Below are positions 1 through 64,000 of a stretch of 64,000 nucleotides of DNA, piece after piece; within the stretch, counting starts at the first letter, position 1, and each line of letters opens with the position of its first letter. The DNA lies in the NCBI GenBank assembly GCA_021789935.1, contig JAJYIR010000009.1:1-64000 (forward strand), in the 5' to 3' direction. This DNA comes from Nitrospirota bacterium. Its GTDB lineage: Bacteria > Nitrospirota > Thermodesulfovibrionia > Thermodesulfovibrionales > JdFR-88. Position numbers and translations under genes: made by a program. The notes beneath the pieces were generated by a model. The model saw only the letters and a list, made by a program, of their open reading frames with translations. It had not been told where the DNA came from and ran no database searches.

Positions 1-2
1 TA

Positions 3-581
3 AGGTATCTTTCCGTGGAGGAATGCGCGGCCCTGGTGAATGCTTGCGATGACCATTTAAAGCCAATTGTGATAGCTGCCCTGAATACCGGCATGAGGCG
101 CGGAGAGATTCTTTCTCTTACCTGGGACCGCGTAGACCTTAGGCACGGGTTTATCCTCTTGGATATAACCAAGAACGGGGAGCGCCGGGAGATACCTATA
201 AACGATACTCTCAGGGCCGCTTTGCAGGGCCTTACAAGGCGATTGGACATTTCCCATGTGTTCTATGACCCACAGACCGGGAAAGCCTACCAGGACGTTA
301 AGAAAAGCTTTCATACGGCCTTAAAAAGGGTGGGGATACACGATTTCCATTTTCACGATCTCCGGCATACCTTTGCAAGTAATCTTGTTATGGCGGGCGT
401 GGATCTGACCACGGTAAAAGAACTCCTGGGCCATAAGACTCTTACCATGACCCTTCGATATGCCCATCTGGCACCTGCGCACAAAGTAAAGGCCATAAAC
501 ATCCTCGATAACGCCTTCAATCAGCCAACTGCACAAAAACTGCACAATCAAAATAAAAAGGAGTTAGCCTTTGTCGGCTAA
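3..581 (+). CDS. Tyrosine recombinase (phage integrase family), 5'-truncated by window edge
   Basis: Site-specific DNA recombinase of the tyrosine family. The window begins inside it, so only the catalytic domain is seen, in a frame open from base 3. Active-site residues appear in order: Arg in GMRRGEIL, a Lys in the TKNGE hairpin, His and Arg in HDLRHT, His in LLGHKT and the nucleophile Tyr in LRYAHL. It stops 14 bp short of the 3' end of a tRNA-Val gene transcribed toward it. That is where the integrase of a tRNA-integrating element is expected, so the rest of the element should lie left of the window. Its last codons form part of the tRNA terminator hairpin. The GTG at 15 is only an internal codon, not the start. 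XerC/D is less likely because of the tRNA-adjacent position, but it is not excluded. Confidence 0.9.
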   Translation, partial: RYLSVEECAALVNACDDHLKPIVIAALNTGMRRGEILSLTWDRVDLRHGFILLDITKNGERREIPINDTLRAALQGLTRRLDISHVFYDPQTGKAYQDVKKSFHTALKRVGIHDFHFHDLRHTFASNLVMAGVDLTTVKELLGHKTLTMTLRYAHLAPAHKVKAINILDNAFNQPTAQKLHNQNKKELAFVG

Positions 582-587
582 CCCCTT
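551..587 (-). terminator. Rho-independent terminator of tRNA-Val, overlapping the integrase 3' end
   Basis: GTTAGCC and GGCTAAC pair around a six-base loop. The stem extends with one mismatch to AAGG/CCTT. Read on the minus strand the hairpin is followed by CTTTTTATTTT, a good U-tract, so it serves the tRNA. On the plus strand the T-run is weaker. Confidence 0.7.
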
Positions 588-595
588 GTTTCTTA

Positions 596-670
596 TGGTA
601 GGCACGTGGGGTTTCGAACCCCAGACCTCTACCGTGTCAAGGTAGCGCTCTCCCCCTGAGCTACGCGCCT
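596..670 (-). tRNA. tRNA-Val (anticodon GAC)
   Basis: Read on the minus strand the sequence folds as a full cloverleaf. The 7-bp acceptor stem AGGCGCG/CGTGCCT has one G-U pair. The D arm is GCTC...GAGC. The anticodon stem CTACC/GGTAG holds the loop TTGACAC with anticodon GAC. The T arm is GGGGTTTCGAACCCC. The 3' CCA is encoded (plus-strand bases 596-598). Its 3' end faces the integrase, so the T-arm and 3' end are the likely attachment site of the element to the left. Confidence 0.95.
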
Positions 671-682
671 GATGCCCCTTAA

Positions 683-712
683 TTTTTAACATAAAATCAT
701 ATATTTTTTCAA
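683..712 (-). promoter_or_regulatory. Putative sigma70-type promoter of tRNA-Val
   Basis: On the minus strand TTGAAA (712-707), an 18-bp spacer and TAAAAA (688-683) sit about a dozen bases before the tRNA 5' end. The -10 box matches at four of six positions. Confidence 0.4.
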
Positions 713-732
713 GTTCGGGAGCGTTCCTTAAT

Positions 733-762
733 TTGTTTAATTCCTGCTTTTTCCATTAAAAT
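733..762 (+). promoter_or_regulatory. Putative promoter of the tamB operon
   Basis: TTGTTT (733-738), an 18-bp spacer, then TAAAAT (757-762). The predicted start of transcription, about base 769, coincides with the first possible start codon of the next gene, so the mRNA would have no leader. Confidence 0.4.
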
Positions 763-768
763 AGAAAG

Positions 769-3700
769 TTGCGCCAAATGAAAAACAAATGGATGGCGCA
801 CTTATTTCCCGTGGCCTTTTTGGGCTGCGGGGCCGGCTTAACGTATATGATGAAAAAAATTCCTGACATCGGATACCTCGCGGCCGCGGCAAAGAGCAAT
901 TTCAAAAAATTGGCCTGGATGTTCGTCTTTTTGGCGGTCATATCAGGTGTCACCCTTTTCTTGCGTGGGCCGCAGGTTTCCAATTACCTGAAAAAGCTTT
1001 TGTTCACGCAGTTCGAATCGGCAACGGGATACCGGATGACAGCCGATAAGCTGTATGCGAACCTTATTCCCTTGTATGTGGGGGCTGATAACCTCAGGGT
1101 GTTCGACGAGAACGGGGAGACCGTTTTTTCCGCCGCTAAGGTGAAGGCGTACGCGGCGCTTGTCCCCTTGCTTCAAAAGACAGTCCTTATAAAACGGATA
1201 GCACTCGTCAGGCCATCACTATGGGTGACGGACAGCCGGGTGGACCATATCGAATCTCTTGCCAAAGGGAAAAAGCCCTTGGGAGGCTTCAGGCTGAAGG
1301 TGGGCTCCGTGGTCCTGGAGGACGCGGACCTGAATTATTCGGGGCGCGCCGGAGGACTTTCCATTGCCTGCCAGGGCGTAAACGGAGAGGTGTTCCCTGC
1401 CCCGAGGCAGGAGGTCAGGGTTTTTTCCGCAAGGGACATCAGGTTATCGGGTAATGGGATCCCGCGGCTGGATCTGAAGCTCGATGGCGCCATGGCTTCT
1501 TTTAAAAAAGGTGTGCTTGGCATAAGGGACATCACCGTTGAGTCCGGCGGAAGCAAGATGCGTCTTGAAGGGTCCTATTCCAAGGCGGAAGGCGTGCAGG
1601 CTAAAACCAGGCTCGGTCTGCTTATGTCCACCGTTAAAGAAATATTCCATCTCGATGTCCCGGAAAAGGGAAAACTTTCCATAACGGGGCAGGCCCGGCT
1701 CGAAAGCAGATTTCTTGCCGGGAAATTTTCAGACTGGAAGAAGACGGACATAGACATGAAGGTCCAGGGCGGCCTTTACGCGCAGAGCCTGCTGAAGCTG
1801 CTCGGGGCCGGCGTTAAGGTTGCAGGGTTTATAAAGGTAAATGGCAGGGTCAAGGGCCCGCTTGACTCGCTTGACGGCAGTGGAAGCGGCAGCCTTGACA
1901 AGGCTGACATTTATGGGGTTTCCGCTGATTCACTTGATTTTGGTGTGGGTTTCCATCACGGCGTCCTGTCATTCAACAAAATAGCGGGCAGGCTTTACGG
2001 GGGGCGCGCAAAGGGCGATTTTTCCATCAGCCTCCCAAAGGTAAGCTCCCTGGACATGGATGTTGATTTTTCGGGGCTCGATTCAAAAAGTTTCATGACC
2101 GGGTTTCTCAAAACCAGCCTGCCTTTGCCCGATGGCAGACTTTCGGGCCGGATGTTCAACAGGGGGGCGATATTTGCCCCAGCCGGGAATTTCCGGTTTC
2201 TTGCCGGGCGTGCCGGTAGGGGTTTTCCCGGCAGGATAGGCTCCATGGCGAGCGGGTTCAATATTTCAGGCAATGCCGTCAATTTTTCAAACATGGTTAT
2301 CAGGACGAGCGCAACTGAAATAACCGGCTCAGGGAACATTAATTACGCCAGGAGCACGACCGATATGGCTTTATCGCTCCGGACATCCGATTTCAGGGAT
2401 TTGACCTTGCCTTATTCCCATATTGCGGAGGGTTCAGGCGGCTTTGACGGACGGATTTACGGCCCTCTCAAAGACCCGGAAATTGAAGGAAGGATATTTT
2501 CGGGCAATGCGGTCTTTGACGGGATGAGGGTTGGGGCCACTGAAGGGGACGTCTCATACAACAAAAACAGTTTGGTTGTTCACAGCCTCCGGGCTAAGGC
2601 CGGAGGGGAAACCGTAAATGTGCAGGGGAGCATGCTCTTTCCCGAGGCGAAGGAGATATTCGAGCTTCAAAACCCGGTTTATGACCTGGATGTAAAGCTT
2701 GCGGGAGGAAGGGCGCAGGACATAGTTGAAAATTTCATAAAGCCCGGCATCAGGCTGACGGGTATCATACAGGCGGCCAGTCTTAAAATAAAGGGGAAGT
2801 CCCAGGAGATATCGGGGTCCGTTAAGGCCGGGGATGTCGTCTATTCGGGAGAGTCCGTAACCAGCGCGGATTTTGATTTCGATTACGATGCGGGGAGCCT
2901 TTCCATCTCCAGAGGGACCTTTGCCAAAAATGGCGCTGTCATGAAATTGACCGGTTCGCTTAAGCCCGATGGAGCGTTTAACTTCAAGGCGTCCTCTTCG
3001 GGCGTGGATATCAGAGATCTTTTCACCCGGGCAAAAGATCTGCCGGTGGACTATAAGGTGTCCTTTGATGCCGCGGGAAAGGGCACGTTTAAAGACCCCG
3101 GAATAACCGTTAAAGGAACGCTTTCGGGAGGTAAATTTCACGGTAGGCCGATCGGAGGAGGGGCCTTTAGTGTGGATGTTTCCCCCGGCACCGGGGGAGG
3201 GACGGCTTCCGTTCATTTGGCGCTTCAAGGGGGCAAGATGGACCTGAAGGGCCAGGCCATCCTCAAGGGTGAGGTCCCCTGGCAGGCGCAGGTCGTTCTC
3301 AAAAACGGTGCATACGATTTTCTGGCGGCCCCCATGTTTAAAACGGTACCGCCCGATCTTATGGTCACGCTTCAGGGGAAAGGGCATTTCAGCGGGAATT
3401 TAAAGGGTGGCTGGGCGAAGGCCATAAGCGGCTCGCTTGCTCTAAACGAGCTCGCTTTTACCGCCTTCGGACAGAGCTTTTCCACCCGGGAGCCGGCACG
3501 GTTTAACCTGCGGGACAAGACCCTTTCCGTAAGTCAGTTCTCGCTGGTCGGGGGGCGGACGGATGTTGGCGTTTCCGGCTCTGTTGTTCTGGGACGGAAC
3601 TTTGACCTTTCGATCGAGGGCAAAAGTTCTCTTGCCCCGCTTAAGGGTCTTTCAAAGCAGATAGACCTGCTTACCGGGGGGGGTAACTATGTGCTCCATA

Positions 3701-4866
3701 TAGGGGGCAACTGGAACAGCCCCAAGATAAGCGGCGGCCTTTCCCTTTCAAACGTTGCTTTGGGGATACGGGGTGTTCCACAGAATTTGCGTATAATATC
3801 GGCTTACATGTACGTGGATGAGAACAAGATCGTGCTGGAGCAGCTTGCCGCCAAAACGGGCGGCGGAGACGCCAATATGTCCGGAGTGATCTACCTGGAA
3901 AAGCTCCATCCGGCAAGATTTTATCTGGATGGCGTTGTGAATAATGTCAGTGTGTCCGTGAAGGGGTTTGATGCCACTGTGGATGGAAATATAGCGGCAA
4001 GCGGGGACAAAAGCGGCCAGACCATTTCCGGCGAAATATTCGTAAAAAGGGCATCCTACAGTAAAAATGTGGACTGGAAGGCGTTTATCCTGAGGAAAAG
4101 GGCCGCTCTTCCTCCTTCCCCAAAGAGCTTCCAGGCAACAACGGGTTTGAACATAAGGATATACGGCTCCAGGCAGATCATGGTGAAAAACAATTTGGTC
4201 CGCGCGCCGCTGAGCGCCGATCTTACCATCAGGGGCACCCTGGCAAACCCCATACCTCTTGGAAGGGTTGAGACCGCAAGCGGAAAGGTGTATTTCCGGA
4301 ACACGGAGTTTACTATCGAGCATGCCTCCGTAATATTCTCGGACCCTAACCGCATAGACCCATCCATGGACGTCACGGCGTCCACCACAATAAGGGGATA
4401 TGAGATAAATATCAGCATGGCCGGAGCGCTTGACCATATGACGCTCGCTTTCTCCAGCCAGCCCTACCTGGAGCAGATGGACATCCTTTCGCTGCTCACA
4501 ACCGGGAATCTCAGCGGCTCATCATCGCCGGGGATAGAGGGGGGAGTGGGGGCCTCCGAAGCCAGCTCTTTCATTACCGGGCAGTTTGAGGATGTAATCA
4601 CCAAGAGGCTTAAGAGCATTACAGGCTTTGATCGTTTCCAGATAGAACCTTATGTATCATCTACGGGGACGGTAACGCCCAGGATAACGGTGTCAAAGAG
4701 GCTCCTTGGTGACAGGCTTTTTGTTATATATTCAGCCCCCATCGGCACAGAAGATCAGATAATGAGACTTGAGTACGCCGTAACTCCCTCTGTGTCCCTT
4801 ATCGGCTCAAGAGATGATACCGGAGACATAGGCGGAGACATAAAGTACCAGTTCAGGTTCCGATGA
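769..4866 (+). CDS. tamB: TamB/AsmA-like translocation and assembly module protein
   Basis: Long inner-membrane-anchored protein expected to span the periplasm as a beta-rich groove, working with an Omp85 partner or in lipid transport (family knowledge). About 1365 residues. One N-terminal membrane segment lies near residues 45-63, followed by repetitive beta-rich AsmA/TamB-type sequence. The C-terminal DUF490 domain includes the stretch leading to VTPRITVSKRL, and the protein ends in YQFRFR. The start is uncertain: TTG at 769, ATG at 778 and ATGs at 847/850 are in frame, and none has a clear Shine-Dalgarno. I keep 769 because a -10 box ends 6 bp before it. It overlaps the downstream Omp85 gene by ATGA, so the two are translationally coupled, which supports the TamA/TamB-type pairing. 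Confidence 0.85.
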   Translation: MRQMKNKWMAHLFPVAFLGCGAGLTYMMKKIPDIGYLAAAAKSNFKKLAWMFVFLAVISGVTLFLRGPQVSNYLKKLLFTQFESATGYRMTADKLYANLIPLYVGADNLRVFDENGETVFSAAKVKAYAALVPLLQKTVLIKRIALVRPSLWVTDSRVDHIESLAKGKKPLGGFRLKVGSVVLEDADLNYSGRAGGLSIACQGVNGEVFPAPRQEVRVFSARDIRLSGNGIPRLDLKLDGAMASFKKGVLGIRDITVESGGSKMRLEGSYSKAEGVQAKTRLGLLMSTVKEIFHLDVPEKGKLSITGQARLESRFLAGKFSDWKKTDIDMKVQGGLYAQSLLKLLGAGVKVAGFIKVNGRVKGPLDSLDGSGSGSLDKADIYGVSADSLDFGVGFHHGVLSFNKIAGRLYGGRAKGDFSISLPKVSSLDMDVDFSGLDSKSFMTGFLKTSLPLPDGRLSGRMFNRGAIFAPAGNFRFLAGRAGRGFPGRIGSMASGFNISGNAVNFSNMVIRTSATEITGSGNINYARSTTDMALSLRTSDFRDLTLPYSHIAEGSGGFDGRIYGPLKDPEIEGRIFSGNAVFDGMRVGATEGDVSYNKNSLVVHSLRAKAGGETVNVQGSMLFPEAKEIFELQNPVYDLDVKLAGGRAQDIVENFIKPGIRLTGIIQAASLKIKGKSQEISGSVKAGDVVYSGESVTSADFDFDYDAGSLSISRGTFAKNGAVMKLTGSLKPDGAFNFKASSSGVDIRDLFTRAKDLPVDYKVSFDAAGKGTFKDPGITVKGTLSGGKFHGRPIGGGAFSVDVSPGTGGGTASVHLALQGGKMDLKGQAILKGEVPWQAQVVLKNGAYDFLAAPMFKTVPPDLMVTLQGKGHFSGNLKGGWAKAISGSLALNELAFTAFGQSFSTREPARFNLRDKTLSVSQFSLVGGRTDVGVSGSVVLGRNFDLSIEGKSSLAPLKGLSKQIDLLTGGGNYVLHIGGNWNSPKISGGLSLSNVALGIRGVPQNLRIISAYMYVDENKIVLEQLAAKTGGGDANMSGVIYLEKLHPARFYLDGVVNNVSVSVKGFDATVDGNIAASGDKSGQTISGEIFVKRASYSKNVDWKAFILRKRAALPPSPKSFQATTGLNIRIYGSRQIMVKNNLVRAPLSADLTIRGTLANPIPLGRVETASGKVYFRNTEFTIEHASVIFSDPNRIDPSMDVTASTTIRGYEINISMAGALDHMTLAFSSQPYLEQMDILSLLTTGNLSGSSSPGIEGGVGASEASSFITGQFEDVITKRLKSITGFDRFQIEPYVSSTGTVTPRITVSKRLLGDRLFVIYSAPIGTEDQIMRLEYAVTPSVSLIGSRDDTGDIGGDIKYQFRFR

Positions 4867-7586
4867 AAAAACCCCTGTTTCTTAAAGGTTTTTTCGTTAT
4901 TTTATTTCTTTTTTTATCGGCCTTCCTGATGGCTCCCCGGTCATCGTTTGCCGCCGCGGCGGCAAATGCTCCCATTAAAAAAATTAAGGTTGAAGGGCTT
5001 TATTCGATAAGCAGTGATGAGCTCATATACCTTCTTTGTTTAAGGAGCTCCAATGTAATAGTGCCTGAGAACCTGGCCCGCGGGATAAAAAGGGCCTTTA
5101 AAAAAGGCATTTTTGACTATATCTCGGTCGGGCGGGACGAAAGCGATCCGGATGTGATCATTGTTAAAGTGAGGGAAAGGGACAGGATAAAGGACATCCG
5201 TTTCAAGATAAAAGGGAAGGGCGTTTCCAAAAGTTTTCTGGAGGACAACATGATCCTCAAGAAAAGGGGGTTTATGCGCTATGACCTCCTGGGCAAGGCG
5301 GAGTCGGACCTCAGGGAGGCACTTTCCGTGTTGGGTTATCCCCGTGCGCGCGTAACGATAACCACCGTCAGGCCAGATAAAAAAGGGAAAAATCCATACC
5401 GCATCAATCTGGATGTGTCAGTCGAAACGGGACAGCCCGTATTGATAAAAGAGGTGAAGATAGTCGGCAGGCCGGAGGCCGAAGTCCGCAAGTATGTAAA
5501 GATGGCGGGCGGCGTTTATGATCAATATAAGCTGCGGGCGCAAATAAACGCCCTTCATGATTATTACGTCAGAAAGCATTATCTCAATCCCTCGGTCGGG
5601 CCTTACAGTTTCTCGCAGGGTGTCCTGTACATAAACGTTGTTCCGGGGGCCAGTTATGAAACCTTTTTTTATGGGAATCACGCACTGGGGGATAAAGCGC
5701 TGGCGGCACTCCTTCCGTTTGGCGAAGCCGGTGCGGTAAGAGAAGACCTTATAGAAGAGGCCGTGCAGAAGATCAAGGACGCCTATAGAGAAAAGGGATA
5801 TCCCTTTATTCAGGTTGCGCCCGTCTGGGCTGAGAAGGACGGCAGCTATATCGTAAAATTCTATATTTTTGAGGACGAAAAGATAACGGTGGCGTCTGTC
5901 AGCTTTGCCGGTACATCGCTTCCGGTAAAGAGCCTGGATGATTTTCTTGTACTTAGGGAGGGGTCGCTCTATAACCCGGACCTCATAGAAACGGACCGCT
6001 CCAATCTACAGGACTTCTACGCCAGTCTCGGCTACCTGGATGCGTCGGTGCCGGAACCGGTGGTGGCAAAGGCCGGACCCCATAAAGTGGCCATAGCGTA
6101 CCATATCACGGAAGGCAGGAAATATCTGGTCGGGCAGGTGGACGTTGAGGGGGGAGGGCCTGTTCCAACCAAACAGCTAAGGGCCGCGGTGCGCATAAAA
6201 CCCGGGGACATTTATAACGAAATAGACATAACAAACGCAAGATACAGGCTGCTTGAGCTTTACAATGACCAGGGCTACGCCGACTGCAAAGTGGCAATAA
6301 AAAGGGATTTTTCGGTAAAGGATGCCCGCGTGAAGCTCGTTTATACGATTACCACCGGGCAGAAGTTCTTCTTTGGCAAAAATGTGGTGACCGGGAACTA
6401 CCAGACCAAGCTGAAGGTAATCCAAAGGGAACTCCTGCACAAACAGGGAGACCCCTTCAGCCAGAAAATACTGCTCAAGGAAAGACAGAAGTTGTATGAA
6501 CTCGGGTTGTTCCGGGCGGTGGATGTCTCGGAGCTGCCCGCATACAACGCCACGTTCGATACCGTCTACCGGGTGTCCGAAGCGAAACCCGGAGCAGTGG
6601 ACGTCGGTGCCGGATACGGCGAGTATGAGAAATACAGAGGCTTTCTGGGGCTGTCCTACAATAACCTTTTTGGGATGAACAGGACAGGGTCGATAAACCT
6701 GGAGGCGAGCTCTATAGAAAAAAGAGCGGTCCTGAGCTATCTGGAACCGTGGTTTCTTGGCACGAACCTGCCATTCAGGGCCACGGTGCTTGTGGAAAGC
6801 AGAAGCCAGCTTAACTATGACACTCGCCAGGTCAGCTACAAGCTTATAAGGTATTCAGGAAGCGCGGGTGTCGAGAAGAAGCTTACTCCTCACGTAAAAG
6901 GGGAATTCTATTATGAATTTTCACTTGTCCGGACGTATGACGTTGTGCCCGGAGTGGTCCTTTCGCGGGAGGATGTCGGCACTTTGGCCATAAGCGCCAT
7001 AAAGCCTTCCATCGAGTATGATACCAGGGACAACCCATTTGACCCGAGGGCCGGCGTGCTGGCAGGTGCCACATTCAAGCTGGCCTCCGCGGCTTTTCTT
7101 TCCCAGACCGATTTTGCTAAAGTCGTTGTCAGGGCAGCCAGGTACCAGGCGCTTTCAAGCAGGCTGGTGCTCGCCATTGACGGGAGAGTGGGGCTTGCGG
7201 AGGGTCTTGGCGAAACCACCGACCTGCCCATAGTGGAAAGGTTTTTCCTGGGCGGAAGGGACAGCGTCAGGGGTTATACGCAGGATGCTCTGGGGCCGAA
7301 GGCGGCCGACGGCACACCTGTGGGAGGCAATGCCTTTTTTTGCGGCAATCTGGAATTCAGGCAGGCATTAACGAAGGATTGGGGCATTGTTCCCTTCCTG
7401 GACGCGGGCAACGTGTGGCCCACGATTGGACAGATACGCGCCCTGGACATAAGATTTTCAACAGGGCTTGGCTTGAGGTTCAAGACGCCTGTGGGGCCGC
7501 TCAGAATCGATTACGGCATAAAGCTTAGCAGGCGCGAAGGGGAAAGCAGAAGCAAGATAGACTTCAGCATAGGGCATGCGTTTTAA
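4863..7586 (+). CDS. Omp85-family outer membrane assembly protein (BamA/TamA-like) with about seven POTRA domains
   Basis: Outer-membrane protein insertase family. A signal peptide (hydrophobic stretch ending in SSFAAA) is followed by a long periplasmic part. I count seven POTRA-like units by eye, beginning near residues 38, 108, 195, 268, 345, 428 and 503. The C-terminal 16-strand-type barrel runs from about residue 580, carries the family's VRGY motif (RDSVRGYTQ) and ends in a terminal Phe (GHAF), as barrel substrates do. E. coli BamA has five POTRAs and TamA three, so 907 residues is long. The 4-bp overlap with the TamB gene suggests a TamA-type role, but it could be the main BamA. A SurA-like chaperone gene follows. 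Confidence 0.88.
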   Translation: MKKPLFLKGFFVILFLFLSAFLMAPRSSFAAAAANAPIKKIKVEGLYSISSDELIYLLCLRSSNVIVPENLARGIKRAFKKGIFDYISVGRDESDPDVIIVKVRERDRIKDIRFKIKGKGVSKSFLEDNMILKKRGFMRYDLLGKAESDLREALSVLGYPRARVTITTVRPDKKGKNPYRINLDVSVETGQPVLIKEVKIVGRPEAEVRKYVKMAGGVYDQYKLRAQINALHDYYVRKHYLNPSVGPYSFSQGVLYINVVPGASYETFFYGNHALGDKALAALLPFGEAGAVREDLIEEAVQKIKDAYREKGYPFIQVAPVWAEKDGSYIVKFYIFEDEKITVASVSFAGTSLPVKSLDDFLVLREGSLYNPDLIETDRSNLQDFYASLGYLDASVPEPVVAKAGPHKVAIAYHITEGRKYLVGQVDVEGGGPVPTKQLRAAVRIKPGDIYNEIDITNARYRLLELYNDQGYADCKVAIKRDFSVKDARVKLVYTITTGQKFFFGKNVVTGNYQTKLKVIQRELLHKQGDPFSQKILLKERQKLYELGLFRAVDVSELPAYNATFDTVYRVSEAKPGAVDVGAGYGEYEKYRGFLGLSYNNLFGMNRTGSINLEASSIEKRAVLSYLEPWFLGTNLPFRATVLVESRSQLNYDTRQVSYKLIRYSGSAGVEKKLTPHVKGEFYYEFSLVRTYDVVPGVVLSREDVGTLAISAIKPSIEYDTRDNPFDPRAGVLAGATFKLASAAFLSQTDFAKVVVRAARYQALSSRLVLAIDGRVGLAEGLGETTDLPIVERFFLGGRDSVRGYTQDALGPKAADGTPVGGNAFFCGNLEFRQALTKDWGIVPFLDAGNVWPTIGQIRALDIRFSTGLGLRFKTPVGPLRIDYGIKLSRREGESRSKIDFSIGHAF

Positions 7587-7654
7587 CAAACTGGATGGCC
7601 AATTATGAGTGAGCGAACAGAAATGAAAAAAATCCATACATTCGGTTCCCCGCC

Positions 7655-8188
7655 ATGCTGAGGGGAATAAAAATATGGAACATTGCAGCGGCTGCCCTTC
7701 TGGTCCTGATGGCCGTGGGCCCTCTCCTGGCGGCTGAAAAAACAAAAACATTGGACCGGATTGTGGCATTCGTAAATGGCGATGCCATATTGCTTAGCGA
7801 ACTCGATGCCAGATATGAACTGGCCGTTAAGCTTACTCCCGGCATAACCCGGCGGCAGGTGCTCCAGACCATGATAAACCGTGACCTTCTCCTGGCGCAG
7901 GCAAGGAAAATATTCCCGGAACCCGTGAGCGCGGACAAGGCCATCCAGGAGTACACCGGCCTTAAGATAAGGGCCTTCGTCCGGATATCCGGAACTGCGG
8001 CCAGAAATTTTTATGATGCGAATAAAAAGCAGCTGGGCGGTGTGTCTTTTGATTCCGTAAAGGACCAGATAGAGCGTCTTCTGGAGGAAAAGGAGATAAA
8101 CCGCAGGCTTCAGGCTTATATCGGGACCTTGAGGGGAAATGCACACATAAAAACATTTCTGGAGAACACCCCCGCTATTTTGCATTGA
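7655..8188 (+). CDS. SurA N-terminal domain-like periplasmic chaperone, without PPIase domain
   Basis: A signal peptide or N-terminal membrane segment (residues about 8-27, ending LLAAEK) is followed by the SurA/PpiD-type chaperone start, LDRIVAFVNGDAILLSEL, and helices resembling the SurA N-domain (QTMINRDLLLAQA). At 177 residues it has no room for a parvulin rotamase domain, so it should act as a holdase only. It follows an Omp85 gene and a TamB gene by 68 bp, which fits delivery of outer-membrane proteins. No Shine-Dalgarno is evident before the ATG. Confidence 0.75.
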   Translation: MLRGIKIWNIAAAALLVLMAVGPLLAAEKTKTLDRIVAFVNGDAILLSELDARYELAVKLTPGITRRQVLQTMINRDLLLAQARKIFPEPVSADKAIQEYTGLKIRAFVRISGTAARNFYDANKKQLGGVSFDSVKDQIERLLEEKEINRRLQAYIGTLRGNAHIKTFLENTPAILH

Positions 8189-8237
8189 ATGAGGCCCCGG
8201 ATTCGGGCCGGCGGGATGAGGTTCGGGACGGACGGAA

Positions 8238-8266
8238 TTGCCCTGATTGTCCTGGTTTTTTATAAT
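8238..8266 (+). promoter_or_regulatory. Strong sigma70-type promoter placed directly before the next ATG
   Basis: TTGCCC (8238-8243), exactly 17 bp, then a perfect TATAAT (8261-8266). The ATG at 8274 is 7 bp beyond the -10 box, so transcription should start at or one base before it. Confidence 0.65.
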
Positions 8267-8273
8267 AGGATTC

Positions 8274-8480
8274 ATGAAGGACGTCTTCGAGAAGAAAAGG
8301 TTTTCAGAAAATACGGGCAAGCTCCACATCTACTGCCCTCACAAGGAGAAGACCGGGGTGGAAGTGCATGTTGTGATAAAGGGCGGATACTGTTACCGTT
8401 CCGGGCAGTGTATGGTGCTGGATTGCAAGTACCACCGGCTCCAGTCGGACATCGAAAGCCTGCTTTCCATCATGTGGTAA
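8274..8480 (+). CDS. Small four-cysteine protein of unknown function
   Basis: 68 residues, basic, not recognised. Four cysteines (in YCPH, GGYC, SGQC and LDCKYHR) with nearby His residues could form a small zinc ribbon or bind another metal; this is inference. The start is chosen because a complete promoter ends 7 bp upstream and no usable Shine-Dalgarno exists (AGGA is only 3 bp away). The product would then come from a leaderless mRNA. A longer in-frame start at 8247 lies inside the promoter and is unlikely. An overlapping frame (8189-8500) looks like a shadow. Confidence 0.6.
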   Translation: MKDVFEKKRFSENTGKLHIYCPHKEKTGVEVHVVIKGGYCYRSGQCMVLDCKYHRLQSDIESLLSIMW

Positions 8481-8524
8481 GCCTTTTGTTTTTTTGGTAA
8501 CGGAGGGATAAAAAGAAAAAAGAC

Positions 8525-8959
8525 ATGAAATACCAGACCGGCAGCATTGGACGGGCCGTTGTAGCCAGGTTCGAAGACGGTGAGGACTTTTTGCAGTCGC
8601 TATCGGAGCTGGCAAGAAAAGAAGATATCCGTTCAGCCGTTTTTTTTCTTGTGGGCGGAGCCAAGGAGGGAGACATCGTCGTTGGGCCCAAGGGCGACGA
8701 GATGCCGCCCGAGCCTGTATGGGGTGAAATAAAGGGCAACAGTGAGATGCTTGGAACGGGGACGATTTTTTGGGATGACGAGGGGCCCAAGGCACACCTT
8801 CATATGGCCGCAGGCAGGGGTGAAAGCGTGAAGGTCGGGTGCCTTAGGCGAAAATCGCGCACGTTTCTTGTGCTGGAGGCGGTTATCCTTGAAATTTCAG
8901 GGGTCGATGCCAAAAGGCAAAAAGACCCGGCTTCCGGCCTGTCTCTTCTCAGGCTGTAA
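8525..8959 (+). CDS. PPC/DUF296 domain protein
   Basis: 144 residues that match the PPC (plant and prokaryote conserved, DUF296) fold throughout. The opening motif is RAVVARFEDGEDFLQSL, then SAVFFLVGGAKEGDIVVGP and a metal-site-like HLHMAAGRG. Bacterial members are single-domain, trimeric and of unsettled function; in plants the domain is fused to AT-hooks. The gene sits 44 bp after the four-Cys protein and may share its promoter. A GGAGGG at 8503-8508 is rather far from the ATG. Confidence 0.85.
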   Translation: MKYQTGSIGRAVVARFEDGEDFLQSLSELARKEDIRSAVFFLVGGAKEGDIVVGPKGDEMPPEPVWGEIKGNSEMLGTGTIFWDDEGPKAHLHMAAGRGESVKVGCLRRKSRTFLVLEAVILEISGVDAKRQKDPASGLSLLRL

Positions 8960-9330
8960 TCTTCAGGGGAAATAACCCGCCCCAAACCCCCATGTTTTAA
9001 AAATGCCTTCCAAGGAAATATAAAAGCGGGAAAATTACGGGGCCTATCCCAAGAACAGGCCTGCCTTATGGAAATAACCAGGCATTTGCCTATAGCCAGT
9101 GCGGATATGGTTTTGCGCCTTGGCTGTATGGTAAAATCATATACTCGTAGTTGTGCGAGGGAAAAGCTGAAAGCAGACCGGAGGTTGTTTTGCCGGGGCT
9201 TAATCAGGTTCTGAATTTATGGCCTATTAAGCCAAATGTGACCGTAATCACGTTTTCATCAATTAAAGATGGGAATTCCGGGCTGATCGAACATGTCTTT
9301 GTTTTGGGACGCCAGGGATCCGGCCAAGAG
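8960..9330 (+). other. Intergenic region with a CRP-type site; no gene seen
   Basis: About 370 bp. The only distinct element is the palindrome at 9234-9255. A frame open from TTG 9151 runs into the receiver gene, but it has no homology-like content before base 9331. Confidence 0.5.
9234..9255. promoter_or_regulatory. CRP/FNR-family operator-like palindrome
   Basis: AAATGTGA, six bases (CCGTAA), then TCACGTTT. The half-sites GTGA/TCAC are perfect and the outer AAA/TTT are symmetrical. It differs from the E. coli CRP consensus mainly in the central six bases and one outer base. It lies 75 bp before the receiver gene start at 9331, a usual distance for activation. Confidence 0.55.
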
Positions 9331-9942
9331 ATGATAGACAAGTTACTTATACTAAACCTGGAAGACAGCACACTGGATTCGGAGCTCATTGGAGCGAAAC
9401 TAACCGAAGACGGTTTGGATTTCAATCTTGTCCGGGTTGAAAACGAGAAGGATTTCGTTTCCGCCATGGAAGGGACCGTGTTCGACCTGGTGCTGGCCGA
9501 TTATTCGCTTCCCTCTTTCGACGGCCTAACGGCGCTGAAAATAGCGCTTGAGAAGCGGCCGGAGGTCCCTTTTATCTTTGTTTCCGGAGCGATCGGGGAA
9601 GATCTGGCGGCGGAGGTGCTCAAATGCGGCGCAACCGATTACGTTCTTAAAAACCGGATGTCGAGGCTCGCGCCGGCCGTAAGGAGGGCCTTGCAGGCGG
9701 TCGAAGAACGAACTGAACGCAAGCGGCTCGAAGCGGAAAAGGAGCAGTTGATCAACGACCTTCAGGCGGCGCTTGCCAACGTCAGGAGGCTTACGGGCCT
9801 GCTGCCCATTTGCATGCACTGCAAAAAAATACGGGATGATAAAGGGTACTGGAACCAACTGGAAGCATTTATAAGCGAGCATTCGGAAGTCGCGTTCAGC
9901 CATGGATTGTGTCCGGAATGCAGGGAAAAATACTATCCGTAA
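9331..9942 (+). CDS. Response regulator with C-terminal CxxC...CxxC module
   Basis: 203 residues. A receiver domain (about 1-120) has the acidic pair in NLEDS, the phosphoacceptor Asp in VLADYS and the conserved Lys in DYVLKNR. A short coiled coil (125-160) leads to a C-terminal module with CMHCKKIRDDKGYW and CPECREKYY, probably a zinc-binding output or interaction domain found at the ends of many receiver and kinase proteins. ATG 9331 is chosen because the paralogue at 12501 begins at the same place and the CRP-like site lies upstream. The receiver is about 82 percent identical (100 of 122 residues by my count) to the one at 12501. There is no DNA-binding domain. Confidence 0.85.
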   Translation: MIDKLLILNLEDSTLDSELIGAKLTEDGLDFNLVRVENEKDFVSAMEGTVFDLVLADYSLPSFDGLTALKIALEKRPEVPFIFVSGAIGEDLAAEVLKCGATDYVLKNRMSRLAPAVRRALQAVEERTERKRLEAEKEQLINDLQAALANVRRLTGLLPICMHCKKIRDDKGYWNQLEAFISEHSEVAFSHGLCPECREKYYP

Positions 9943-10027
9943 AACCGGCGCCCGAGGGGGCCGGGCGGGATGGATCCGCCGCAAAAACGGCAATGATCAC
10001 CGGGACGGACTCAGTTCAAACTTTTCT

Positions 10028-10055
10028 TTGAAAAAGCAAAAAAGCGATGTATAAA
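10028..10055 (+). promoter_or_regulatory. Sigma70-type promoter of the histidine kinase operon
   Basis: TTGAAA (10028-10033), a 16-bp spacer, then TATAAA (10050-10055); five of six matches in each box. It is followed by a leader of about 26 bases and a GAAGGA ribosome site before the ATG at 10088. Confidence 0.6.
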
Positions 10056-10087
10056 TAAAAGCAGCCAAAGGAACCGAAGGAATAGTT

Positions 10088-12043
10088 ATGCATCTACTTT
10101 ATCCAATGCTTACGTCTTTTTTATACGGCTTGGCCTTCTTCACGTTGGGAGTTGCAATATTTCTCTATCCCAGGCGGGGCAGCCAATTTAAACTGGCAGA
10201 GGACCTGGGGTTTATTGCGCTGTTTGGAATGCTGCACGGCTGCAATGAGTGGATGGAGATGTTCAAGCTCATCCATCCAGAGGAGCCCCTGGCGGTAAAA
10301 ATCATCAAAATAGTCTTCCTTGCCGGCTCTTTTTTCTTTCTGCTGACGTTCGGAACCAAAACCATTACGGAGATAAAGGGGAAAAACCCGTTTGCCAGAC
10401 TGCTGCCGGCGGTCCTTCTTGCCGTCTGGGCGCTCCTGGCTTTGCTTAGCGGCCGGTTTGTGGATGGGGACGTTTTTGCGCGCTATATCCTGGGGTTCCC
10501 CGGGACTTTATTGGCCGCATACGCCCTCTTCCTGCACGTACCGGAAATCACAAAGCAAAAGCGAATAGAACCGGTACGGGCGCTTAAAGTGGCCGCGGCG
10601 GTTTTTATTGTTTACGGTTTCCTGGCAGGCTTGATCGTGCCCGGCACAAATTTTTTCCCCGCGTCTGTTTTCAATTACACGGTTTTTCTGGAAAAAACAG
10701 GTGTCCCCGTGCAATGGTTCCGCACTTTTTGCGCCATAGCTCTGTTTTTTACAATTATTCCGGTCCTGAAGATATTTGAATGGGAAACGGTAAACTCCCT
10801 GAGAGAGGCGCGCGACAGGCTGGAAGACAGGGTCAAAGAACGCACGGCCGCTCTCCATAATGCCAATGATCAGCTTTTAAAAAGCATCAGCGAGATAAAA
10901 CTGGCGCAAGGGGCGCTCAGGGAGAGTGAGGAAAGGTTGGTATTGGCCCAGCGGGCCGGGCAAGTCGGCGTGTTTGACTGGGACATTGCAAGCGGCAAGG
11001 TCATATGGACAGAACAGAGTGAGAAAATGTCAGGCACTGCCAAGGGGGATTTCGAAGGCGATTACGAAGATTGGACGAAACACGTCCATACAGGAGATAT
11101 GCAGCGGCTGAAGGTTTTTTTCAGGGAATGGATAGAGTCCGGCAGGGACGAGGAGCACTGGGAATACCGCCTGTTTCAACCGGACGGCAAGCTGAGGTGG
11201 ATTGAGGCCCGCGGACGCTTGATCTCCGGCGCTTCGAACCGTCCCGTTCGCATTATCGGGATGGGTGTGGACGTTACCGAACGGAAACAAACGGCTGAAC
11301 AGATCGGAGCATTGAATGAGGAACTGAAGCGCAACGTCTTACAGCTCCAGGCCGCCAACAGGGAACTGGAGGCTTTTACATATTCCGTCTCCCATGACCT
11401 GCGCGCTCCTCTCAGGCATATGGCGGGTTTTGTCGAACTGCTCAACAAAAGGGCCAAAGAGGGCCTGGATGAAAAAAGCCGGCATTATCTGCAGGTAATA
11501 TCCGGGGCGGCAAGCCAGATGGGGCAGCTTGTTGACGACCTCCTTGCCTTCTCTCGCGCGGGAAGAGTGGAGATAAAATGGGATATGGTGGATTCCGGGG
11601 TAATTGTGCAGGAAGCCATCGCCAACCTTGACGGAGAGACGGCCGGGCGGGACATAGAATGGAAGATAGAGACCCTTCCTGATGTATTCGGGGATGCGGC
11701 CCTTTTGCGGCAGGTATGGGTAAACCTGATTTCCAACGCGGTGAAATTCACGCGTCCCCGCCAGCGGGCTATAATAGAGATTGGGGCGCAGGACGCTGGC
11801 GAAGAGAAAGAGTATCTTTTCCGGATAAAAGACAACGGAGTGGGTTTTGACATGAGGTACAAGGACAAGCTCTTTGGCCTTTTTCAGCGTCTCCACAGAG
11901 AGGAAGAATTTGAAGGCACGGGCGTTGGACTGGCCAATGTCCAGCGCATTGTCCACCGTCATGGGGGCAGAACCTGGGCCGAAAGCCTTCCCGGGGAAGG
12001 CGCGATATTTTATTTTTCATTGCCGAAAGGGAGGAACGTTTAA
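10088..12043 (+). CDS. Membrane sensor histidine kinase (multi-TM, PAS, HisKA, HATPase)
   Basis: 651 residues. Seven or so hydrophobic segments fill residues 5-235. A coiled coil (about 240-285) precedes a PAS/PAC domain (about 285-405, ending [10 protein letters not shown]). The HisKA box has the phospho-His in [13 protein letters not shown] (near residue 436). The HATPase has its N box in [11 protein letters not shown]1 in KDNGVGFDM and G2 in [10 protein letters not shown]. The phytochrome-like kinase core matches the Rcp1-like receiver encoded 2 bp downstream, so the pair probably signals together. The input is not identifiable. Confidence 0.9.
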
Positions 12044-12045
12044 AA

Positions 12046-12504
12046 ATGGAGTTAAGAAGGATTTTGCTGGTGGAGGACAACCCCAACGATGTGGAACTGG
12101 TGCTTGAGGGATTGGGCGAATACAATCTCGCAAATGAGGTGGTTGTGGCGAGGGACGGAGTGGAGGCCCTCGATTATCTCCATCGGACGGGTGCTTTTGC
12201 GGACCGTGACGGAGGGAACCCCGCAGTGGTCCTCTTGGACCTCAAGCTGCCGAAAGTGGACGGCATTGAGGTGCTGAAGACCATAAAACAAGATGAAAAA
12301 CTGATGTTTGTGCCCGTTGTAGTGCTTACCTCTTCGCGCGAAGAGCGGGACCTTGTGGAAAGTTACCGTTTGGGAGTAAACGCATATGTGGTAAAGCCGG
12401 TGGATTTTCATGAATTTGCCCGTGCCGTAAAGGAACTGGGGATATTCTGGGCCATAATAAACGAGCCGCCTCCGGGGAGCATCAAAAATCCTAAGATGAA
12501 ATGA
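12046..12504 (+). CDS. Rcp1-like single-domain response regulator
   Basis: 152 residues, receiver only. Acidic pocket in [13 protein letters not shown], phosphoacceptor Asp in [13 protein letters not shown], switch Thr/Ser in VVLTSS and Lys in VVKPVDF. The motif spacing is that of Rcp1-type regulators, which usually pair with phytochrome-like kinases such as the one just upstream. Its stop overlaps the next start (ATGA), so all three signalling genes are one coupled operon. Confidence 0.9.
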
Positions 12505-13976
12505 GACGTAAACTGCTCATCCTCAATTTGGAAGACAGCGCGCTGGATTCAGAGATCATCGAAGCGATGCTGACTGAAGATGGCCTGGATTTCAGCCTTG
12601 TCCGGGTTGAGAATAAGAGGGATTTCGTCTCAGCCCTGGAAGGGGCCGGGGTCGGACTGGTGCTGGCCGATTATTCGCTTCCCTCTTTTGATGGACTTTC
12701 CGCGCTGAAAATAACCCTTGAGAAACGGCCGGACATCCCTTTCATCTTTGTTTCCGGGGCCATTGGCGAAGATTTTGCAGTGGAGATGCTCAAAAACGGC
12801 GCAACCGATTATGTCCTTAAAAATCGTATGTCCAGGCTTGCGCCGGCCGTCAGGCGGGCACTGCAGTCCGCCAGGGATCGAGTTGAGCGCGGTCGGGCTC
12901 GGGAAGAGCTGAGGAAATACCGCGAACGCCTGGAGCACCTGGTAAAAGACCGCACGTCCGCTCTCTACGAAAGCGAAAAACGGTACCGCTTGATGTTTGA
13001 AAACGCCAACGACGCCATTTTTATAATAGACGCCGAAGGAGAAAACGCGGGCAGGGTAGTGGACGCCAACGATATGGCGGCAAAGATGCACGGCTACAGC
13101 CTCCGGGAATTGCTGGAGTTGAGCATGGAAGACGTGGATTCCCGCGAGGACGCCGGGCGTGGCCCAAGCCGTCGCGCTCTTATTTTAAAAGGAGAGCGGG
13201 TGAAAGCGGAGCTGGCCCACCGGAGGAAGGATGGGTCCGTTTTCCCTGTGGAAATCAGCACGGGCCTTTTCGCGCAGGAAGGACATAAATATATTTTCAC
13301 CATAGCACGGGAAATAACAGAGCGCAAAAAAGCCGAAGAGAAGATAAAGAGCTCTCTGCTTGAAAAGGAGATACTCCTTAAAGAGCTTTATCACAGGACA
13401 AAAAACAACATGCAGGTAATATCGGGTCTGCTAAGCCTTGAGTCCATGGCACCGGGTGACAAAGGGCTGCAAACGATATTTAAAGAGACCCAGGACAGGA
13501 TACGGGCAATGTCCCTTGTCCATGAAAAATTATATAAATCACAAGACCTTTCCAATCTGGATGTCAAGGAATACATAGAGGACCTTTGCATTGCCTTGAT
13601 GGAAAGCTACAGCGCGGAAAAAGTGTCCCTGCAACTTGACGTCCAGCGCATCCCGCTGTCAATAGAGCTGGCCACGCCATGCGGGCTGATAATAAACGAG
13701 CTGCTCTCCAATTCCCTGAAGCATGCCTTTGCCGGGACGAGGAAAGGGGAAATCAGGATAGCCATGAACAAAGAAGGCGAGGGCGGGATATCGCTCGTTT
13801 ACTCCGACAATGGGGTCGGGCTTCCGCCGGGACTGGACCCGGCCAATACAAAGACATTGGGGTTAAGGCTGGTCAATAATCTTGTCCTGGGCCAACTGAA
13901 GGGAAAGCTGGAGGTCTGCCGCGGCAAGGGGACCGGGTTCCGCATAAAATTTCAGCGTGATGGCGTGGGCCCGTAA
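12501..13976 (+). CDS. Hybrid REC-PAS-HisKA_2 histidine kinase
   Basis: 491 residues, soluble. An N-terminal receiver (1-122) is almost the same as that of the 9331 gene. A coiled coil follows, then a PAS domain (about 155-280, ending [13 protein letters not shown]). The HisKA_2-type dimer and phosphoacceptor region has [16 protein letters not shown] (His near residue 300). The HATPase has N box [13 protein letters not shown] and [12 protein letters not shown] receiver in front of a HisKA_2 kinase suggests the kinase is controlled by phosphorylation from another kinase, perhaps the 10088 product. There is no membrane segment. Confidence 0.9.
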
Positions 13977-14146
13977 AAAAACGCATTTTAAATAGGACAT
14001 GATTTTAAATTAGAAACAGTGCGCTCCAAAGGCAGTTGGCTCTTGCAAAGTAAACTCTGATGCGATAACCTACTTACCTGAGAATGCAAAAAAGACAAAA
14101 AAGAACATTTTTTATGTTTTACTTCCATCCCATCCGAGGTGCTTCA

Positions 14147-16813
14147 ATGAAAAGACCGTTTTCAAAGTTTTTCTTATTTTTGTTTCTGGCCGTATTTCCG
14201 GTTGTTTCATTTTCAGGGGCCGCACATGCCCAGGAGGTGCTCCGCGCAAAGCTTTCAAACGGCCTGCGCGTTGTTATAATCCGGGACCCTCTGGTCCCCG
14301 TGGTGACCACAGCGATCAATTACCTGGCCGGCTCGGATGAAGCCCCCGCCGGATTCCCCGGCATGGCCCACGCGCAGGAACACATGATGTTCCGTGGCAG
14401 CCCGGGGCTCACGGAAGACCAGCTTGCCCGGATATCAGAAGAGATGGGCGGCAGCTTCGATGCGGACACGCAGCAGAGTGTGACCCAGTATTTCTTCACT
14501 GTGCCCGCCGCAGACCTGGACCTGGCCCTGCATGTGGAGGCCATACGGATGAAAGGTGCCCTGGATACGGAGAAGCTTTGGTCCCAGGAAAGGGGCGCGA
14601 TAGAGCAGGAGGTTTCCCAGGACCTCTCTGATCCGGAATATGTTTTTTACGCGAGGCTCCTCAAAGACCTTTTTGCCGGGACCCCTTACGAGCACGATGC
14701 TTTGGGCACCCGTCCTTCGTTTAACAAGACCACGGGCGCCATGCTGAGGCATTTTCATGAAACCTGGTATGCGCCAAATAATGCCGTTCTGATAGTATGC
14801 GGAGACGTGGACCCTCGTGCCGCCCTGAAGAAAATAAAGGACCTTTTCGGAGGCATCCCGGTCAGGACCCTCCCTGCCCGGCCTTCCGTCAGGCTTGAGC
14901 CGGTAAAGCACGCTTTCATAAGCATGAAGACAGACCGCCCATATGGCATGGTCTCAATAGCTTTCAGGATGCCGGGTTATGACAGCCCGGATTTTGCGGC
15001 CTCCGTTGTGCTTTCCGACGTCCTCTCCAGCGAGCGTGGAGACCTTTACGCCCTGGTGCCGGAAGGAAAGGCGCTGTTTGCCGGGTTTGAGCTTGCTCCG
15101 CTTCATAAAGCAGGTATGGGTTATGCCATTGCCGCTTTCCCGTCCGGAGCTGACAGCAAAAAACTCCTGGCGGAGGTGCGCGGCGTGCTGCTGTCGGCAA
15201 TAAAAAACGGTGTTTCCGCGGACCTCGTATCCGCCGCCAAGCTGCATGAGGTGACTGACGCCGAGTTTGAGAAAAATTCGATCCACGGGCTTGCTTCAAG
15301 CTGGTCTCAGGCCATCGCGGTGGAAGGCAGAGAGTCTCCGGACGACGATATAAAAGCCATTCAGAAAGTGACCGTGGAGGACGTAAACCGGGTGGCTGCC
15401 AGGTATCTGAGGATCGGGCAATCGATAGAGGCTGTCCTGGCCCCGCAGGTCTCCGGCAAGCCCGTCTCGTCCAAGGGATTTGGAGGCACGGAAAAGACCG
15501 AGGTCAAACCATCCGCGCATGTGGTCCTTCCGGCCTGGGCAAAGAAGGCCCTCTCACGCCTCTCGCTGCCGCGTTCAGTCCTTAATCCGGTAGTCACCGT
15601 TTTGCCCAACGGTATGCGTCTTATAGTGCAAACCGAATCCATAAGTAATACGGTCAGTGTATACGGACAGATAAAAAATAACTCTAAAATGCAGACGCCA
15701 AAAGGTCGTGAAGGGGTGAATTCACTGTTGGACCAGTTGTTCTCATATGGCAGCACCTCACTGGGCAGAGTAGAGTTTCAGAAGGCCCTGGACGATATAG
15801 GGGCAACCGAATCGGCGGGCACCGGGTTTTCTTTAAAAGTGCTGCCGGACCATTTCAGGCGCGGGGTCCAACTGCTGGCGGAAAATGAGCTCCATCCTGC
15901 TTTGCCCCCTAGTGCGTTCAATATCCTCCGCACACAGACGGCCGCGTCCCTTAAAGGTGAGCTCCAGAGCCCCGGCTTCCTGGCCGGACAGAGCCTGAAG
16001 GAAGGCCTGTTCCCAAAAAACGATCCAAGCCTGCGGTACGCGACGCCTCATAGCGTTTCCGCTTTGAGCCTTAAGGACGTAAAGGATTATTATTGCAGTG
16101 TCTTCAGGCCGGATATGACAACGATAGTGGTGGTGGGGAACATCACGCCGGAAAGAGCCCGGAGCGTTATCGGCAGATATTTCGGGAGTTGGACAGCAAA
16201 AGGGCCTAAACCGGCCACCGATTTGCCGGCGGTGCCGGATAACAAACCATCCTATCTGACAGTCCCGGATGCCAGCCGTGTTCAGGACAACGTTTATATG
16301 GCGCAAACACTGCGTCTGAAGCGCACGGACCCGGATTATTACGCGCTTGAGCTTGGCAACAAGGTGCTTGGCGGGTCATTTTATGCCACAAAGCTATATC
16401 AGGATCTAAGGGAAAAAACGGGTTTGGTGTATTTTGTGGATTCCCAGCTTGAGGCCGGCCGGCAGAGATCCGTGTATTTTGTTGTCTTCGCATGTGATCC
16501 GGACAAAGTCGCCCGTGTGTCCTCGATAGTGGTCCGGGACCTGGGCCAGATGCGGAAGGTTCCGGTGCCTCAAGACCAGCTTGAGCAGACCAAGGCCCTT
16601 GTTCTGCGCCAGATACCGCTTTCTGAATCAAGTGTGGACCGCATAGCAGCCGGCTTTCTGGATCGGGTGGCCAATGATCTGCCGCTTGATGAGCCGGTGC
16701 GAGCCGCGAAAAAGTACATAAAACTAACCGGAGCGGATATCCAGCGGGTATTTTTGAAATGGATACGCCCTGGCGATATGGTCCATGTAATAAGGGGCCC
16801 CGTCCCTCATTGA
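14147..16813 (+). CDS. Fused M16-family zinc metallopeptidase (insulinase/pitrilysin type)
   Basis: 888 residues: a signal peptide (about 1-25, ending AAHAQE) and two M16 units in tandem. The first carries the inverted zinc motif HAQEH (near residue 75) and the distal Glu in AIEQEVSQD, so it is catalytic. The second (from about residue 480, NGMRLIVQTES) lacks HxxEH and is the usual inactive partner half. It is probably periplasmic and degrades peptides. ATG 14147 is chosen because GAGGT lies 6 bp upstream and it begins a proper signal peptide (MKRPFSKFFLFLF). An upstream ATG at 14084 lacks such a site. It stands alone, with no partner gene nearby. Confidence 0.88.
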   Translation: MKRPFSKFFLFLFLAVFPVVSFSGAAHAQEVLRAKLSNGLRVVIIRDPLVPVVTTAINYLAGSDEAPAGFPGMAHAQEHMMFRGSPGLTEDQLARISEEMGGSFDADTQQSVTQYFFTVPAADLDLALHVEAIRMKGALDTEKLWSQERGAIEQEVSQDLSDPEYVFYARLLKDLFAGTPYEHDALGTRPSFNKTTGAMLRHFHETWYAPNNAVLIVCGDVDPRAALKKIKDLFGGIPVRTLPARPSVRLEPVKHAFISMKTDRPYGMVSIAFRMPGYDSPDFAASVVLSDVLSSERGDLYALVPEGKALFAGFELAPLHKAGMGYAIAAFPSGADSKKLLAEVRGVLLSAIKNGVSADLVSAAKLHEVTDAEFEKNSIHGLASSWSQAIAVEGRESPDDDIKAIQKVTVEDVNRVAARYLRIGQSIEAVLAPQVSGKPVSSKGFGGTEKTEVKPSAHVVLPAWAKKALSRLSLPRSVLNPVVTVLPNGMRLIVQTESISNTVSVYGQIKNNSKMQTPKGREGVNSLLDQLFSYGSTSLGRVEFQKALDDIGATESAGTGFSLKVLPDHFRRGVQLLAENELHPALPPSAFNILRTQTAASLKGELQSPGFLAGQSLKEGLFPKNDPSLRYATPHSVSALSLKDVKDYYCSVFRPDMTTIVVVGNITPERARSVIGRYFGSWTAKGPKPATDLPAVPDNKPSYLTVPDASRVQDNVYMAQTLRLKRTDPDYYALELGNKVLGGSFYATKLYQDLREKTGLVYFVDSQLEAGRQRSVYFVVFACDPDKVARVSSIVVRDLGQMRKVPVPQDQLEQTKALVLRQIPLSESSVDRIAAGFLDRVANDLPLDEPVRAAKKYIKLTGADIQRVFLKWIRPGDMVHVIRGPVPH

Positions 16814-16983
16814 CGGAGGCTTCTGACACGTCTCCCCAGGTATGCATGGGCAACGCCGCCGTATGCCCTTATTCAGATAGACGATGCGGCGCGAATATGC
16901 GTCTGCCTGCCTGAAGCTGAACATGCGGACCCCCGTGGCATAAAGCAGCCTTTTTATATTTTGAACAGAGGCGGAATCACCCA

Positions 16984-17018
16984 ATGAATCACCCTGCAGC
17001 TGCTGCAGGGTGATTCAT
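16984..17018. repeat. Perfect 16-bp inverted repeat with 3-base loop
   Basis: Arms ATGAATCACCCTGCAG and its exact complement flank CTG. There is no T-run on either side, so it is an atypical terminator. It lies 30 bp before the efflux promoter. A second GAATCACCC copy lies just left of it (16974-16982). Confidence 0.8.
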
Positions 17019-17047
17019 GTTTCTATATAGCCTGCTCCCTCAGGGCC

Positions 17048-17056
17048 TGATATAAT
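17048..17056 (+). promoter_or_regulatory. Extended -10 promoter of the RND efflux operon
   Basis: TGA-TATAAT, a consensus -10 with an extended TGN. The -35 at 17 bp (TAGCCT) is poor, as extended -10 promoters allow. The leader is about 115 bases. Confidence 0.55.
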
Positions 17057-17178
17057 GGGCTTACCGGTTTTCTTGAGACCGGCCCGGCGGGGGGGCGGCC
17101 GCAAGGGCAAAAAAGGCATCGCCGCCAAGTTCTAAAAGAGTCTTTTTGCCCGGCATTTAAAAAATTTGGAGATCAGAC

Positions 17179-18756
17179 TTGGCAATCTGTTTGCGCTATG
17201 GCTATTTACGCGGCGGCGCTTTGCGCACGGGGCATGGGATTTTTCCTTCCAATGCGGCTGCCCTGGTGTTGGCCTCCTTCCTGATGCTGGCTGCTCTCTT
17301 ACCCGCCGGATGCACCGTTGGTCCGGCTTTCAGGAGGCCTCAGACGCCAGTGACCAATAGATATACGGCAGCCGCCCTGCCCGGAAAGACGGAAAACGCT
17401 CCGGTTGCCGGAGGCGCCGCGCAATGCTTCAAACCTGGAGAAGACATTCCGGCCAAATGGTGGAAACTGTTCCATTGCCGGGAGCTTGACCTCCTTGTGC
17501 GAATGGGGATTGCCCAAAGCCGGACTCTGCCTGCTGCGCGGGCCGCGCTGCGCCAGGCATATGAGAACGAGCGCTCCCAGGCCGGTGCGCTCCTTTATCC
17601 GAAAGTTGATGCGACTGCCTCTGCGGTGCGCCAAAAATTTTCAGGGGCTGCGTTCGGCGAACCCGGGGCGCCCGGCATTATATTCAATCTGTTTAACGCC
17701 TCCGCGGCCGTATCGTATATGTTTGATTTGTTTGGAGGCTCCAGGCGGGAGTTGGAGGCGCTCGGGGCACAGGTCGATTATCAGCGCTTTCAACTGGAAG
17801 GGGCATATATTGCGCTTACAGCCAATATCGTCACCGCCGCCGTGCAAGAGGCCTCCCTGCGCGCCCAGATCAGCGTCACAAGAAAAATACTGGCGGACCA
17901 GGAGGACCAGCTCAGGATAGTAAAGCTCCAGTTGGGCCTGGGGGGCGCATCGCGCCCTGACGTGCTTGCTCAAATGGCGCAGCTTGCCCAGACAAGGGCG
18001 GGATTGCCTCCGCTGGAAAAAGCGCTTTCCCATACACGCCACCAGATGGCCGTGCTGACGGGTGTCCTGCCGTCGAATTCAGGCGGGTTGCCTGAAATAG
18101 ACCTGGACAGTCTCCATCTGCCGCAGCGGCTGCCGCTGAGCCTGCCTTCAATGCTTCTCCGGCGGCGCCCGGATATCCGGGCCTCCGAAGCGCTCCTGCA
18201 CGCCGCAAGCGCGCAGATAGGCGTTGCGACCGCCAACATGCTCCCCCAGATAACTTTTACAGGCAGCATAGGGACGGAAACGGCAAGGGTTGAAGATATT
18301 TTTGGCAAGGATACGAGCATTTGGAGCCTTGGGATGTCGTTTCTTCAGCCGCTCTTCCACGGCGGAGAGCTTAAGGCAAAACGCCGTGCCGCCGTGGACG
18401 CTTATGAGCAGGCGCTGGCCCAATACCAGGAGGCCGTCCTTGAGGCGTTCCAGAACGTGGCCGATTCGCTCAGGGCGCTAGACAGGGACGCAGGCACGCT
18501 GAAGGCCCAGGCCCAGGCCTGGGCTGTGGCAAAGGACTCCCTGGATGTAACGCGGAAACAATTCCAATTGGGTGCTGTGAGCTATCTGCAACTCCTGAAT
18601 GCTCAGCGCCAATACCAGCTGGCACGCATAAGCCTGGTACAAGCCCAGGCGGCCCGCTTTGCGGACACGGCCGCACTTTTTCAGGCCCTCGGCGGAGGGT
18701 GGTGGCAACGTAAATTCTCCGCAGTTGCGGACGTCGCCGCAGGCGGGGCCAAGTGA
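17179..18756 (+). CDS. Outer membrane efflux lipoprotein, NodT/OprM type (TolC family)
   Basis: 525 residues. The signal peptide ends in a lipobox (LLPAGC). The FRRP segment after it is typical of NodT-type outer-membrane factors. Two helical OEP repeats follow, with RRRPDIRASEALLHAAS and the second-repeat equivalent; the C-terminal repeat includes YQLARISLVQAQA. It forms the trimeric exit duct for the pump encoded downstream. The start is uncertain: TTG 17179 lacks a clear ribosome site, and later in-frame starts (such as the ATG at 17284) would truncate the signal. The stop overlaps the next start (GTGA). Confidence 0.9.
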   Translation: MAICLRYGYLRGGALRTGHGIFPSNAAALVLASFLMLAALLPAGCTVGPAFRRPQTPVTNRYTAAALPGKTENAPVAGGAAQCFKPGEDIPAKWWKLFHCRELDLLVRMGIAQSRTLPAARAALRQAYENERSQAGALLYPKVDATASAVRQKFSGAAFGEPGAPGIIFNLFNASAAVSYMFDLFGGSRRELEALGAQVDYQRFQLEGAYIALTANIVTAAVQEASLRAQISVTRKILADQEDQLRIVKLQLGLGGASRPDVLAQMAQLAQTRAGLPPLEKALSHTRHQMAVLTGVLPSNSGGLPEIDLDSLHLPQRLPLSLPSMLLRRRPDIRASEALLHAASAQIGVATANMLPQITFTGSIGTETARVEDIFGKDTSIWSLGMSFLQPLFHGGELKAKRRAAVDAYEQALAQYQEAVLEAFQNVADSLRALDRDAGTLKAQAQAWAVAKDSLDVTRKQFQLGAVSYLQLLNAQRQYQLARISLVQAQAARFADTAALFQALGGGWWQRKFSAVADVAAGGAK

Positions 18757-19919
18757 GCAAAAAAACCGCAGCGGAGCGGCCACACATGATACTTGCCATG
18801 ATCATCATGCTGGCGGCCATAGGCCTGCTGTTTGGCGGGATATTTGGCTATCATGCATACAAGGCCCATATGCAGAGGAAGTCAATGGCCCGGTTCCGTC
18901 CCCCGCCTGTGGCCGTAAGCGCAATAGAGGCAAGATATATGTCCTGGCAGCCCAGGATAAAGGCTGTCGGCAGTCTGCGCGCCGTGCGCGGCGTGGATGT
19001 TACCAGCGAGATCGCCGGCATGGTGCGCCGCGTATATTTCAGCTCCGGCCAGGTGAGCAAAAAAAACCAGGTGCTGGTGCAGTTCAACGCGGGCCCCGAC
19101 ATCGCGCTCCTTCATTCACTCGAGGCCGCCGCAGGGCTGGCCCTCACCGTCTATGAGCGGGACAAAAAACAGTTCTTTGCAGCGCAGGCCGTGAGCAGGG
19201 CCACACTGGATGCGGACGCCGCGGACTTGAAGAGCAAACGGGCCCAGGCCGCCCAGCAGAGGGAGATAGTGGCCGAAAAGACCATACGGGCCCCCTTTGC
19301 CGGAAAACTGGGAATAAGCACCGTAAATCCGGGGCAGTACATCAACCCCGGAGACAAAATAGTGACCATTCAGGCCCTCGATATGCTCTATGCAGATTTT
19401 TATCTGCCGCAGCAGGAATTCTCTCGCATCAGTATAGGTCAGAGGGTCATCGCCGGGGCTGACGCGTATCCCGGACGTGAATTCCAGGGTCTGATAACGT
19501 CCATAAACCCTCAGGTGGACCCCTCCACCAGGAACGTCGAGGTTGAGGCCGTGTTCCATAATCCGGGGCACAAGCTTTTGCCCGGCATGTACGTGACGGT
19601 GGACATACTGGCCGGCGGGCCGCAGCGCTATCTGACGCTCCCGCAGACAGCGGTTTCATTCAATCCCTATGGCGAGACCGCCTTTGTTGTTGAAAAAGCC
19701 GGGAAAGGGCCGGGCGGCAAGCCCATACTGGTTGCGAGACAGGTCTTTGTGACTACCGCGGGCACGCGCGGCGACCAGGTGGCCGTGGTCTCGGGCATAA
19801 AGGAAGGCGACATCGTAGTGACAAGCGGCCAGTTGAAACTCAGGAACGGGGCGCAGGTGATCATAAACAACAGCATTCAGCCAAGCGACAACCCCTCTCC
19901 AAAACCCGGGGACAGTTAG
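18753..19919 (+). CDS. RND efflux periplasmic adaptor (membrane fusion protein)
   Basis: 388 residues. One N-terminal membrane anchor (about 10-30). Then a biotinyl-lipoyl half motif (GVDVTSEIAGMVRRVYF), a short coiled-coil hairpin, the second lipoyl half (EKTIRAPFAGKLGISTVNPG) and beta-barrel and membrane-proximal domains (NPGHKLLPGMYVTVDI). It links the inner-membrane RND pump to the outer-membrane lipoprotein. GTG start overlaps the preceding stop by 4 bp; the pump gene starts 25 bp downstream. Confidence 0.93.
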   Translation: MSKKTAAERPHMILAMIIMLAAIGLLFGGIFGYHAYKAHMQRKSMARFRPPPVAVSAIEARYMSWQPRIKAVGSLRAVRGVDVTSEIAGMVRRVYFSSGQVSKKNQVLVQFNAGPDIALLHSLEAAAGLALTVYERDKKQFFAAQAVSRATLDADAADLKSKRAQAAQQREIVAEKTIRAPFAGKLGISTVNPGQYINPGDKIVTIQALDMLYADFYLPQQEFSRISIGQRVIAGADAYPGREFQGLITSINPQVDPSTRNVEVEAVFHNPGHKLLPGMYVTVDILAGGPQRYLTLPQTAVSFNPYGETAFVVEKAGKGPGGKPILVARQVFVTTAGTRGDQVAVVSGIKEGDIVVTSGQLKLRNGAQVIINNSIQPSDNPSPKPGDS

Positions 19920-19944
19920 GACGGAGGAAAAGAAAAAACTCCGA

Positions 19945-22900
19945 ATGAGATTCACGGACATTTTCATCAGACGCCCGGTGCTGGCCACGGTTGTGAGCCT
20001 TCTTATCATGGTGATGGGGCTGCGCTCGATGGGTATCCTCAAGATTCGCGAGTATCCGGAGATACAGAGCTCTGTCGTGACAGTATCGACCACGTACTAT
20101 GGAGCCGATCCTTCGCTGGTAGCGGGCTTTATCACGACCCCGCTTGAAAGCTCCATCGCCCAGGCAAGCGGCATTGATTATCTGACCTCCACGAGTACTC
20201 TTGGGCAAAGTACCATCCAGGCCAACCTGCGTCTGAACTATGATGCGGGCAGGGCGCTAACGGACATCAGCTCCAAAGTGAACGCCGTGCTGAACCAGCT
20301 GCCCAAGGAGGCCCAGACGCCGGTCATCACCGTGGCCACGGGCGAGACGGTAGATTCCATGTACATAGGGTTTTACAGCACGGTGCTGCCCGCAAACAAG
20401 ATTACCGATTACCTTATACGCGTGGTCCAGCCAAAGCTGCAGGCCGTGGACGGCGTGCAGACCGCCGAAATACTGGGCGAACAGCGATTCGCCATGCGGG
20501 CATGGCTTGACCCCCGGAAGATGGCAGCCTATGGCGTCACGGGCTCGGACGTGAACCAGGCCCTGGCGGACAATGACTTTATTTCCGCCGTCGGGCGGAC
20601 CAAGGGCCAGATGGTGACGGTGGACCTGACGGCGGCTACCGGTTTGCATACCGTTGATGAGTTCAGGGACCTCGTCATCAAATCCCGGAACAATGCCATC
20701 ATCCGCCTTGGCGATGTAGCCAACATTACCCTGGGCGCGGAAAACTATGATACCTCCGTTTTCTTTGACGGAAAGGGGGCGGTATATATCGGCATCAAGG
20801 TTGCTCCCACCGCCAACCTGCTTTCCGTTATCAGCGGCATCCACAAGGTGTTCCCGTCAATCCAGCGGCAGCTCCCCCAGGGCTTGAGCGGGCGAATCGT
20901 CTATGATGCCACCAAATATGTGAACAGCTCCATCAGGGAAGTAATAAGCACTATCGCAAAGGCGCTATTGATAGTCACACTGGTGATATTCCTGTCCCTG
21001 GGCTCGCCAAGGTCCGTCATCATCCCCACGGTGGCAATGCCGCTTTCCCTGATAGGGGCTTTTTTCATAATGCTGGCGCTGGGCTATACCATAAACCTGC
21101 TGACGCTGCTTGCCCTGGTGCTGGCCATAGGGTTGGTAGTGGACGATGCGATAATAGTGGTGGAGAATGTCCACCGCCACATCGAGGACGGCATGACGCC
21201 CCTCAACGCCGCCTATCGCGGGGCGAGGGAGCTCGCAAACCCGATAATCGCAATTTCGGTCGTGCTGGTTGCCGTCTATGTCCCAATAGGCTTCATGGGG
21301 GGCCTTACGGGGGCGCTTTTTACCGAATTCGCCTACACCCTGGCGGGGACCGTGGCTGTTTCCGCCGTCATCGCATTGACGCTTTCGCCCATGATGTGTT
21401 CGCGTTTCCTGAAACCATATGCAACGGGCGGACGGCACCGGTTCATGGACTTTGTGGACCGCCAGTTCGGCCGCCTGCGAAGCGGCTACCAGGGCGTTCT
21501 GCACCATTCTCTGACCTATCTGCCCGTCACCGTTGTATTTGCCGCCGCGGTGCTCCTGAGCAACTACTTTCTGTACAAGGATGCAAAGAGCGAGCTTGCC
21601 CCCCAGGAAGACCAGGGCGTCCTCATCGCGATGGCCACGGGGGCGCCCGATGCCACGCTGGAGCAGACCATGCTCTACACCCGGCAGATATACAGGCTTA
21701 TGGCCAGCTATCCGGAAACAGACCATATCTTTCAGCTGGACGGAATAAACGGGCTTAACTCCGGCATTGCGGGCATGGTCTTGAAACCGTGGGACAAGAG
21801 AAAGACAACCACAATGCAGCTTCAGCCTGATCTGCAGGAAAAGCTTGGCGGCATAACTGGCCTTGAATGCGCCGCATTCCAGCCCCCGCCGCTGCCCGGA
21901 GGCGGACAGGGATTGCCGGTACAGTTCGTCATCGGTACAACCGAGCCGTTTGACAGGCTGAACGGCGTGTCCCAGGCACTGGTGCGGAAGGCGCGCGAAA
22001 GCGGCATGTTTGCGTATGTGGACAGCGATCTGAAAATAGACAAGCCCCAGACCACCATAGAGTTCGAACGCGACAAGGCGGCCCAGCTTGGTTTGACGAT
22101 GAACAACGCAGGCGGGGCGCTGGGGGCTATGCTTGGCGGCGGATATGTGAATTATTTCAGCCTGTCCGGACGCTCCTACAAGGTGATACCCCAGGTGATG
22201 CGCAGCGACCGGCTCAACGCCCAGGACCTGGAGAGTTATTATATAAATACCTCTGGAGGCACCCCCATCCCGGTCTCAACCATCGCCAGCCTGAAGACCT
22301 CCGTCGTGCCGGAATCGCTTAATCATTTTCAGCAGCTGAATTCCGCCACCATCTCTGCCGTACCGGTGGGAGGTGTTACCCTGGGGCAGGCCCTGTCCGC
22401 CTTGGGCGGGCTTGCGAGAGGCATTCTTCCCTCCGGGTATAGCATCGATTATGCCGGGCAATCCAGGCAGTACATCCAGGAGTCGAAGGCGCTGCTCGTC
22501 ACGTTCTTCTTCGCGCTTGTCATCATCTTTCTTGCGCTTGCCGCCCTGTTTGAAAGTTTCAGGGACCCTCTCATTGTGCTTGTAAGCGTCCCCATGTCCA
22601 TCTGCGGGGCTATGATATTCATAAGCCTCGGGGTCGGAGGGGCCAGTCTGAACATCTTCACGGAAGTGGGCCTGGTGACGCTTATAGGCCTCATCAGCAA
22701 GCACGGCATCCTGATAGTCCAGTTCGCCAACGACTTGCAGAATGAGGGCAGCGGCAAGCGGGAGGCGGTGGAGATGGCTGCCGCCATACGCCTTCGGCCG
22801 ATATTGATGACCACGGCCGCGATGGTCCTTGGCGTGCTTCCGCTTGTGACGGCCTCGGGGGCGGGAGCGGTGGGCCGCTTCAATATGGGCCTGGTGATAA

Positions 22901-23034
22901 TGACGGGAATCTCGATAGGCACTCTGTTTACGCTTTTTGTGGTGCCGGCGATGTATATGCTCCTGGCTGCGGACCGCTCAAAAAAACCGCAGCCGGAAGG
23001 CCCTCATCCTGAAGACTTGCAACCGTGGGAGTAA
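19945..23034 (+). CDS. RND multidrug efflux transporter (HAE1/AcrB-like)
   Basis: 1029 residues, the normal length for an HAE1 pump. The N-terminal signature is FIRRPVLATVVSLLI. The proton-relay Asp pair is in GLVVDDAIIVVEN (TM4). There are two large periplasmic loops and a repeated second half with GLISKHGILIVQFAN and RLRPILMTTAAMVLGVLP. AYRGARELANPIIA is the conserved cytoplasmic stretch. It exports drugs, detergents or similar compounds by proton antiport with the two upstream products. The substrate cannot be told from sequence, and no regulator gene sits beside the operon. Confidence 0.95.
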   Translation: MRFTDIFIRRPVLATVVSLLIMVMGLRSMGILKIREYPEIQSSVVTVSTTYYGADPSLVAGFITTPLESSIAQASGIDYLTSTSTLGQSTIQANLRLNYDAGRALTDISSKVNAVLNQLPKEAQTPVITVATGETVDSMYIGFYSTVLPANKITDYLIRVVQPKLQAVDGVQTAEILGEQRFAMRAWLDPRKMAAYGVTGSDVNQALADNDFISAVGRTKGQMVTVDLTAATGLHTVDEFRDLVIKSRNNAIIRLGDVANITLGAENYDTSVFFDGKGAVYIGIKVAPTANLLSVISGIHKVFPSIQRQLPQGLSGRIVYDATKYVNSSIREVISTIAKALLIVTLVIFLSLGSPRSVIIPTVAMPLSLIGAFFIMLALGYTINLLTLLALVLAIGLVVDDAIIVVENVHRHIEDGMTPLNAAYRGARELANPIIAISVVLVAVYVPIGFMGGLTGALFTEFAYTLAGTVAVSAVIALTLSPMMCSRFLKPYATGGRHRFMDFVDRQFGRLRSGYQGVLHHSLTYLPVTVVFAAAVLLSNYFLYKDAKSELAPQEDQGVLIAMATGAPDATLEQTMLYTRQIYRLMASYPETDHIFQLDGINGLNSGIAGMVLKPWDKRKTTTMQLQPDLQEKLGGITGLECAAFQPPPLPGGGQGLPVQFVIGTTEPFDRLNGVSQALVRKARESGMFAYVDSDLKIDKPQTTIEFERDKAAQLGLTMNNAGGALGAMLGGGYVNYFSLSGRSYKVIPQVMRSDRLNAQDLESYYINTSGGTPIPVSTIASLKTSVVPESLNHFQQLNSATISAVPVGGVTLGQALSALGGLARGILPSGYSIDYAGQSRQYIQESKALLVTFFFALVIIFLALAALFESFRDPLIVLVSVPMSICGAMIFISLGVGGASLNIFTEVGLVTLIGLISKHGILIVQFANDLQNEGSGKREAVEMAAAIRLRPILMTTAAMVLGVLPLVTASGAGAVGRFNMGLVIMTGISIGTLFTLFVVPAMYMLLAADRSKKPQPEGPHPEDLQPWE

Positions 23035-23124
23035 CGGAATAAGGGACTATATGTAAAAATGCTGTTATGAAAAACCCAAAACCTTCAATTATTGAAAAAA
23101 AGCGGACGGGGAAAAAAACGGCAC

Positions 23125-23979
23125 TTAAGGAGTGTAATATTTCCCGTTGGCCTCCTCCCCGATAATGGCGAATTTTGCCTTGGAGTTTTCCAGCGGGCCG
23201 GACTTCCACGAAAAACCGGTCTCAGGGACCTCTACCGCCGCCTCCATCTGCGCCACTGCTTTATATCCGTCCACACGGAACTGTTTTTGAGGGTCGTTGT
23301 AACTGATCTTCTCGCCGGTCGCCTTCCAGACTATCTTTATGTCCATCCTGGCCGGCGTCGCCTTCGCCTTGAATTCGGGCCAAGCGGGCTGGTCTATTAT
23401 CCTTATTCCCTTAAGCTCAAGGACCGCCGTTTTCCCGCCATCGCCGAACTTGAGCCCGCCTTCCGGCACGGGGACCACCCAGTAAAGTCCGCAGAGGCCC
23501 ACCGGAGGATGGAAATCATGCACCTGGTTTGCATGGGACAACTGCCCCTTGAAGAGCGTCACTCACAAATGGGCAAAAGTCCCCTTGCGGGCCTCGCGCC
23601 CCGTAAAATATTCGCCGTGCATGACGCCGTTGTCGGTGGTAGGGCTTCCGAAGGCAAGACGGTTCCCCTTGTTGTCGGTGCCCATGCCGGTGAAGTCGCT
23701 GCAACGCGCTACCCTGCCTTTAAAGTGATATATGCTGGAGGGCTCATTGCCTGCGCCCGCGGGCTGGTTATGGCTGCCGTTTTTATCGAGCCACGGGATG
23801 GGGTATGGTGCGGTGCTGCCGTCATAAGTGAATACCCTTGGGTCATCTGAAGACGTTTTTTCCGCCCCCGAGGCGCCAGGCAGGTGCAAGACGGATGCGG
23901 CCGCAAGGACCATGCCTGAGGCAAGAAAGCCCCGCCTGCTGAATCTGCCTGGCGGCGGTAATTTTTTTTTGGAGTCCAT
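23125..23979 (-). CDS. Tat-signal exported protein of unknown function, interrupted by an in-frame TGA
   Basis: One continuous frame of about 284 codons with a single TGA at 23565-23563. The first part starts with a twin-arginine signal (FSRRGFLASG, then AAASVLHLPGASGAE), so the product is exported folded. The second part continues in the same frame directly after the TGA (VTLFKGQLSHANQVHDFHPP), with uniform composition and no frameshift. A GAGGAGGT ribosome site lies 7 bp before the ATG. The protein has scattered His, Cys and Met residues. TGA is a normal stop elsewhere in this window. Options are a Trp (TGG) to TGA mutation making a pseudogene, readthrough, or selenocysteine. A 6-bp hairpin (CATGCA/TGCATG) begins 27 bases after the TGA. 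The family is not recognised. Confidence 0.6.
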
Positions 23980-24026
23980 GGAATATACCTCCTCTGATTG
24001 GATTTTGGACCTTTTATTTATTTTTT

Positions 24027-24049
24027 AAGAAACCGGCATTCCCGCCGGC
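24027..24049 (-). terminator. Putative terminator after slp
   Basis: On the minus strand GCCGGC, loop GGGAAT, GCCGGT, then TTTCTT. It sits 40 bp past the slp stop and would separate slp from the Tat-signal gene. Confidence 0.45.
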
Positions 24050-24088
24050 GTTCGATACAAAGCGAGTTTTTTTAAGAAGAATTTTTCC

Positions 24089-24718
24089 CTAGCGTCTTTC
24101 GAATCCTCCACGGCCATGGAATTCATGCTCCTCGTGTTCTTCATGTTCTCCCTCGAAGCTGAAGCCGAAGCCAAAGCCAAAGTAGGGAGAATAATATGGA
24201 TAGGGATAATAATAAGGGTAATAAGGGCCGTAATAGTATGGCGAATAGTAATAAGAGGGATATGGAGGGACCTCCTTCCATAGGAATATCTGCACCGCAT
24301 CAAAAACAGGGAAGGAATAGTTTGTCTTGTCAAGTTTTCCTTCTCTGAATCCCTCGAAAGTCCCCGCAACCGTAATCTGCCTGTTTCGCCTGTACACCAT
24401 CGGGTCCAGTATGCCGCTTTCTTTAGGCCAGATGGCAAGATATCTTCCGCGCCCCGGGGTCTCTTCAAGATAGCCTTTTTCGTCCACCGGCACATAGAGC
24501 GCCTCTATGACCGTCCCCTCGTCCGTCACCCTGGTATCGGCTATTATTCCGCCAAGGATAAAGAGCTTTCCCCTGTACATGTTCTGGTTGGCAGCAAGCG
24601 AGGACAAGGACACATTCCTTATCCCCTCGGCAAGGAGGTCCTTTTTGATTACGGGCGCGGCACAAGAGGCCATCAGGAGCGATATAAGAACAAGCGTGAA
24701 CAGTGCAAGCTTCTTCAT
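24089..24718 (-). CDS. slp: Slp-family outer membrane lipoprotein with Tyr/Pro-rich and His/Glu tail
   Basis: 209 residues. Lipoprotein signal with lipobox (LLMASC). The Slp-like domain follows (about 25-150; MYRGKLFILGGIIADTR, then VAGTFEGFREG). Slp proteins are starvation- or stress-linked outer-membrane lipoproteins of unclear function. After the domain comes an unusual tail of repeated Tyr/Pro (YYYSPYYYGPYYPYYY), a Gly/Phe stretch and an EHEEHEEHEFH cluster that could bind metal. The start is fixed by a TATAAT box ending 6 bp upstream, with no Shine-Dalgarno, so the mRNA may be leaderless. Confidence 0.85.
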   Translation of the reverse strand: MKKLALFTLVLISLLMASCAAPVIKKDLLAEGIRNVSLSSLAANQNMYRGKLFILGGIIADTRVTDEGTVIEALYVPVDEKGYLEETPGRGRYLAIWPKESGILDPMVYRRNRQITVAGTFEGFREGKLDKTNYSFPVFDAVQIFLWKEVPPYPSYYYSPYYYGPYYPYYYPYPYYSPYFGFGFGFSFEGEHEEHEEHEFHGRGGFERR

Positions 24719-24724
24719 ATTAAA

Positions 24725-24746
24725 ATTATATATCCCGTCAATAATC
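24725..24746 (-). promoter_or_regulatory. Promoter of slp, positioned for a leaderless mRNA
   Basis: Perfect TATAAT on the minus strand (24730-24725), six bases (TTTAAT), then the ATG at 24718. The predicted first transcribed base is the A of the ATG. The -35 candidate is poor (about 3 of 6). Confidence 0.55.
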
Positions 24747-24969
24747 CTGCAAGCTGTTTTTTATCAGTGCACGTCCGGCCCGAATTGCCCCGCCCCGGCT
24801 TGCATAAAAAACTGAAGACGTTTTTTTGTCCCGGCAAAAGCATTGCGCATCGGAGTTGGGAAAGGCAGTGCAAGATGCGAGGTGCCCGCCCCGGGACATC
24901 GAAGGGGTCTTTTCGGCCGCCCAGTATTTTTACATTGTGCAGACACGTCCGCTAAAAAAACTGTAAAAA

Positions 24970-25572
24970 TTAATTACTCGCTGGTTTTAAAGAAAGACCC
25001 GTGGGTTTCCAGGAAATAAACGCATGGTCCATTGCTGTTGTGCTTCCAAAGGGAATATGCCCGAAGCGGATCGAAAGTTGTTTGTCTGCCTCAGCTTTAG
25101 TTTCCCTGTCCGCGGCCACCTTCCACATGGCGGCGAACAGCCCGGATCTGTCAGCCCCGGACTTGCAGTGTATCAGTACAGGCCGGGGCGCGCTCTTTAT
25201 TATCATCATGAGCTCTCGCATTTGTGCGGCGGTAGGTTCCGATGAGGCGGAGAGCCCGACATCGTAATGCCTGATCCCATTGGCCGCGCTGAACCTTACC
25301 TCATCCTGATACCACTTGTCGCCGGGATTGCTGCCGCGCAAGTTGATAATACTCCTTATCCCGTATGCTTTCATGTAATGTTCAAGCTGGTTGTAGCCGG
25401 GCTGGGCGCACCTGTACGCCTCCCCCGGTGTCACCGCATGAAAGTTGCCGTTGCCGAAGATGAGCAAATAATATCCGGCCGGAATTAAAAGGGCGATCAT
25501 GATGACGACGAAGATCCTGCGGACTGTCTTTTTTTTAGTGGCAGATGCTTGCGGTTTCTCTATGTACGCCAT
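24970..25572 (-). CDS. Membrane-anchored dual-specificity/tyrosine phosphatase-like protein
   Basis: 200 residues. One N-terminal membrane segment (about 20-40), then a phosphatase domain with the Cx5R loop HCKSGADRSG (Cys 136, Arg 142). The opening motif NGNFHAVTPGEAYRCAQP is typical of small bacterial dual-specificity-like phosphatases. The likely general acid lies in the HYDVGLSAS region. The catalytic domain should face the periplasm if the positive N-terminus stays inside. Substrates could be phosphoproteins or phosphorylated lipids or sugars. A GAAAGG ribosome site lies 8 bp before the ATG. It sits 72 bp after the copD stop and may belong to that operon. Confidence 0.85.
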   Translation of the reverse strand: MAYIEKPQASATKKKTVRRIFVVIMIALLIPAGYYLLIFGNGNFHAVTPGEAYRCAQPGYNQLEHYMKAYGIRSIINLRGSNPGDKWYQDEVRFSAANGIRHYDVGLSASSEPTAAQMRELMMIIKSAPRPVLIHCKSGADRSGLFAAMWKVAADRETKAEADKQLSIRFGHIPFGSTTAMDHAFISWKPTGLSLKPASN

Positions 25573-25644
25573 GGCGGCCGCCTTTCAATTTTTAATCAGC
25601 TTTTATTTTAAACCATGCGGACAGGAAAAAGAAAAGGATGCGGG

Positions 25645-26739
25645 CTACATGCCTCCCATATCCCGCATTCCGCCCCCAAGGTTTTGGGGGCCATGGCCCA
25701 TCTGTTCCAGGTGCTCATCTTTCATGTGAAGATAATGGCGCGCGGGGGGCTCGCTGGAGAGGAAGGCCGCAGCCAGGAGAAGCGAAAACACCAGAAACAT
25801 CTCGGCCCTCACAAGTTTTTTGAACAGAAGTGCCATTTTAAGGCCTTCCCGGCCTTTCGTAAACGGAGAGAAAAGGAGGCGGACCATCCGGCCGGCAATC
25901 CCCGGTTTGCCTGGAGAAAGACCGGCCCAGTGCTGAAGGACTGGGACGCTTATGTACCTGTTGAACGCCCCCAGGTTAAGAATGGCCAAAAACAGAATGA
26001 TCTTTGAGGCCGCCGTGAGGCCGTAAGGCGTATCCAGGAGAGCCCTGATGCTGCCCACGTAAATCTGGTAATTTATGGCGGCGGTAACAGCCATGACCGC
26101 CACCCCGGCGCCTGCCATGGCTGAGAACCTGCGCGCAATGCCCGCAATGACGGCAGGACTGGCAGAGGGACCAGGCGTGCCGGCCGTTCGTATGACCCGT
26201 GGAAGCACCAGGAGGGAAAGCGCAAGTAAACCGCCTCCCCATACCTCCGCTCCCAAAAGATGGAACCAGTTGTTAATCTCCGGCAAGCTGAAATCCCCTT
26301 TGTCCGCCGCATGTCCGAATGCGCTTTCGGTCAGTGATACAAGAAGCAGGATAACCAGGACTAGAACGGGCACCGGACGCCCCGCGCGGCGCTTTTTCCC
26401 GGACACCAGCAATACGGCGGCCAGTAAAAAAAGCAGTGATATCCTGATCATCCAGACGCGACCGAAGTGGGTCCCTGATATGACCAGCGCAAGCATATTG
26501 ACGGAATGGAAAAATGAGAGGCCTGATATCCTCGATACGCGGGCCAGCAGGTTTACGGCGGATGCCGCGGCCATCAAGCCTATGGCCGGGCCGAATGGCC
26601 TCCACAAATTGGGAAGGATCTCTTCTGCCGTGAACTTCACCCCGCCGCCTTCCAGGACCAGCAGGCGGCAGAAGACCGTGCCGGTCATGAAAACCAGCGC
26701 GATGAGCTCTATCCATTTTGATATCACGTCAATGATCAT
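25645..26739 (-). CDS. copD: CopD-family copper resistance membrane protein
   Basis: 364 residues with about eight membrane segments. The CopD-type core begins SKWIELIALVFMTGTVFCRL and includes INNWFHLLGAEVWGGGLLAL. The C-terminal tail is rich in His and Met (HYLHMKDEHLEQMGHG, then MRDMGGM), which suits copper binding. It probably moves copper across the inner membrane together with CopC. A GGAGG ribosome site lies 5 bp before the ATG. It lies downstream of copC, separated by 77 bp that hold an AATTT tandem repeat. Confidence 0.88.
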   Translation of the reverse strand: MIIDVISKWIELIALVFMTGTVFCRLLVLEGGGVKFTAEEILPNLWRPFGPAIGLMAAASAVNLLARVSRISGLSFFHSVNMLALVISGTHFGRVWMIRISLLFLLAAVLLVSGKKRRAGRPVPVLVLVILLLVSLTESAFGHAADKGDFSLPEINNWFHLLGAEVWGGGLLALSLLVLPRVIRTAGTPGPSASPAVIAGIARRFSAMAGAGVAVMAVTAAINYQIYVGSIRALLDTPYGLTAASKIILFLAILNLGAFNRYISVPVLQHWAGLSPGKPGIAGRMVRLLFSPFTKGREGLKMALLFKKLVRAEMFLVFSLLLAAAFLSSEPPARHYLHMKDEHLEQMGHGPQNLGGGMRDMGGM

Positions 26740-26790
26740 GCGGCCTCCATGGGAAAATCAAAATCAAAAAAACCCTTTTTTGACTTTTTT

Positions 26791-26812
26791 AATTTAATTT
26801 AATTTAATTTAA
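26791..26812. repeat. AATTT tandem repeat (four copies plus AA)
   Basis: Pentamer AATTT repeated four times in the copC-copD gap, preceded by T-runs. A simple-sequence tract in GC-richer surroundings, which could vary in copy number. Confidence 0.85.
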
Positions 26813-26816
26813 AAGA

Positions 26817-27254
26817 TCATTTGACCGTAAACGTAAAATCTCCCTCCGTCCTGTGCGTGTCCCTGGCAACGACGTTCCAATATACGCGATAAGTCCCCGG
26901 CGGAAGAGGAGGAACGCTTACCATGAGCAGCGAATCGTTGGAAGGGTCTACGTGGCTGTCTCCCTTGTCCACCCGCTTCCCGGCGGAGTTTTCGACAACT
27001 ATACTGGAAAAAAGGGGCTCGATGTCGCTATCGAACCAGATGCTCACACTCCCGACATTGCCGGACACCGTTGCTCCTACCTTCGGGTTCGAATGGTCGG
27101 GAAAGGCATGCCCGCTTGAGGAAACGGGCAAAAAGAAGATGCATGCCATGGAAAAAAGAATGAAAACGGAAAGATGCCCTCCGTCCGCCTTCCGAAAATC
27201 AGAAAATGGGAAAAAAGAAAAAGCAAAAAATGCGGCCGGTCCATTTTTTTTCAA
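26817..27254 (-). CDS. copC: CopC-family periplasmic copper-binding protein
   Basis: Mature CopC domain of about 95 residues: the first His in GHAFPDHSNPKVGATV (copper ligand at the new N-terminus), DSDIEPLFSSIVVEN, then PPLPPGTYRVYWNVVARD and the HRTEGD motif with the second His ligand. It carries Cu in the periplasm for CopD. The start is unclear. The only in-frame ATG (27149) leaves a signal peptide with no positive end. TTG 27254 overlaps the upstream stop as TTGA and gives a long but possible signal, so I use it with reservation. It follows the barrel gene and precedes copD. Confidence 0.8.
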   Translation of the reverse strand: MKKNGPAAFFAFSFFPFSDFRKADGGHLSVFILFSMACIFFLPVSSSGHAFPDHSNPKVGATVSGNVGSVSIWFDSDIEPLFSSIVVENSAGKRVDKGDSHVDPSNDSLLMVSVPPLPPGTYRVYWNVVARDTHRTEGDFTFTVK

Positions 27255-28141
27255 CGGAAGACCGGCGCCCCAATGCCCGCAGGCCACAAGTCGTCCACAA
27301 ACAGGTGAATGAGTCCGAGCACGCCCACACCCCTGCCGGAGCTGGAATTCACAGGGAATTGCGCCGCGGCCCCGAATTCCATGTACTTGGTGAACCATAC
27401 TATACCGGGATTGATTGTCCCCATGGTCTGGTCCTTGGCATCCCCGCCAAGGGCGGTCTGCATGGGAAACTCGGTCACTAAAATAAAATGATTGAAAGGA
27501 GGGCCAAGCCCGATGTCTTTTATGAAGGACTGAAGGTATATGATGCTGTATTGGAGGGTAAAGTCCCATGTGAGGGTTTTGTCCTCGCCGTTTGTTGGGA
27601 AGTTAGGTCCGATGTCGCCGGTGATTGCAAGCGGCCTCAGATATTTCAGCGCTTCGGGGAACTCGGGGAACCCCTTGCCGAAAAAAATTCCAGGGGAGAC
27701 CTCTGAAAAAGAATCGGACAACTGATGCGCTCCCGTCCCTCCGATCTCGACGTCCGTTCCGAGTGAGGCGATGGCCTCATGCTCCTCATTCGTGAAAAAC
27801 TGCCACTTGGCGCCCAGTTCAAAATTCTCCCATCCGTTGGCGTCTCCGGGCGAGGAAGTAAGGTGCTGGTATGCCTCATGGAATTCAAGCCCGAAGCGGG
27901 GCAAAATGCGTTTTGAATAGTCTATGTTTATCTCCGTGGAGTTTCCATAGGACGGCCCGGAGGGCAGCTTCATATTGTTTATGAGAATTGAAAATTCATC
28001 CGAGATGAATGGGTCGTTAACCTGAAACGTGGTTGGGAAAAACCTCTTCCCCGCAAAACCGTGGGCCCATGAGAACGAGGGAATTAAAAGGGCGATGAGC
28101 ATACAGGCAAAAATCAGAAATCCCCTTTTTTTTGCGTTCAT
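27251..28141 (-). CDS. Outer-membrane beta-barrel-like protein of the copper cluster
   Basis: 296 residues. Signal peptide (ends SFSWAHG), then a sequence rich in alternating hydrophobic strands (FGLEFHEAYQHLTS, FENFELGAKWQFF-like, then FGAAAQFPVN), ending in a conserved-looking tail with aromatic residues. This is the pattern of a small outer-membrane barrel. It resembles the transporter-like barrels often annotated beside copC/copD. Function unknown; a porin or copper-export role is inference. It is the first gene of the barrel-copC-copD run. Confidence 0.65.
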   Translation of the reverse strand: MNAKKRGFLIFACMLIALLIPSFSWAHGFAGKRFFPTTFQVNDPFISDEFSILINNMKLPSGPSYGNSTEINIDYSKRILPRFGLEFHEAYQHLTSSPGDANGWENFELGAKWQFFTNEEHEAIASLGTDVEIGGTGAHQLSDSFSEVSPGIFFGKGFPEFPEALKYLRPLAITGDIGPNFPTNGEDKTLTWDFTLQYSIIYLQSFIKDIGLGPPFNHFILVTEFPMQTALGGDAKDQTMGTINPGIVWFTKYMEFGAAAQFPVNSSSGRGVGVLGLIHLFVDDLWPAGIGAPVFR

Positions 28142-28263
28142 TCCCCGATCTTCTCCTGTTTTCCGATTAATCGTCTTCAGGTTATCAGGAAATGAGATTG
28201 ACGTAAAGATTTTTCCTTGCCCCGGCCGCTCCAGGGCACTCCGTTTCCGCCCGCCGCGAAAAC

Positions 28264-28303
28264 GAAAAAAATCGGCAAGCGGAAAACGGAGGTGCCCGTT
28301 TTC
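28264..28303 (-). terminator. Putative terminator after the PCuAC gene
   Basis: GAAAACGG and CCGTTTTC (8-bp perfect stem) flank a 6-base loop, starting just after the PCuAC stop. On the minus strand a run of seven T follows ten bases later. Confidence 0.45.
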
Positions 28304-28762
28304 TTACATAGGCATTGCGGCGGCCTTTTCGAGTTTCAGGCGCAGCTGTTTCATTCCCGATTTCTCAAACAGCAAGGTCATAGTAAATGTGGAGCCAGCG
28401 GCCATACTCCTTGGCATACCATCTATCATGATATGGCTGCCCCCCATCTTGAACACCGTGGATTTCCCGCCGGGGATATTGACAGTTGCGGCCTCTGTCA
28501 TGCGCTCTCCCTTCATGATATGGAGCATCGCGGTGGCGCCGGGGATATCGGTACTGACGCCCTTGAGCACATCCGCCCCCCCGTTATTGCCGATAGTCAT
28601 GGTTACCATGGCTTCTCCGTAAATGGCCGGTGACAATTCGGCCCTTGCCCCCTGTATGCTGATCTGCGGCGGACCACTCTGGCACGATGCAAGGATGACA
28701 ATCGGCAAAAATATGAATACTGCCGCAAAAAAATTTCCAAGACCTTGTGAGTTCATTTTCAT
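28304..28762 (-). CDS. PCuAC-family copper chaperone lipoprotein
   Basis: 152 residues. Lipoprotein signal with lipobox (VILASC). The PCuAC (DUF461) domain has the Cu(I) ligands in order: LHIMKGERM (His, then Met) and SHIMIDGM (HxM). It binds Cu(I) in the periplasm and in other species delivers it to cytochrome oxidase CuA; here the neighbours suggest general copper handling. GAGGGGG lies 10 bp before the ATG. It is 162 bp upstream of the barrel-copC-copD run and separated from it by a hairpin, so it may be its own unit. Confidence 0.88.
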   Translation of the reverse strand: MKMNSQGLGNFFAAVFIFLPIVILASCQSGPPQISIQGARAELSPAIYGEAMVTMTIGNNGGADVLKGVSTDIPGATAMLHIMKGERMTEAATVNIPGGKSTVFKMGGSHIMIDGMPRSMAAGSTFTMTLLFEKSGMKQLRLKLEKAAAMPM

Positions 28763-29085
28763 CTTTTTTGGTCCCCCTCTGCCATCAGGTGCGCCTGATT
28801 TGCCTTTTAAAGTATGGGAAAGACTAATAAATCGCGCAGAACGGTGTCAATGTCTAATGCCCATTGTAATATCAATTATTAATTGCAGTTTTGGGGCATT
28901 TAATAACAGTCTCAAAATAGAAATAGTCCGGACATTATGCCGTCATTGTGTAATCATGGCAATTTCATCCGCTCTGACCCTAAAATTAAAACACCCCATC
29001 CCATGAAAAAAACAAATGCCAATTTCGGTAAGAAAAAGGAAATGAAAAAGCCTGCAAAATGGGGAAAAGTCCCTGGCAGGTCCCG
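28763..29085 (-). other. Intergenic region upstream of the PCuAC gene; no gene seen
   Basis: About 320 bp, AT-richer than the genes. The only feature seen is the -35-like TTGACA at 28850-28845 (minus). Confidence 0.5.
28822..28850 (-). promoter_or_regulatory. Possible promoter of the PCuAC gene
   Basis: Perfect TTGACA (28850-28845) on the minus strand, a 17-bp spacer, then a weak -10 (TTAGTC). The gene starts about 53 bases after the predicted start. Confidence 0.3.
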
Positions 29086-30156
29086 CTAGTCAACCAGTCC
29101 GGCCGCTGTTGCCGCATCAAGCCGCCTGACGACGGCCGACACCAGTTCCACCGCATGGGTATAGTCTTCCTGGTGAATGATGCCTGCGTGGCTGTGTATA
29201 TGCCTGGTTGGGACACCTATGACCAGGCTCGGGACCCCGCGCCTGTGCAAATGTATGGCCCCGGAATCCGTACCGCCTTTCTCCATGACATCCAGTTGAT
29301 ACGGGATCTTGAGTTCCTCCGCCGTATCGATGAACAGGTCCCGGAGTTTCAGGTTCGGGATCATCGAGCCGTCATGTATCAGTATGACAGGGCCTTTCCC
29401 GAGGCCTGCCTGCGCTTCCTCTTTTTTAATGCCGGGGACGTCGCCAGCCACTGCTATTTCCATTGTAAGCGCTACATCAGGCTCCACCAGCCACGAACTG
29501 GTGCGCGCCCCCCTCAGGCCTACTTCCTCCTGTACGGTGCCTGCGGCATACACAGTGTTAGGATGCCGTTTGCCCACAAGGCCCTTCATAACATCTATCA
29601 TAATGGCGCAGCCAACCCGGTCGTCAAAGGCCTTGCCCATGAAGGTCTTGCCGGTGCCCAGCGCGGTGAATGGACATATGGGGATGACAGGGTCCCCCGG
29701 ACGGATGCCGAGAGCCTTCACCTCTTCAGCCGAGGTGGCCCCGACATCGATATACATGTCTTTTGGTTCCTGAAGTTTTTTTCTTTCCTCTTCGTTAAGG
29801 ATGTGGGGCGGCTTTGAACCTATGAGGCCCATGAAGTCTCCCGTGCGGCTCTTCACAAGAACGCGCTGGGCAAGTATTACATGTCCCCACCACCCGCCAA
29901 CCGGGCTGAATCTCAAAAACCCCTCGTCAGTTATGAGCTTGACGATAAAACCCACTTCGTCCATGTGCCCGGCCAGCATGATCCTGGGCGTTTCGGAGGC
30001 CCCCTTCTTTCTGCAGACTATGCTGCCCAGGCCGTCCTGCTCCATATCGGCAATGCCGCTTAAATTCCTGCGGATAATGTCTCTCACTTCCCTCTCATAG
30101 CCCGAGATGCCGGATGCCTCTGTAAGCTCCCGGATAAGCTCGAAGGATGAATCCAC
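29086..30156 (-). CDS. M42-family metallo-aminopeptidase
   Basis: 356 residues, the full length of the TET/glutamyl aminopeptidase family. Metal ligands and catalytic residues appear in order: His in MLAGHMDEVGF, the bridging Asp in KAFDDRVGC, the Glu pair in VQEEVGLRGA, then ALTMEIAVAGDVPG and the last His in TRHIHSHAGII. It trims peptides in the cytoplasm and usually forms a dodecamer. AGGAGG lies 7 bp before the GTG start. It stands alone between the copper genes and the PLD-type gene. Confidence 0.92.
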   Translation of the reverse strand: MDSSFELIRELTEASGISGYEREVRDIIRRNLSGIADMEQDGLGSIVCRKKGASETPRIMLAGHMDEVGFIVKLITDEGFLRFSPVGGWWGHVILAQRVLVKSRTGDFMGLIGSKPPHILNEEERKKLQEPKDMYIDVGATSAEEVKALGIRPGDPVIPICPFTALGTGKTFMGKAFDDRVGCAIMIDVMKGLVGKRHPNTVYAAGTVQEEVGLRGARTSSWLVEPDVALTMEIAVAGDVPGIKKEEAQAGLGKGPVILIHDGSMIPNLKLRDLFIDTAEELKIPYQLDVMEKGGTDSGAIHLHRRGVPSLVIGVPTRHIHSHAGIIHQEDYTHAVELVSAVVRRLDAATAAGLVD

Positions 30157-30317
30157 AGTGTGTCCTCCTAAAACAAAGATTTCATTTGGAAGCGGCCATG
30201 GAAATTATAGCTGTTTTTATGCCAGGTTGCCAGAAGTTGAATCTTGCCTGCCGGACCGGACCCCTCCGGGGTCCAAAAAAAAAGAAAGCGGCCCAACAAC
30301 GTGGATTCGGGGAAGGA

Positions 30318-30881
30318 CTACCATTTTTTAAAGGACCACTCGGGCCGTTTTGCAGAGACCTTTTTGACCCTGGTGGAGCCGGCCTCATGGAGCCGGAAAT
30401 TTTTCAGGTAATAAGCCGCCAATTGCCGGGATTTCAGCACGATCAGGTTCTCTGCGTTGGAATGCTCCCCCGCCTTTGTCCAGTTCATGCTCCCCGTGAT
30501 GACCGTATTGCCGTCGATGACCATAACCTTGTCATGGAATATGCCGGCCTCCGTGTCCGCATAGACGGGAACGCCCTGCTCAATGAGCATACGGACTTCG
30601 TAAGTCTGCCTGTCCGCCTCTTCGCGGTCTATTACGACCTGCACATCCACTCCCCGGTCCCTGGCCCTGACCAGGGCCTTGCTGATCGGGGCGGATGTAA
30701 AGCTGTATGCCATCACGCTGAGGCTGTCCGAGGCATGATCGATACGGTTTACAACCAGCCTTGTGCAGCCTCCGTTGGGAGAGAAACAAAGGCCCGTGAC
30801 ATCTACGGGAAGAGCAAAGGCGGTTTTGAATAACAGAATGCCAGGGACCAGCAAAAAAAGGAAAAGGATGCGTTTTGTCAC
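30318..30881 (-). CDS. Secreted phospholipase D-like protein (Nuc/EndA type, one HKD motif)
   Basis: 187 residues. Signal peptide (about 1-23, ending KTAFALP) and one PLD domain with the HxK...D motif in HDKVMVIDGNTVITGSMNW. A single HKD motif in a short protein is typical of the Nuc family, which dimerises to form one active site and cuts DNA without metal. A role in periplasmic nuclease or phosphodiester cleavage is likely. The GTG start overlaps the rluD stop by GTGA, so the gene is coupled to rluD. Confidence 0.85.
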   Translation of the reverse strand: MTKRILFLFLLVPGILLFKTAFALPVDVTGLCFSPNGGCTRLVVNRIDHASDSLSVMAYSFTSAPISKALVRARDRGVDVQVVIDREEADRQTYEVRMLIEQGVPVYADTEAGIFHDKVMVIDGNTVITGSMNWTKAGEHSNAENLIVLKSRQLAAYYLKNFRLHEAGSTRVKKVSAKRPEWSFKKW

Positions 30882-31810
30882 TGATGGGCCTCCAGTTTTT
30901 CAAGCATTTCCGCCATGTCCGGCGGAAGATGGGTCTCAAATTCCATGGGTTGCTCCGTGACGGGATGGATGAAACCAAGTGTCTTTGCATGCAGCATCTG
31001 CCTTGGGACTGGGATCTTGCGCCCGCCCAGCTCGATGGAGGTCTTCCTGCCGTAGGCCCTGTCTCCAAGCACGGGATGGCCGATAGAGGCGAAATGCACC
31101 CTTATCTGGTGCGTCCTGCCTGTCCCGAGAGTTGCCTGGATAAGACTCGCGTTTTTGAGCCTCCGGAGTACCTTCCACCTGGTCACGGCCTTTTTTCCCT
31201 GCCTGGTGCGTGTTGACATCTTTTTCCTGTCCGATCCGGAACGGCCTATGGCAAGCGTTACCGTGCCCTCGTCTTCTTTGGGAGAGCCCCATACTAGAGC
31301 CTCGTACATACGCTTGATCGTGCGGGCCTTGAACTGCTCAATCAGCCCGTAGTACGCGCGGTCTTCGAGTGCCACTACCATGAGGCCGCTTGTGTCTTTG
31401 TCCAGCCTGTGCACCACGCCAGGCCGCAACGGCCCGCCTATTGACGCAAGCTTCCCCGTATGGTGAAGCAGGGCGTTTAAAAGCGTCCCCTCCGGATGGC
31501 CGGCGCCGGGATATACGACCATTCCCGCTGGTTTGTCCACAACCGCCAGGTAATCGTCCGCATAGACAATGGATAAAGGATAGGGCTCCGGCCGCAGGGC
31601 TTCCGGCTGGGGCGCCGCGATTTCCACTTCAACAACAACGTTTTTGCCCGGTCCCGGCTTTCCGCCGGCCTTTGCGAGGGGGACGCCGTTTACGAGGACT
31701 TTCCCAAGGTCAATAAGTTTTTTGGCCTGGGAACGGGTGATCCCGGTCTTTTGTGCCACCAGGGTGTCAAGCCTTTGGGTCTCGTCACCCGGCAGGAGCG
31801 TAAAACGCAT
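30878..31810 (-). CDS. rluD: RluD-family pseudouridine synthase
   Basis: 310 residues. N-terminal S4 RNA-binding domain (about 15-60; TRSQAKKLIDLGKVLVNG). The catalytic core has the RluA-family motif HRLDKDTSGLMVVA with the catalytic Asp. The C-terminal part includes TGRTHQIRVHFASIGHPVLG. It converts uridines to pseudouridine in 23S rRNA helix 69 if it is RluD itself; other RluA-family targets are possible. It follows rapZ by 2 bp in the minus-strand run. Confidence 0.92.
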   Translation of the reverse strand: MRFTLLPGDETQRLDTLVAQKTGITRSQAKKLIDLGKVLVNGVPLAKAGGKPGPGKNVVVEVEIAAPQPEALRPEPYPLSIVYADDYLAVVDKPAGMVVYPGAGHPEGTLLNALLHHTGKLASIGGPLRPGVVHRLDKDTSGLMVVALEDRAYYGLIEQFKARTIKRMYEALVWGSPKEDEGTVTLAIGRSGSDRKKMSTRTRQGKKAVTRWKVLRRLKNASLIQATLGTGRTHQIRVHFASIGHPVLGDRAYGRKTSIELGGRKIPVPRQMLHAKTLGFIHPVTEQPMEFETHLPPDMAEMLEKLEAHQ

Positions 31811-31812
31811 CT

Positions 31813-32757
31813 TTACAGGTCTCTGTGGGCCACGTTTACAGGCAGGTCATGGTTTTCTTTGTTTTTTGCCAGTCTGGAGGCCATGATCTCCGCCAGGACC
31901 GGAGAACGATGCCTTCCACCGGTGCATCCTATGGCGATGGTCAATGAGGATTTCCCCTCTGCCATATAATGCGGGATCAGAAATCGCAGAAGGTCTTCAA
32001 GTCTGGTAATGAAGTCCATGGCAAGCGGTTCGCCGGTGACAAATTGTTTTACCGGCTCGTCGAGTCCCGAGAGGTTTTTAAGCTCTTCCTTAAAAAAAGG
32101 GTTTGGCAGGAACCTGGCGTCAAAGACGAGGTCCGCGTTCTGGGGCACTCCGAACTTGAACCCAAATGAAGTGACCAGCACCTGGAAGCCCGAGCCATTC
32201 AGGCCAAGGAGAGACGTTATCAGCGCCTTCAGCTGATGGGGCGTGAGGGCGGTGGTGTCGATTATCCTGTCGGCCTGCTCCCTCATGGATTTAAGGACAA
32301 ACATTTCGGTCTCGATACTGTCCTCTATGCTCTCGCCATGAAGGGGATGGGGCCTTCTGGTCTCCTTGAACCTGCGTATGATGACGTCCTTTGAAGCCTC
32401 AAGGAAGATGACCTGTATTCTATGGGTCAAGCGCATGGACTTGATGGCCTCGTCCATTCCATGCAGGAACCCGCGTTCCCTTATGTCTATTCCTATGCCC
32501 ACGTTGGCCACGTCTTTTCTGTCCGCGGCCACCTTCACGAATTCCTCGATGAACTGGGGCGGAAGATTGTCAACGCAAAAAAAACCGCTGTCCTCGATGG
32601 CCCTGAGGGCCAGAGTCTTTCCTGAGCCTGAAAGGCCCGTGATCACTACGACAAGTGGTTTTCCGGGATGCTCCTGAATATTTTTTCCGCCTTCCGTCCC
32701 GGTCTTTTTTCCCGGGGCATTATTTTGCCGGTTCGATGAGTCCGTAATTTCCGTCAT
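31813..32757 (-). CDS. rapZ: RapZ-family RNase adaptor / nucleotide-binding protein
   Basis: 314 residues. Walker A (VITGLSGSGKTLALRAIED), the NLPP motif in CVDNLPPQFIEEF, the RFKETRRPHPL segment and the C-terminal AIGCTGGRHRSPVLAE. In E. coli RapZ binds GlmZ sRNA and glucosamine-6-phosphate to set amino-sugar supply for the envelope. The first 38 bp overlap the end of hpf and encode a poorly conserved N-terminus, so a later start is possible, although no better in-frame codon was found. The order rpoN-hpf-rapZ is the classical one. Confidence 0.92.
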   Translation of the reverse strand: MTEITDSSNRQNNAPGKKTGTEGGKNIQEHPGKPLVVVITGLSGSGKTLALRAIEDSGFFCVDNLPPQFIEEFVKVAADRKDVANVGIGIDIRERGFLHGMDEAIKSMRLTHRIQVIFLEASKDVIIRRFKETRRPHPLHGESIEDSIETEMFVLKSMREQADRIIDTTALTPHQLKALITSLLGLNGSGFQVLVTSFGFKFGVPQNADLVFDARFLPNPFFKEELKNLSGLDEPVKQFVTGEPLAMDFITRLEDLLRFLIPHYMAEGKSSLTIAIGCTGGRHRSPVLAEIMASRLAKNKENHDLPVNVAHRDL

Positions 32758-33241
32758 TGCGCTTGTATATTACATTTATCTGCCCTGTGGAAGCGTCAGT
32801 GAAGATAAAAAAGTTCTTGTCCAGAAGCTCCATCTGCATGGAGGCCTCCTCCGGGGTCATTGGTTTTATGCCGAAGCGCTTGGTTTTGATTATCCTGCCA
32901 CCCTCGTCCGCGGGGGCCTCGCCGGGGGCTGCGGTCTTGCCGCTTTCCCCCTTTCTGTGCGCGGTGAGCTTCCCTTTGTATCTTTTGACCTGCATGTCCA
33001 TCTTGTCTATAACCTCGTCAATGGATGAGTATATATCTCCGGTGGAACTTTCCGCCCATATGAGGAGTCCGTTTACGTTTAACAGTATCTCGGCCTTATG
33101 GACGTTTTTTTCCAGGATAAGAGTGACCTTTGCTTCCGATATGTTGGACAGGTACCGGTCAAATTTCGCGACCTTTTCCTCCGCGTAACTTTTCAGCGAC
33201 GGGGTAAGTTCAAGATGTCTGGCAGATGTTACTATGTTCAT
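32720..33241 (-). CDS. hpf: Long-form ribosome hibernation promoting factor
   Basis: 173 residues. The N-terminal HPF/YfiA domain (about 1-100; ARHLELTPSLKSYAEEKV, then GDIYSSIDEVIDKMD) is followed by a linker and the C-terminal dimerisation domain (IIKTKRFGIKPMTPEEAS to the end). The long form alone makes 100S ribosomes. GGAGGG lies about 5 bp before the ATG. Placed between rpoN and rapZ as in many proteobacteria. Confidence 0.93.
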   Translation of the reverse strand: MNIVTSARHLELTPSLKSYAEEKVAKFDRYLSNISEAKVTLILEKNVHKAEILLNVNGLLIWAESSTGDIYSSIDEVIDKMDMQVKRYKGKLTAHRKGESGKTAAPGEAPADEGGRIIKTKRFGIKPMTPEEASMQMELLDKNFFIFTDASTGQINVIYKRNDGNYGLIEPAK

Positions 33242-33256
33242 TGTTTCCCTCCTGAA

Positions 33257-34720
33257 TTATTGGTCAAACCGCTTCCTTTGGCTCTGAGGCGCTATCTTGA
33301 GCTCATTACGGTATTTTGCGACAGTGCGTCTGGCTATCTCTATTCCACTGCCCTTGCATAAAGTCACAATTTCATGATCGCTTAAGGGTTTCTGAGGGTC
33401 TTCTTCCGTCACCATCTTTCTTATCAGGTCCTTGACCGATGTGGAGGACACTTTCCCGTTGCTGCCCTGCACCCCGCCCGAGAAGAAGAACTTCAGGCTG
33501 AAAAGCCCATGGTCGCAAGCCAGATACTTGCTTGATGTGGCCCTGCTTACGGTGCTCTCATGCAGCCCGAGCTCTGTCGCCATGTCCCTCAGGTTCAGGG
33601 GCCTCAATTGACTTCTTCCCTTTTCAAAAAAATCGCGCTGAAAATTAAGTATGCTTTCCGCGACCCTGTATATGGTCTTGTTCCTCTGGTCCAGGCTTTT
33701 TAAGAGCCATACCGCCTGGCGCAGTTTGTCATCAATGAACTGCTTTTCCTCTTTTTGCAGAGTGTTTTTCTGGGAGATAAGTTTTTTATAAAGGTGCGAC
33801 AGCCTGAGCTTCGGCAACCCCTCGTCATTGAGCAGTATATGGAACTCCCCTTCTGTTTTCACAACGAATACGTCCGGGGTCACGTAGACCGGGCTGGAGT
33901 TCGAGTAGTTCCTTCCCGGCTTCGGTTCCAGCGTCTCTATCACCTTGACGGCGGCAAGGACCTCATCCATGCTGCAGTTGTATTGTTTTGCGATCTGGTT
34001 ATATCTTTTTTTTTCGAGGTCATGGAGGTTCCCCGTAATCAGGGACTCCACCAGGCTTCCCCGCAGGCCGAGGCTGTCAAGCTGCATGAGGAGGCATTCC
34101 TGCAGGTCACGGGCGCCGACCCCAGTGGGATCGAAACTCTGGACCAGTTTCAGGGCCTGTCCGGTCTCTTCCACCGTGCAGCCCGCCATGCCCGCCATAT
34201 CCTCGATAGCGGCTTGCAGGTACCCGTTTTCATCAAGGTTCCCTATTACAACCTCCGCCGCCTCCCTTATCCTGCCTTCTATCGGGGAGAGCCTTAACTG
34301 CCACAGCAGATGGTCCTGCAGGTCTCCATCCTTGCTTACGAAACTCTCAAAAGAGGGTTGGGCGACAGTCCCTGGATTGAAATAGCCCAAGTCCCTTCCA
34401 TCGAACCCCCGCTCCTCGAAATAATCGTCTGTCTCGGTCATGTTCATGAGTTTTTCAAGCGGGGCTTCCGCATCGTCATAATCGGGCCCCGGCTCAAGGC
34501 CGGATTCAGCCTCCGCCGCCTCGCGGCTCCCCGGGTCCTCATCAGGAGGGGCGGGTTCTTCAGCCTCCTCTTCCAAAAAAGGGTTTTCCATAAGCTCATT
34601 TGTAAGGGACTGGGAAAGTTCGAGCTGCGGCATCTGAAGGAGTTTTATCGCCTGCTGAAGCTGGGGGGTGAGGATAAGCTTCTGAAGGAGTCTTATTTCA
34701 AGACGGTTATCGAGCGCCAT
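33257..34720 (-). CDS. rpoN: RNA polymerase sigma-54 factor
   Basis: 487 residues. The glutamine- and leucine-rich activator-interacting region I is present (LTPQLQQAIKLLQMPQLE), then an acidic linker, the core-binding domain, the HTH (MATELGLHESTVSRATSSKY) and the C-terminal RpoN box ARRTVAKYR that contacts the -24 element. It directs transcription that needs AAA+ activators. Start follows directly on the lptB stop, so translation is coupled; 15 bp separate it from hpf. Confidence 0.96.
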   Translation of the reverse strand: MALDNRLEIRLLQKLILTPQLQQAIKLLQMPQLELSQSLTNELMENPFLEEEAEEPAPPDEDPGSREAAEAESGLEPGPDYDDAEAPLEKLMNMTETDDYFEERGFDGRDLGYFNPGTVAQPSFESFVSKDGDLQDHLLWQLRLSPIEGRIREAAEVVIGNLDENGYLQAAIEDMAGMAGCTVEETGQALKLVQSFDPTGVGARDLQECLLMQLDSLGLRGSLVESLITGNLHDLEKKRYNQIAKQYNCSMDEVLAAVKVIETLEPKPGRNYSNSSPVYVTPDVFVVKTEGEFHILLNDEGLPKLRLSHLYKKLISQKNTLQKEEKQFIDDKLRQAVWLLKSLDQRNKTIYRVAESILNFQRDFFEKGRSQLRPLNLRDMATELGLHESTVSRATSSKYLACDHGLFSLKFFFSGGVQGSNGKVSSTSVKDLIRKMVTEEDPQKPLSDHEIVTLCKGSGIEIARRTVAKYRNELKIAPQSQRKRFDQ

Positions 34721-35449
34721 TTAGAGCCTGAATTCCTGTCCGAGATACGTCTCCCTGACCCTGGGTTCCGCTATAAGTTTTTCAGGGACCCCCTCGAAAA
34801 GGATCTTCCCATCGCTTATTATATAGGCCCTGTCTGTGATGGACAGTGTCTCCCGGACGTTGTGGTCTGTTATAAGTATTCCCAGACCTTTCTCTTTTAA
34901 ATATCCTAGCATCTTCTTCAATTCTATTATAGCAATTGGATCAATTCCGGTAAAAGGCTCGTCAAAGAGCATGAAGCTTGGCCCCGTCGCGATGGCGCGG
35001 GCGATTTCAGTCCTCCGCCGTTCACCGCCGGAAAGCCTGTACCCTTCCCGTTCGGCAAAATTCCCAAGGTTGAACTCGGCCAGGAGCGTTTCAACGCGCT
35101 CCTCTATAGCGGCTTTGTCCCGGCCATTGGTTATCTCAAGCACAGAGCGCAGGTTCTCCCTCACGGTAAGCTTTCTGAAGATGGAAGGTTCCTGGGGCAG
35201 GTAGCTTATGCCCCTGCGCGCCCGCTGGTACATGGGCAGAAGGCCGATGTCCTCGCCGTCAAGCTCTATCCTGCCTCCCTCTGGCCTCAGAAGCCCCGCT
35301 ATCACATAGAAAGTCGTGGTTTTGCCTGCCCCGTTTGGGCCCAGAAGGCCCACTGTCTCGCCGGAGCGCACCTCCACGCTTATGCCCTTCACCACGGTGC
35401 GGCGGCCATAATTTTTGGTTATATCCGTTGCCTTAAGTAAGCGGGTCAT
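34721..35449 (-). CDS. lptB: LPS export ABC transporter ATPase LptB
   Basis: 242 residues. Walker A GPNGAGKTT, signature LSGGERRRTEIARA, Walker B FMLFDEPFTGIDP and H-loop ITDHNVRET; the last has the spacing typical of LptB. It powers LptFG, which extract LPS from the inner membrane. ATGA overlap with lptA upstream; directly followed by rpoN. lptF/lptG are not in the window. Confidence 0.96.
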   Translation of the reverse strand: MTRLLKATDITKNYGRRTVVKGISVEVRSGETVGLLGPNGAGKTTTFYVIAGLLRPEGGRIELDGEDIGLLPMYQRARRGISYLPQEPSIFRKLTVRENLRSVLEITNGRDKAAIEERVETLLAEFNLGNFAEREGYRLSGGERRRTEIARAIATGPSFMLFDEPFTGIDPIAIIELKKMLGYLKEKGLGILITDHNVRETLSITDRAYIISDGKILFEGVPEKLIAEPRVRETYLGQEFRL

Positions 35450-35967
35450 TTGCCTTCTATAAAGACCTTGCTGTTTGTGACGTCCATCTTGTCCGTGGAA
35501 ACAAAGTACTTGATGGTTGTGCCGGTAACCACGGTTTTCGCCTGGGCTATCTTCGGGTTTTTACTGAAAAGTATGCTGTCACTGGCCTTTTCGTAATGTG
35601 CCTGCCCTGCGGTTACAACGCGCCCTTCCTTGATGAGCTTTACGCTGCCTGTTGCGTCTATGGTCTGGACCCCGCCGTCTTCAGCGTAGTGGACCACCAT
35701 CTTGTCCGCATATAGCTCCATGTTGTCATTTTTAGCTGCGACCCTGCCTTCGAAAATGGCGGTATGGGTGGTCTGGTCCGCTGAAAGCGTATCGGACGTT
35801 ATCACAATGGGTCCCTTCTTCGCGGCTTTCTTTGTTTTCCCCTGTCCCTGGGAGGGGGGCTTCACCTGGGCGGTTTTTTTCGTGGATGCGGCCCCGCACG
35901 AGACGGAGGAAAAAGCCGGCAGGAGAAGCATTAAGACAAATATGCTAGTAAAAGATCGCTTTGACAT
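35446..35967 (-). CDS. lptA: LPS transport periplasmic protein LptA
   Basis: 173 residues. Signal peptide (to about residue 26) and a single OstA/LptA beta-jellyroll domain (ITSDTLSADQTTHTAIFEG, then MELYADKMVVHY). It forms the periplasmic bridge that carries LPS between LptC and LptD. It overlaps lptC by 23 bp and lptB by 4 bp, so the three are translationally linked. Confidence 0.92.
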   Translation of the reverse strand: MSKRSFTSIFVLMLLLPAFSSVSCGAASTKKTAQVKPPSQGQGKTKKAAKKGPIVITSDTLSADQTTHTAIFEGRVAAKNDNMELYADKMVVHYAEDGGVQTIDATGSVKLIKEGRVVTAGQAHYEKASDSILFSKNPKIAQAKTVVTGTTIKYFVSTDKMDVTNSKVFIEGK

Positions 35968-36472
35968 GCCTGTCCAACCTCACATTTTTTTTCTGGTCGG
36001 CCTCAAGTCCCTGGCCTTCTATCCTGACCCCCTTTTTTTGGAGAAGGACCACATCGTTGCTTCCCGTATTGAGCTTCCCGCCAGGCACAATCTGCAAGGA
36101 GCTGGTTTTAACATCAAACCCCTGCACCTGGCTTTTTATTGTACCTGCCAGGGAAAGCGTATTGCTGTCCAGGTTATATTGTCCTCCGCTGGCCGTAAGC
36201 CGCGCATTTTCAGAAGGTATATTTATTGCCACATCGCTCAGGCTCGCCGTGCCGCCGTCACCGGAAAAAACAGCTTTCTTCGAGGTGGCAGACCATAATG
36301 TCCTGCTGTCAACGATATTCAATACTTTTATATCGGACAGGGACGAGCTATATTCCGCCTGTTTATGAGGGACGGTTTGGACGGTTTCACCCGTCTTATG
36401 GTTTACCGCAAACGCGGACAGCGCCGCCCCCATAAGAACAAGGGCGGGCAGGAATTTCCTGGATCGGGCCAT
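35945..36472 (-). CDS. lptC: LPS export inner-membrane anchor protein LptC
   Basis: 175 residues from ATG 36472. One N-terminal membrane segment (about 7-24) and an LptC/OstA-like periplasmic jellyroll (LSDVAINIPSENARLTASGG). It receives LPS from LptBFG and hands it to LptA. The start is chosen because GGGAGG lies 7 bp upstream; the ATG at 36487 immediately follows the aroE stop and would place that site inside the gene. Sequence conservation of LptC is low, so the call rests mainly on fold pattern and position before lptA. Confidence 0.88.
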   Translation of the reverse strand: MARSRKFLPALVLMGAALSAFAVNHKTGETVQTVPHKQAEYSSSLSDIKVLNIVDSRTLWSATSKKAVFSGDGGTASLSDVAINIPSENARLTASGGQYNLDSNTLSLAGTIKSQVQGFDVKTSSLQIVPGGKLNTGSNDVVLLQKKGVRIEGQGLEADQKKNVRLDRHVKAIFY

Positions 36473-36487
36473 GCCCAAGCCTCCCAT

Positions 36488-37318
36488 CTAATGGCCCTGC
36501 ATGCCGTTAAGCAGGGCTTCGCGCATCACTTCGTGCGGCGGGCGCACTCCCGTCCACAGTTCCTGGGCGAAAACTCCCTGCCATAGCAGCATTCCAAGCC
36601 CGTGAAAGGTCTTGAGCCCGGCCTTCCGGGCTTCCCGCAAAAAAGGTGTCTGCCTGTAAATGAGATCGCCCGCTACTGAGCCTGGCGGCAGTTTAAGCGG
36701 GTCTGCAGGCACGGGGTCGGTTTCCTTAAGCCCGAGCGGAGTGGCATTTATCAGGATATCGACGCCTTCCAGGTTACTGACGTCTCCGGCAGTCTCCACG
36801 TTGTTTCTTATCCTTTTCAAGTCCCCGGCGAGTTTTTCCAGTTTTCCCTTATCAAGGTCGAAAATCCTCAGCGTGCGGGCCTTTTCCGATAAATAATAGC
36901 TGACTGCCCTCGATGCCCCTCCGGCCCCGCAGATAAGGATGTTTTTGCCTTCCCAATCTATCTTTTCTTCGGCGAGAGACTGGATAAAACCCCTGCCGTC
37001 GGTATTGTAGCCCTTGAGCCTGCCCCCATCGTTTACGATGGTGTTTACCGCGCCGATAAAGGCGGCTTCCTTGTCAACCTCATCCAGGAACGGGATCACC
37101 TTTTCCTTATGGGGTACGGTAATATTCACCCCCCTGATTCCCAGTGCCCGGACTGCCCTGACGGCGTCCGGCAGATCTTCGGGTTTTACATCGATGGCCA
37201 GGTAACAGTAGTCCTGGCCAGTTTGCCCGAATGCCGCGTTGTGCATCTGGGGTGAAAGGCTGTGTCCCGCCGGATGGCCGAAAAGGGCCAGAAGTCTTGT
37301 GCTTGCGGTTATGTTCAT
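36488..37318 (-). CDS. aroE: Shikimate dehydrogenase
   Basis: 276 residues from ATG 37318. Substrate-binding domain with GHPAGHSLSPQMHNAAF and the catalytic Lys in NITVPHKEKVIPFLDE; the NADP domain has GAGGASRAVSYYLSE; C-terminal DLIYRQTPFLREA. It reduces dehydroshikimate in aromatic amino-acid synthesis. A TTG at 37390 in frame overlaps the upstream gene by 17 bp and adds a non-conserved N-terminus, so I prefer the ATG. It has an odd position, between DUF512 and the lpt genes. Confidence 0.93.
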   Translation of the reverse strand: MNITASTRLLALFGHPAGHSLSPQMHNAAFGQTGQDYCYLAIDVKPEDLPDAVRAVRALGIRGVNITVPHKEKVIPFLDEVDKEAAFIGAVNTIVNDGGRLKGYNTDGRGFIQSLAEEKIDWEGKNILICGAGGASRAVSYYLSEKARTLRIFDLDKGKLEKLAGDLKRIRNNVETAGDVSNLEGVDILINATPLGLKETDPVPADPLKLPPGSVAGDLIYRQTPFLREARKAGLKTFHGLGMLLWQGVFAQELWTGVRPPHEVMREALLNGMQGH

Positions 37319-37373
37319 GCCGGCAAAAGAAAAAACTCTTCCGGGTCCATTCTCATGCCCTTCCTGATTGTTA

Positions 37374-38684
37374 TCATGGCTGTCTCCCAATGGCTTCCAG
37401 TATTCCCTGGGGAGTTGCCCCGATGAGCAGGGCCTTAATGCCCAGGGCCGCTTCCATATCTGTTACCGCCACATCGTCCAGGAATATATCCTCTCCCTCC
37501 CTGACTACCGCGTCCGGCACGAGTAGTATATCATGCGATGGGGCGTATTCTTCGAGGCTTTTAAGCACATCCCGCCCGGTAAGAAGTCCGGTAACCGTGA
37601 CGGACGTGCCAAAAAAACGGTTTTCCACCGGCACCAGCGTTATATGGTGTCCCTGTTTTTTGAGCTTTTCAATGAACTTTGAGAGATACGGGTAAAATGA
37701 TGTCCCGGTGAAGGCCAGGTATTTAAGCAACGACGGGTTTTTTGCCTGGCCCGGCCTCTTTGCCTGGTGCAGGAACAGTGGGACCATCCCAACGCCGTTT
37801 TCTATCTGTGGAAGGTCGCCGTAATCCGATACAGGGGGCAGGTTTGCCCCGGCTTTTATGTAAAGTTCATCCGCTCCGTAAACGATGTTTTCGCCGTGTT
37901 TTTTCCTGAAGCGCTTCTGGAACCGGTCTATCGTGTCCAGGGCCTCAGCCGCTTCTTCCTTGCCGGCGGGCCTTATCCTGGCCTTGCTGAAGGAGGTAAG
38001 TCCGACCGGGACAACGGCTATAGACATTATGTAAGGATAAAAAGAGTAGAGGTCTCTTATCGTTTTAGCCAGAGATTTGCCGTCATTAATGCCTGGGCAA
38101 AGTACTATCTGTGTATGGGCCCGGAGCTTGTTCTCCCTGAAAAAGCGCAGGTCTTTCATGATGTCCGGCGCACCCGGGTTACCCAGCATCTGTCTTCTTA
38201 TCGCGTTGTCAGTGCTATGGACGGATATGTAAAGCGGGCTCAGCCTTTGCCTGGTTATGCGTTTTTTGTCGGCCTCCGTAAGGTTGGCCATGGTTATATA
38301 ATTTCCGTAGATAAAGGACATCCTGTAGTCTTCATCTTTCAGATAAAGGGACTTTCGCATGCCTTTCGGAAGCTGTGAGACGAAGCAGAAAACACAGCGG
38401 TTGCCGCATCTTTTGACGGGGAAATGCTTCAGGGCTATCCCCGGGCCGCTGCATTCGGGAATATCAAGTTTAACCCTGCCGGCTTTTTTGAACTTCATGT
38501 CCAGGGTGCAGCTGTCCTGGTGGAAAAAGAAATCTATCAGGTCTGAAATCCTGTTGCCGTTTATCGAGATGAGCGTATCGCCCGCGCTGATGCCGGCCAT
38601 GGCTGCAAGGCCGCCGCGGGTAACGCTTTCCACCTCAACTCCGAGCTTTTCTCTCTGACGCAATCTTGAGTCCTCTTTGAACAT
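37374..38684 (-). CDS. DUF512 family radical SAM-like protein with N-terminal PDZ domain
   Basis: 436 residues. A short PDZ-like domain (about 12-65; LAAMAGISAGDTLISING) is followed by a radical SAM core with the cluster motif CGNRCVFCF (CxxxCxxC) near residue 95. The DUF512 C-terminal region includes YGADELYIKAGANLPP and a second conserved block (TGLLTGRDVLKSLEEYAP). Found in Firmicutes, Nitrospirota and Desulfobacterota; the substrate is unknown. It overlaps pgsA by 50 bp. Confidence 0.9.
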   Translation of the reverse strand: MFKEDSRLRQREKLGVEVESVTRGGLAAMAGISAGDTLISINGNRISDLIDFFFHQDSCTLDMKFKKAGRVKLDIPECSGPGIALKHFPVKRCGNRCVFCFVSQLPKGMRKSLYLKDEDYRMSFIYGNYITMANLTEADKKRITRQRLSPLYISVHSTDNAIRRQMLGNPGAPDIMKDLRFFRENKLRAHTQIVLCPGINDGKSLAKTIRDLYSFYPYIMSIAVVPVGLTSFSKARIRPAGKEEAAEALDTIDRFQKRFRKKHGENIVYGADELYIKAGANLPPVSDYGDLPQIENGVGMVPLFLHQAKRPGQAKNPSLLKYLAFTGTSFYPYLSKFIEKLKKQGHHITLVPVENRFFGTSVTVTGLLTGRDVLKSLEEYAPSHDILLVPDAVVREGEDIFLDDVAVTDMEAALGIKALLIGATPQGILEAIGRQP

Positions 38685-39198
38685 ATTGCAGGCCTGAGGC
38701 CGCCGTTAGCCCGGCGGCTAACCATACCATCGCCTGGATGACGGCCGCTGTGATATGGCCGTAGTTTATTTTCAGGAGCACGGCAGTCAAAAGGGTGAAC
38801 TGCGCGGCTATTGCGAGCTTGCCTGTCCGAGTAGGCTCTATCCGAACGGCCCCGCCGGAAAGGCTCAGCAACCCCCATCCCAATGTAACTATTATATCTC
38901 TGCTCAAGACCACAATTGCAAGCCAGACCGGGATTATATGGAGCGTTAGAAACACTATGAAGGCCGTAATGAGCATGAACTTGTCCGCCAGAGGGTCCAG
39001 GAAAGAGCCGATGTCCGGGTTCTTTCCGCTCAACCTCGCTATCATGCCGTCCAGCTTGTCAGTGAGGGCTGCAAAAAGGAAAATGATAAAAGCGTAATCG
39101 AACCTCTTGTAGGCCGCCGCGGTAGCGAAGCACGGGATGAGTACTATCCTTAGCAGGGTGAGTATGTTGGGGATGTTCAGGGGAATGGCGTTCAGCAT
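38635..39198 (-). CDS. pgsA: CDP-diacylglycerol-glycerol-3-phosphate 3-phosphatidyltransferase
   Basis: 187 residues, four or five membrane segments. The CDP-alcohol phosphotransferase motif is complete: DKLDGMIARLSGKNPDIG, then SFLDPLADK, with the three catalytic Asp residues and the conserved Gly. It makes phosphatidylglycerol-phosphate in the inner membrane. No Shine-Dalgarno is seen before the ATG. 22 bp after a TPR gene. Confidence 0.92.
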   Translation of the reverse strand: MLNAIPLNIPNILTLLRIVLIPCFATAAAYKRFDYAFIIFLFAALTDKLDGMIARLSGKNPDIGSFLDPLADKFMLITAFIVFLTLHIIPVWLAIVVLSRDIIVTLGWGLLSLSGGAVRIEPTRTGKLAIAAQFTLLTAVLLKINYGHITAAVIQAMVWLAAGLTAASGLQYVQRGLKIASERKARS

Positions 39199-39220
39199 GG
39201 TCTGGACACGTGTACGCTTT

Positions 39221-40330
39221 TTATGGGATGTTGACAGGCAGGTTCCTGAAATCCGGCTTTTTTATTCCCAGTTTTTTGTAACAGTCAGTATCCTTCAGCG
39301 GCTTTTTTAGTGAAGGGGCGCTCTGTCCTTGAAGCAGCAGCTCCAGAAAGCTGGAGGAGTGGCAGGCCTCTACGGCAAAACCGTGCTTTTTTGCGGCATC
39401 GATGGCCTTTTGCGCCAGACCTATGGCGGTCTTCACGCGGCCCTCCATAGACTTTAATTCCGCTTCCGACAGGAGGCAGTAAATCTTCCCCCTTGGGTCC
39501 CTGGTCTTGCCAAAAAGTTTTTCGGCCTCCTTCAGAGAGCGCAGGGATTTTGCCTTTTTGCCCATGATAGCCAGGGACTTGCTCGCACTCCAAAGCGTGT
39601 AGGAGGAGCTGACTATGTCGCCTATGCGGTTGTAAACACGCAGGGCCCTCCTGAAATATGCCAGGGCCTCATCATGGCTGCCGGACATCCTCATTGCGTT
39701 GCCAATGCCGCAGAAGGAGTATGCGAGCCCGAAGGGATCTTTGAGTTTCCCAAAAAGCGCGTTTGCCTTCGTGTAATTGCCAAGCGAGGACTTGTAGGCC
39801 CCTTTGATCCTTAATGCCCCTCCAAGCCCGTTTAAACAATAGCCTGCCGCGTGGAGGTCTCCAAGGCCGGTGAAAAGTCTTTTTGCTTCGGAAAAAGCCT
39901 TTATGGCGCCTTCTATATCGCCTTTTATCCTGAGGGTACCGCCCTTGGACCACAGAACAAAGGCCAGAGCCTCTTCATCATCAAGCTTATTGTAAATCTT
40001 TTCGGACTGGCCAAGGAGCGCAAGGGCCTTTTTCCAATCGCCCTGTGCCCTGTGGGAAAGGGCAAGGCTGGAGGCCGCATCCGCCTGATGGCTTTTGCTC
40101 CCAAGCTTCCCGGCAAAGAGCTCCGCTTTTTCATAGTGGGCGATGGCCTTGACAAAGTCCCCAAGCATCCTCCAATTGTGGCCTGAAAGCAGGTGGCAAT
40201 TGAAGAGGTTTTCGTAATCCTTGCTGTCAATCGACCGCTGCGCGGCGCGAAGCACAGACAGAGATTGCCTGTAGAGCGCCTTCTGCCTCAGAGAGTCTGC
40301 CTTATCGAGTGTGTTTTTTCCCGTTTTCAT
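39221..40330 (-). CDS. Tetratricopeptide-repeat protein of unknown role
   Basis: 369 residues, cytoplasmic (no signal), filled with about eight TPR-like helical pairs of 38-40 residues (AIKAFSEAKRLFTGLGDLHAAGY-like units; ALAYFRRALRVYNRIGD). The 40-residue spacing with conserved GD and YN positions is close to the Rap/NPR-type or kinesin light-chain TPR. It has no catalytic motif, so it is probably a scaffold or regulator. It has an A-rich leader with no Shine-Dalgarno. Confidence 0.8.
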   Translation of the reverse strand: MKTGKNTLDKADSLRQKALYRQSLSVLRAAQRSIDSKDYENLFNCHLLSGHNWRMLGDFVKAIAHYEKAELFAGKLGSKSHQADAASSLALSHRAQGDWKKALALLGQSEKIYNKLDDEEALAFVLWSKGGTLRIKGDIEGAIKAFSEAKRLFTGLGDLHAAGYCLNGLGGALRIKGAYKSSLGNYTKANALFGKLKDPFGLAYSFCGIGNAMRMSGSHDEALAYFRRALRVYNRIGDIVSSSYTLWSASKSLAIMGKKAKSLRSLKEAEKLFGKTRDPRGKIYCLLSEAELKSMEGRVKTAIGLAQKAIDAAKKHGFAVEACHSSSFLELLLQGQSAPSLKKPLKDTDCYKKLGIKKPDFRNLPVNIP

Positions 40331-40367
40331 GAATTTCTGATTTCTGTTTTATTTTTCTGTTTTTTTA

Positions 40368-41063
40368 TTATTTTCTCAGGGAGCGGATCAGGCCAGCGTA
40401 ATCGCCCGTACCGTAAAAAGCCGATCCCATAACGAGGATGTCCGCTCCGGCCCGCACTACGGTTTCGAATATCCCGCCCGGTTTCACTCCGCCATCCACT
40501 TCTATCAGCACGTGCGGATTTTTTTCTTCGGCAAGTCTTTTGGCCTCCGTTATCTTTTCAAGCGCATTAGGTATAAATGACTGGCCGCCGAAGCCAGGGT
40601 TCACGGACATTATTAGCACCATGTCAAGATCCTGAATGATGTTTTGAAGGCTCGAAACAGGGGTCGCCGGGTTGAGGGCCACGCCCGCCCTGGCGCCGCG
40701 TTTTTTTATTTGGTTTACCGTTCTGTTCAGATGCACGCATGTTTCCATATGGACCGTTATAAAGTCCGCACCTGCATCTATAAAATCGTCCAGGTACCGG
40801 TCCGCATCCTCTATCATGAGATGGACATCCATGGGAAGGCCGGTGGCGCTCCCTATCGCCTTGACGACTGATGGGCCGATTGTCATGTTCGGCACGAAAT
40901 GACCGTCCATGATATCCACATGCAGCAAGTCGGCGCCAGCTGACTCTGTGGCCTTCAGCTCTTCGCCAAGCCGTAGAAAGTCCGCAGATAAAAGGGACGG
41001 GGCGATATAGGACCTCCCGGTTCCCTTTTGTATGTTTTTTCTTTTTCTGTTTGTTTCCATCAT
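40368..41063 (-). CDS. rpe: Ribulose-phosphate 3-epimerase
   Basis: 231 residues, TIM barrel. Motifs: PSLLSADFLRLGEEL, metal and catalytic sites in HVDIMDGHFVPNMTIGP, MSVNPGFGGQSFI and EVDGGVKPGG. It interconverts ribulose-5-P and xylulose-5-P. The first 17 residues (METNRKRKNIQKGTG) are encoded by an A-rich tract and are not typical of the family. The start overlaps the PASTA gene stop. Confidence 0.95.
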   Translation of the reverse strand: MMETNRKRKNIQKGTGRSYIAPSLLSADFLRLGEELKATESAGADLLHVDIMDGHFVPNMTIGPSVVKAIGSATGLPMDVHLMIEDADRYLDDFIDAGADFITVHMETCVHLNRTVNQIKKRGARAGVALNPATPVSSLQNIIQDLDMVLIMSVNPGFGGQSFIPNALEKITEAKRLAEEKNPHVLIEVDGGVKPGGIFETVVRAGADILVMGSAFYGTGDYAGLIRSLRK

Positions 41064-41803
41064 TCCTGGCCCGTCAGTTTTTTCTGGTTTCCCCCGCCAA
41101 GAGGGCTGTTCCCCTCCTGAGGGCCCAAAAAAAGGACCACCTTCTGTCCTGCTATGATCTTTGCGCCCGGCCCCGGCTTCTGGGAGGAGACCGCCTGATC
41201 CCCTTCAACTCCGGAACTCCCTTCGAAAACAGGCTCCAAGCCGAGTGCGGCAGTCAGGTTTTGCGCCTGAGCAATGCTCATGCCCGTGAAATCAGGGCAG
41301 TAATAGCTTACCTCAGAGGGGCCGTTGCTTACAATAAGAGATACGGGCCCGCTCTTCTCGCCCGGGTTCGGGTCTTGTGCAATGACCGTGCCTTTTGCCA
41401 TATTGTCTGAATAAACAGGGATGGTTTTTAAAACCTTCAGTCCGGATTTTTCAAGAGAAGAAACGGCTTCCTCCAGGTTGCTGCCCAGAACGGAAGGCAT
41501 GAGCGGTGTTGCGGGCCCGAGGCTGAGGACCACTTTTACGGCACTGTCGAGCCCGGCGCTTCCGCCTGCGGCAGGCTCCTGGGTGATGATGAAGCCTGGC
41601 GGGATTACGGGGTCAAAGTCCTTGCCATTTACCTCCAGCTTAAGCCCCAGGTCCCTGAGCTTGCTCATAGCCGCCACCGGCGAACTTCCTTTCAGGTCCG
41701 GCACCGCAACTTTTTTGTTCATGATGATGACTTTATACGTTAGAAAACCGGACGCTATTCCCAGGAGGACAAATAAAAAAATTAAAAGGGCCTTTTTCTT
41801 CAT
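41060..41803 (-). CDS. Membrane-anchored PASTA-domain protein
   Basis: 247 residues. One membrane segment (about 5-25), then three PASTA repeats (about 32-100, 101-170, 171-240; VAVPDLKGSSPVAAMSKL, MPSVLGSNLEEAVSSL, CPDFTGMSIAQAQNLTA). There is no kinase or transpeptidase domain. The repeats face the periplasm and may bind muropeptides or cell-wall enzymes. It sits between rsmB and rpe, an order seen in other deltaproteobacterium-like genomes; the ATG overlaps the rsmB stop. Confidence 0.9.
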   Translation of the reverse strand: MKKKALLIFLFVLLGIASGFLTYKVIIMNKKVAVPDLKGSSPVAAMSKLRDLGLKLEVNGKDFDPVIPPGFIITQEPAAGGSAGLDSAVKVVLSLGPATPLMPSVLGSNLEEAVSSLEKSGLKVLKTIPVYSDNMAKGTVIAQDPNPGEKSGPVSLIVSNGPSEVSYYCPDFTGMSIAQAQNLTAALGLEPVFEGSSGVEGDQAVSSQKPGPGAKIIAGQKVVLFLGPQEGNSPLGGGNQKKLTGQE

Positions 41804-43173
41804 CGTTTTCTCAATTTTGCCATAAAAAACCCGTCCATGTCATGCCGGTGCGGATACGTCCTTAAAAATCCGTCCACGGAAAAAGGCAAAAGAAACCCCG
41901 GCATGTCCTTGTCCATGTAAAACTCATCCCCTTTTGACAGGAATGAGTTTATTACCATCTCGCCTTCCTCGGGTTCCGTTGAGCAGGTGGAATAAACCAG
42001 GGCACCGCCTTTTTTAAGGGCGTTTGCCGCGGCCCTCAGCATGCCAAGCTCTTTCTGTCCGGACCGGGCGAGCCACTCTTCATTGTGCCTGTATTTTACA
42101 TCAGGATTGCGCCTGATGACCCCAAGCGATGAGCACGGCGCGTCCAGCAGTATCCTGTCGAAATATCCGGGCCTCCTGAAAACGGTGCTGTTTTTGTCAG
42201 TTATGTCCTCCTGGGCTACGGAAACCGAGGTGATGCCGAGCCTCGATACGTTGTCCTCGATCCTGCCGATCCTTTGCCTGTCCGCGTCCAAAGCAATGAT
42301 CTCTCCCCTGTCTTTCATTATCTCGGCAATATGCGTGGTCTTCCCTCCGGGAGCGGCGCAGGCGTCCAGGACCTTTTCTCCGGGCATGGGCGCAAGCAGA
42401 AAGCCCGCAAGCTGCGCGGCCTCGTCCTGGACGATGCAGAAGGGGTGAATGAACTCCAGGCTGCGAAAGGAAACATGGTCTTCTGAGGCAGTGCCTCCCA
42501 CTTGAATGCCTGCCGGGCTTACAGTGGTTGGCCCGGCTGTTATGCCGTTTGAAGCCAGCATATGAAGGAGTTCATCACGGGTTTTCCTCATGGTGTTGAC
42601 CCTTAGCACAAGCGGTGGTATCAGGTTGCCCGCCGCGGCCAGGGCCAGCGCTTCATCCGCCCCAAGCCTCAACATCCATCTTTTTACCAGCCAGAGCGGC
42701 GTGGATGTGAACGTGCTGATGGCTGCTGCCCGGTCCGCGCCCGGCGAGGGATTTTCGGAATCGGCTTTTAGTTTGTCCAGTCTTTCTTTAAGCCTGTCTT
42801 TACCGCGTGCCGCGTTCCGCAAAACAGCGTTTACCAGCGCGGGCTTTCCGTATCCGGAGAAATCTTTTTCCAGCCCCACGGCCTCGTTTACCGCCGCCCT
42901 CTCCGGGATGCGAGTAAAAAGCATCTGGTAAAGGCCCATCCTCAGGTTGTCAAGCGTGAGGGCCTTTTTAGCCGGCGTTTTGCTTAAAAATTCCGAAAGC
43001 AGGTAATCAAGGAGGTATTGCCGCCTCAAGACGCCGTAAACGAGTTCCATAAAAAGCGACCTGTCCCTTTTGCTGATGGAGGCGGGCAGGGCATCAAGCG
43101 TATCCTTTGGACGGGCGCCTTCCCTTATTTCTTTAATTGCCTGCAGGGCAAGCATGCGAATGTTATATGGCAT
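41800..43173 (-). CDS. rsmB: 16S rRNA (cytosine-967-C5)-methyltransferase
   Basis: 457 residues. An N-terminal NusB-like domain (about 1-145) precedes the methyltransferase domain with the SAM motif VLDACAAPGGKTTHIAE, LLDAPCSSLGVIRRNP (Cys) and the catalytic VYSTCSTEPEEGEMV. It methylates C967 of 16S rRNA. It is divergently placed from dxr with only 64 bp between the two starts. Confidence 0.94.
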   Translation of the reverse strand: MPYNIRMLALQAIKEIREGARPKDTLDALPASISKRDRSLFMELVYGVLRRQYLLDYLLSEFLSKTPAKKALTLDNLRMGLYQMLFTRIPERAAVNEAVGLEKDFSGYGKPALVNAVLRNAARGKDRLKERLDKLKADSENPSPGADRAAAISTFTSTPLWLVKRWMLRLGADEALALAAAGNLIPPLVLRVNTMRKTRDELLHMLASNGITAGPTTVSPAGIQVGGTASEDHVSFRSLEFIHPFCIVQDEAAQLAGFLLAPMPGEKVLDACAAPGGKTTHIAEIMKDRGEIIALDADRQRIGRIEDNVSRLGITSVSVAQEDITDKNSTVFRRPGYFDRILLDAPCSSLGVIRRNPDVKYRHNEEWLARSGQKELGMLRAAANALKKGGALVYSTCSTEPEEGEMVINSFLSKGDEFYMDKDMPGFLLPFSVDGFLRTYPHRHDMDGFFMAKLRKR

Positions 43174-43237
43174 CAGGACAGCTCATGAAAAACTTTTTTA
43201 TTTTTCCCTTTTGTAATAATATATTATCCGAGATAAA

Positions 43238-44422
43238 ATGGTAAAAAAGATCACGATCCTTGGCTCCACGGGCTCTATTGGCAAAAGTGCTCTTGAGGTG
43301 GTTGAAAAATACCCGGAGTGCTTCAAGGTGGTCGCGCTTGCAGCCTGCAGGAACCATGAGCTGCTGCTGGAGCAGATAAAGAAGTTCAAGCCGGAGATCG
43401 CGGCCCTTTCGGATCCCGAAGCAGCCAGGGCCATTGAGGGCAAGGCCGGCATAACTGTTTTAAGCGGAAAAGAAGGGATCATTAAAACGGCCTCATATGA
43501 GGGGGCGTCTTTTGTCATCTCTGCCATCGTCGGCTTCGCCGGTCTCGCTCCCACACTTGCCGCCATACGGTCCGGTAAGGACATAGGCCTGGCCAACAAG
43601 GAGGCCCTGGTCACCGCCGGAAGCGTTGTTATGGCGGAGGCGGCGAAGCGCGGCGTAAAAATACTCCCGGTAGACAGCGAGCACAGCGCTGTTTTCCAGT
43701 GCATGGACGGCAGGTCCGGCAGCTGCGGACAGGATGTCCCTTTCGAGGGGGAAATAATCCTTACCGCCTCAGGCGGCCCTTTTCTTGGGAAAAGCCGTAA
43801 AGAGCTTGAGGCCGTGACGGCAAAAGAGGCCGTGAGCCATCCCAACTGGAAGATGGGCATGAAGATATCGGTCGATTCCGCAACGCTCATGAACAAGGGG
43901 CTTGAAGTGATTGAGGCGCACCATCTGTTCCAGGTTCCGCCGGAACGCATAAAGGTGCTTGTCCATCCGCAAAGCCTGGTCCACTCCATGGTGGAATTTC
44001 CGGATGGTTCCATGATTGCGCAGCTTTCCGTGCCTGACATGAAGGCCCCGATCGCTTATGCCCTTTCCTATCCGGAGAGGCTTCACGGGGTCATCCCCAG
44101 GCTCGACCTTACCCGCTCAGGCGGCCTTTCCTTCATGTGCCCCGATACGGAAACTTTCCCGTGCCTGCTTTACGCCTATGAGGCCATAAGGGAAGGCGGC
44201 ACCGCGCCGGCCGTTCTGAACGCCGCAAACGAGGTGGCAGTGGAGGCCTTTCTTTCCGGCTCCATAGGGTTTAACGATATTCCTGTTATAATTAAAAAGA
44301 CGATGCAAAGCCATTCGAGCCAAAGTCTACCGGATGAAGGGGCCGCAATCCTCGCGGACTTTGCTGCCAGGAAATCCGCCACAAGCTTTGTTGGAGAAAT
44401 AAAGATGGGAAGAAGGAGATAG
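43238..44422 (+). CDS. dxr: 1-deoxy-D-xylulose-5-phosphate reductoisomerase
   Basis: 394 residues, normal length. NADPH site in TILGSTGSIGKSALEV; metal and substrate residues in LPVDSEHSAVFQCM and NWKMGMKISVDSATLMNKG. It catalyses the committing step of non-mevalonate isoprenoid synthesis. No clear Shine-Dalgarno; a TATTAT box ends 10 bp before the ATG, so the leader is at most a few bases. The rseP gene follows by 3 bp, as in many bacteria. Confidence 0.95.
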   Translation: MVKKITILGSTGSIGKSALEVVEKYPECFKVVALAACRNHELLLEQIKKFKPEIAALSDPEAARAIEGKAGITVLSGKEGIIKTASYEGASFVISAIVGFAGLAPTLAAIRSGKDIGLANKEALVTAGSVVMAEAAKRGVKILPVDSEHSAVFQCMDGRSGSCGQDVPFEGEIILTASGGPFLGKSRKELEAVTAKEAVSHPNWKMGMKISVDSATLMNKGLEVIEAHHLFQVPPERIKVLVHPQSLVHSMVEFPDGSMIAQLSVPDMKAPIAYALSYPERLHGVIPRLDLTRSGGLSFMCPDTETFPCLLYAYEAIREGGTAPAVLNAANEVAVEAFLSGSIGFNDIPVIIKKTMQSHSSQSLPDEGAAILADFAARKSATSFVGEIKMGRRR

Positions 44423-44425
44423 TTT

Positions 44426-45523
44426 TTGATCCTGCTCTGGGCCGTCGTACTCCTGGGCATACTGATATTTGTTCATGAATCCGGCCATTTTCTGTTTGCC
44501 AAGCTCCTGGGCGTAAAAGTCCTTAAATTTTCCCTCGGTTTCGGTCCGAAGGTGGTCGGCTTTAAAAAAGGCGGCACTGAGTATTTGCTGTCTGCCCTGC
44601 CGCTTGGCGGGTATGTGAAGATGCTTGGAGAGGAGCAGGGGGAAGAAGAGATGGACCCCGGCGAAAAGCGCTTCGCTTTCAACTTTCAGCCGGTCTGGAA
44701 ACGTATAATAATCGTCTTTGCCGGGCCTTTCTTCAACGTCCTTCTGGCCTTTCTCATTTTTTGCGTATTATTGGCCGCAAAACTTCCCATCAACGTCCCT
44801 AAATTTGCCGATATTACCCCGCAGGTGGGCGCGGTCATGAAGGGTTCCCCCGCGGGAAAGGCCGGGATAATGCCCGGAGACCTGATAACTGCGATAAACG
44901 GAAAGCCCATCAGCACATGGATGGACCTTGTGGCCAAGGTCAGCGCACAAGCCGGGCATGAGATATCCGTTACAGTAAAAAGGGGACGCGGGACCCTTAA
45001 TTTTAAGCTGGTCCCGGAAGCTGTCAAAGAAAAGACCATGGAAGGGCAGACAGTGACGGTTGGAAGGATAGGAATACAGAGGGCCGGAGACGCAATACCC
45101 TTCTATATCATAACGGCAGGCAGCGTTCTGGCTGTGCCGTACAAGGCATCAATCGCAACTTACAGGCTTACGGTCTTCATCGGCCAGTCCGTAAAGAGCC
45201 TCATAACAGGGGTCTTTTCCCTCAGTTCAATAGGGGGCCCGATAACCATCGTGCAGGAGTCCGGCAAAGCCGCATCTCTGGGCATATTCGCCTATCTCAT
45301 GTTCATGGCCTTTATAAGCATAAATCTGGCCGTGTTGAACCTGCTGCCGGTGCCGATACTTGATGGCGGGCATATATTCTTTTTTGCCGTGGAAGCCGTA
45401 AGAGGCAAACCGCTCAGCGAAACTACCCAGGCGAACCTCCAGCGGCTTGGGCTTTTTCTTCTCATAACGCTTATGGCTTTTGCCGTCAGAAATGACATCA
45501 TGAGGCTCATAGGCGGCGGTTAA
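44426..45523 (+). CDS. rseP: RseP-family site-2 (intramembrane) zinc metalloprotease
   Basis: 365 residues. HExxH in FVHESGHFLFAK in the first membrane segment; one PDZ domain (about 115-190; SPAGKAGIMPGDLITAING); C-terminal LPVPILDGGHIFFF with the third zinc ligand Asp. E. coli RseP has two PDZ domains and cuts RseA; here there is one. TTG start with AAGGAG 7 bp upstream. The stop overlaps the nudix start (TAATG). Confidence 0.93.
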   Translation: MILLWAVVLLGILIFVHESGHFLFAKLLGVKVLKFSLGFGPKVVGFKKGGTEYLLSALPLGGYVKMLGEEQGEEEMDPGEKRFAFNFQPVWKRIIIVFAGPFFNVLLAFLIFCVLLAAKLPINVPKFADITPQVGAVMKGSPAGKAGIMPGDLITAINGKPISTWMDLVAKVSAQAGHEISVTVKRGRGTLNFKLVPEAVKEKTMEGQTVTVGRIGIQRAGDAIPFYIITAGSVLAVPYKASIATYRLTVFIGQSVKSLITGVFSLSSIGGPITIVQESGKAASLGIFAYLMFMAFISINLAVLNLLPVPILDGGHIFFFAVEAVRGKPLSETTQANLQRLGLFLLITLMAFAVRNDIMRLIGGG

Positions 45524-45987
45524 TGGGCCCCGGGAAAAATAAAGCCGAAATAAAAAATTCCGTAAAGATTCAGACCTCCGCCGGAGGTGTCATTTACAGG
45601 CCGGATCCGGGCGGGGTACAGGTGGCCCTGGTCTCTGTGAAGGGTGGGAAGATATGGACGCTTCCCAAGGGAAAGGTCGATGGCCGGGAGAGCTTCGAGG
45701 AGACCGCGCTTCGTGAGGTTTCCGAGGAAACGGGGCTCAATGGCGAGCTGGCCGGAAAGCTTGGAGAGATAACTTACTGGTATTATCTGCCGGAGAGGCT
45801 TCGTTGCAAAAAGACGGTCTATTTTTTCCTTATGAAATACGTGAGCGGCAGCACGGAGGACCACGACTGGGAGGTTGACGACGCAGCATGGTTTCCAATA
45901 GGGGAGGCCATACATGCCGTTTCTTACAAGGGCGACAGGGAGATGCTGGAGAAGGCAAAAAAATTGATAGACCAAAATGGTTTTTAA
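45523..45987 (+). CDS. Nudix hydrolase
   Basis: 154 residues. The Nudix box is complete: GKVDGRESFEETALREV then SEETGL (GX5EX7REUXEEXGU). The order and the short length resemble the diadenosine-polyphosphate or UDP-sugar group, but the substrate cannot be told. It is coupled to rseP by TAATG; the next gene starts near its end. Confidence 0.92.
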   Translation: MGPGKNKAEIKNSVKIQTSAGGVIYRPDPGGVQVALVSVKGGKIWTLPKGKVDGRESFEETALREVSEETGLNGELAGKLGEITYWYYLPERLRCKKTVYFFLMKYVSGSTEDHDWEVDDAAWFPIGEAIHAVSYKGDREMLEKAKKLIDQNGF

Positions 45988-46009
45988 GTTAAATAAAGGG
46001 GCCTGGCGG

Positions 46010-46471
46010 ATGGGAAAGGTAATTGGCAGGGAAGAGCTTAAATCAGAGCTGGAAAAGATTTTAAAGCCCGGCGCGAAGGTCGTCTTCACGAACGGCTGCT
46101 TCGATATCATCCATGCCGGACACATCCGCTATCTGCGTGAGGCAAAAAAACTGGGCGACGTGCTGGTCGTCGGCGTCAATACGGACGAATCCGTTTCGAG
46201 GATAAAACCCGGCAGGCCCGTAAACGGCGAGAAGGAGAGGGCTGAAGTACTCTCCAGCCTGGAAATGGTGGACTATGTTGTTCTTTTTTCCGAGGAGACC
46301 CCTTACGAGCTCATCAGGTATCTGCGGCCCCAGGTGCTCGTAAAGGGCGGAGACTGGAAGAAGGAGGAAATCGCCGGCTCCGACATCGTGCCCCTGACAT
46401 TTTCTCTTCCGTATGAAGATGGTTATTCCACCACCGGTATCATCAAGAAAATCCGGTCACTCCCGCAGTGA
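46010..46471 (+). CDS. rfaE2: D-glycero-beta-D-manno-heptose 1-phosphate adenylyltransferase
   Basis: 153 residues. Nucleotidyltransferase with FTNGCFDIIHAGHIRYL (HxGH), GVNTDESVSRIKPGRPV and EDGYSTTGIIKKIR. It makes ADP-heptose for the LPS inner core; the kinase half (RfaE1/HldE-N) is not here. ATG 46010 is chosen for AAGGGG 8 bp upstream; an in-frame ATG at 45977 adds 11 residues and overlaps the nudix gene. Confidence 0.92.
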   Translation: MGKVIGREELKSELEKILKPGAKVVFTNGCFDIIHAGHIRYLREAKKLGDVLVVGVNTDESVSRIKPGRPVNGEKERAEVLSSLEMVDYVVLFSEETPYELIRYLRPQVLVKGGDWKKEEIAGSDIVPLTFSLPYEDGYSTTGIIKKIRSLPQ

Positions 46472-49400
46472 ACATTCAAAGGGCCTTTGAGGAATTCAAA
46501 AAAAGTTTTTCCGTTTCCGATCTTTTGAAGCCTGCGGCGCCTCCGGTAAGGATATATTCCATGCGGGGGGCAAGCCCCGCTTTGGCTCTTGCCCTTGCCC
46601 AAATGGAGGCAGGCAAAAACAAAAGCGAAAATAAAAATAAAAGTAAAAAACCTATCCTTTGTGCTGCACCCTCCGAGCAGGATGCCATCCGGCTTCAGAG
46701 GGACACCGGGTTTTTTTTGATGCTGCTTGGCGCGGAGGCGGGGGAAAACAAAGACACCTTTTTGCTGCCGGAGCCTGATGGCCCGGAGGTTTCCGGCAGG
46801 CGCGCCGAGTTTTCCCTTCTGTCCAGCGGCGGCAACCGCAACAGAAGGGAAAAGACGGTATTTTTTGCATCAAAGGCCGCGCTCGAAACCCCTTTATGGC
46901 CCCTTGCAGAACTGGAAGAAAACATCATACGGTTTTCGTATCCCGGTTCGTTCCCCAGGACCGGACTGGAGAGGCGTTTGACCATAATGGGATATAAGCC
47001 GGTCCCGCTCGTGAGCCTGCCCGGCCAGTTCAGGATGAAGGGGTGGATACTGGATATCTTCCCGGCGGGCGCGGAGGACCCCGCCCGTGTGGAGTTTTTC
47101 GGTGACGACATAGACAGAATGAAGCTTTTCGATGTCGAAAACCAGATGCACACAAAAGACATTTTTTCCCTTGCCGTTCTGCCGGTAACGGAGCCGGAGG
47201 ATGGCCTTCTTCCCGATTTGGAAGGTTTTACTCTTTTTGCTTTCGAAGAAGCCTCCCGGATGCCGGAACCTGTGTTTCCTTCTTCTTTCATAACGTTTTC
47301 GGGACTTCCCCTTAAAGGTGAAGAATCTGCAGGGCAAAGGTCGGCTCCGGTATCGTCCCTGGCCGGTCATGGATTGCTTAATAATGAGCGCCGTGATGTA
47401 AACCAGATACCCGGGGCCGTAAAAACCCTGAGAAAAGAGGGTAATGATATCCTCTTTGTCCTTTCCTCCCATTCACAGGCGGAGAGGGTAAAGAACATCC
47501 TGTGGGAAGATGGACTGCACATGCCGGTGCTGGAACCCGAGGAGGTGTCCTCCTATGCGGGCGGCCTGTGCGCCACCTACGTGGCGCAGGGGCTTTCGGC
47601 GGGTTTTGGCCTGCCTGGGCTTCTGATCGTTACGGACAGGGAGCTCTTCGGGGAGAAGCCCGCCTGGAAGCCCATGAAGAGGTCCCGGATATCCGGTCTT
47701 ATCCAGACCATGGACGACCTGCAGCCGGGAGACTATGTGGTTCACAGCGACCACGGCATAGGGAAATTCATCGGCATTGCGAAACAGGAGTCCGATGGCG
47801 CCAGGGCTGACCTGATGATAATCGATTATGCCGATGACGCAAGGATTTATCTGCCGTTGTACGGCATAGAAAAAGTGCATAAATATAAAAATCCCGAAGG
47901 CGCACTGCCGCAGCTGGACAGGCTTGGGGGAAAGGCATGGGAGCGCAGAAAGGCGCGCGTGAAGAAACGCCTTAAGGAAATGGCGGAGAAACTTGTCCGG
48001 ATATATGCCGAAAGGGAGATATCCAAAGGGTTCTCTTTCAGCCCGGACACGGAGATGCACAGGGAGTTCGACAGTTTTTTCCCTTATGAGCTGACCCCCG
48101 ACCAGGCCCGCGCCGTGGCCGATATAAAAAAGGACATGGAGGGCCCCCGCCCGATGGAGCGTCTTTTGTGCGGGGACGTGGGTTACGGGAAAACGGAGGT
48201 CGCGATGAGGGCCGCCTTCAAGGCCGTTTTCGATGGCAAACAGGTGGTTGTCCTGGTCCCAACGACCCTGCTTTGCGAACAGCACTGGAGAACTTTTACC
48301 CGCAGGTTCTCCGCTTTCCCGGTGAAGATAGATTTTGTCAGCAGGTTCAAGAAAAAGTCCGAAAACATGGAAGCTTTTGAGGCCTTCGGCAAGGGGGAAA
48401 CGGACATAATGATAGGCACGCATGCCATCCTTAAGTCCGGTTTGGATCTGAAGAACCTGGGGCTGCTCATAATAGACGAGGAGCACCGATTCGGGGTCGC
48501 CCAGAAGGAGCGTATAAAAGAGGTCAAGAAAAATGTCGATATGCTCCTGCTTACCGCAACCCCGATTCCAAGGACGTTCCAGATGGCGCTTTCCGGGATA
48601 AGGGACTTGAGCGTGATAGAGACGCCCCCAGAGGAGCGCCTGGCAGTTAAAAGCACCATTGCCGTTTTCAGCAAGACCGTGATCAAGGAGGCCGTGGAAG
48701 CCGAACTTTCAAGGGGAGGTCAGGTCTTTTTCGTCCATAACCGGATAGAGGACATCGAAAAGCTGATGCGTCTGCTCCGGGAACTTTTCCCTGATATCCG
48801 CATGGGCATGGCCCACGGGCGGATGAAGGAGAGCGAGCTTGAGAAGGTAATGGTCAAATTCCTTGACGGGGGGCTTGACCTCCTGTTGTCAACCGCAATA
48901 ATAGGGGCCGGGCTCGATATTCCGGCCGCCAACACCATAGTAGTGGACCGGGCCGACATGATGGGGCTGGCAGACCTTTACCAGCTGAGGGGCAGAGTGG
49001 GCAGGGGCAATGTGAAGGCCCATGCCTGGTTCCTCATCCCCGGATACGATGCCGTAACCGGGGATGCCAAGAAAAGGCTTGAGGCGCTGGAGGAACTCAG
49101 TTATCTGGGAGCCGGTTTCAGGATCGCCCTGAAGGACCTGGAGATCAGAGGGGCCGGAAACCTGCTTGGAGGGGAGCAGTCCGGGTATATAGGCGACATC
49201 GGCTTCGAGATGTACGTGGAAATGCTTGAAAAAGCGGTGGCGGAACTGAAGGGAGCCCCTTTGAAGGAGAGAGTGATGCCGCCAGTTGATTTGAGGGTTG
49301 ACGCCCTGATACCTGAGACCTACTTGGAGGATGTATCTCTCAGGATCGGTTTTTACCGGAGGGTTGCCGGCGCTGAAGACGCCGATGAGCTCAGGAAGAT

Positions 49401-49713
49401 AACCGGTGAGCTGGCAGAAAGATTCGGGCCGCTGCCTGAAGAGGTGAAAAACCTTGTGCAGGTGATGTCTCTGCGCATGGCGGCCGAAAGCGCGTCGGTG
49501 GCCGCGATATCGCAGATCGGCGGGACTGCAAGGTTCAAATTCCTCCCGGAGGCATCTCCACCCGTGGAAACGCTTCTTAAGGATTTTGCGGGTAAATTGA
49601 AGTTCATGCCGGAAGGGTCCTTTGATGTCCTGGTCTCTGAGCGCATGGTGCTGAAGGATGTTGCCTCGGTCCTTTCTCATTTGACAGGCGGAGGGGATTT
49701 TGTTATGTTCTAA
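46468..49713 (+). CDS. mfd: Transcription-repair coupling factor
   Basis: 1081 residues, slightly short. UvrB-like N-terminal part; CarD/RID domain (LQPGDYVVHSDHGIGKFIGI); helicase Walker A GDVGYGKTEV (near residue 569); DEEH box in LLIIDEEHRFGVAQKERI; TATPIPRTFQMALSGI; C-terminal TRCF domain. It removes stalled RNA polymerase at DNA lesions and recruits UvrA. An A-rich tract (46614-46650) encodes a Lys/Asn insert, GKNKSENKNKSKKP, unlike the neighbouring sequence. GTG start with 4-bp overlap (GTGA). Confidence 0.96.
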   Translation: MNIQRAFEEFKKSFSVSDLLKPAAPPVRIYSMRGASPALALALAQMEAGKNKSENKNKSKKPILCAAPSEQDAIRLQRDTGFFLMLLGAEAGENKDTFLLPEPDGPEVSGRRAEFSLLSSGGNRNRREKTVFFASKAALETPLWPLAELEENIIRFSYPGSFPRTGLERRLTIMGYKPVPLVSLPGQFRMKGWILDIFPAGAEDPARVEFFGDDIDRMKLFDVENQMHTKDIFSLAVLPVTEPEDGLLPDLEGFTLFAFEEASRMPEPVFPSSFITFSGLPLKGEESAGQRSAPVSSLAGHGLLNNERRDVNQIPGAVKTLRKEGNDILFVLSSHSQAERVKNILWEDGLHMPVLEPEEVSSYAGGLCATYVAQGLSAGFGLPGLLIVTDRELFGEKPAWKPMKRSRISGLIQTMDDLQPGDYVVHSDHGIGKFIGIAKQESDGARADLMIIDYADDARIYLPLYGIEKVHKYKNPEGALPQLDRLGGKAWERRKARVKKRLKEMAEKLVRIYAEREISKGFSFSPDTEMHREFDSFFPYELTPDQARAVADIKKDMEGPRPMERLLCGDVGYGKTEVAMRAAFKAVFDGKQVVVLVPTTLLCEQHWRTFTRRFSAFPVKIDFVSRFKKKSENMEAFEAFGKGETDIMIGTHAILKSGLDLKNLGLLIIDEEHRFGVAQKERIKEVKKNVDMLLLTATPIPRTFQMALSGIRDLSVIETPPEERLAVKSTIAVFSKTVIKEAVEAELSRGGQVFFVHNRIEDIEKLMRLLRELFPDIRMGMAHGRMKESELEKVMVKFLDGGLDLLLSTAIIGAGLDIPAANTIVVDRADMMGLADLYQLRGRVGRGNVKAHAWFLIPGYDAVTGDAKKRLEALEELSYLGAGFRIALKDLEIRGAGNLLGGEQSGYIGDIGFEMYVEMLEKAVAELKGAPLKERVMPPVDLRVDALIPETYLEDVSLRIGFYRRVAGAEDADELRKITGELAERFGPLPEEVKNLVQVMSLRMAAESASVAAISQIGGTARFKFLPEASPPVETLLKDFAGKLKFMPEGSFDVLVSERMVLKDVASVLSHLTGGGDFVMF
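46614..46650 (+). repeat. A-rich low-complexity tract inside mfd
   Basis: About 37 bases, nearly all A with spaced T/G/C, inside a GC-richer gene. It encodes a Lys/Asn/Ser run near residue 52. Confidence 0.6.
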
Positions 49714-49714
49714 C

Positions 49715-50512
49715 ATGAAAAAAATCGCCATACCCGCCTCTTCCAACTTGTGTATGCGGATTTTCTTTTTTTCTTTTTTTTTGCTCTTTCTTCTTATCCC
49801 GTCCGTCCGTTCTAACGCTGAGGAGCTTAGCCTTGTAGAACCCCTTGCGCCCTATTCAGTTTTCAGGACGTGGAGCGCTTTTTCACTGCCGAAGGGCAGC
49901 ACGTCCATCTCCTACAGCATCGAACGCTCCAAGGACCCGAGCTTTTACCGCCACATACTGGGGCTTTCCTATGGGGTATCAAACAGGGCCGAAGTTACAC
50001 TGGATATCCCTTATGTTGACAGCCTTGAGGGAGGCAGCGGGTTTGAGGATGTCGGGGGCGCTTTTAAATACAGAGTGGAGGGTGAGGGCAGGTACACGCC
50101 GGCCGCTTCCCTGCTGGTAATGGGTTATCTGCCCACCGGCAGGGATGCCCTGAGCCGGGACGGCGGTGTGGGCGGCGGGGCCGTCCTGAGCCGGAAGCTT
50201 GGACCCCTCATGGCTCATGCGAACATCCTCTATACCGTATCGGGCAAAAGCAGCCTCAAGGGCGAGTTTGATTTTATTACGGGACTGGAGTTTGCGGCGG
50301 CCCATAACTTGAGGATGCTTGGAGAATTCCAGCTTAGGAAGAGCGCTTTTTCCAACAGTGTTGACCTGTCGGAACTCCGGTTTGGCTACAGGCTGTCCAG
50401 CGGGGACGTGTACAACACGTTTGGCGTCGGATTCGATCTGAAAAACAGGCATCCCGAATTCAGGCTGATGCTGGCATTCGGGGCCTCTTTCGGGAGACTG
50501 TCCAGGCGCTGA
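49715..50512 (+). CDS. Exported outer-membrane barrel-like protein of unknown function
   Basis: 265 residues from ATG 49715. Signal peptide (to SNAEE). The rest has alternating strands and Gly-rich turns (RHILGLSYGVSNRAEVTLDI, then FEDVGGAFKYRVEG). Resembles the MetA-pathway/transporter-like barrels. It ends without a terminal Phe (RLSRR), so it is not a clear BAM substrate. It follows mfd by 1 bp; function unknown. Confidence 0.6.
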   Translation: MKKIAIPASSNLCMRIFFFSFFLLFLLIPSVRSNAEELSLVEPLAPYSVFRTWSAFSLPKGSTSISYSIERSKDPSFYRHILGLSYGVSNRAEVTLDIPYVDSLEGGSGFEDVGGAFKYRVEGEGRYTPAASLLVMGYLPTGRDALSRDGGVGGGAVLSRKLGPLMAHANILYTVSGKSSLKGEFDFITGLEFAAAHNLRMLGEFQLRKSAFSNSVDLSELRFGYRLSSGDVYNTFGVGFDLKNRHPEFRLMLAFGASFGRLSRR

Positions 50513-50517
50513 AGAAA

Positions 50518-50539
50518 GGGCCACGAGACCCAATTTTTT
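50518..50539 (+). terminator. Weak terminator after the barrel gene
   Basis: GGGcC, loop ACGA, GaCCC with one mismatch, followed by AATTTTTT. It would end the dxr-mfd transcript before tatB. Confidence 0.35.
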
Positions 50540-50561
50540 AATCTTCCGGCAAACAAAATAG

Positions 50562-50567
50562 TATAAT
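50562..50567 (+). promoter_or_regulatory. -10 box of tatB positioned for a leaderless mRNA
   Basis: Perfect TATAAT, then exactly six bases (AAAAAT) to the ATG at 50574, giving a predicted start on the A of the ATG. The -35 region is poor, and there is no Shine-Dalgarno. Confidence 0.5.
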
Positions 50568-50573
50568 AAAAAT

Positions 50574-50936
50574 ATGTTCGGAGACATACAGGAACTCCTT
50601 GTAATTTTTATAATAGCCCTCCTTGTTGTTGGCCCTAAGAAATTGCCCGAGGTCGCAAAGGCCGCGGGAAAGATCCTTGGTGAGCTTAAACGCGCTCTTA
50701 CGGAGGTCCGGTTTGAGTTGGACCAGGAGATGAACGCCCAGTCCCGGGTGGGGCAGGCCCGGAAAGAGGAAGAGCAAGCCGGGAGGGAAATGGAGACAAA
50801 GGAAAAAGAGCAGGCCGGCCCTGAATATGAAAGCGCAGGGGACGGTCCTGGAAAAGACGCGCTTGAACATGAAGGCGCAGAGTCTGGAACTGAAAGCGCC
50901 GGGCAGACATCGGCGGCTCAGGAGCACAAAGCATAA
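50574..50936 (+). CDS. tatB: Sec-independent protein translocase TatB (or TatA)
   Basis: 120 residues. Membrane helix (about 5-20), the hinge GPKKLPEVAKA (TatB type; TatA usually has FG before the KKLP), an amphipathic helix and a long charged tail with Gln/Glu/Gly repeats. It works with TatC to recognise twin-arginine signals, such as that on the 23125-23979 product. tatC begins 3 bp after. No separate TatA gene is seen, so a single TatA/B may do both jobs, or tatA lies elsewhere. Confidence 0.9.
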   Translation: MFGDIQELLVIFIIALLVVGPKKLPEVAKAAGKILGELKRALTEVRFELDQEMNAQSRVGQARKEEEQAGREMETKEKEQAGPEYESAGDGPGKDALEHEGAESGTESAGQTSAAQEHKA

Positions 50937-50939
50937 GCG

Positions 50940-51731
50940 ATGGCCGATGCAAGGATGCCCCTTACCGAGCACCTGGTGGAGCTGCGTAGAAGGTTACTCG
51001 TCTCCTTCATCGTTTTTTTTGCCGCCTTCTGTTTGTGTTTTTATTATTCAGGGGCCATCTTCAAGGTCCTTACCATACCTTTAAGGTCATATCCGCAGAT
51101 AAACCTTGCCTATCCTTTTTACCATCTGGCAAAAAGGGCCGGCACTGCCAACCTGGTATTTCTTGCGCCGGCGGAGGCTTTTTGGATGTACATAAAGGTG
51201 GCGGCCATCGCGGCCTTTATATTGTCCCTTCCGCTTATCTTCCAGCAGGTGTGGGGGTTCATAGCTCCAGGGCTTATAACCAAGGAAAAGAGGTTCGTGG
51301 CCCCCTTTGTGTTTTTTGCAACGGGGTTTTTCGTTTCAGGAGCTGCCTTTTGTTTCCTCGTCGTGCTGCCGTTTGCGCTGAATTTCCTTCTCCATTATCA
51401 AACCGAATATGTCAAGCCAATGATATCAGTGGGCAACTACATGGATTTCTGCCTGAAATTCATACTCGCATTTGGCGCTGTCTTTGAACTGCCGATGGTT
51501 TTGGTGGTGCTGGCCAGGATGGGCGTGGTCTCCGCGCAGACACTGGCAAAAAACAGGAAGTACGCCATTCTGGCTGCGTTCATAGTGGCCGCTGTCCTTA
51601 CTCCGACCCCGGACGCCTTCAACCAGACACTCATGGCGCTGCCGATGATAATCCTTTACGAGATCGGGATTATCGGAGCCAGGATATTTGGCCGGAAGAG
51701 GACTTCTCCCGTTGGGCAATCCGAGGGGTAA
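50940..51731 (+). CDS. tatC: Sec-independent protein translocase TatC
   Basis: 263 residues, six membrane segments. N-terminal signature TEHLVELRRRLL (the Glu that binds the RR signal); PSPD-like loop region ending VAAVLTPTPDAFNQTLMALP; conserved FxxxxG patterns in between (FGAVFELPMVLVVLARMG). It receives folded proteins with twin-arginine signals. Confidence 0.95.
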   Translation: MADARMPLTEHLVELRRRLLVSFIVFFAAFCLCFYYSGAIFKVLTIPLRSYPQINLAYPFYHLAKRAGTANLVFLAPAEAFWMYIKVAAIAAFILSLPLIFQQVWGFIAPGLITKEKRFVAPFVFFATGFFVSGAAFCFLVVLPFALNFLLHYQTEYVKPMISVGNYMDFCLKFILAFGAVFELPMVLVVLARMGVVSAQTLAKNRKYAILAAFIVAAVLTPTPDAFNQTLMALPMIILYEIGIIGARIFGRKRTSPVGQSEG

Positions 51732-51990
51732 AAGCTTCAAGGCCATAGCGCGTGACATCTCTGAGGGGTATGCCGCCGTTAACCCGATCTTTTTAAAACC
51801 TTTCGAGACAGAAGACCTGAAGGGTCTTTATGCGGAACTGGAGAAATGCCTCTCGGAAATAAGGGCGGGAAAATTCCCGCATGGGCAAATCGAGGCCATC
51901 CGGGTGAGGAACCTGAGGCTTCAGAGGCTCTACGGCGCCGCCATGGTCATCAGGAATTTTGCCAGGGCAAAGCGCGTAATCATTTTCTGA
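51712..51990 (+). CDS. Small conserved-looking protein of unknown function
   Basis: 92 residues from TTG 51712. Not recognised. It is helical, rich in Arg/Lys, ends ARAKRVIIF, and includes FETEDLKGLYAELEKCLSEI. A purine-rich site (AGAGGA) lies 9 bp before the TTG. It overlaps the tatC end by 20 bp. A longer TTG/ATG-like start at 51688 lies deeper in tatC. Confidence 0.5.
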   Translation: MGNPRGKSFKAIARDISEGYAAVNPIFLKPFETEDLKGLYAELEKCLSEIRAGKFPHGQIEAIRVRNLRLQRLYGAAMVIRNFARAKRVIIF

Positions 51991-52006
51991 TTCCATCGGC
52001 CGTTAT

Positions 52007-52036
52007 TTGACCCCCTTTTGCCGCGTATGCTAACTT
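52007..52036 (+). promoter_or_regulatory. Putative promoter before the HEAT-repeat gene
   Basis: TTGACC (52007-52012), 18 bp, then TAACTT (52031-52036) with an extended TGC just before it. The ATG at 52045 is 8 bp beyond the -10 box. Confidence 0.4.
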
Positions 52037-52044
52037 TAAATACC

Positions 52045-53703
52045 ATGTCTGCAGAGGATATTTTAAGGCCTGCACAGGAGCTCATCCAGGTTTTCCAGCG
52101 TGCCAGGAAAAGTCTGCGCATGTATCCGGCCAATAATCCCGTTTATTCCAGAACGATAGAGGACGCCTTCAGGCGCTCGGACGGTTTTCTGCTGGAATAC
52201 GGCGATCTTGAACTTAAATTCAGGCAGAACGATATACTGCTTGGAGACCAGGTGGTCTACCAAAGCCAGGACAAGGAAGACAACTTCGCTTTTTTCTTTT
52301 TCAAGGACGGGGTGAGAGAGCTTACCTTCAGGCGGGGTCTTTCTTCGATGGAACTGGGCGAATTCCTGCGGGCCATCTCTTTTGATTTCGAAAGGCATGG
52401 GGAGGAAGAAGATATAGTTACGCTGCTGTGGGAGCGCGATTTTGAGCACATAAAATACGTTATAGATGAGAATTTTCTGCTGGAGGATGAGGTTTATGAG
52501 AACCGGGCGGTCGCTCAGGCGAAAGGGGAGAGCAATGATGAGCCCGAACTTAAACGCATTTACGGCGAGATAATGAAAGAGGAGGACGTCTCCGGGCAGC
52601 CGGAGGTCGCGCCTGTTACAAAGGCAGACCTGCATGCGCTTCTGAAAGAGCTTGAGAGGGACTCCGTCAGCAAGCTGCCGAAGCTTACCGCGATGCTTTT
52701 CGATTTTTTCCAGGAGGCCGATATTTCAGAATACGTCGGCACGGTGGACCTTATCATCGACGCCTTTGAATACTGCATAAAAACCGGCGACCTTCGCTCG
52801 GCGGTCGGACTGCTCGCCAAGGCCTCCGATCCGCCTCCGGTGGCGCAGGACGTACTCCTAATGAAAAAAGAGCTTGAGCGCCTTTTGGAATTTGCCAGCT
52901 CCCCCGAAATAGTTGGCATGCTGGGCGAACAGCTGGACTCCGGGGAGCTGTTCGAAACAAATATATTTGAAGAATATGTCCGCCGCCTGGATAAGTCGGC
53001 AGTGCCTTCCTTCATATCCATATTGGGCGAGCTGAAAACTATAGAGGCCAGGAAAAGGATCATCAACGCCCTGGTCTTCCTGGGCGGAAAAGACATTCAA
53101 GCCCTTGCGAAGGGCCTTTCCGACCACAGGTGGTATGTGGTGAGGAACATTATCTATATATTCAGGCAAATCGGGGACCCCGGCGTAATCGAGTTTCTGG
53201 TGAAGGCCGCTCGCCATCAGGACGTCCGGGTGAGGATGGAAGTGCTGCGGGCTCTGGGGGAGTTCGAGGGCCAGCAAGGCGTGCTGCCAGCTTTAAGGGA
53301 GGCCCTGGACGACCCGGAGGCGTCCATAAGGATGATGGCTGTCAGGGCGCTTGGCAGGATGAAATCTGCCCCTGCAAAAAAGATCATCCTCTCCCGAATA
53401 AACGGCAAGGGCTTTATCGATCTGGACTTCAATGAAAAAAAAGAGTACTTCGAGGTCCTCGCGAACTGGCCCGAAACGGAGACGGAGGAGTTCCTTTTGC
53501 GTGTGCTCAGGACCGGGTCCTTTTTTAAAAAAAGCAAGGTGGCGGAGCTGAGGGCGTGTGCTGCTTACAGCCTGGGGCTGATGGGGTGCCGCGGCGCGCT
53601 TGGACATCTTGAAAAGCTTAAAAACGCCAAAAACAGGCTTTTAAGCGATTATTCCTACAGGGCAATAAAACGTATAGAGTATGGACAGCAGCCTGGACAT
53701 TAG
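52045..53703 (+). CDS. HEAT-repeat protein, partner of an HD-GYP phosphodiesterase
   Basis: 552 residues. The N-terminal half (1-200) has no recognised domain but contains LEYGDLELKFRQND and an acidic stretch. The C-terminal half (about 330-545) has HEAT-like alpha-hairpins (QDVRVRMEVLRALGEFEGQQ, PEASIRMMAVRALGRMKS). No enzyme motif. The stop lies inside the next gene's start (23-bp overlap), which implies a fixed partnership. ATG 52045 is preferred over TTG 52018 because of the promoter geometry. Confidence 0.75.
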   Translation: MSAEDILRPAQELIQVFQRARKSLRMYPANNPVYSRTIEDAFRRSDGFLLEYGDLELKFRQNDILLGDQVVYQSQDKEDNFAFFFFKDGVRELTFRRGLSSMELGEFLRAISFDFERHGEEEDIVTLLWERDFEHIKYVIDENFLLEDEVYENRAVAQAKGESNDEPELKRIYGEIMKEEDVSGQPEVAPVTKADLHALLKELERDSVSKLPKLTAMLFDFFQEADISEYVGTVDLIIDAFEYCIKTGDLRSAVGLLAKASDPPPVAQDVLLMKKELERLLEFASSPEIVGMLGEQLDSGELFETNIFEEYVRRLDKSAVPSFISILGELKTIEARKRIINALVFLGGKDIQALAKGLSDHRWYVVRNIIYIFRQIGDPGVIEFLVKAARHQDVRVRMEVLRALGEFEGQQGVLPALREALDDPEASIRMMAVRALGRMKSAPAKKIILSRINGKGFIDLDFNEKKEYFEVLANWPETETEEFLLRVLRTGSFFKKSKVAELRACAAYSLGLMGCRGALGHLEKLKNAKNRLLSDYSYRAIKRIEYGQQPGH

Positions 53704-55078
53704 CCGCTTATCAAGAGAGATAGTAAGCCAGCTTGCGGTGATTGTGCGCACCTCCCAGCTGCACGATCCGAGGAACATTGCCGTGGCCACCTCCATAGAG
53801 AAGTTCGTTTCGGGCGCAAACGTCCTTATCCTCGAGGAAAGCTCCATGGAGATCGAGATCGTTGGCGAGTACTTCTATTTAAATGGCGAACGGGTCAAGT
53901 TCACGATGGAGCATCTCCTTAATTTCGATTTTCTTCAGAGAGAGTTCAAAAAACGTGCCCTTGGCAGCATAAAATTCATGTGCGAAGTCAGCACCGCGGA
54001 CATGCAGGAGTTCCTGACCGTCTTCACGTCCTGCCAGTTCTCGGCGGAACCCTTTGAGGACCTCACACTTAAGATCGAAGGTCTAAGGTGCATAAGCGTG
54101 GGAAGGCTCCGGAGGATTTCGGAACAGTCCGATATTGATATGAGGAAGACCGTAAAGAGGACTTACTTCAACGCGGTTTCTTTCACCAGGGGCGTCATGA
54201 ACAAGATAAAGGTGGGCGAGCGCATAAGCATGAAAAAGGCCAAAAGGGTGGTCGAAACCATGGTGGATACCCTTTTGGACAAGGAAGAGTTCCTCCTTGG
54301 GATGACCGTTATCAAGAACTATGACGAGTACACTTTCCATCATTCCGTCAATGTCAGCATCATTTCAGTCGCGCTGGGGCAGAGGCTTGGATTGGACAGG
54401 AAGTCCCTGATGGAGCTGGGGCTTGTCGCCCTTTTCCACGATATCGGGAAAACGCTGATACCAAACGAGATTTTGAACAAGCCCACCGCGTTCGACGAGC
54501 AGGATTGGAAGGTCATGACCCGCCACCCTCTGTCCGGGGTGAAACTCATATTCCAGATGAAGAGTTTTGATTCAGCTAGCGTGCGTGCGGCCATAGTCGC
54601 CTATGAGCATCATATACACCCGGACGGTTCGGGTTACCCCGGGGTGAAACCGATCGCGGAGCTGGACCTGTTCAGCAGGATCGTGGCGATAGCTGACCAG
54701 TACGACGCCATGACCTCCTCCAGGATTTATGCGAGGACGCCCATGACGCCGGACAAGGCGCTGGCCCTTATGGTAAAACGCATTTCATCCCAGTTGGACC
54801 CGCTGCTTATGAAGTTCTTTATAAACCTGGCAGGTACTTACCCGGTTGGGACTCTGGTGGTGTTGGATACCATGGAATTGGGAATAGTCTTCTCAGCGAA
54901 CCAGTCGGACAACTCGCGGCCCAAGGTAAAGGTCATAACCGGCCCCGGCGGAAACAGAATAGAATCATGGGTTGCTGACCTGACCGAAAAAAACGCCGCC
55001 GGCGGATACTTAAGAAGCATTCGAAAAACAGTGGACCACAATAAATATGGAATCAACCTTGCGGAATACTTTCTCTGA
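53681..55078 (+). CDS. HD-GYP domain protein (probable c-di-GMP phosphodiesterase)
   Basis: 465 residues. An N-terminal region of about 160 residues without a clear match is followed by an HD-GYP domain: HHSVNVSIISVALGQRL, HDIGKTLIP (near residue 253), EHHIHPDGSGYPG and IVAIADQYDAMTS. The metal and substrate ligands of the family are all present. It degrades c-di-GMP. It is coupled to the HEAT-repeat protein upstream, which may gate it. Confidence 0.92.
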   Translation: MDSSLDISRLSREIVSQLAVIVRTSQLHDPRNIAVATSIEKFVSGANVLILEESSMEIEIVGEYFYLNGERVKFTMEHLLNFDFLQREFKKRALGSIKFMCEVSTADMQEFLTVFTSCQFSAEPFEDLTLKIEGLRCISVGRLRRISEQSDIDMRKTVKRTYFNAVSFTRGVMNKIKVGERISMKKAKRVVETMVDTLLDKEEFLLGMTVIKNYDEYTFHHSVNVSIISVALGQRLGLDRKSLMELGLVALFHDIGKTLIPNEILNKPTAFDEQDWKVMTRHPLSGVKLIFQMKSFDSASVRAAIVAYEHHIHPDGSGYPGVKPIAELDLFSRIVAIADQYDAMTSSRIYARTPMTPDKALALMVKRISSQLDPLLMKFFINLAGTYPVGTLVVLDTMELGIVFSANQSDNSRPKVKVITGPGGNRIESWVADLTEKNAAGGYLRSIRKTVDHNKYGINLAEYFL

Positions 55079-55160
55079 TCCTGCAACTGCAAAGCCGGCC
55101 TAAATTTTTAAAAATAAGTTTGCTTTATGATGCTGTTTTTAGTTTGCACTGCCTGATATA

Positions 55161-55189
55161 TTGTTTATATTATTATTTATATCTATAAA
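55161..55189 (+). promoter_or_regulatory. Putative promoter of the exported rhodanese gene
   Basis: TTGTTT (55161-55166), 17 bp, TATAAA (55184-55189) in an AT-rich gap. The leader is about 80 bases. A 10-bp palindrome, AACCCGGGTT, lies in it (55225-55234). Confidence 0.45.
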
Positions 55190-55276
55190 AAATATTGTGA
55201 AACCCTTATTATATTCATGGAAAACCCGGGTTGAACCGGTTGCCAAAATACATCCATACAGGAGGAACGCTGACAG

Positions 55277-56233
55277 ATGACAGCCAGGAAATGGAGCCGC
55301 TCGATCTTAATCATGTTGTTCATGGTGTTTGTGGTTGCCGGATTATCTCTAAAATCGGCCAGTGCCGCCGGGGCATCCCCGTTGATTGTGGATTCCGGGT
55401 GGTTGTCCGCGCACAGCGGTAAAATAGTGGTCGTTGACGTGAGGAATGGTAAAAGTTACCTTAAAGGGCATATCCCAGGCTCAATAAGCATTCCGGTGAA
55501 TGAACTTCAAACCAAACCCGATGCCATAATGTTTTCCGCGTCGCGCGAAGAAAAAATATTGGGGAAAAAAGGTCTTCGCATGGGCTCGGACGTGGTACTT
55601 GTCGGAGCCGGAAGGGAAATGGCCTATCTTGAGTTCTGGATGCTCGATTACCTGGGAATGCCCAGACTCCACGTCCTGAACGGAGGCATGGAGGAGTGGA
55701 AAGGACAGCTCGCGACGGCTGAAACGAAGCTTCCTCCGGCGGTGTTCAAGGGCAGGCCCAATCCTTCCAGATACGCTACGACCGCGTACATCCGCTCCCA
55801 CCTGCACGCGACCGGTGTAGTGCTGCTGGATGTGCGCTCCCCGGAAGAATTTGCGGGGACGGATGTAAGGGCCTTGCGCGGGGGCCATATTCCCGGGGCA
55901 GTGAATATGAATTATGTGAACAACTATGTGACCGATACGACGCTCCTTAAACCGGTCAGCGAATTAAAGAAGATTTACAGCAAGCTGGACAGAAGGAAGG
56001 AGTACGTCACTTACTGCCAGACCGGCACCAGGGCGGCTAACTCGTATTTTGTGCTTAGGGCTCTTGGGTTCAAGCGGGTCAGGGTCTATGACGCATCCTG
56101 GATAGTGTGGGGGAGTGATGAGAGTCTGCCTGCCGATGATGTTAGCTATTTCAACTTTGTTCCCCTGCTTAACACCGTAAAAAAATTACAGAAAAAAGTG
56201 GACGCACTCGAAAAAGCGGGGGCGGGGAAATAA
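55277..56233 (+). CDS. Exported tandem-rhodanese sulfurtransferase
   Basis: 318 residues. Signal peptide (to SASAAG), two rhodanese domains (about 35-160 and 165-300). The second has the active loop YCQTGTRAANSY with its Cys near residue 247. The first has GAGREMAYLEF at that place and no Cys, as in thiosulfate sulfurtransferases. The C-terminal 25 residues form a coiled coil. It probably moves sulfur in the periplasm. GGAGG lies about 11 bp before the ATG. A strong terminator follows. Confidence 0.9.
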   Translation: MTARKWSRSILIMLFMVFVVAGLSLKSASAAGASPLIVDSGWLSAHSGKIVVVDVRNGKSYLKGHIPGSISIPVNELQTKPDAIMFSASREEKILGKKGLRMGSDVVLVGAGREMAYLEFWMLDYLGMPRLHVLNGGMEEWKGQLATAETKLPPAVFKGRPNPSRYATTAYIRSHLHATGVVLLDVRSPEEFAGTDVRALRGGHIPGAVNMNYVNNYVTDTTLLKPVSELKKIYSKLDRRKEYVTYCQTGTRAANSYFVLRALGFKRVRVYDASWIVWGSDESLPADDVSYFNFVPLLNTVKKLQKKVDALEKAGAGK

Positions 56234-56271
56234 AATAAAATAGAAAAACCGTAAAAATAAAACTGGTGTCT

Positions 56272-56306
56272 AAAGGGAGTTGGCCTGGCCAACTCCCTTT
56301 ACTTTT
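56272..56306 (+). terminator. Rho-independent terminator of the rhodanese gene
   Basis: Perfect 12-bp stem AAAGGGAGTTGG/CCAACTCCCTTT with a CCTGG loop, followed by TTTACTTTT. It is 38 bp past the stop. Confidence 0.8.
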
Positions 56307-56365
56307 GGTGAGATTCGCGCCGCTGATATAAGCAACAATGACCACACAGAGAGCATGAGGATTTA

Positions 56366-56374
56366 TGCTACAAT
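56366..56374 (+). promoter_or_regulatory. Extended -10 box of the small cytochrome gene
   Basis: TGC-TACAAT ends 5 bp before the ATG at 56380. No -35 match and no usable Shine-Dalgarno (GAGG is 1 bp from the ATG). Confidence 0.5.
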
Positions 56375-56379
56375 GAGGC

Positions 56380-56619
56380 ATGAAAGGCGCCTTGGGTTTT
56401 TTTATCCTGGTGGTGGTTATAGTGGGCGCGCTCCTTATCTTCCCAAAACACAAATGGCCCCCTCTGCCTGATGACCAGTTCCACCGCGGGGTCGCCACCG
56501 TGGCCGCCTGTATGGGTTGCCATGGCCCTGGCAAAAGCCATCCCCTTGCGGCCTCGCACCCGCCAAAATTCTCGTGTTTCAAGTGCCATAAGACAAAAAT
56601 AAAAACAAAAAAGGGATAA
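56380..56619 (+). CDS. Small membrane-anchored diheme c-type cytochrome
   Basis: 79 residues. An N-terminal membrane helix (about 5-21) anchors a short periplasmic tail with two heme-binding motifs, CMGCH and CFKCH, 28 residues apart, and additional His residues (SHPLAASHPP) that can be axial ligands. It ends in a Lys-rich stretch encoded by an A-rich tract. It could carry electrons to a periplasmic enzyme, perhaps the rhodanese next door; that is inference. Confidence 0.8.
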   Translation: MKGALGFFILVVVIVGALLIFPKHKWPPLPDDQFHRGVATVAACMGCHGPGKSHPLAASHPPKFSCFKCHKTKIKTKKG

Positions 56620-56625
56620 AAAAAC

Positions 56626-57018
56626 TCAGGGAACTTTTTTTATGAAGGGCATCGGAAGGAGTTCTTTTAAATTCAGGGTGATTACGGAACGCTTTGAAGG
56701 CAGCACTATCTTTATGCCGGGGGCATACTCAAAGAGCATCTGCCTGCAGGACCCGCAGGGATAACAGGGCTCTCCGCTTGCGCAGGTGATTGCTATTGCC
56801 CTTAAATCCGTTGCGCCTTCCGAAAGCGCCTTCAGGAGTGCCACACGCTCGGCGCAGACACTCAATGTAAGCGAGGCGTTTTCTATATTGCAGCCCGTAA
56901 AAAGCCTGCCATCCCCCGCAATCACGGCCGCACCAACCCGGAAACCGGAGTAAAGGGGCTGCGAAAAGCCAAGCGCCTTCTTTGAAGCCTTTATCAGCCT
57001 TTCAATATCTTGCGGCAA
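56626..57018 (-). CDS. cdd: Cytidine deaminase
   Basis: 130 residues, the size of tetrameric CDA. Substrate and zinc motifs: CNIENASLTLSVCAERVA (Cys-Ala-Glu) and PCGSCRQMLFEY (two Cys ligands). It deaminates cytidine and deoxycytidine in pyrimidine salvage. TTG start; 30 bp after the TPR lipoprotein gene. Confidence 0.94.
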   Translation of the reverse strand: MPQDIERLIKASKKALGFSQPLYSGFRVGAAVIAGDGRLFTGCNIENASLTLSVCAERVALLKALSEGATDLRAIAITCASGEPCYPCGSCRQMLFEYAPGIKIVLPSKRSVITLNLKELLPMPFIKKVP

Positions 57019-57048
57019 AAGATCCAGGCGCTTAAATCCCGCTCTCCG

Positions 57049-57753
57049 TTAGTATTTAAAAACCTCCAGAATCTGCGCTGCGTCTTCACGGCACCATGGA
57101 AGAGCGCCGCCGTTTTGGAAAAACTGCTCCGCTTTTTCCATGTCTCCCTTGAAGCGGGGGTCGAAGGCTATGGCCCGCTCCAGGCTCCTTGAGGCGTTTC
57201 CGTAGTCCCCGGTCAGGTTATATATGACGGCCATTTCGTAATAGGCCGGATAATAATCCGACTTCCTTCTGGTGGCCTGAATCAAGGCGTCTATCGAATC
57301 GTTATATCTCTTGAGTTTGAATAGTGCAAGGCCAAGGTTGAAAAAAGCCTTTTCCGGAGTAGGGTAAAGGGGATTAGACAGGGCTTTTTCGCAATAAGCA
57401 GCGGCTTTTTCATATTTTTGGCGCTGGTATTCAACCAGGCATAGGTTGTTATAGCCTTCGGAGAAATCAGGGTCTAATTTTACCGCCATTGAAAAGGACT
57501 TTTCGGCATTCCCCGGATCGTCCCATTTGAGGTAAACATATCCAAGAGCGTTATAGATGTCTTTGTCCCCGCCATCGCTGTCAAGGGCCTTCTGGAACTC
57601 CACGAAAGCGGACTGGTATTGGTCGGACCGAAGCTGGGCAAGCCCCAGTTTATAGTGCAGATCAGCCTCTTTTTTCTGCTCCGTTGTGGAACACGAAAAG
57701 GCTATCATTAAGATCAGGACTGGAATAAGGTATTTTTTGTTTTTCCTGAACAT
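57049..57753 (-). CDS. TPR-repeat lipoprotein (PilF/PilW-like)
   Basis: 234 residues from ATG 57753. Lipoprotein signal with lipobox (MIAFSC), then about five TPR units (LHYKLGLAQLRSDQYQSAF; LGYVYLKWDDPGNAEKSF; FNLGLALFKLKRYNDSIDA). Such proteins help type IV pilus secretin assembly, but no pilus gene is in the window. AAGGGG lies 8 bp before this ATG; an ATG at 57759 is only 2 bp from that site. Confidence 0.82.
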   Translation of the reverse strand: MFRKNKKYLIPVLILMIAFSCSTTEQKKEADLHYKLGLAQLRSDQYQSAFVEFQKALDSDGGDKDIYNALGYVYLKWDDPGNAEKSFSMAVKLDPDFSEGYNNLCLVEYQRQKYEKAAAYCEKALSNPLYPTPEKAFFNLGLALFKLKRYNDSIDALIQATRRKSDYYPAYYEMAVIYNLTGDYGNASRSLERAIAFDPRFKGDMEKAEQFFQNGGALPWCREDAAQILEVFKY

Positions 57754-57885
57754 GGACATGGCCCCTTGCACTTTAAAGCCGTGCTTTTTAAAACTATTAA
57801 AAAATCTGTACCGGAAAAATTAAAAACCAAAAAACCTGTTAGTAACTTAACAGAAATAACCGCCGCAAGTAAAGGTGTAAACGTG

Positions 57886-57894
57886 TGTTATCAT
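57886..57894 (+). promoter_or_regulatory. Extended -10 promoter of murQ
   Basis: TGT-TATCAT, with the predicted start near 57901 and a leader of about 30 bases that includes GAGGG before the ATG at 57931. Confidence 0.45.
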
Positions 57895-57930
57895 TAATTT
57901 TAGCGTAAAACTTGCAGCAATGAGGGCAAA

Positions 57931-58794
57931 ATGAGGGATACGGAACGCACAAACCCGATGTCTAAGGGTATGGACGCACTGACAGTGAGGGAGTTTTTGA
58001 AGTTGATGCATGTGTCCGGCAGGGAGGCATTCGATGCAATGGGGCCGGCGCTGCCAGAGCTGGAAAAGGTAGTGCAGTGCTGCGTGCAGGCCATAAGGTC
58101 CGGCGGGAGGGTTTTTTATGCCGGAGCCGGGACTAGCGGCAGGCTTGGCATAATGGATGCTTCCGAGGTAAAACCTACGTTCGGATCGGATGCGTTTAAT
58201 GCCATAATCGCTGGCGGTCCGCCAGCCATAACAAACGCTGTGGAAGGGGCGGAAGACGATCGGGCTGCTGCTACTGCCATCGCTGACGGCGCCATAAGCG
58301 CGCGGGACGCAGTCATAGGCATAAGCGCCAGCGGTACTACCCCCTTCGTTCTGGCTTTTTTGGAGGAGGCGAAAAAAAAGGGTGCGGCGGCCTGGCTTGT
58401 CTCTTCAAACGAGGTGGAATACGGTTTCCTGGACGGGATGGTGAAGCTGCTGACCGGGCCTGAACTGATCGCGGGTTCGACGAGGCTGAAGGCCGCAACG
58501 GCACAGAAGCTTTGCCTGAACATGATTTCCACTGCCGTAATGGTGCAGCTCGGAAAGGTTTACGACGGGTTCATGGTCGATGTCATTGCCGGCAACAAAA
58601 AACTCGTTGAAAGGGCAAGGAGGATAGTTTCTTCCTGCACAGGTTGCGATGAGCATGAGGCCGGCCGGTACCTTGAGATGTCAGGAATGAACCCGAAGCT
58701 GGCCATTGTCATGTCCGTAAAAAAGGTCCCGAAGGAAGATGCCGAAAGGCTGCTGTCCGAAAACGGCGGACGGCTTCGCGGCATTATCGATTAA
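57931..58794 (+). CDS. murQ: N-acetylmuramic acid 6-phosphate etherase
   Basis: 287 residues, SIS-domain enzyme. FYAGAGTSGRLGIMDASEV, VIGISASGTTPFVLAFL and the C-terminal helix pair NPKLAIVMSVKKVPKEDA. It cleaves the lactyl ether of MurNAc-6-P in cell-wall recycling. GAGGG lies 4 bp before the ATG. It is convergent with folP. Confidence 0.94.
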   Translation: MRDTERTNPMSKGMDALTVREFLKLMHVSGREAFDAMGPALPELEKVVQCCVQAIRSGGRVFYAGAGTSGRLGIMDASEVKPTFGSDAFNAIIAGGPPAITNAVEGAEDDRAAATAIADGAISARDAVIGISASGTTPFVLAFLEEAKKKGAAAWLVSSNEVEYGFLDGMVKLLTGPELIAGSTRLKAATAQKLCLNMISTAVMVQLGKVYDGFMVDVIAGNKKLVERARRIVSSCTGCDEHEAGRYLEMSGMNPKLAIVMSVKKVPKEDAERLLSENGGRLRGIID

Positions 58795-58825
58795 AAAGGC
58801 GGCAGGGGAAAATAAAAAAACCATT

Positions 58826-59671
58826 TCAAAAATCCAGGGCCCGTTTTATGGCATCCGCAACACCAGCGGCCCTGGCGGCTTCTTTAACGTCATGTACCCT
58901 GACGATATCGGCCCCATTTATAATTGCGATAGATAGGGCCGCAAGTGTTCCCTCCATTCTTTCATGTGCAGGTGCCCCGCCAATGACATTTCCGATGAAC
59001 GCCTTTCTTGAAGGCCCAACCAGGACGGGGAGTTCGAGACTGGTGAAGATTTCCAGATTCTTAAGTATTTCAAGGTTTTGTGCCGTGGTTTTGCCAAACC
59101 CTATGCCCGGGTCAATTATTATCTTGTCTCTTTCCACACCGGCCTCGAAGGCAGCACGGATGGAGCCCCTCAGGTAATCCAGTATTTCAGGTATAAGTGC
59201 CTCATAAACCGGATTTTTCTGCATGTCTTTTGGAGTGCCCTTTATGTGCATCAGGACAACGGGGGCTTTGTAACGGGCGGCGAGCCCCGGCATGGCGCTG
59301 TCGAACCTCATTCCGCTTATATCGTTTATGATATCGGCGCCGGCATCGAGGGCGGCCCGGGCCACCGCGGACCTGTAGGTATCAATAGAGACGGGGACCG
59401 GGGACCTTTTTCTGAGGGCCTTGATCACCGGCACTGTGCGGCCTATTTCCATTTCCTCGTCCACAGGCAGAGAGCCGGGCCTTGTGGATTCCCCCCCTAT
59501 GTCAATAATGTCCGCGCCGTGCTCCGCCATTTCGAGGGCATGTTCAACGGCCTTTTCGAGGTCCATGTGCAATCCGCCGTCGCTAAATGAATCTGGAGTG
59601 ACGTTAAGGATGCCCATAATGAAGGTACGCTGGGAGAAGTCAAAGACATGCGCGCCCGCCCGAAGTTTCAT
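58826..59671 (-). CDS. folP: Dihydropteroate synthase
   Basis: 281 residues, TIM barrel. MGILNVTPDSFSDGG, DIIDIGGESTRPG (pABA and pyrophosphate loops), ADIINDISGM and DPGIGFGKT. It joins pABA to the pterin in folate synthesis and is the sulfonamide target. No Shine-Dalgarno; an A-rich leader precedes the ATG. It follows ftsH by 171 bp, in an order common in many bacteria. Confidence 0.95.
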   Translation of the reverse strand: MKLRAGAHVFDFSQRTFIMGILNVTPDSFSDGGLHMDLEKAVEHALEMAEHGADIIDIGGESTRPGSLPVDEEMEIGRTVPVIKALRKRSPVPVSIDTYRSAVARAALDAGADIINDISGMRFDSAMPGLAARYKAPVVLMHIKGTPKDMQKNPVYEALIPEILDYLRGSIRAAFEAGVERDKIIIDPGIGFGKTTAQNLEILKNLEIFTSLELPVLVGPSRKAFIGNVIGGAPAHERMEGTLAALSIAIINGADIVRVHDVKEAARAAGVADAIKRALDF

Positions 59672-59842
59672 TTGCGTGGTTTTTTTTATTTTATTTTGTT
59701 TTTGTTATTGGAACGAAAGTGTTTCCGGGCGGAGGAAAATCCCCGCCGCAGGAAATTCGCCTGTCTGCATTCCGGTTGACGGGAGGCCCGGGTTTGCCAA
59801 AAAACATCTTCAGGCCTCCGCCATATTTTTCATGAGGCAGGT

Positions 59843-61654
59843 TCAGGCCGTCTGTATTCCGGGATTATTGTAATCCTTTATCAGGCTCTCTATTTCGTCG
59901 TTGCCCATTGTTTCCCGTTCAAGGAGTTTTGAAGAGAACTTTTCCAGCAGGCCTTTGTTTTCCAGAAGCAGTTTTTTGGCTTCCTGGTACGCTTCCAGCA
60001 CGAACTGTTTAACCTCGGCATCTATTTCTTCCGCCGTATGCTCGCTGTAATCCTTGTGCTTCGCGATCTCTCTGCCCAGAAATATCTGCTCATCTTTTTT
60101 GCCGAACGTAAGCGGCCCCAGCTTGTCGCTCATTCCCCATTCGGTAACCATCTTATGGGCCAGTTCGGTCGCCTTTTCAATATCGTTGCCAGCGCCTGTA
60201 GTCATATGGTTCAGGGCTATCTCCTCGGCGGCCCTTCCTCCCATGAGCACCCTCAAAGTCTTGATCAGGAACTCCTTGGAGTAGGTGTACCTGTCGTCTA
60301 TCGGCAGCTGCTGCGTCACGCCAAGGGCCCTGCCGCGGGGTATTATGCTTACCTTGTGGACGGGGTCAGTGCCAGGCGTGAGTTTTGCGACAAGGGTATG
60401 GCCCACCTCATGATAGGCGGTGTTCTTCTTTTCCTCATCATTTATTATCATGCTTTTTCTTTCGACACCCATCATGAGCTTGTCTTTTGCCATCTCGAAA
60501 TCGGTGGTCTCAACGGCAGCCTTGTTCTGTCTTGCCGCAAAGAGTGCCGCCTCGTTTACGAGATTTGCCAGGTCTGCGCCGGAAAATCCAGGGGTGCCGC
60601 GCGCCAGTTTTTCAAGCTGCACGTTCCCGTCAAGCGGTATGTTTTTTGTGTGCACTTTAAGTATCATCTCCCTGCCCTTGACGTCCGGAAGGGGAACGAC
60701 GACCTGTCTGTCAAACCTTCCCGGCCTGAGAAGGGCCGGGTCCAGCACATCCGGCCGGTTCGTGGCCGCAATGACGATTATCCCCTCTTTCCCTTCGAAA
60801 CCGTCCATCTCCACGAGCAGCTGGTTCAACGTCTGCTCCCGTTCGTCGTGCCCGCCGCCAAGTCCGGCGCCTCTCAAGCGCCCCACGGCGTCAATCTCGT
60901 CTATGAATAGTATGCAAGGCGCGTTTTTCTTGGCCTGTTCGAAGAGATCCCTCACCCGGGAGGCCCCCACGCCTACGAACATCTCTACGAAATCGGAACC
61001 GGAGATGCTGAAAAACGGCACACCGGCCTCGCCGGCTATCGCCTTTGCAAGCAGGGTCTTGCCTGTACCCGGAGAGCCTACAAGGAGCACGCCTTTCGGT
61101 ATCCTGCCGCCCAGCTTCGAGAACTTGCCCGGGTCTTTCAGGAAATCGATTATCTCCGAAACCTCATCCTTTGCCTCCTCTATGCCGGCCACGTCCGCGA
61201 AGGTGAGCTTCACGGCCTTGTCCGACATGAGTTTAACCCGCGCCTTCCCGAACGACAGGGCCTTGTTGCCTCCGGTTTGCATCTGGCGCATGAAGAACAC
61301 CCAAATTACGACCAGGAGCAATATCGGACCGAAAGAGAAGAGTAAATTCATGTACCAGGGACTTTCATCGGGCGGCTTGGCAGCTATCCGTACATTTTTC
61401 TGTTCAAGGGTGTCAACCAGCTGCCCGTACTGCGGAGGGGCGTATGTTTTGAAGTCCTTGCCGTCCTTGAGCTTGCCGGTTATGCTGTTTTGCTTTATTT
61501 CGACCGACGCTACATCGCCTGTCTGCACCTTTTGCATGAAATCGGAGAAGATGATATTTTCGATCGCCGGTTTAGGGGTGTTCAGGAGATTGAACAGAAG
61601 TATCATGAGGACCCCTATGAGGAGCCACACAAACAGTCCTTTTGCCAGATTCAA
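59843..61654 (-). CDS. ftsH: ATP-dependent membrane zinc metalloprotease FtsH
   Basis: 603 residues. Two membrane segments (about 5-24 and 103-122), AAA+ domain with Walker A GSPGTGKT, Walker [13 protein letters not shown] and the [19 protein letters not shown], then M41 protease with HExxH in [12 protein letters not shown] and the distal Asp. It degrades membrane and short-lived proteins, including LpxC in E. coli. TTG start with GGAGGT 12 bp upstream, which is long; an ATC at 61660 is 6 bp from that site. folP lies downstream. Confidence 0.96.
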
Positions 61655-61679
61655 CTTGATGGTCTTACCTCCGATATCT

Positions 61680-61688
61680 ATTTTAACA
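61680..61688 (-). promoter_or_regulatory. Extended -10 promoter of ftsH
   Basis: On the minus strand TGT-TAAAAT (61688-61680), followed by GGAGGT (61672-61667). The leader is about 20 bases. Confidence 0.4.
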
Positions 61689-61737
61689 TATGGGGCAAAT
61701 TTAACGCATGGAAGTCAAAAATGCGCTCCGGATGTTT

Positions 61738-62457
61738 TCAGGCTCCTTCCAGCGCGCTTTTTTGTATCTTTATTATTTCTTTTATGCCGCCTTCGGCAAG
61801 CTTGAGAAGTTCAGCCAGTTTCTCCCGGCTGAACGGGGCGCCTTCGGCTGTTCCCTGCACCTCTACAAAGCTGCCGTTTCCCGTCATGACCACATTCATG
61901 TCGACATCGGCGCCTGAGTCTTCAGCATAACAGAGATCAAGCCTTGGCTCTCCGTTTATGATCCCGACGCTTACCGCCGCAAGGTAGTCATTTATGGGCA
62001 TCCTGGCAATGACCCCGTTTTTCACGGCCCTGGACAAGGCGTCCCAGAGGCAAATGAACGCGCCGGTAATGGCCGCAGTCCGCGTGCCCCCGTCGGCTTG
62101 GATAACGTCGCAGTCCACCCAGACGGTGCGTTCCCCGAGGGCTTCCAGGCTCACTATGGAGCGCAGGCTCCTTCCTATCAGGCGCTGTATCTCATGGGTC
62201 CTGCCGCTAACCCTTCCTGCCGATGCCTCCCGCGTGGTCCTCGTATGGGTGGCCCTTGGAAGAAGCGAGTACTCCGCTGTCACCCAGCCTTTTTTCGTGT
62301 CTTTTAAAAACGGCGGCTGCTTGTTCTCTATGCTCGCCGTGCAGATTACCCTTGTGTTCCCCATTTCGATGAAGACGGAACCTTCGGCCGTTTTGATGAA
62401 GTCCCTTGTCAACTTGATGCATCTGAGTTCGTCATTCTTTCTGCCATCCGGCCTCAT
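61738..62457 (-). CDS. rph: Ribonuclease PH
   Basis: 239 residues, complete. [19 protein letters not shown], then [20 protein letters not shown] and the catalytic region with [18 protein letters not shown]. It trims tRNA 3' ends by phosphorolysis. GGAGG lies 6 bp before the ATG. It overlaps murI by 26 bp. Confidence 0.95.
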
Positions 62458-63292
62458 TCCAAACCTCCATTAATTTGACTTCCTTTATTATTGCATCCGA
62501 ACCATGAAGACCGTCTCCCGGAAGGAACCTGCCGCCAAGGGTCTTGAACCGGCCGGGTGCGTCCGTCACATAAAAATCCCTCTCAGGGGGCCGGGAATCG
62601 CCTCTGGAAAAATCCTTTTCCTCCAGCACTTTTCTGATCTCCTTAGCCGTCTCTATCGCGGAGTCGATCAGGGTAACGCCGCCGCCCATGACTGCGGCAA
62701 TGGTCTTTTTCAAAAGAGGGTAATGTGTACAGCCCAGAAGTACCGTGTCTATCCCGTTTTCCGCGAAGCCGGAGAGATAGTTTTCAGCCGTAAGGAAGGC
62801 CACATCGTTGTCCACCCAACCCTCTTCAACAAGGGGCACAAAAAGAGGGCACGGCCTGGAGAAGACTTTTACTCCGGGCGAGAGTTTTTCAAGCACCTTG
62901 GCGTATGCCCCGCTTCTTATGGTGGCCTCTGTCCCGATGACTCCTATCCGTCCGTTTTTGGACGCCTTTAGCGCCGCTTTTGCACCAGGCTCTATAACGC
63001 CTATCACCGGCACGGGGGCAGCACGTCTCAGGGCCTCAAGGCTTAGGGCGCTTGCGGTATTGCATGCTATCACGAGCATTTTAATGCCTTTTGAAAGAAG
63101 AAACCTCATGTTCTCGAAACTATACCTTGTGACCACCTCGGCCGACCTTATTCCGTATGGCACCCTGGCTGTGTCTCCCAGGTATATCGTGCTTTCTTCC
63201 GGCAGTTCCAGGATTATCTCCTTCAGGACCGTCAGCCCTCCCAGTCCGGAATCGAATACGCCTATGGGCGCATTATTTCCCATCTGTTCCAT
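62432..63292 (-). CDS. murI: Glutamate racemase
   Basis: 286 residues. [16 protein letters not shown] with the catalytic Asp, [16 protein letters not shown] with the first Cys and [12 protein letters not shown] with the second Cys. It makes D-glutamate for peptidoglycan. It overlaps the GerMN gene by 20 bp and rph by 26 bp, so the three are linked. Confidence 0.95.
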
Positions 63293-63887
63293 TTGCGACT
63301 CCCGTGCTCTCCGGGGAATTTATGAGCAGCTCTCTTCCAAGCGGCACGTTTGCCAGCATATGGCCGCCGATGGTTTCAATCTCATTGCCTTCAATAAGGA
63401 GCCGGACGTCTTTGATCCCGCTGACGTTTGAAAGAAGGCTTTCATAAAGCCCTCTCAGCAGCAGGTACTCTGTAAGTGCGTCCCCCTGGAAGTTCCTGCG
63501 GAACGCATCGGACAGGTCTATAAACAGGACTCCGTCAGAGCCGAAATATGTACCCAGAAGCTTCGTGTCCGGGGGGATGGCCGGATCAAGCATTCCCGCA
63601 GGACCCTTCAGGTATTCCGATACGGTCGCGCGCGCGGCGTCTTCCCTGGTCATTATCATGGGCGTAACTATTCTTTCTTCCATCTGCAGATAACCGTTCA
63701 CCGGATAATATATTTTAAGGGACGAACTCCCCTGGACCTCCTGCTCAACCTGGCCGGCGGACGGTTTTTTTTGCTGCTGCTTCGCTCCCAATGAGAGATA
63801 AAGATACCCGGCCGTCAACCCGCCGGCGAAAACAAGAAGCAAAGCCGCGGTTAAAATGATCCTGCGGCCGCGCTTAGTTTTTTGCAT
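63273..63887 (-). CDS. GerMN-domain membrane-anchored protein
   Basis: 204 residues. N-terminal membrane segment (about 10-30) and one GerMN domain (about 50-195; DPAIPPDTKLLGTYFGSDGV, then QGDALTEYLLLRGLYESLL). GerMN domains occur in germination and cell-wall-linked lipoproteins; here it is Gram-negative. It follows an amidase-like gene (14-bp overlap) and precedes murI, which suggests a peptidoglycan role. Confidence 0.88.
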   Translation of the reverse strand: MQKTKRGRRIILTAALLLVFAGGLTAGYLYLSLGAKQQQKKPSAGQVEQEVQGSSSLKIYYPVNGYLQMEERIVTPMIMTREDAARATVSEYLKGPAGMLDPAIPPDTKLLGTYFGSDGVLFIDLSDAFRRNFQGDALTEYLLLRGLYESLLSNVSGIKDVRLLIEGNEIETIGGHMLANVPLGRELLINSPESTGVANGTDGK

Positions 63888-64000
63888 TGAAGTCCATCAC
63901 TGCGTTCGCTACCGCCTGGGCGATGAGCCCGGGAACAGCGGTGTCCTTATAATTGAAATACGCGGGGCTGGGGCATTCAAGCAGCACCGCGGGGGCTCCG
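63874..64000 (-). CDS. N-acetylmuramoyl-L-alanine amidase-like protein, C-terminal end only
   Basis: The last 41 codons are seen, truncated by the window edge. They read GAPAVLLECPSPAYFN, then a helix with AVANAVMDF, resembling the C-terminal strand and helix of Amidase_3 enzymes, where the PAVLVE motif is typical. Amidase followed by GerMN is a known neighbourhood. Call is by similarity of a short piece plus context. Confidence 0.6.
   Translation of the reverse strand, partial: GAPAVLLECPSPAYFNYKDTAVPGLIAQAVANAVMDFNAKN

Follow-up and report, generated by a model that had tools for sequence, protein, structure and literature searches.

The gene on the minus strand at 23125..23979 of the window (the whole 64,000-nucleotide stretch of Nitrospirota DNA analyzed here) almost certainly codes for a true selenoprotein, one whose family is undescribed, judging from sequence, with selenocysteine (Sec) inserted at residue 139. 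It has 284 codons followed by TAA, with one TGA that would be read through (codon 139, 23563..23565, minus strand), and about 40 homologues have the same layout. The first-pass annotation had described a 284-codon frame with one in-frame TGA and no other damage, a strong ribosome site and a twin-arginine motif, and all of these are confirmed. TAA ends the frame, the strong ribosome-binding site AGAGGAGG (23988..23995, minus strand) can be taken directly from the sequence, and the twin-arginine (Tat) signal peptide SRRGFL...GASGA (23863..23979, minus strand) covers approximately residues 1-39, up to a putative cleavage site. Decay, readthrough and selenocysteine had been left open, with a TGG-to-TGA mutation considered equally possible. 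Selenocysteine is now supported, because the homologues have TGA at this codon, in one case Ser and never Trp, selA and selB are present, and purifying selection continues after the TGA; the equal standing of the mutation is not upheld.

Homologues of the gene are widespread. Of 60 relatives searched in all six reading frames, seven more genomes, all of this family, carry it with exactly one TGA each. A contig search gave 33 loci, from MAGs labelled Nitrospirae, Acidobacteria, Deltaproteobacteria, Syntrophaceae, Verrucomicrobia and Betaproteobacteria and from two cultured carriers, Anaeromyxobacter soli SG29 and A. terrae SG22. Overall, the roughly 40 distinct homologues come from Nitrospirota, Acidobacteriota, Myxococcota, deltaproteobacterial and other MAGs, and the two cultured Anaeromyxobacter. 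Profile searches of about 1,380 genomes from four phyla yielded extra members, all with TGA, while the viral contigs and plasmids searched contained no homologue. Four members are very divergent (L113, L114, L115 and L121) and all have TGA; the three of them included in the alignment share 26-28% identity with the window protein, and the motif around the Sec site in the divergent members is FALIUIDLFEPGSGSQIHD or similar. The search patterns leave out the Sec site, so they are not biased toward Sec over Cys. The proposed check of position 139 among homologues gave a clear answer: the aligned codon is TGA in every one except L009, where it is TCC (Ser). Trp does not occur at the site in any homologue, and Cys was not found there in the 33 contig loci or in the profile searches of about 1,380 genomes, an incomplete sampling. 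A former Trp codon turned into TGA by a nonsense mutation or a sequencing error, in a gene that is decaying, is permitted only by a single-genome view. With Trp in no homologue, the TGA common to independent assemblies from several phyla and purifying selection persisting past it, nonsense decay is refuted and its probability is negligible.

L009 is a second copy of the gene in the same-genus genome G003 (L009:1492-2373; G003:C93:21270-22106), which also carries an intact Sec copy. In the tree it lies on a long branch inside the Sec clade, adjoining a Nitrospirota sequence, and the change from Sec to Ser is therefore a derived loss. The mixed phylum labels in the tree suggest gene transfer or mislabelled bins. 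Two further loci are incomplete or unusual. L010 (G009:C34:35968-36060) is a 31-codon C-terminal fragment with 77% identity; its genome contains a full copy as well, and the fragment may be a decayed duplicate. L121 (G831:C209), a divergent Sec member, appears to be fused in frame to an N-terminus resembling polysaccharide-synthesis proteins, possibly due to a chimeric contig.

Codons on both sides of the TGA are under strong purifying selection. Comparison of the window gene with six relatives gave a dN/dS of 0.04-0.07 5' of the TGA, where unsaturated, and 0.08-0.20 3' of it, and therefore the 145 residues past the TGA are translated in frame and selected. The ORF listing also shows a 138-aa Tat protein and a 145-aa protein that begins at a GTG directly after the TGA, which would make this a pair of genes. 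However, the GTG is confined to the window clade and is replaced by CTN in nearly all other members, the predicted fold spans the junction, and L009, the Ser paralogue, forms a single uninterrupted frame, so a two-gene arrangement is exceedingly improbable. Among 12 of the 52 listed frames of the window, no other TGA-interrupted gene is as good as this one.

A bacterial SECIS-type hairpin, GGGGC-AGUU-GUCCC (23535..23548, minus strand), lies directly after the TGA. Published bSECIS rules specify an apical loop of 3-9 nt, a stem of 4-16 bp, a G in the first two loop positions, a distance of 16-37 nt from the UGA and an energy of at most -7.5 kcal/mol (PMC13188914). The window hairpin agrees with all of them, with a 5 bp stem, the loop AGUU (a G, then U) located 19 nt past the TGA, and an energy of -8.0 kcal/mol with one flanking base per side (-6.5 kcal/mol for the bare 14 nt). 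The hairpin is conserved through compensatory changes, and takes forms such as GGGGCA-GGC-UGCCCC, GGGACC-GGC-GGUCCC and GGGAUC-GUC-GAUCCC in relatives; in the divergent members it occurs at the same place with a different sequence. Across 28 sequences 87.5% of the pair cells have standard pairing, clearly above the slid controls (30-51%). Two-sided changes affect four of the eight pairs, in 31 cells, a level reached in none of 500 shuffles. All hairpin constraints are passed by 37 of 40 homologues, compared with 11% of the remaining codons of these genes; L027, L029 and L024 each fail one constraint under the strict test. The first-pass annotation had pointed to a different hairpin, CATGCA/AACCAGG/TGCATG (23517..23535, minus strand), which overlaps the 3' end of the conserved one. 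This hairpin does exist. It folds only weakly (-6.6 kcal/mol), however, neither of its first two loop bases is a G, and it is unconserved, with 26% of its cells paired among homologues, equal to the shuffle level. It is rejected as the SECIS element on account of the missing loop G and the shuffle-level conservation.

The selenocysteine machinery is encoded outside the window. No sel genes had been seen within it, correctly, and the suggested genome check found intact selA and selB elsewhere in the source genome; the same check located no tRNA-Sec gene in the 60-contig assembly, by DNA search, covariance model or ARAGORN run on candidates. For some Nitrospirae selC has been reported within or beside selB or selA, and no hidden selC was found in those two regions of the source genome. 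The scanned genes that flank selA or selB do not include selD. The source assembly is rated 100% complete and has selA and selB intact, yet it lacks a tRNA-Sec gene. The same-genus genomes G001 and G003 do carry a tRNA-Sec with anticodon tca, as do the family genomes G004 and G009, with ARAGORN confirmation for G003, G004 and G009. Since two same-genus genomes carry it, the absence is most simply, if not provably, an assembly or binning gap. Among the host genomes of distant homologues, all 14 tested contain selA at a score above the cut-off; within the order of the source genome its presence is uninformative, as nearly all genomes there have it. TGA serves as a terminator in several members of the family, so there is no general change of the code. 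The lack of tRNA-Sec in the source assembly would also fit a near-cognate tRNA, for Trp or another amino acid, that reads through the stop to give short and long forms of the protein without selenocysteine. This readthrough is very unlikely given that the SECIS-type hairpin is conserved and covarying, that every tested host genome carrying the gene has selA, and that the sense codon in the sole non-TGA member encodes Ser and not Trp.

With the window protein, 30 family members and the divergent sequences as queries, Pfam and NCBIfam gave only weak sub-threshold hits (Tat-signal and similar), and a sequence search of the PDB had no match. The Pfam TAT_signal model matches the window protein with an E of 0.035, below the cut-off, and is detected in 10 of 30 family members, while the RR of the Tat motif is invariant or nearly so in alignment A1. 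AlphaFold2 predicts a confident all-beta domain for residues 75-284 (pLDDT 89.5, pTM 0.87), whose core comprises residues 83-284 (23128..23733, minus strand) in the model, and residue 139 is placed at a break between two predicted strands. Foldseek searches of the PDB with two models returned no structural neighbor with E < 0.001. Only one member of the main alignment lacks His154, which L113-L115 and L009 also retain, and Asp155 occurs in nearly all members; His137 and His157 never vary within the main clade but are replaced in L113-L115. The only common cysteine is C93, present in 25 of 30 members and Ala or Ser elsewhere. No resolving Cys near the Sec and no CxxU or UxxC motif was found in the family, and since C93 is not invariant, a simple thiol redox pair of the UxxC or CxxU type is excluded.

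The protein is most likely an exported selenol-based redox enzyme. Based on sequence and covariation, SelB together with Sec-tRNA would bind the hairpin 19 nt past the UGA, and Sec would be inserted at residue 139. The folded protein, bearing the twin-arginine motif, would then be exported by the Tat pathway, and the predicted all-beta domain would reside in the cell envelope. There the selenol at residue 139 would most likely act as a catalytic nucleophile or as a redox center without a resolving Cys, and conservation suggests that His154, and also Asp155, may assist it. If this is a selenoprotein, the leading guess for the reaction is the reduction of peroxide or a similar oxidant, a guess about as apt to be wrong as right. 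On the same premise, the main alternative function is the binding of a soft metal, which seems rather unlikely.

Some selenoprotein formate dehydrogenases are exported folded via Tat. The new family would likewise involve folded export of a Sec protein; unlike those enzymes, it is a small all-beta protein with no molybdopterin domain, and the two share no homology. Foldseek shows a weak overall beta-barrel likeness to OmpX, LmcA and YceI-like barrels, which are outer-membrane or lipid-binding proteins, with none at E < 0.001, and the Tat signal argues against an outer-membrane barrel. The gene shares with bacterial selenoproteins in general the in-frame UGA, the SECIS-type hairpin directly after it and the SelA/SelB machinery. 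The recoding mechanism is standard; what is new, as far as tested, is the protein family together with its apparent restriction to Sec. A 2026 catalogue lists 119 prokaryotic selenoprotein families and subfamilies (Table 1 of PMC13188914), and no entry has the motif H[IL]U[LV]T[LI]F or the same domain. The NCBIfam selenoprotein models have no sequence match to the family, and full-text searches covering the main text of open-access journal articles turned up no description of it.

The apparent lack of Cys homologues contradicts the statement in the 2025 deep-Sep paper that all known selenoproteins appear to have them (PMC12013277). Its authors note that their method may filter out selenoproteins without Cys homologues (PMC12013277), a step that would account for this family having been overlooked. 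GrdA, the glycine reductase selenoprotein A, was likewise once thought to lack Cys homologues, which were found later (PMC12013277). GrdA differs from the new family in having a CxxU motif (PMC12013277), and no sequence relation between the two is seen. Whether Sec is obligatory in this widespread exported family, Cys being unable to perform the chemistry at residue 139 so that no Cys form exists, appears evenly balanced. Obligate Sec, if true, would be an exception to the rule, as stated, that Cys homologues exist for all selenoproteins, and would account for discovery methods based on Cys/Sec pairs not having found the family. A family that retains Sec down to about 26-28% identity allows the rule to be tested directly, and likewise the reasons for which selenium is retained. 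Its members belong to several phyla of bacteria from soil, peat and other environments, and the two cultured Anaeromyxobacter strains make it testable. Annotation pipelines will split such genes in two.

The neighboring genes include, upstream, those for a DSP-type phosphatase, CopD and CopC (24970-27569, minus strand) and, downstream, an RND efflux pair (18753-23034, plus strand). A function derived from the neighbors (CopC/CopD, Slp, phosphatase, RND) was rejected, as they are common to the closest relatives only. A 252-aa open frame at 23092-23850 (plus strand) lies antisense to the selenoprotein gene; homologues repeatedly show such frames too, which codon usage probably produces as a side effect.
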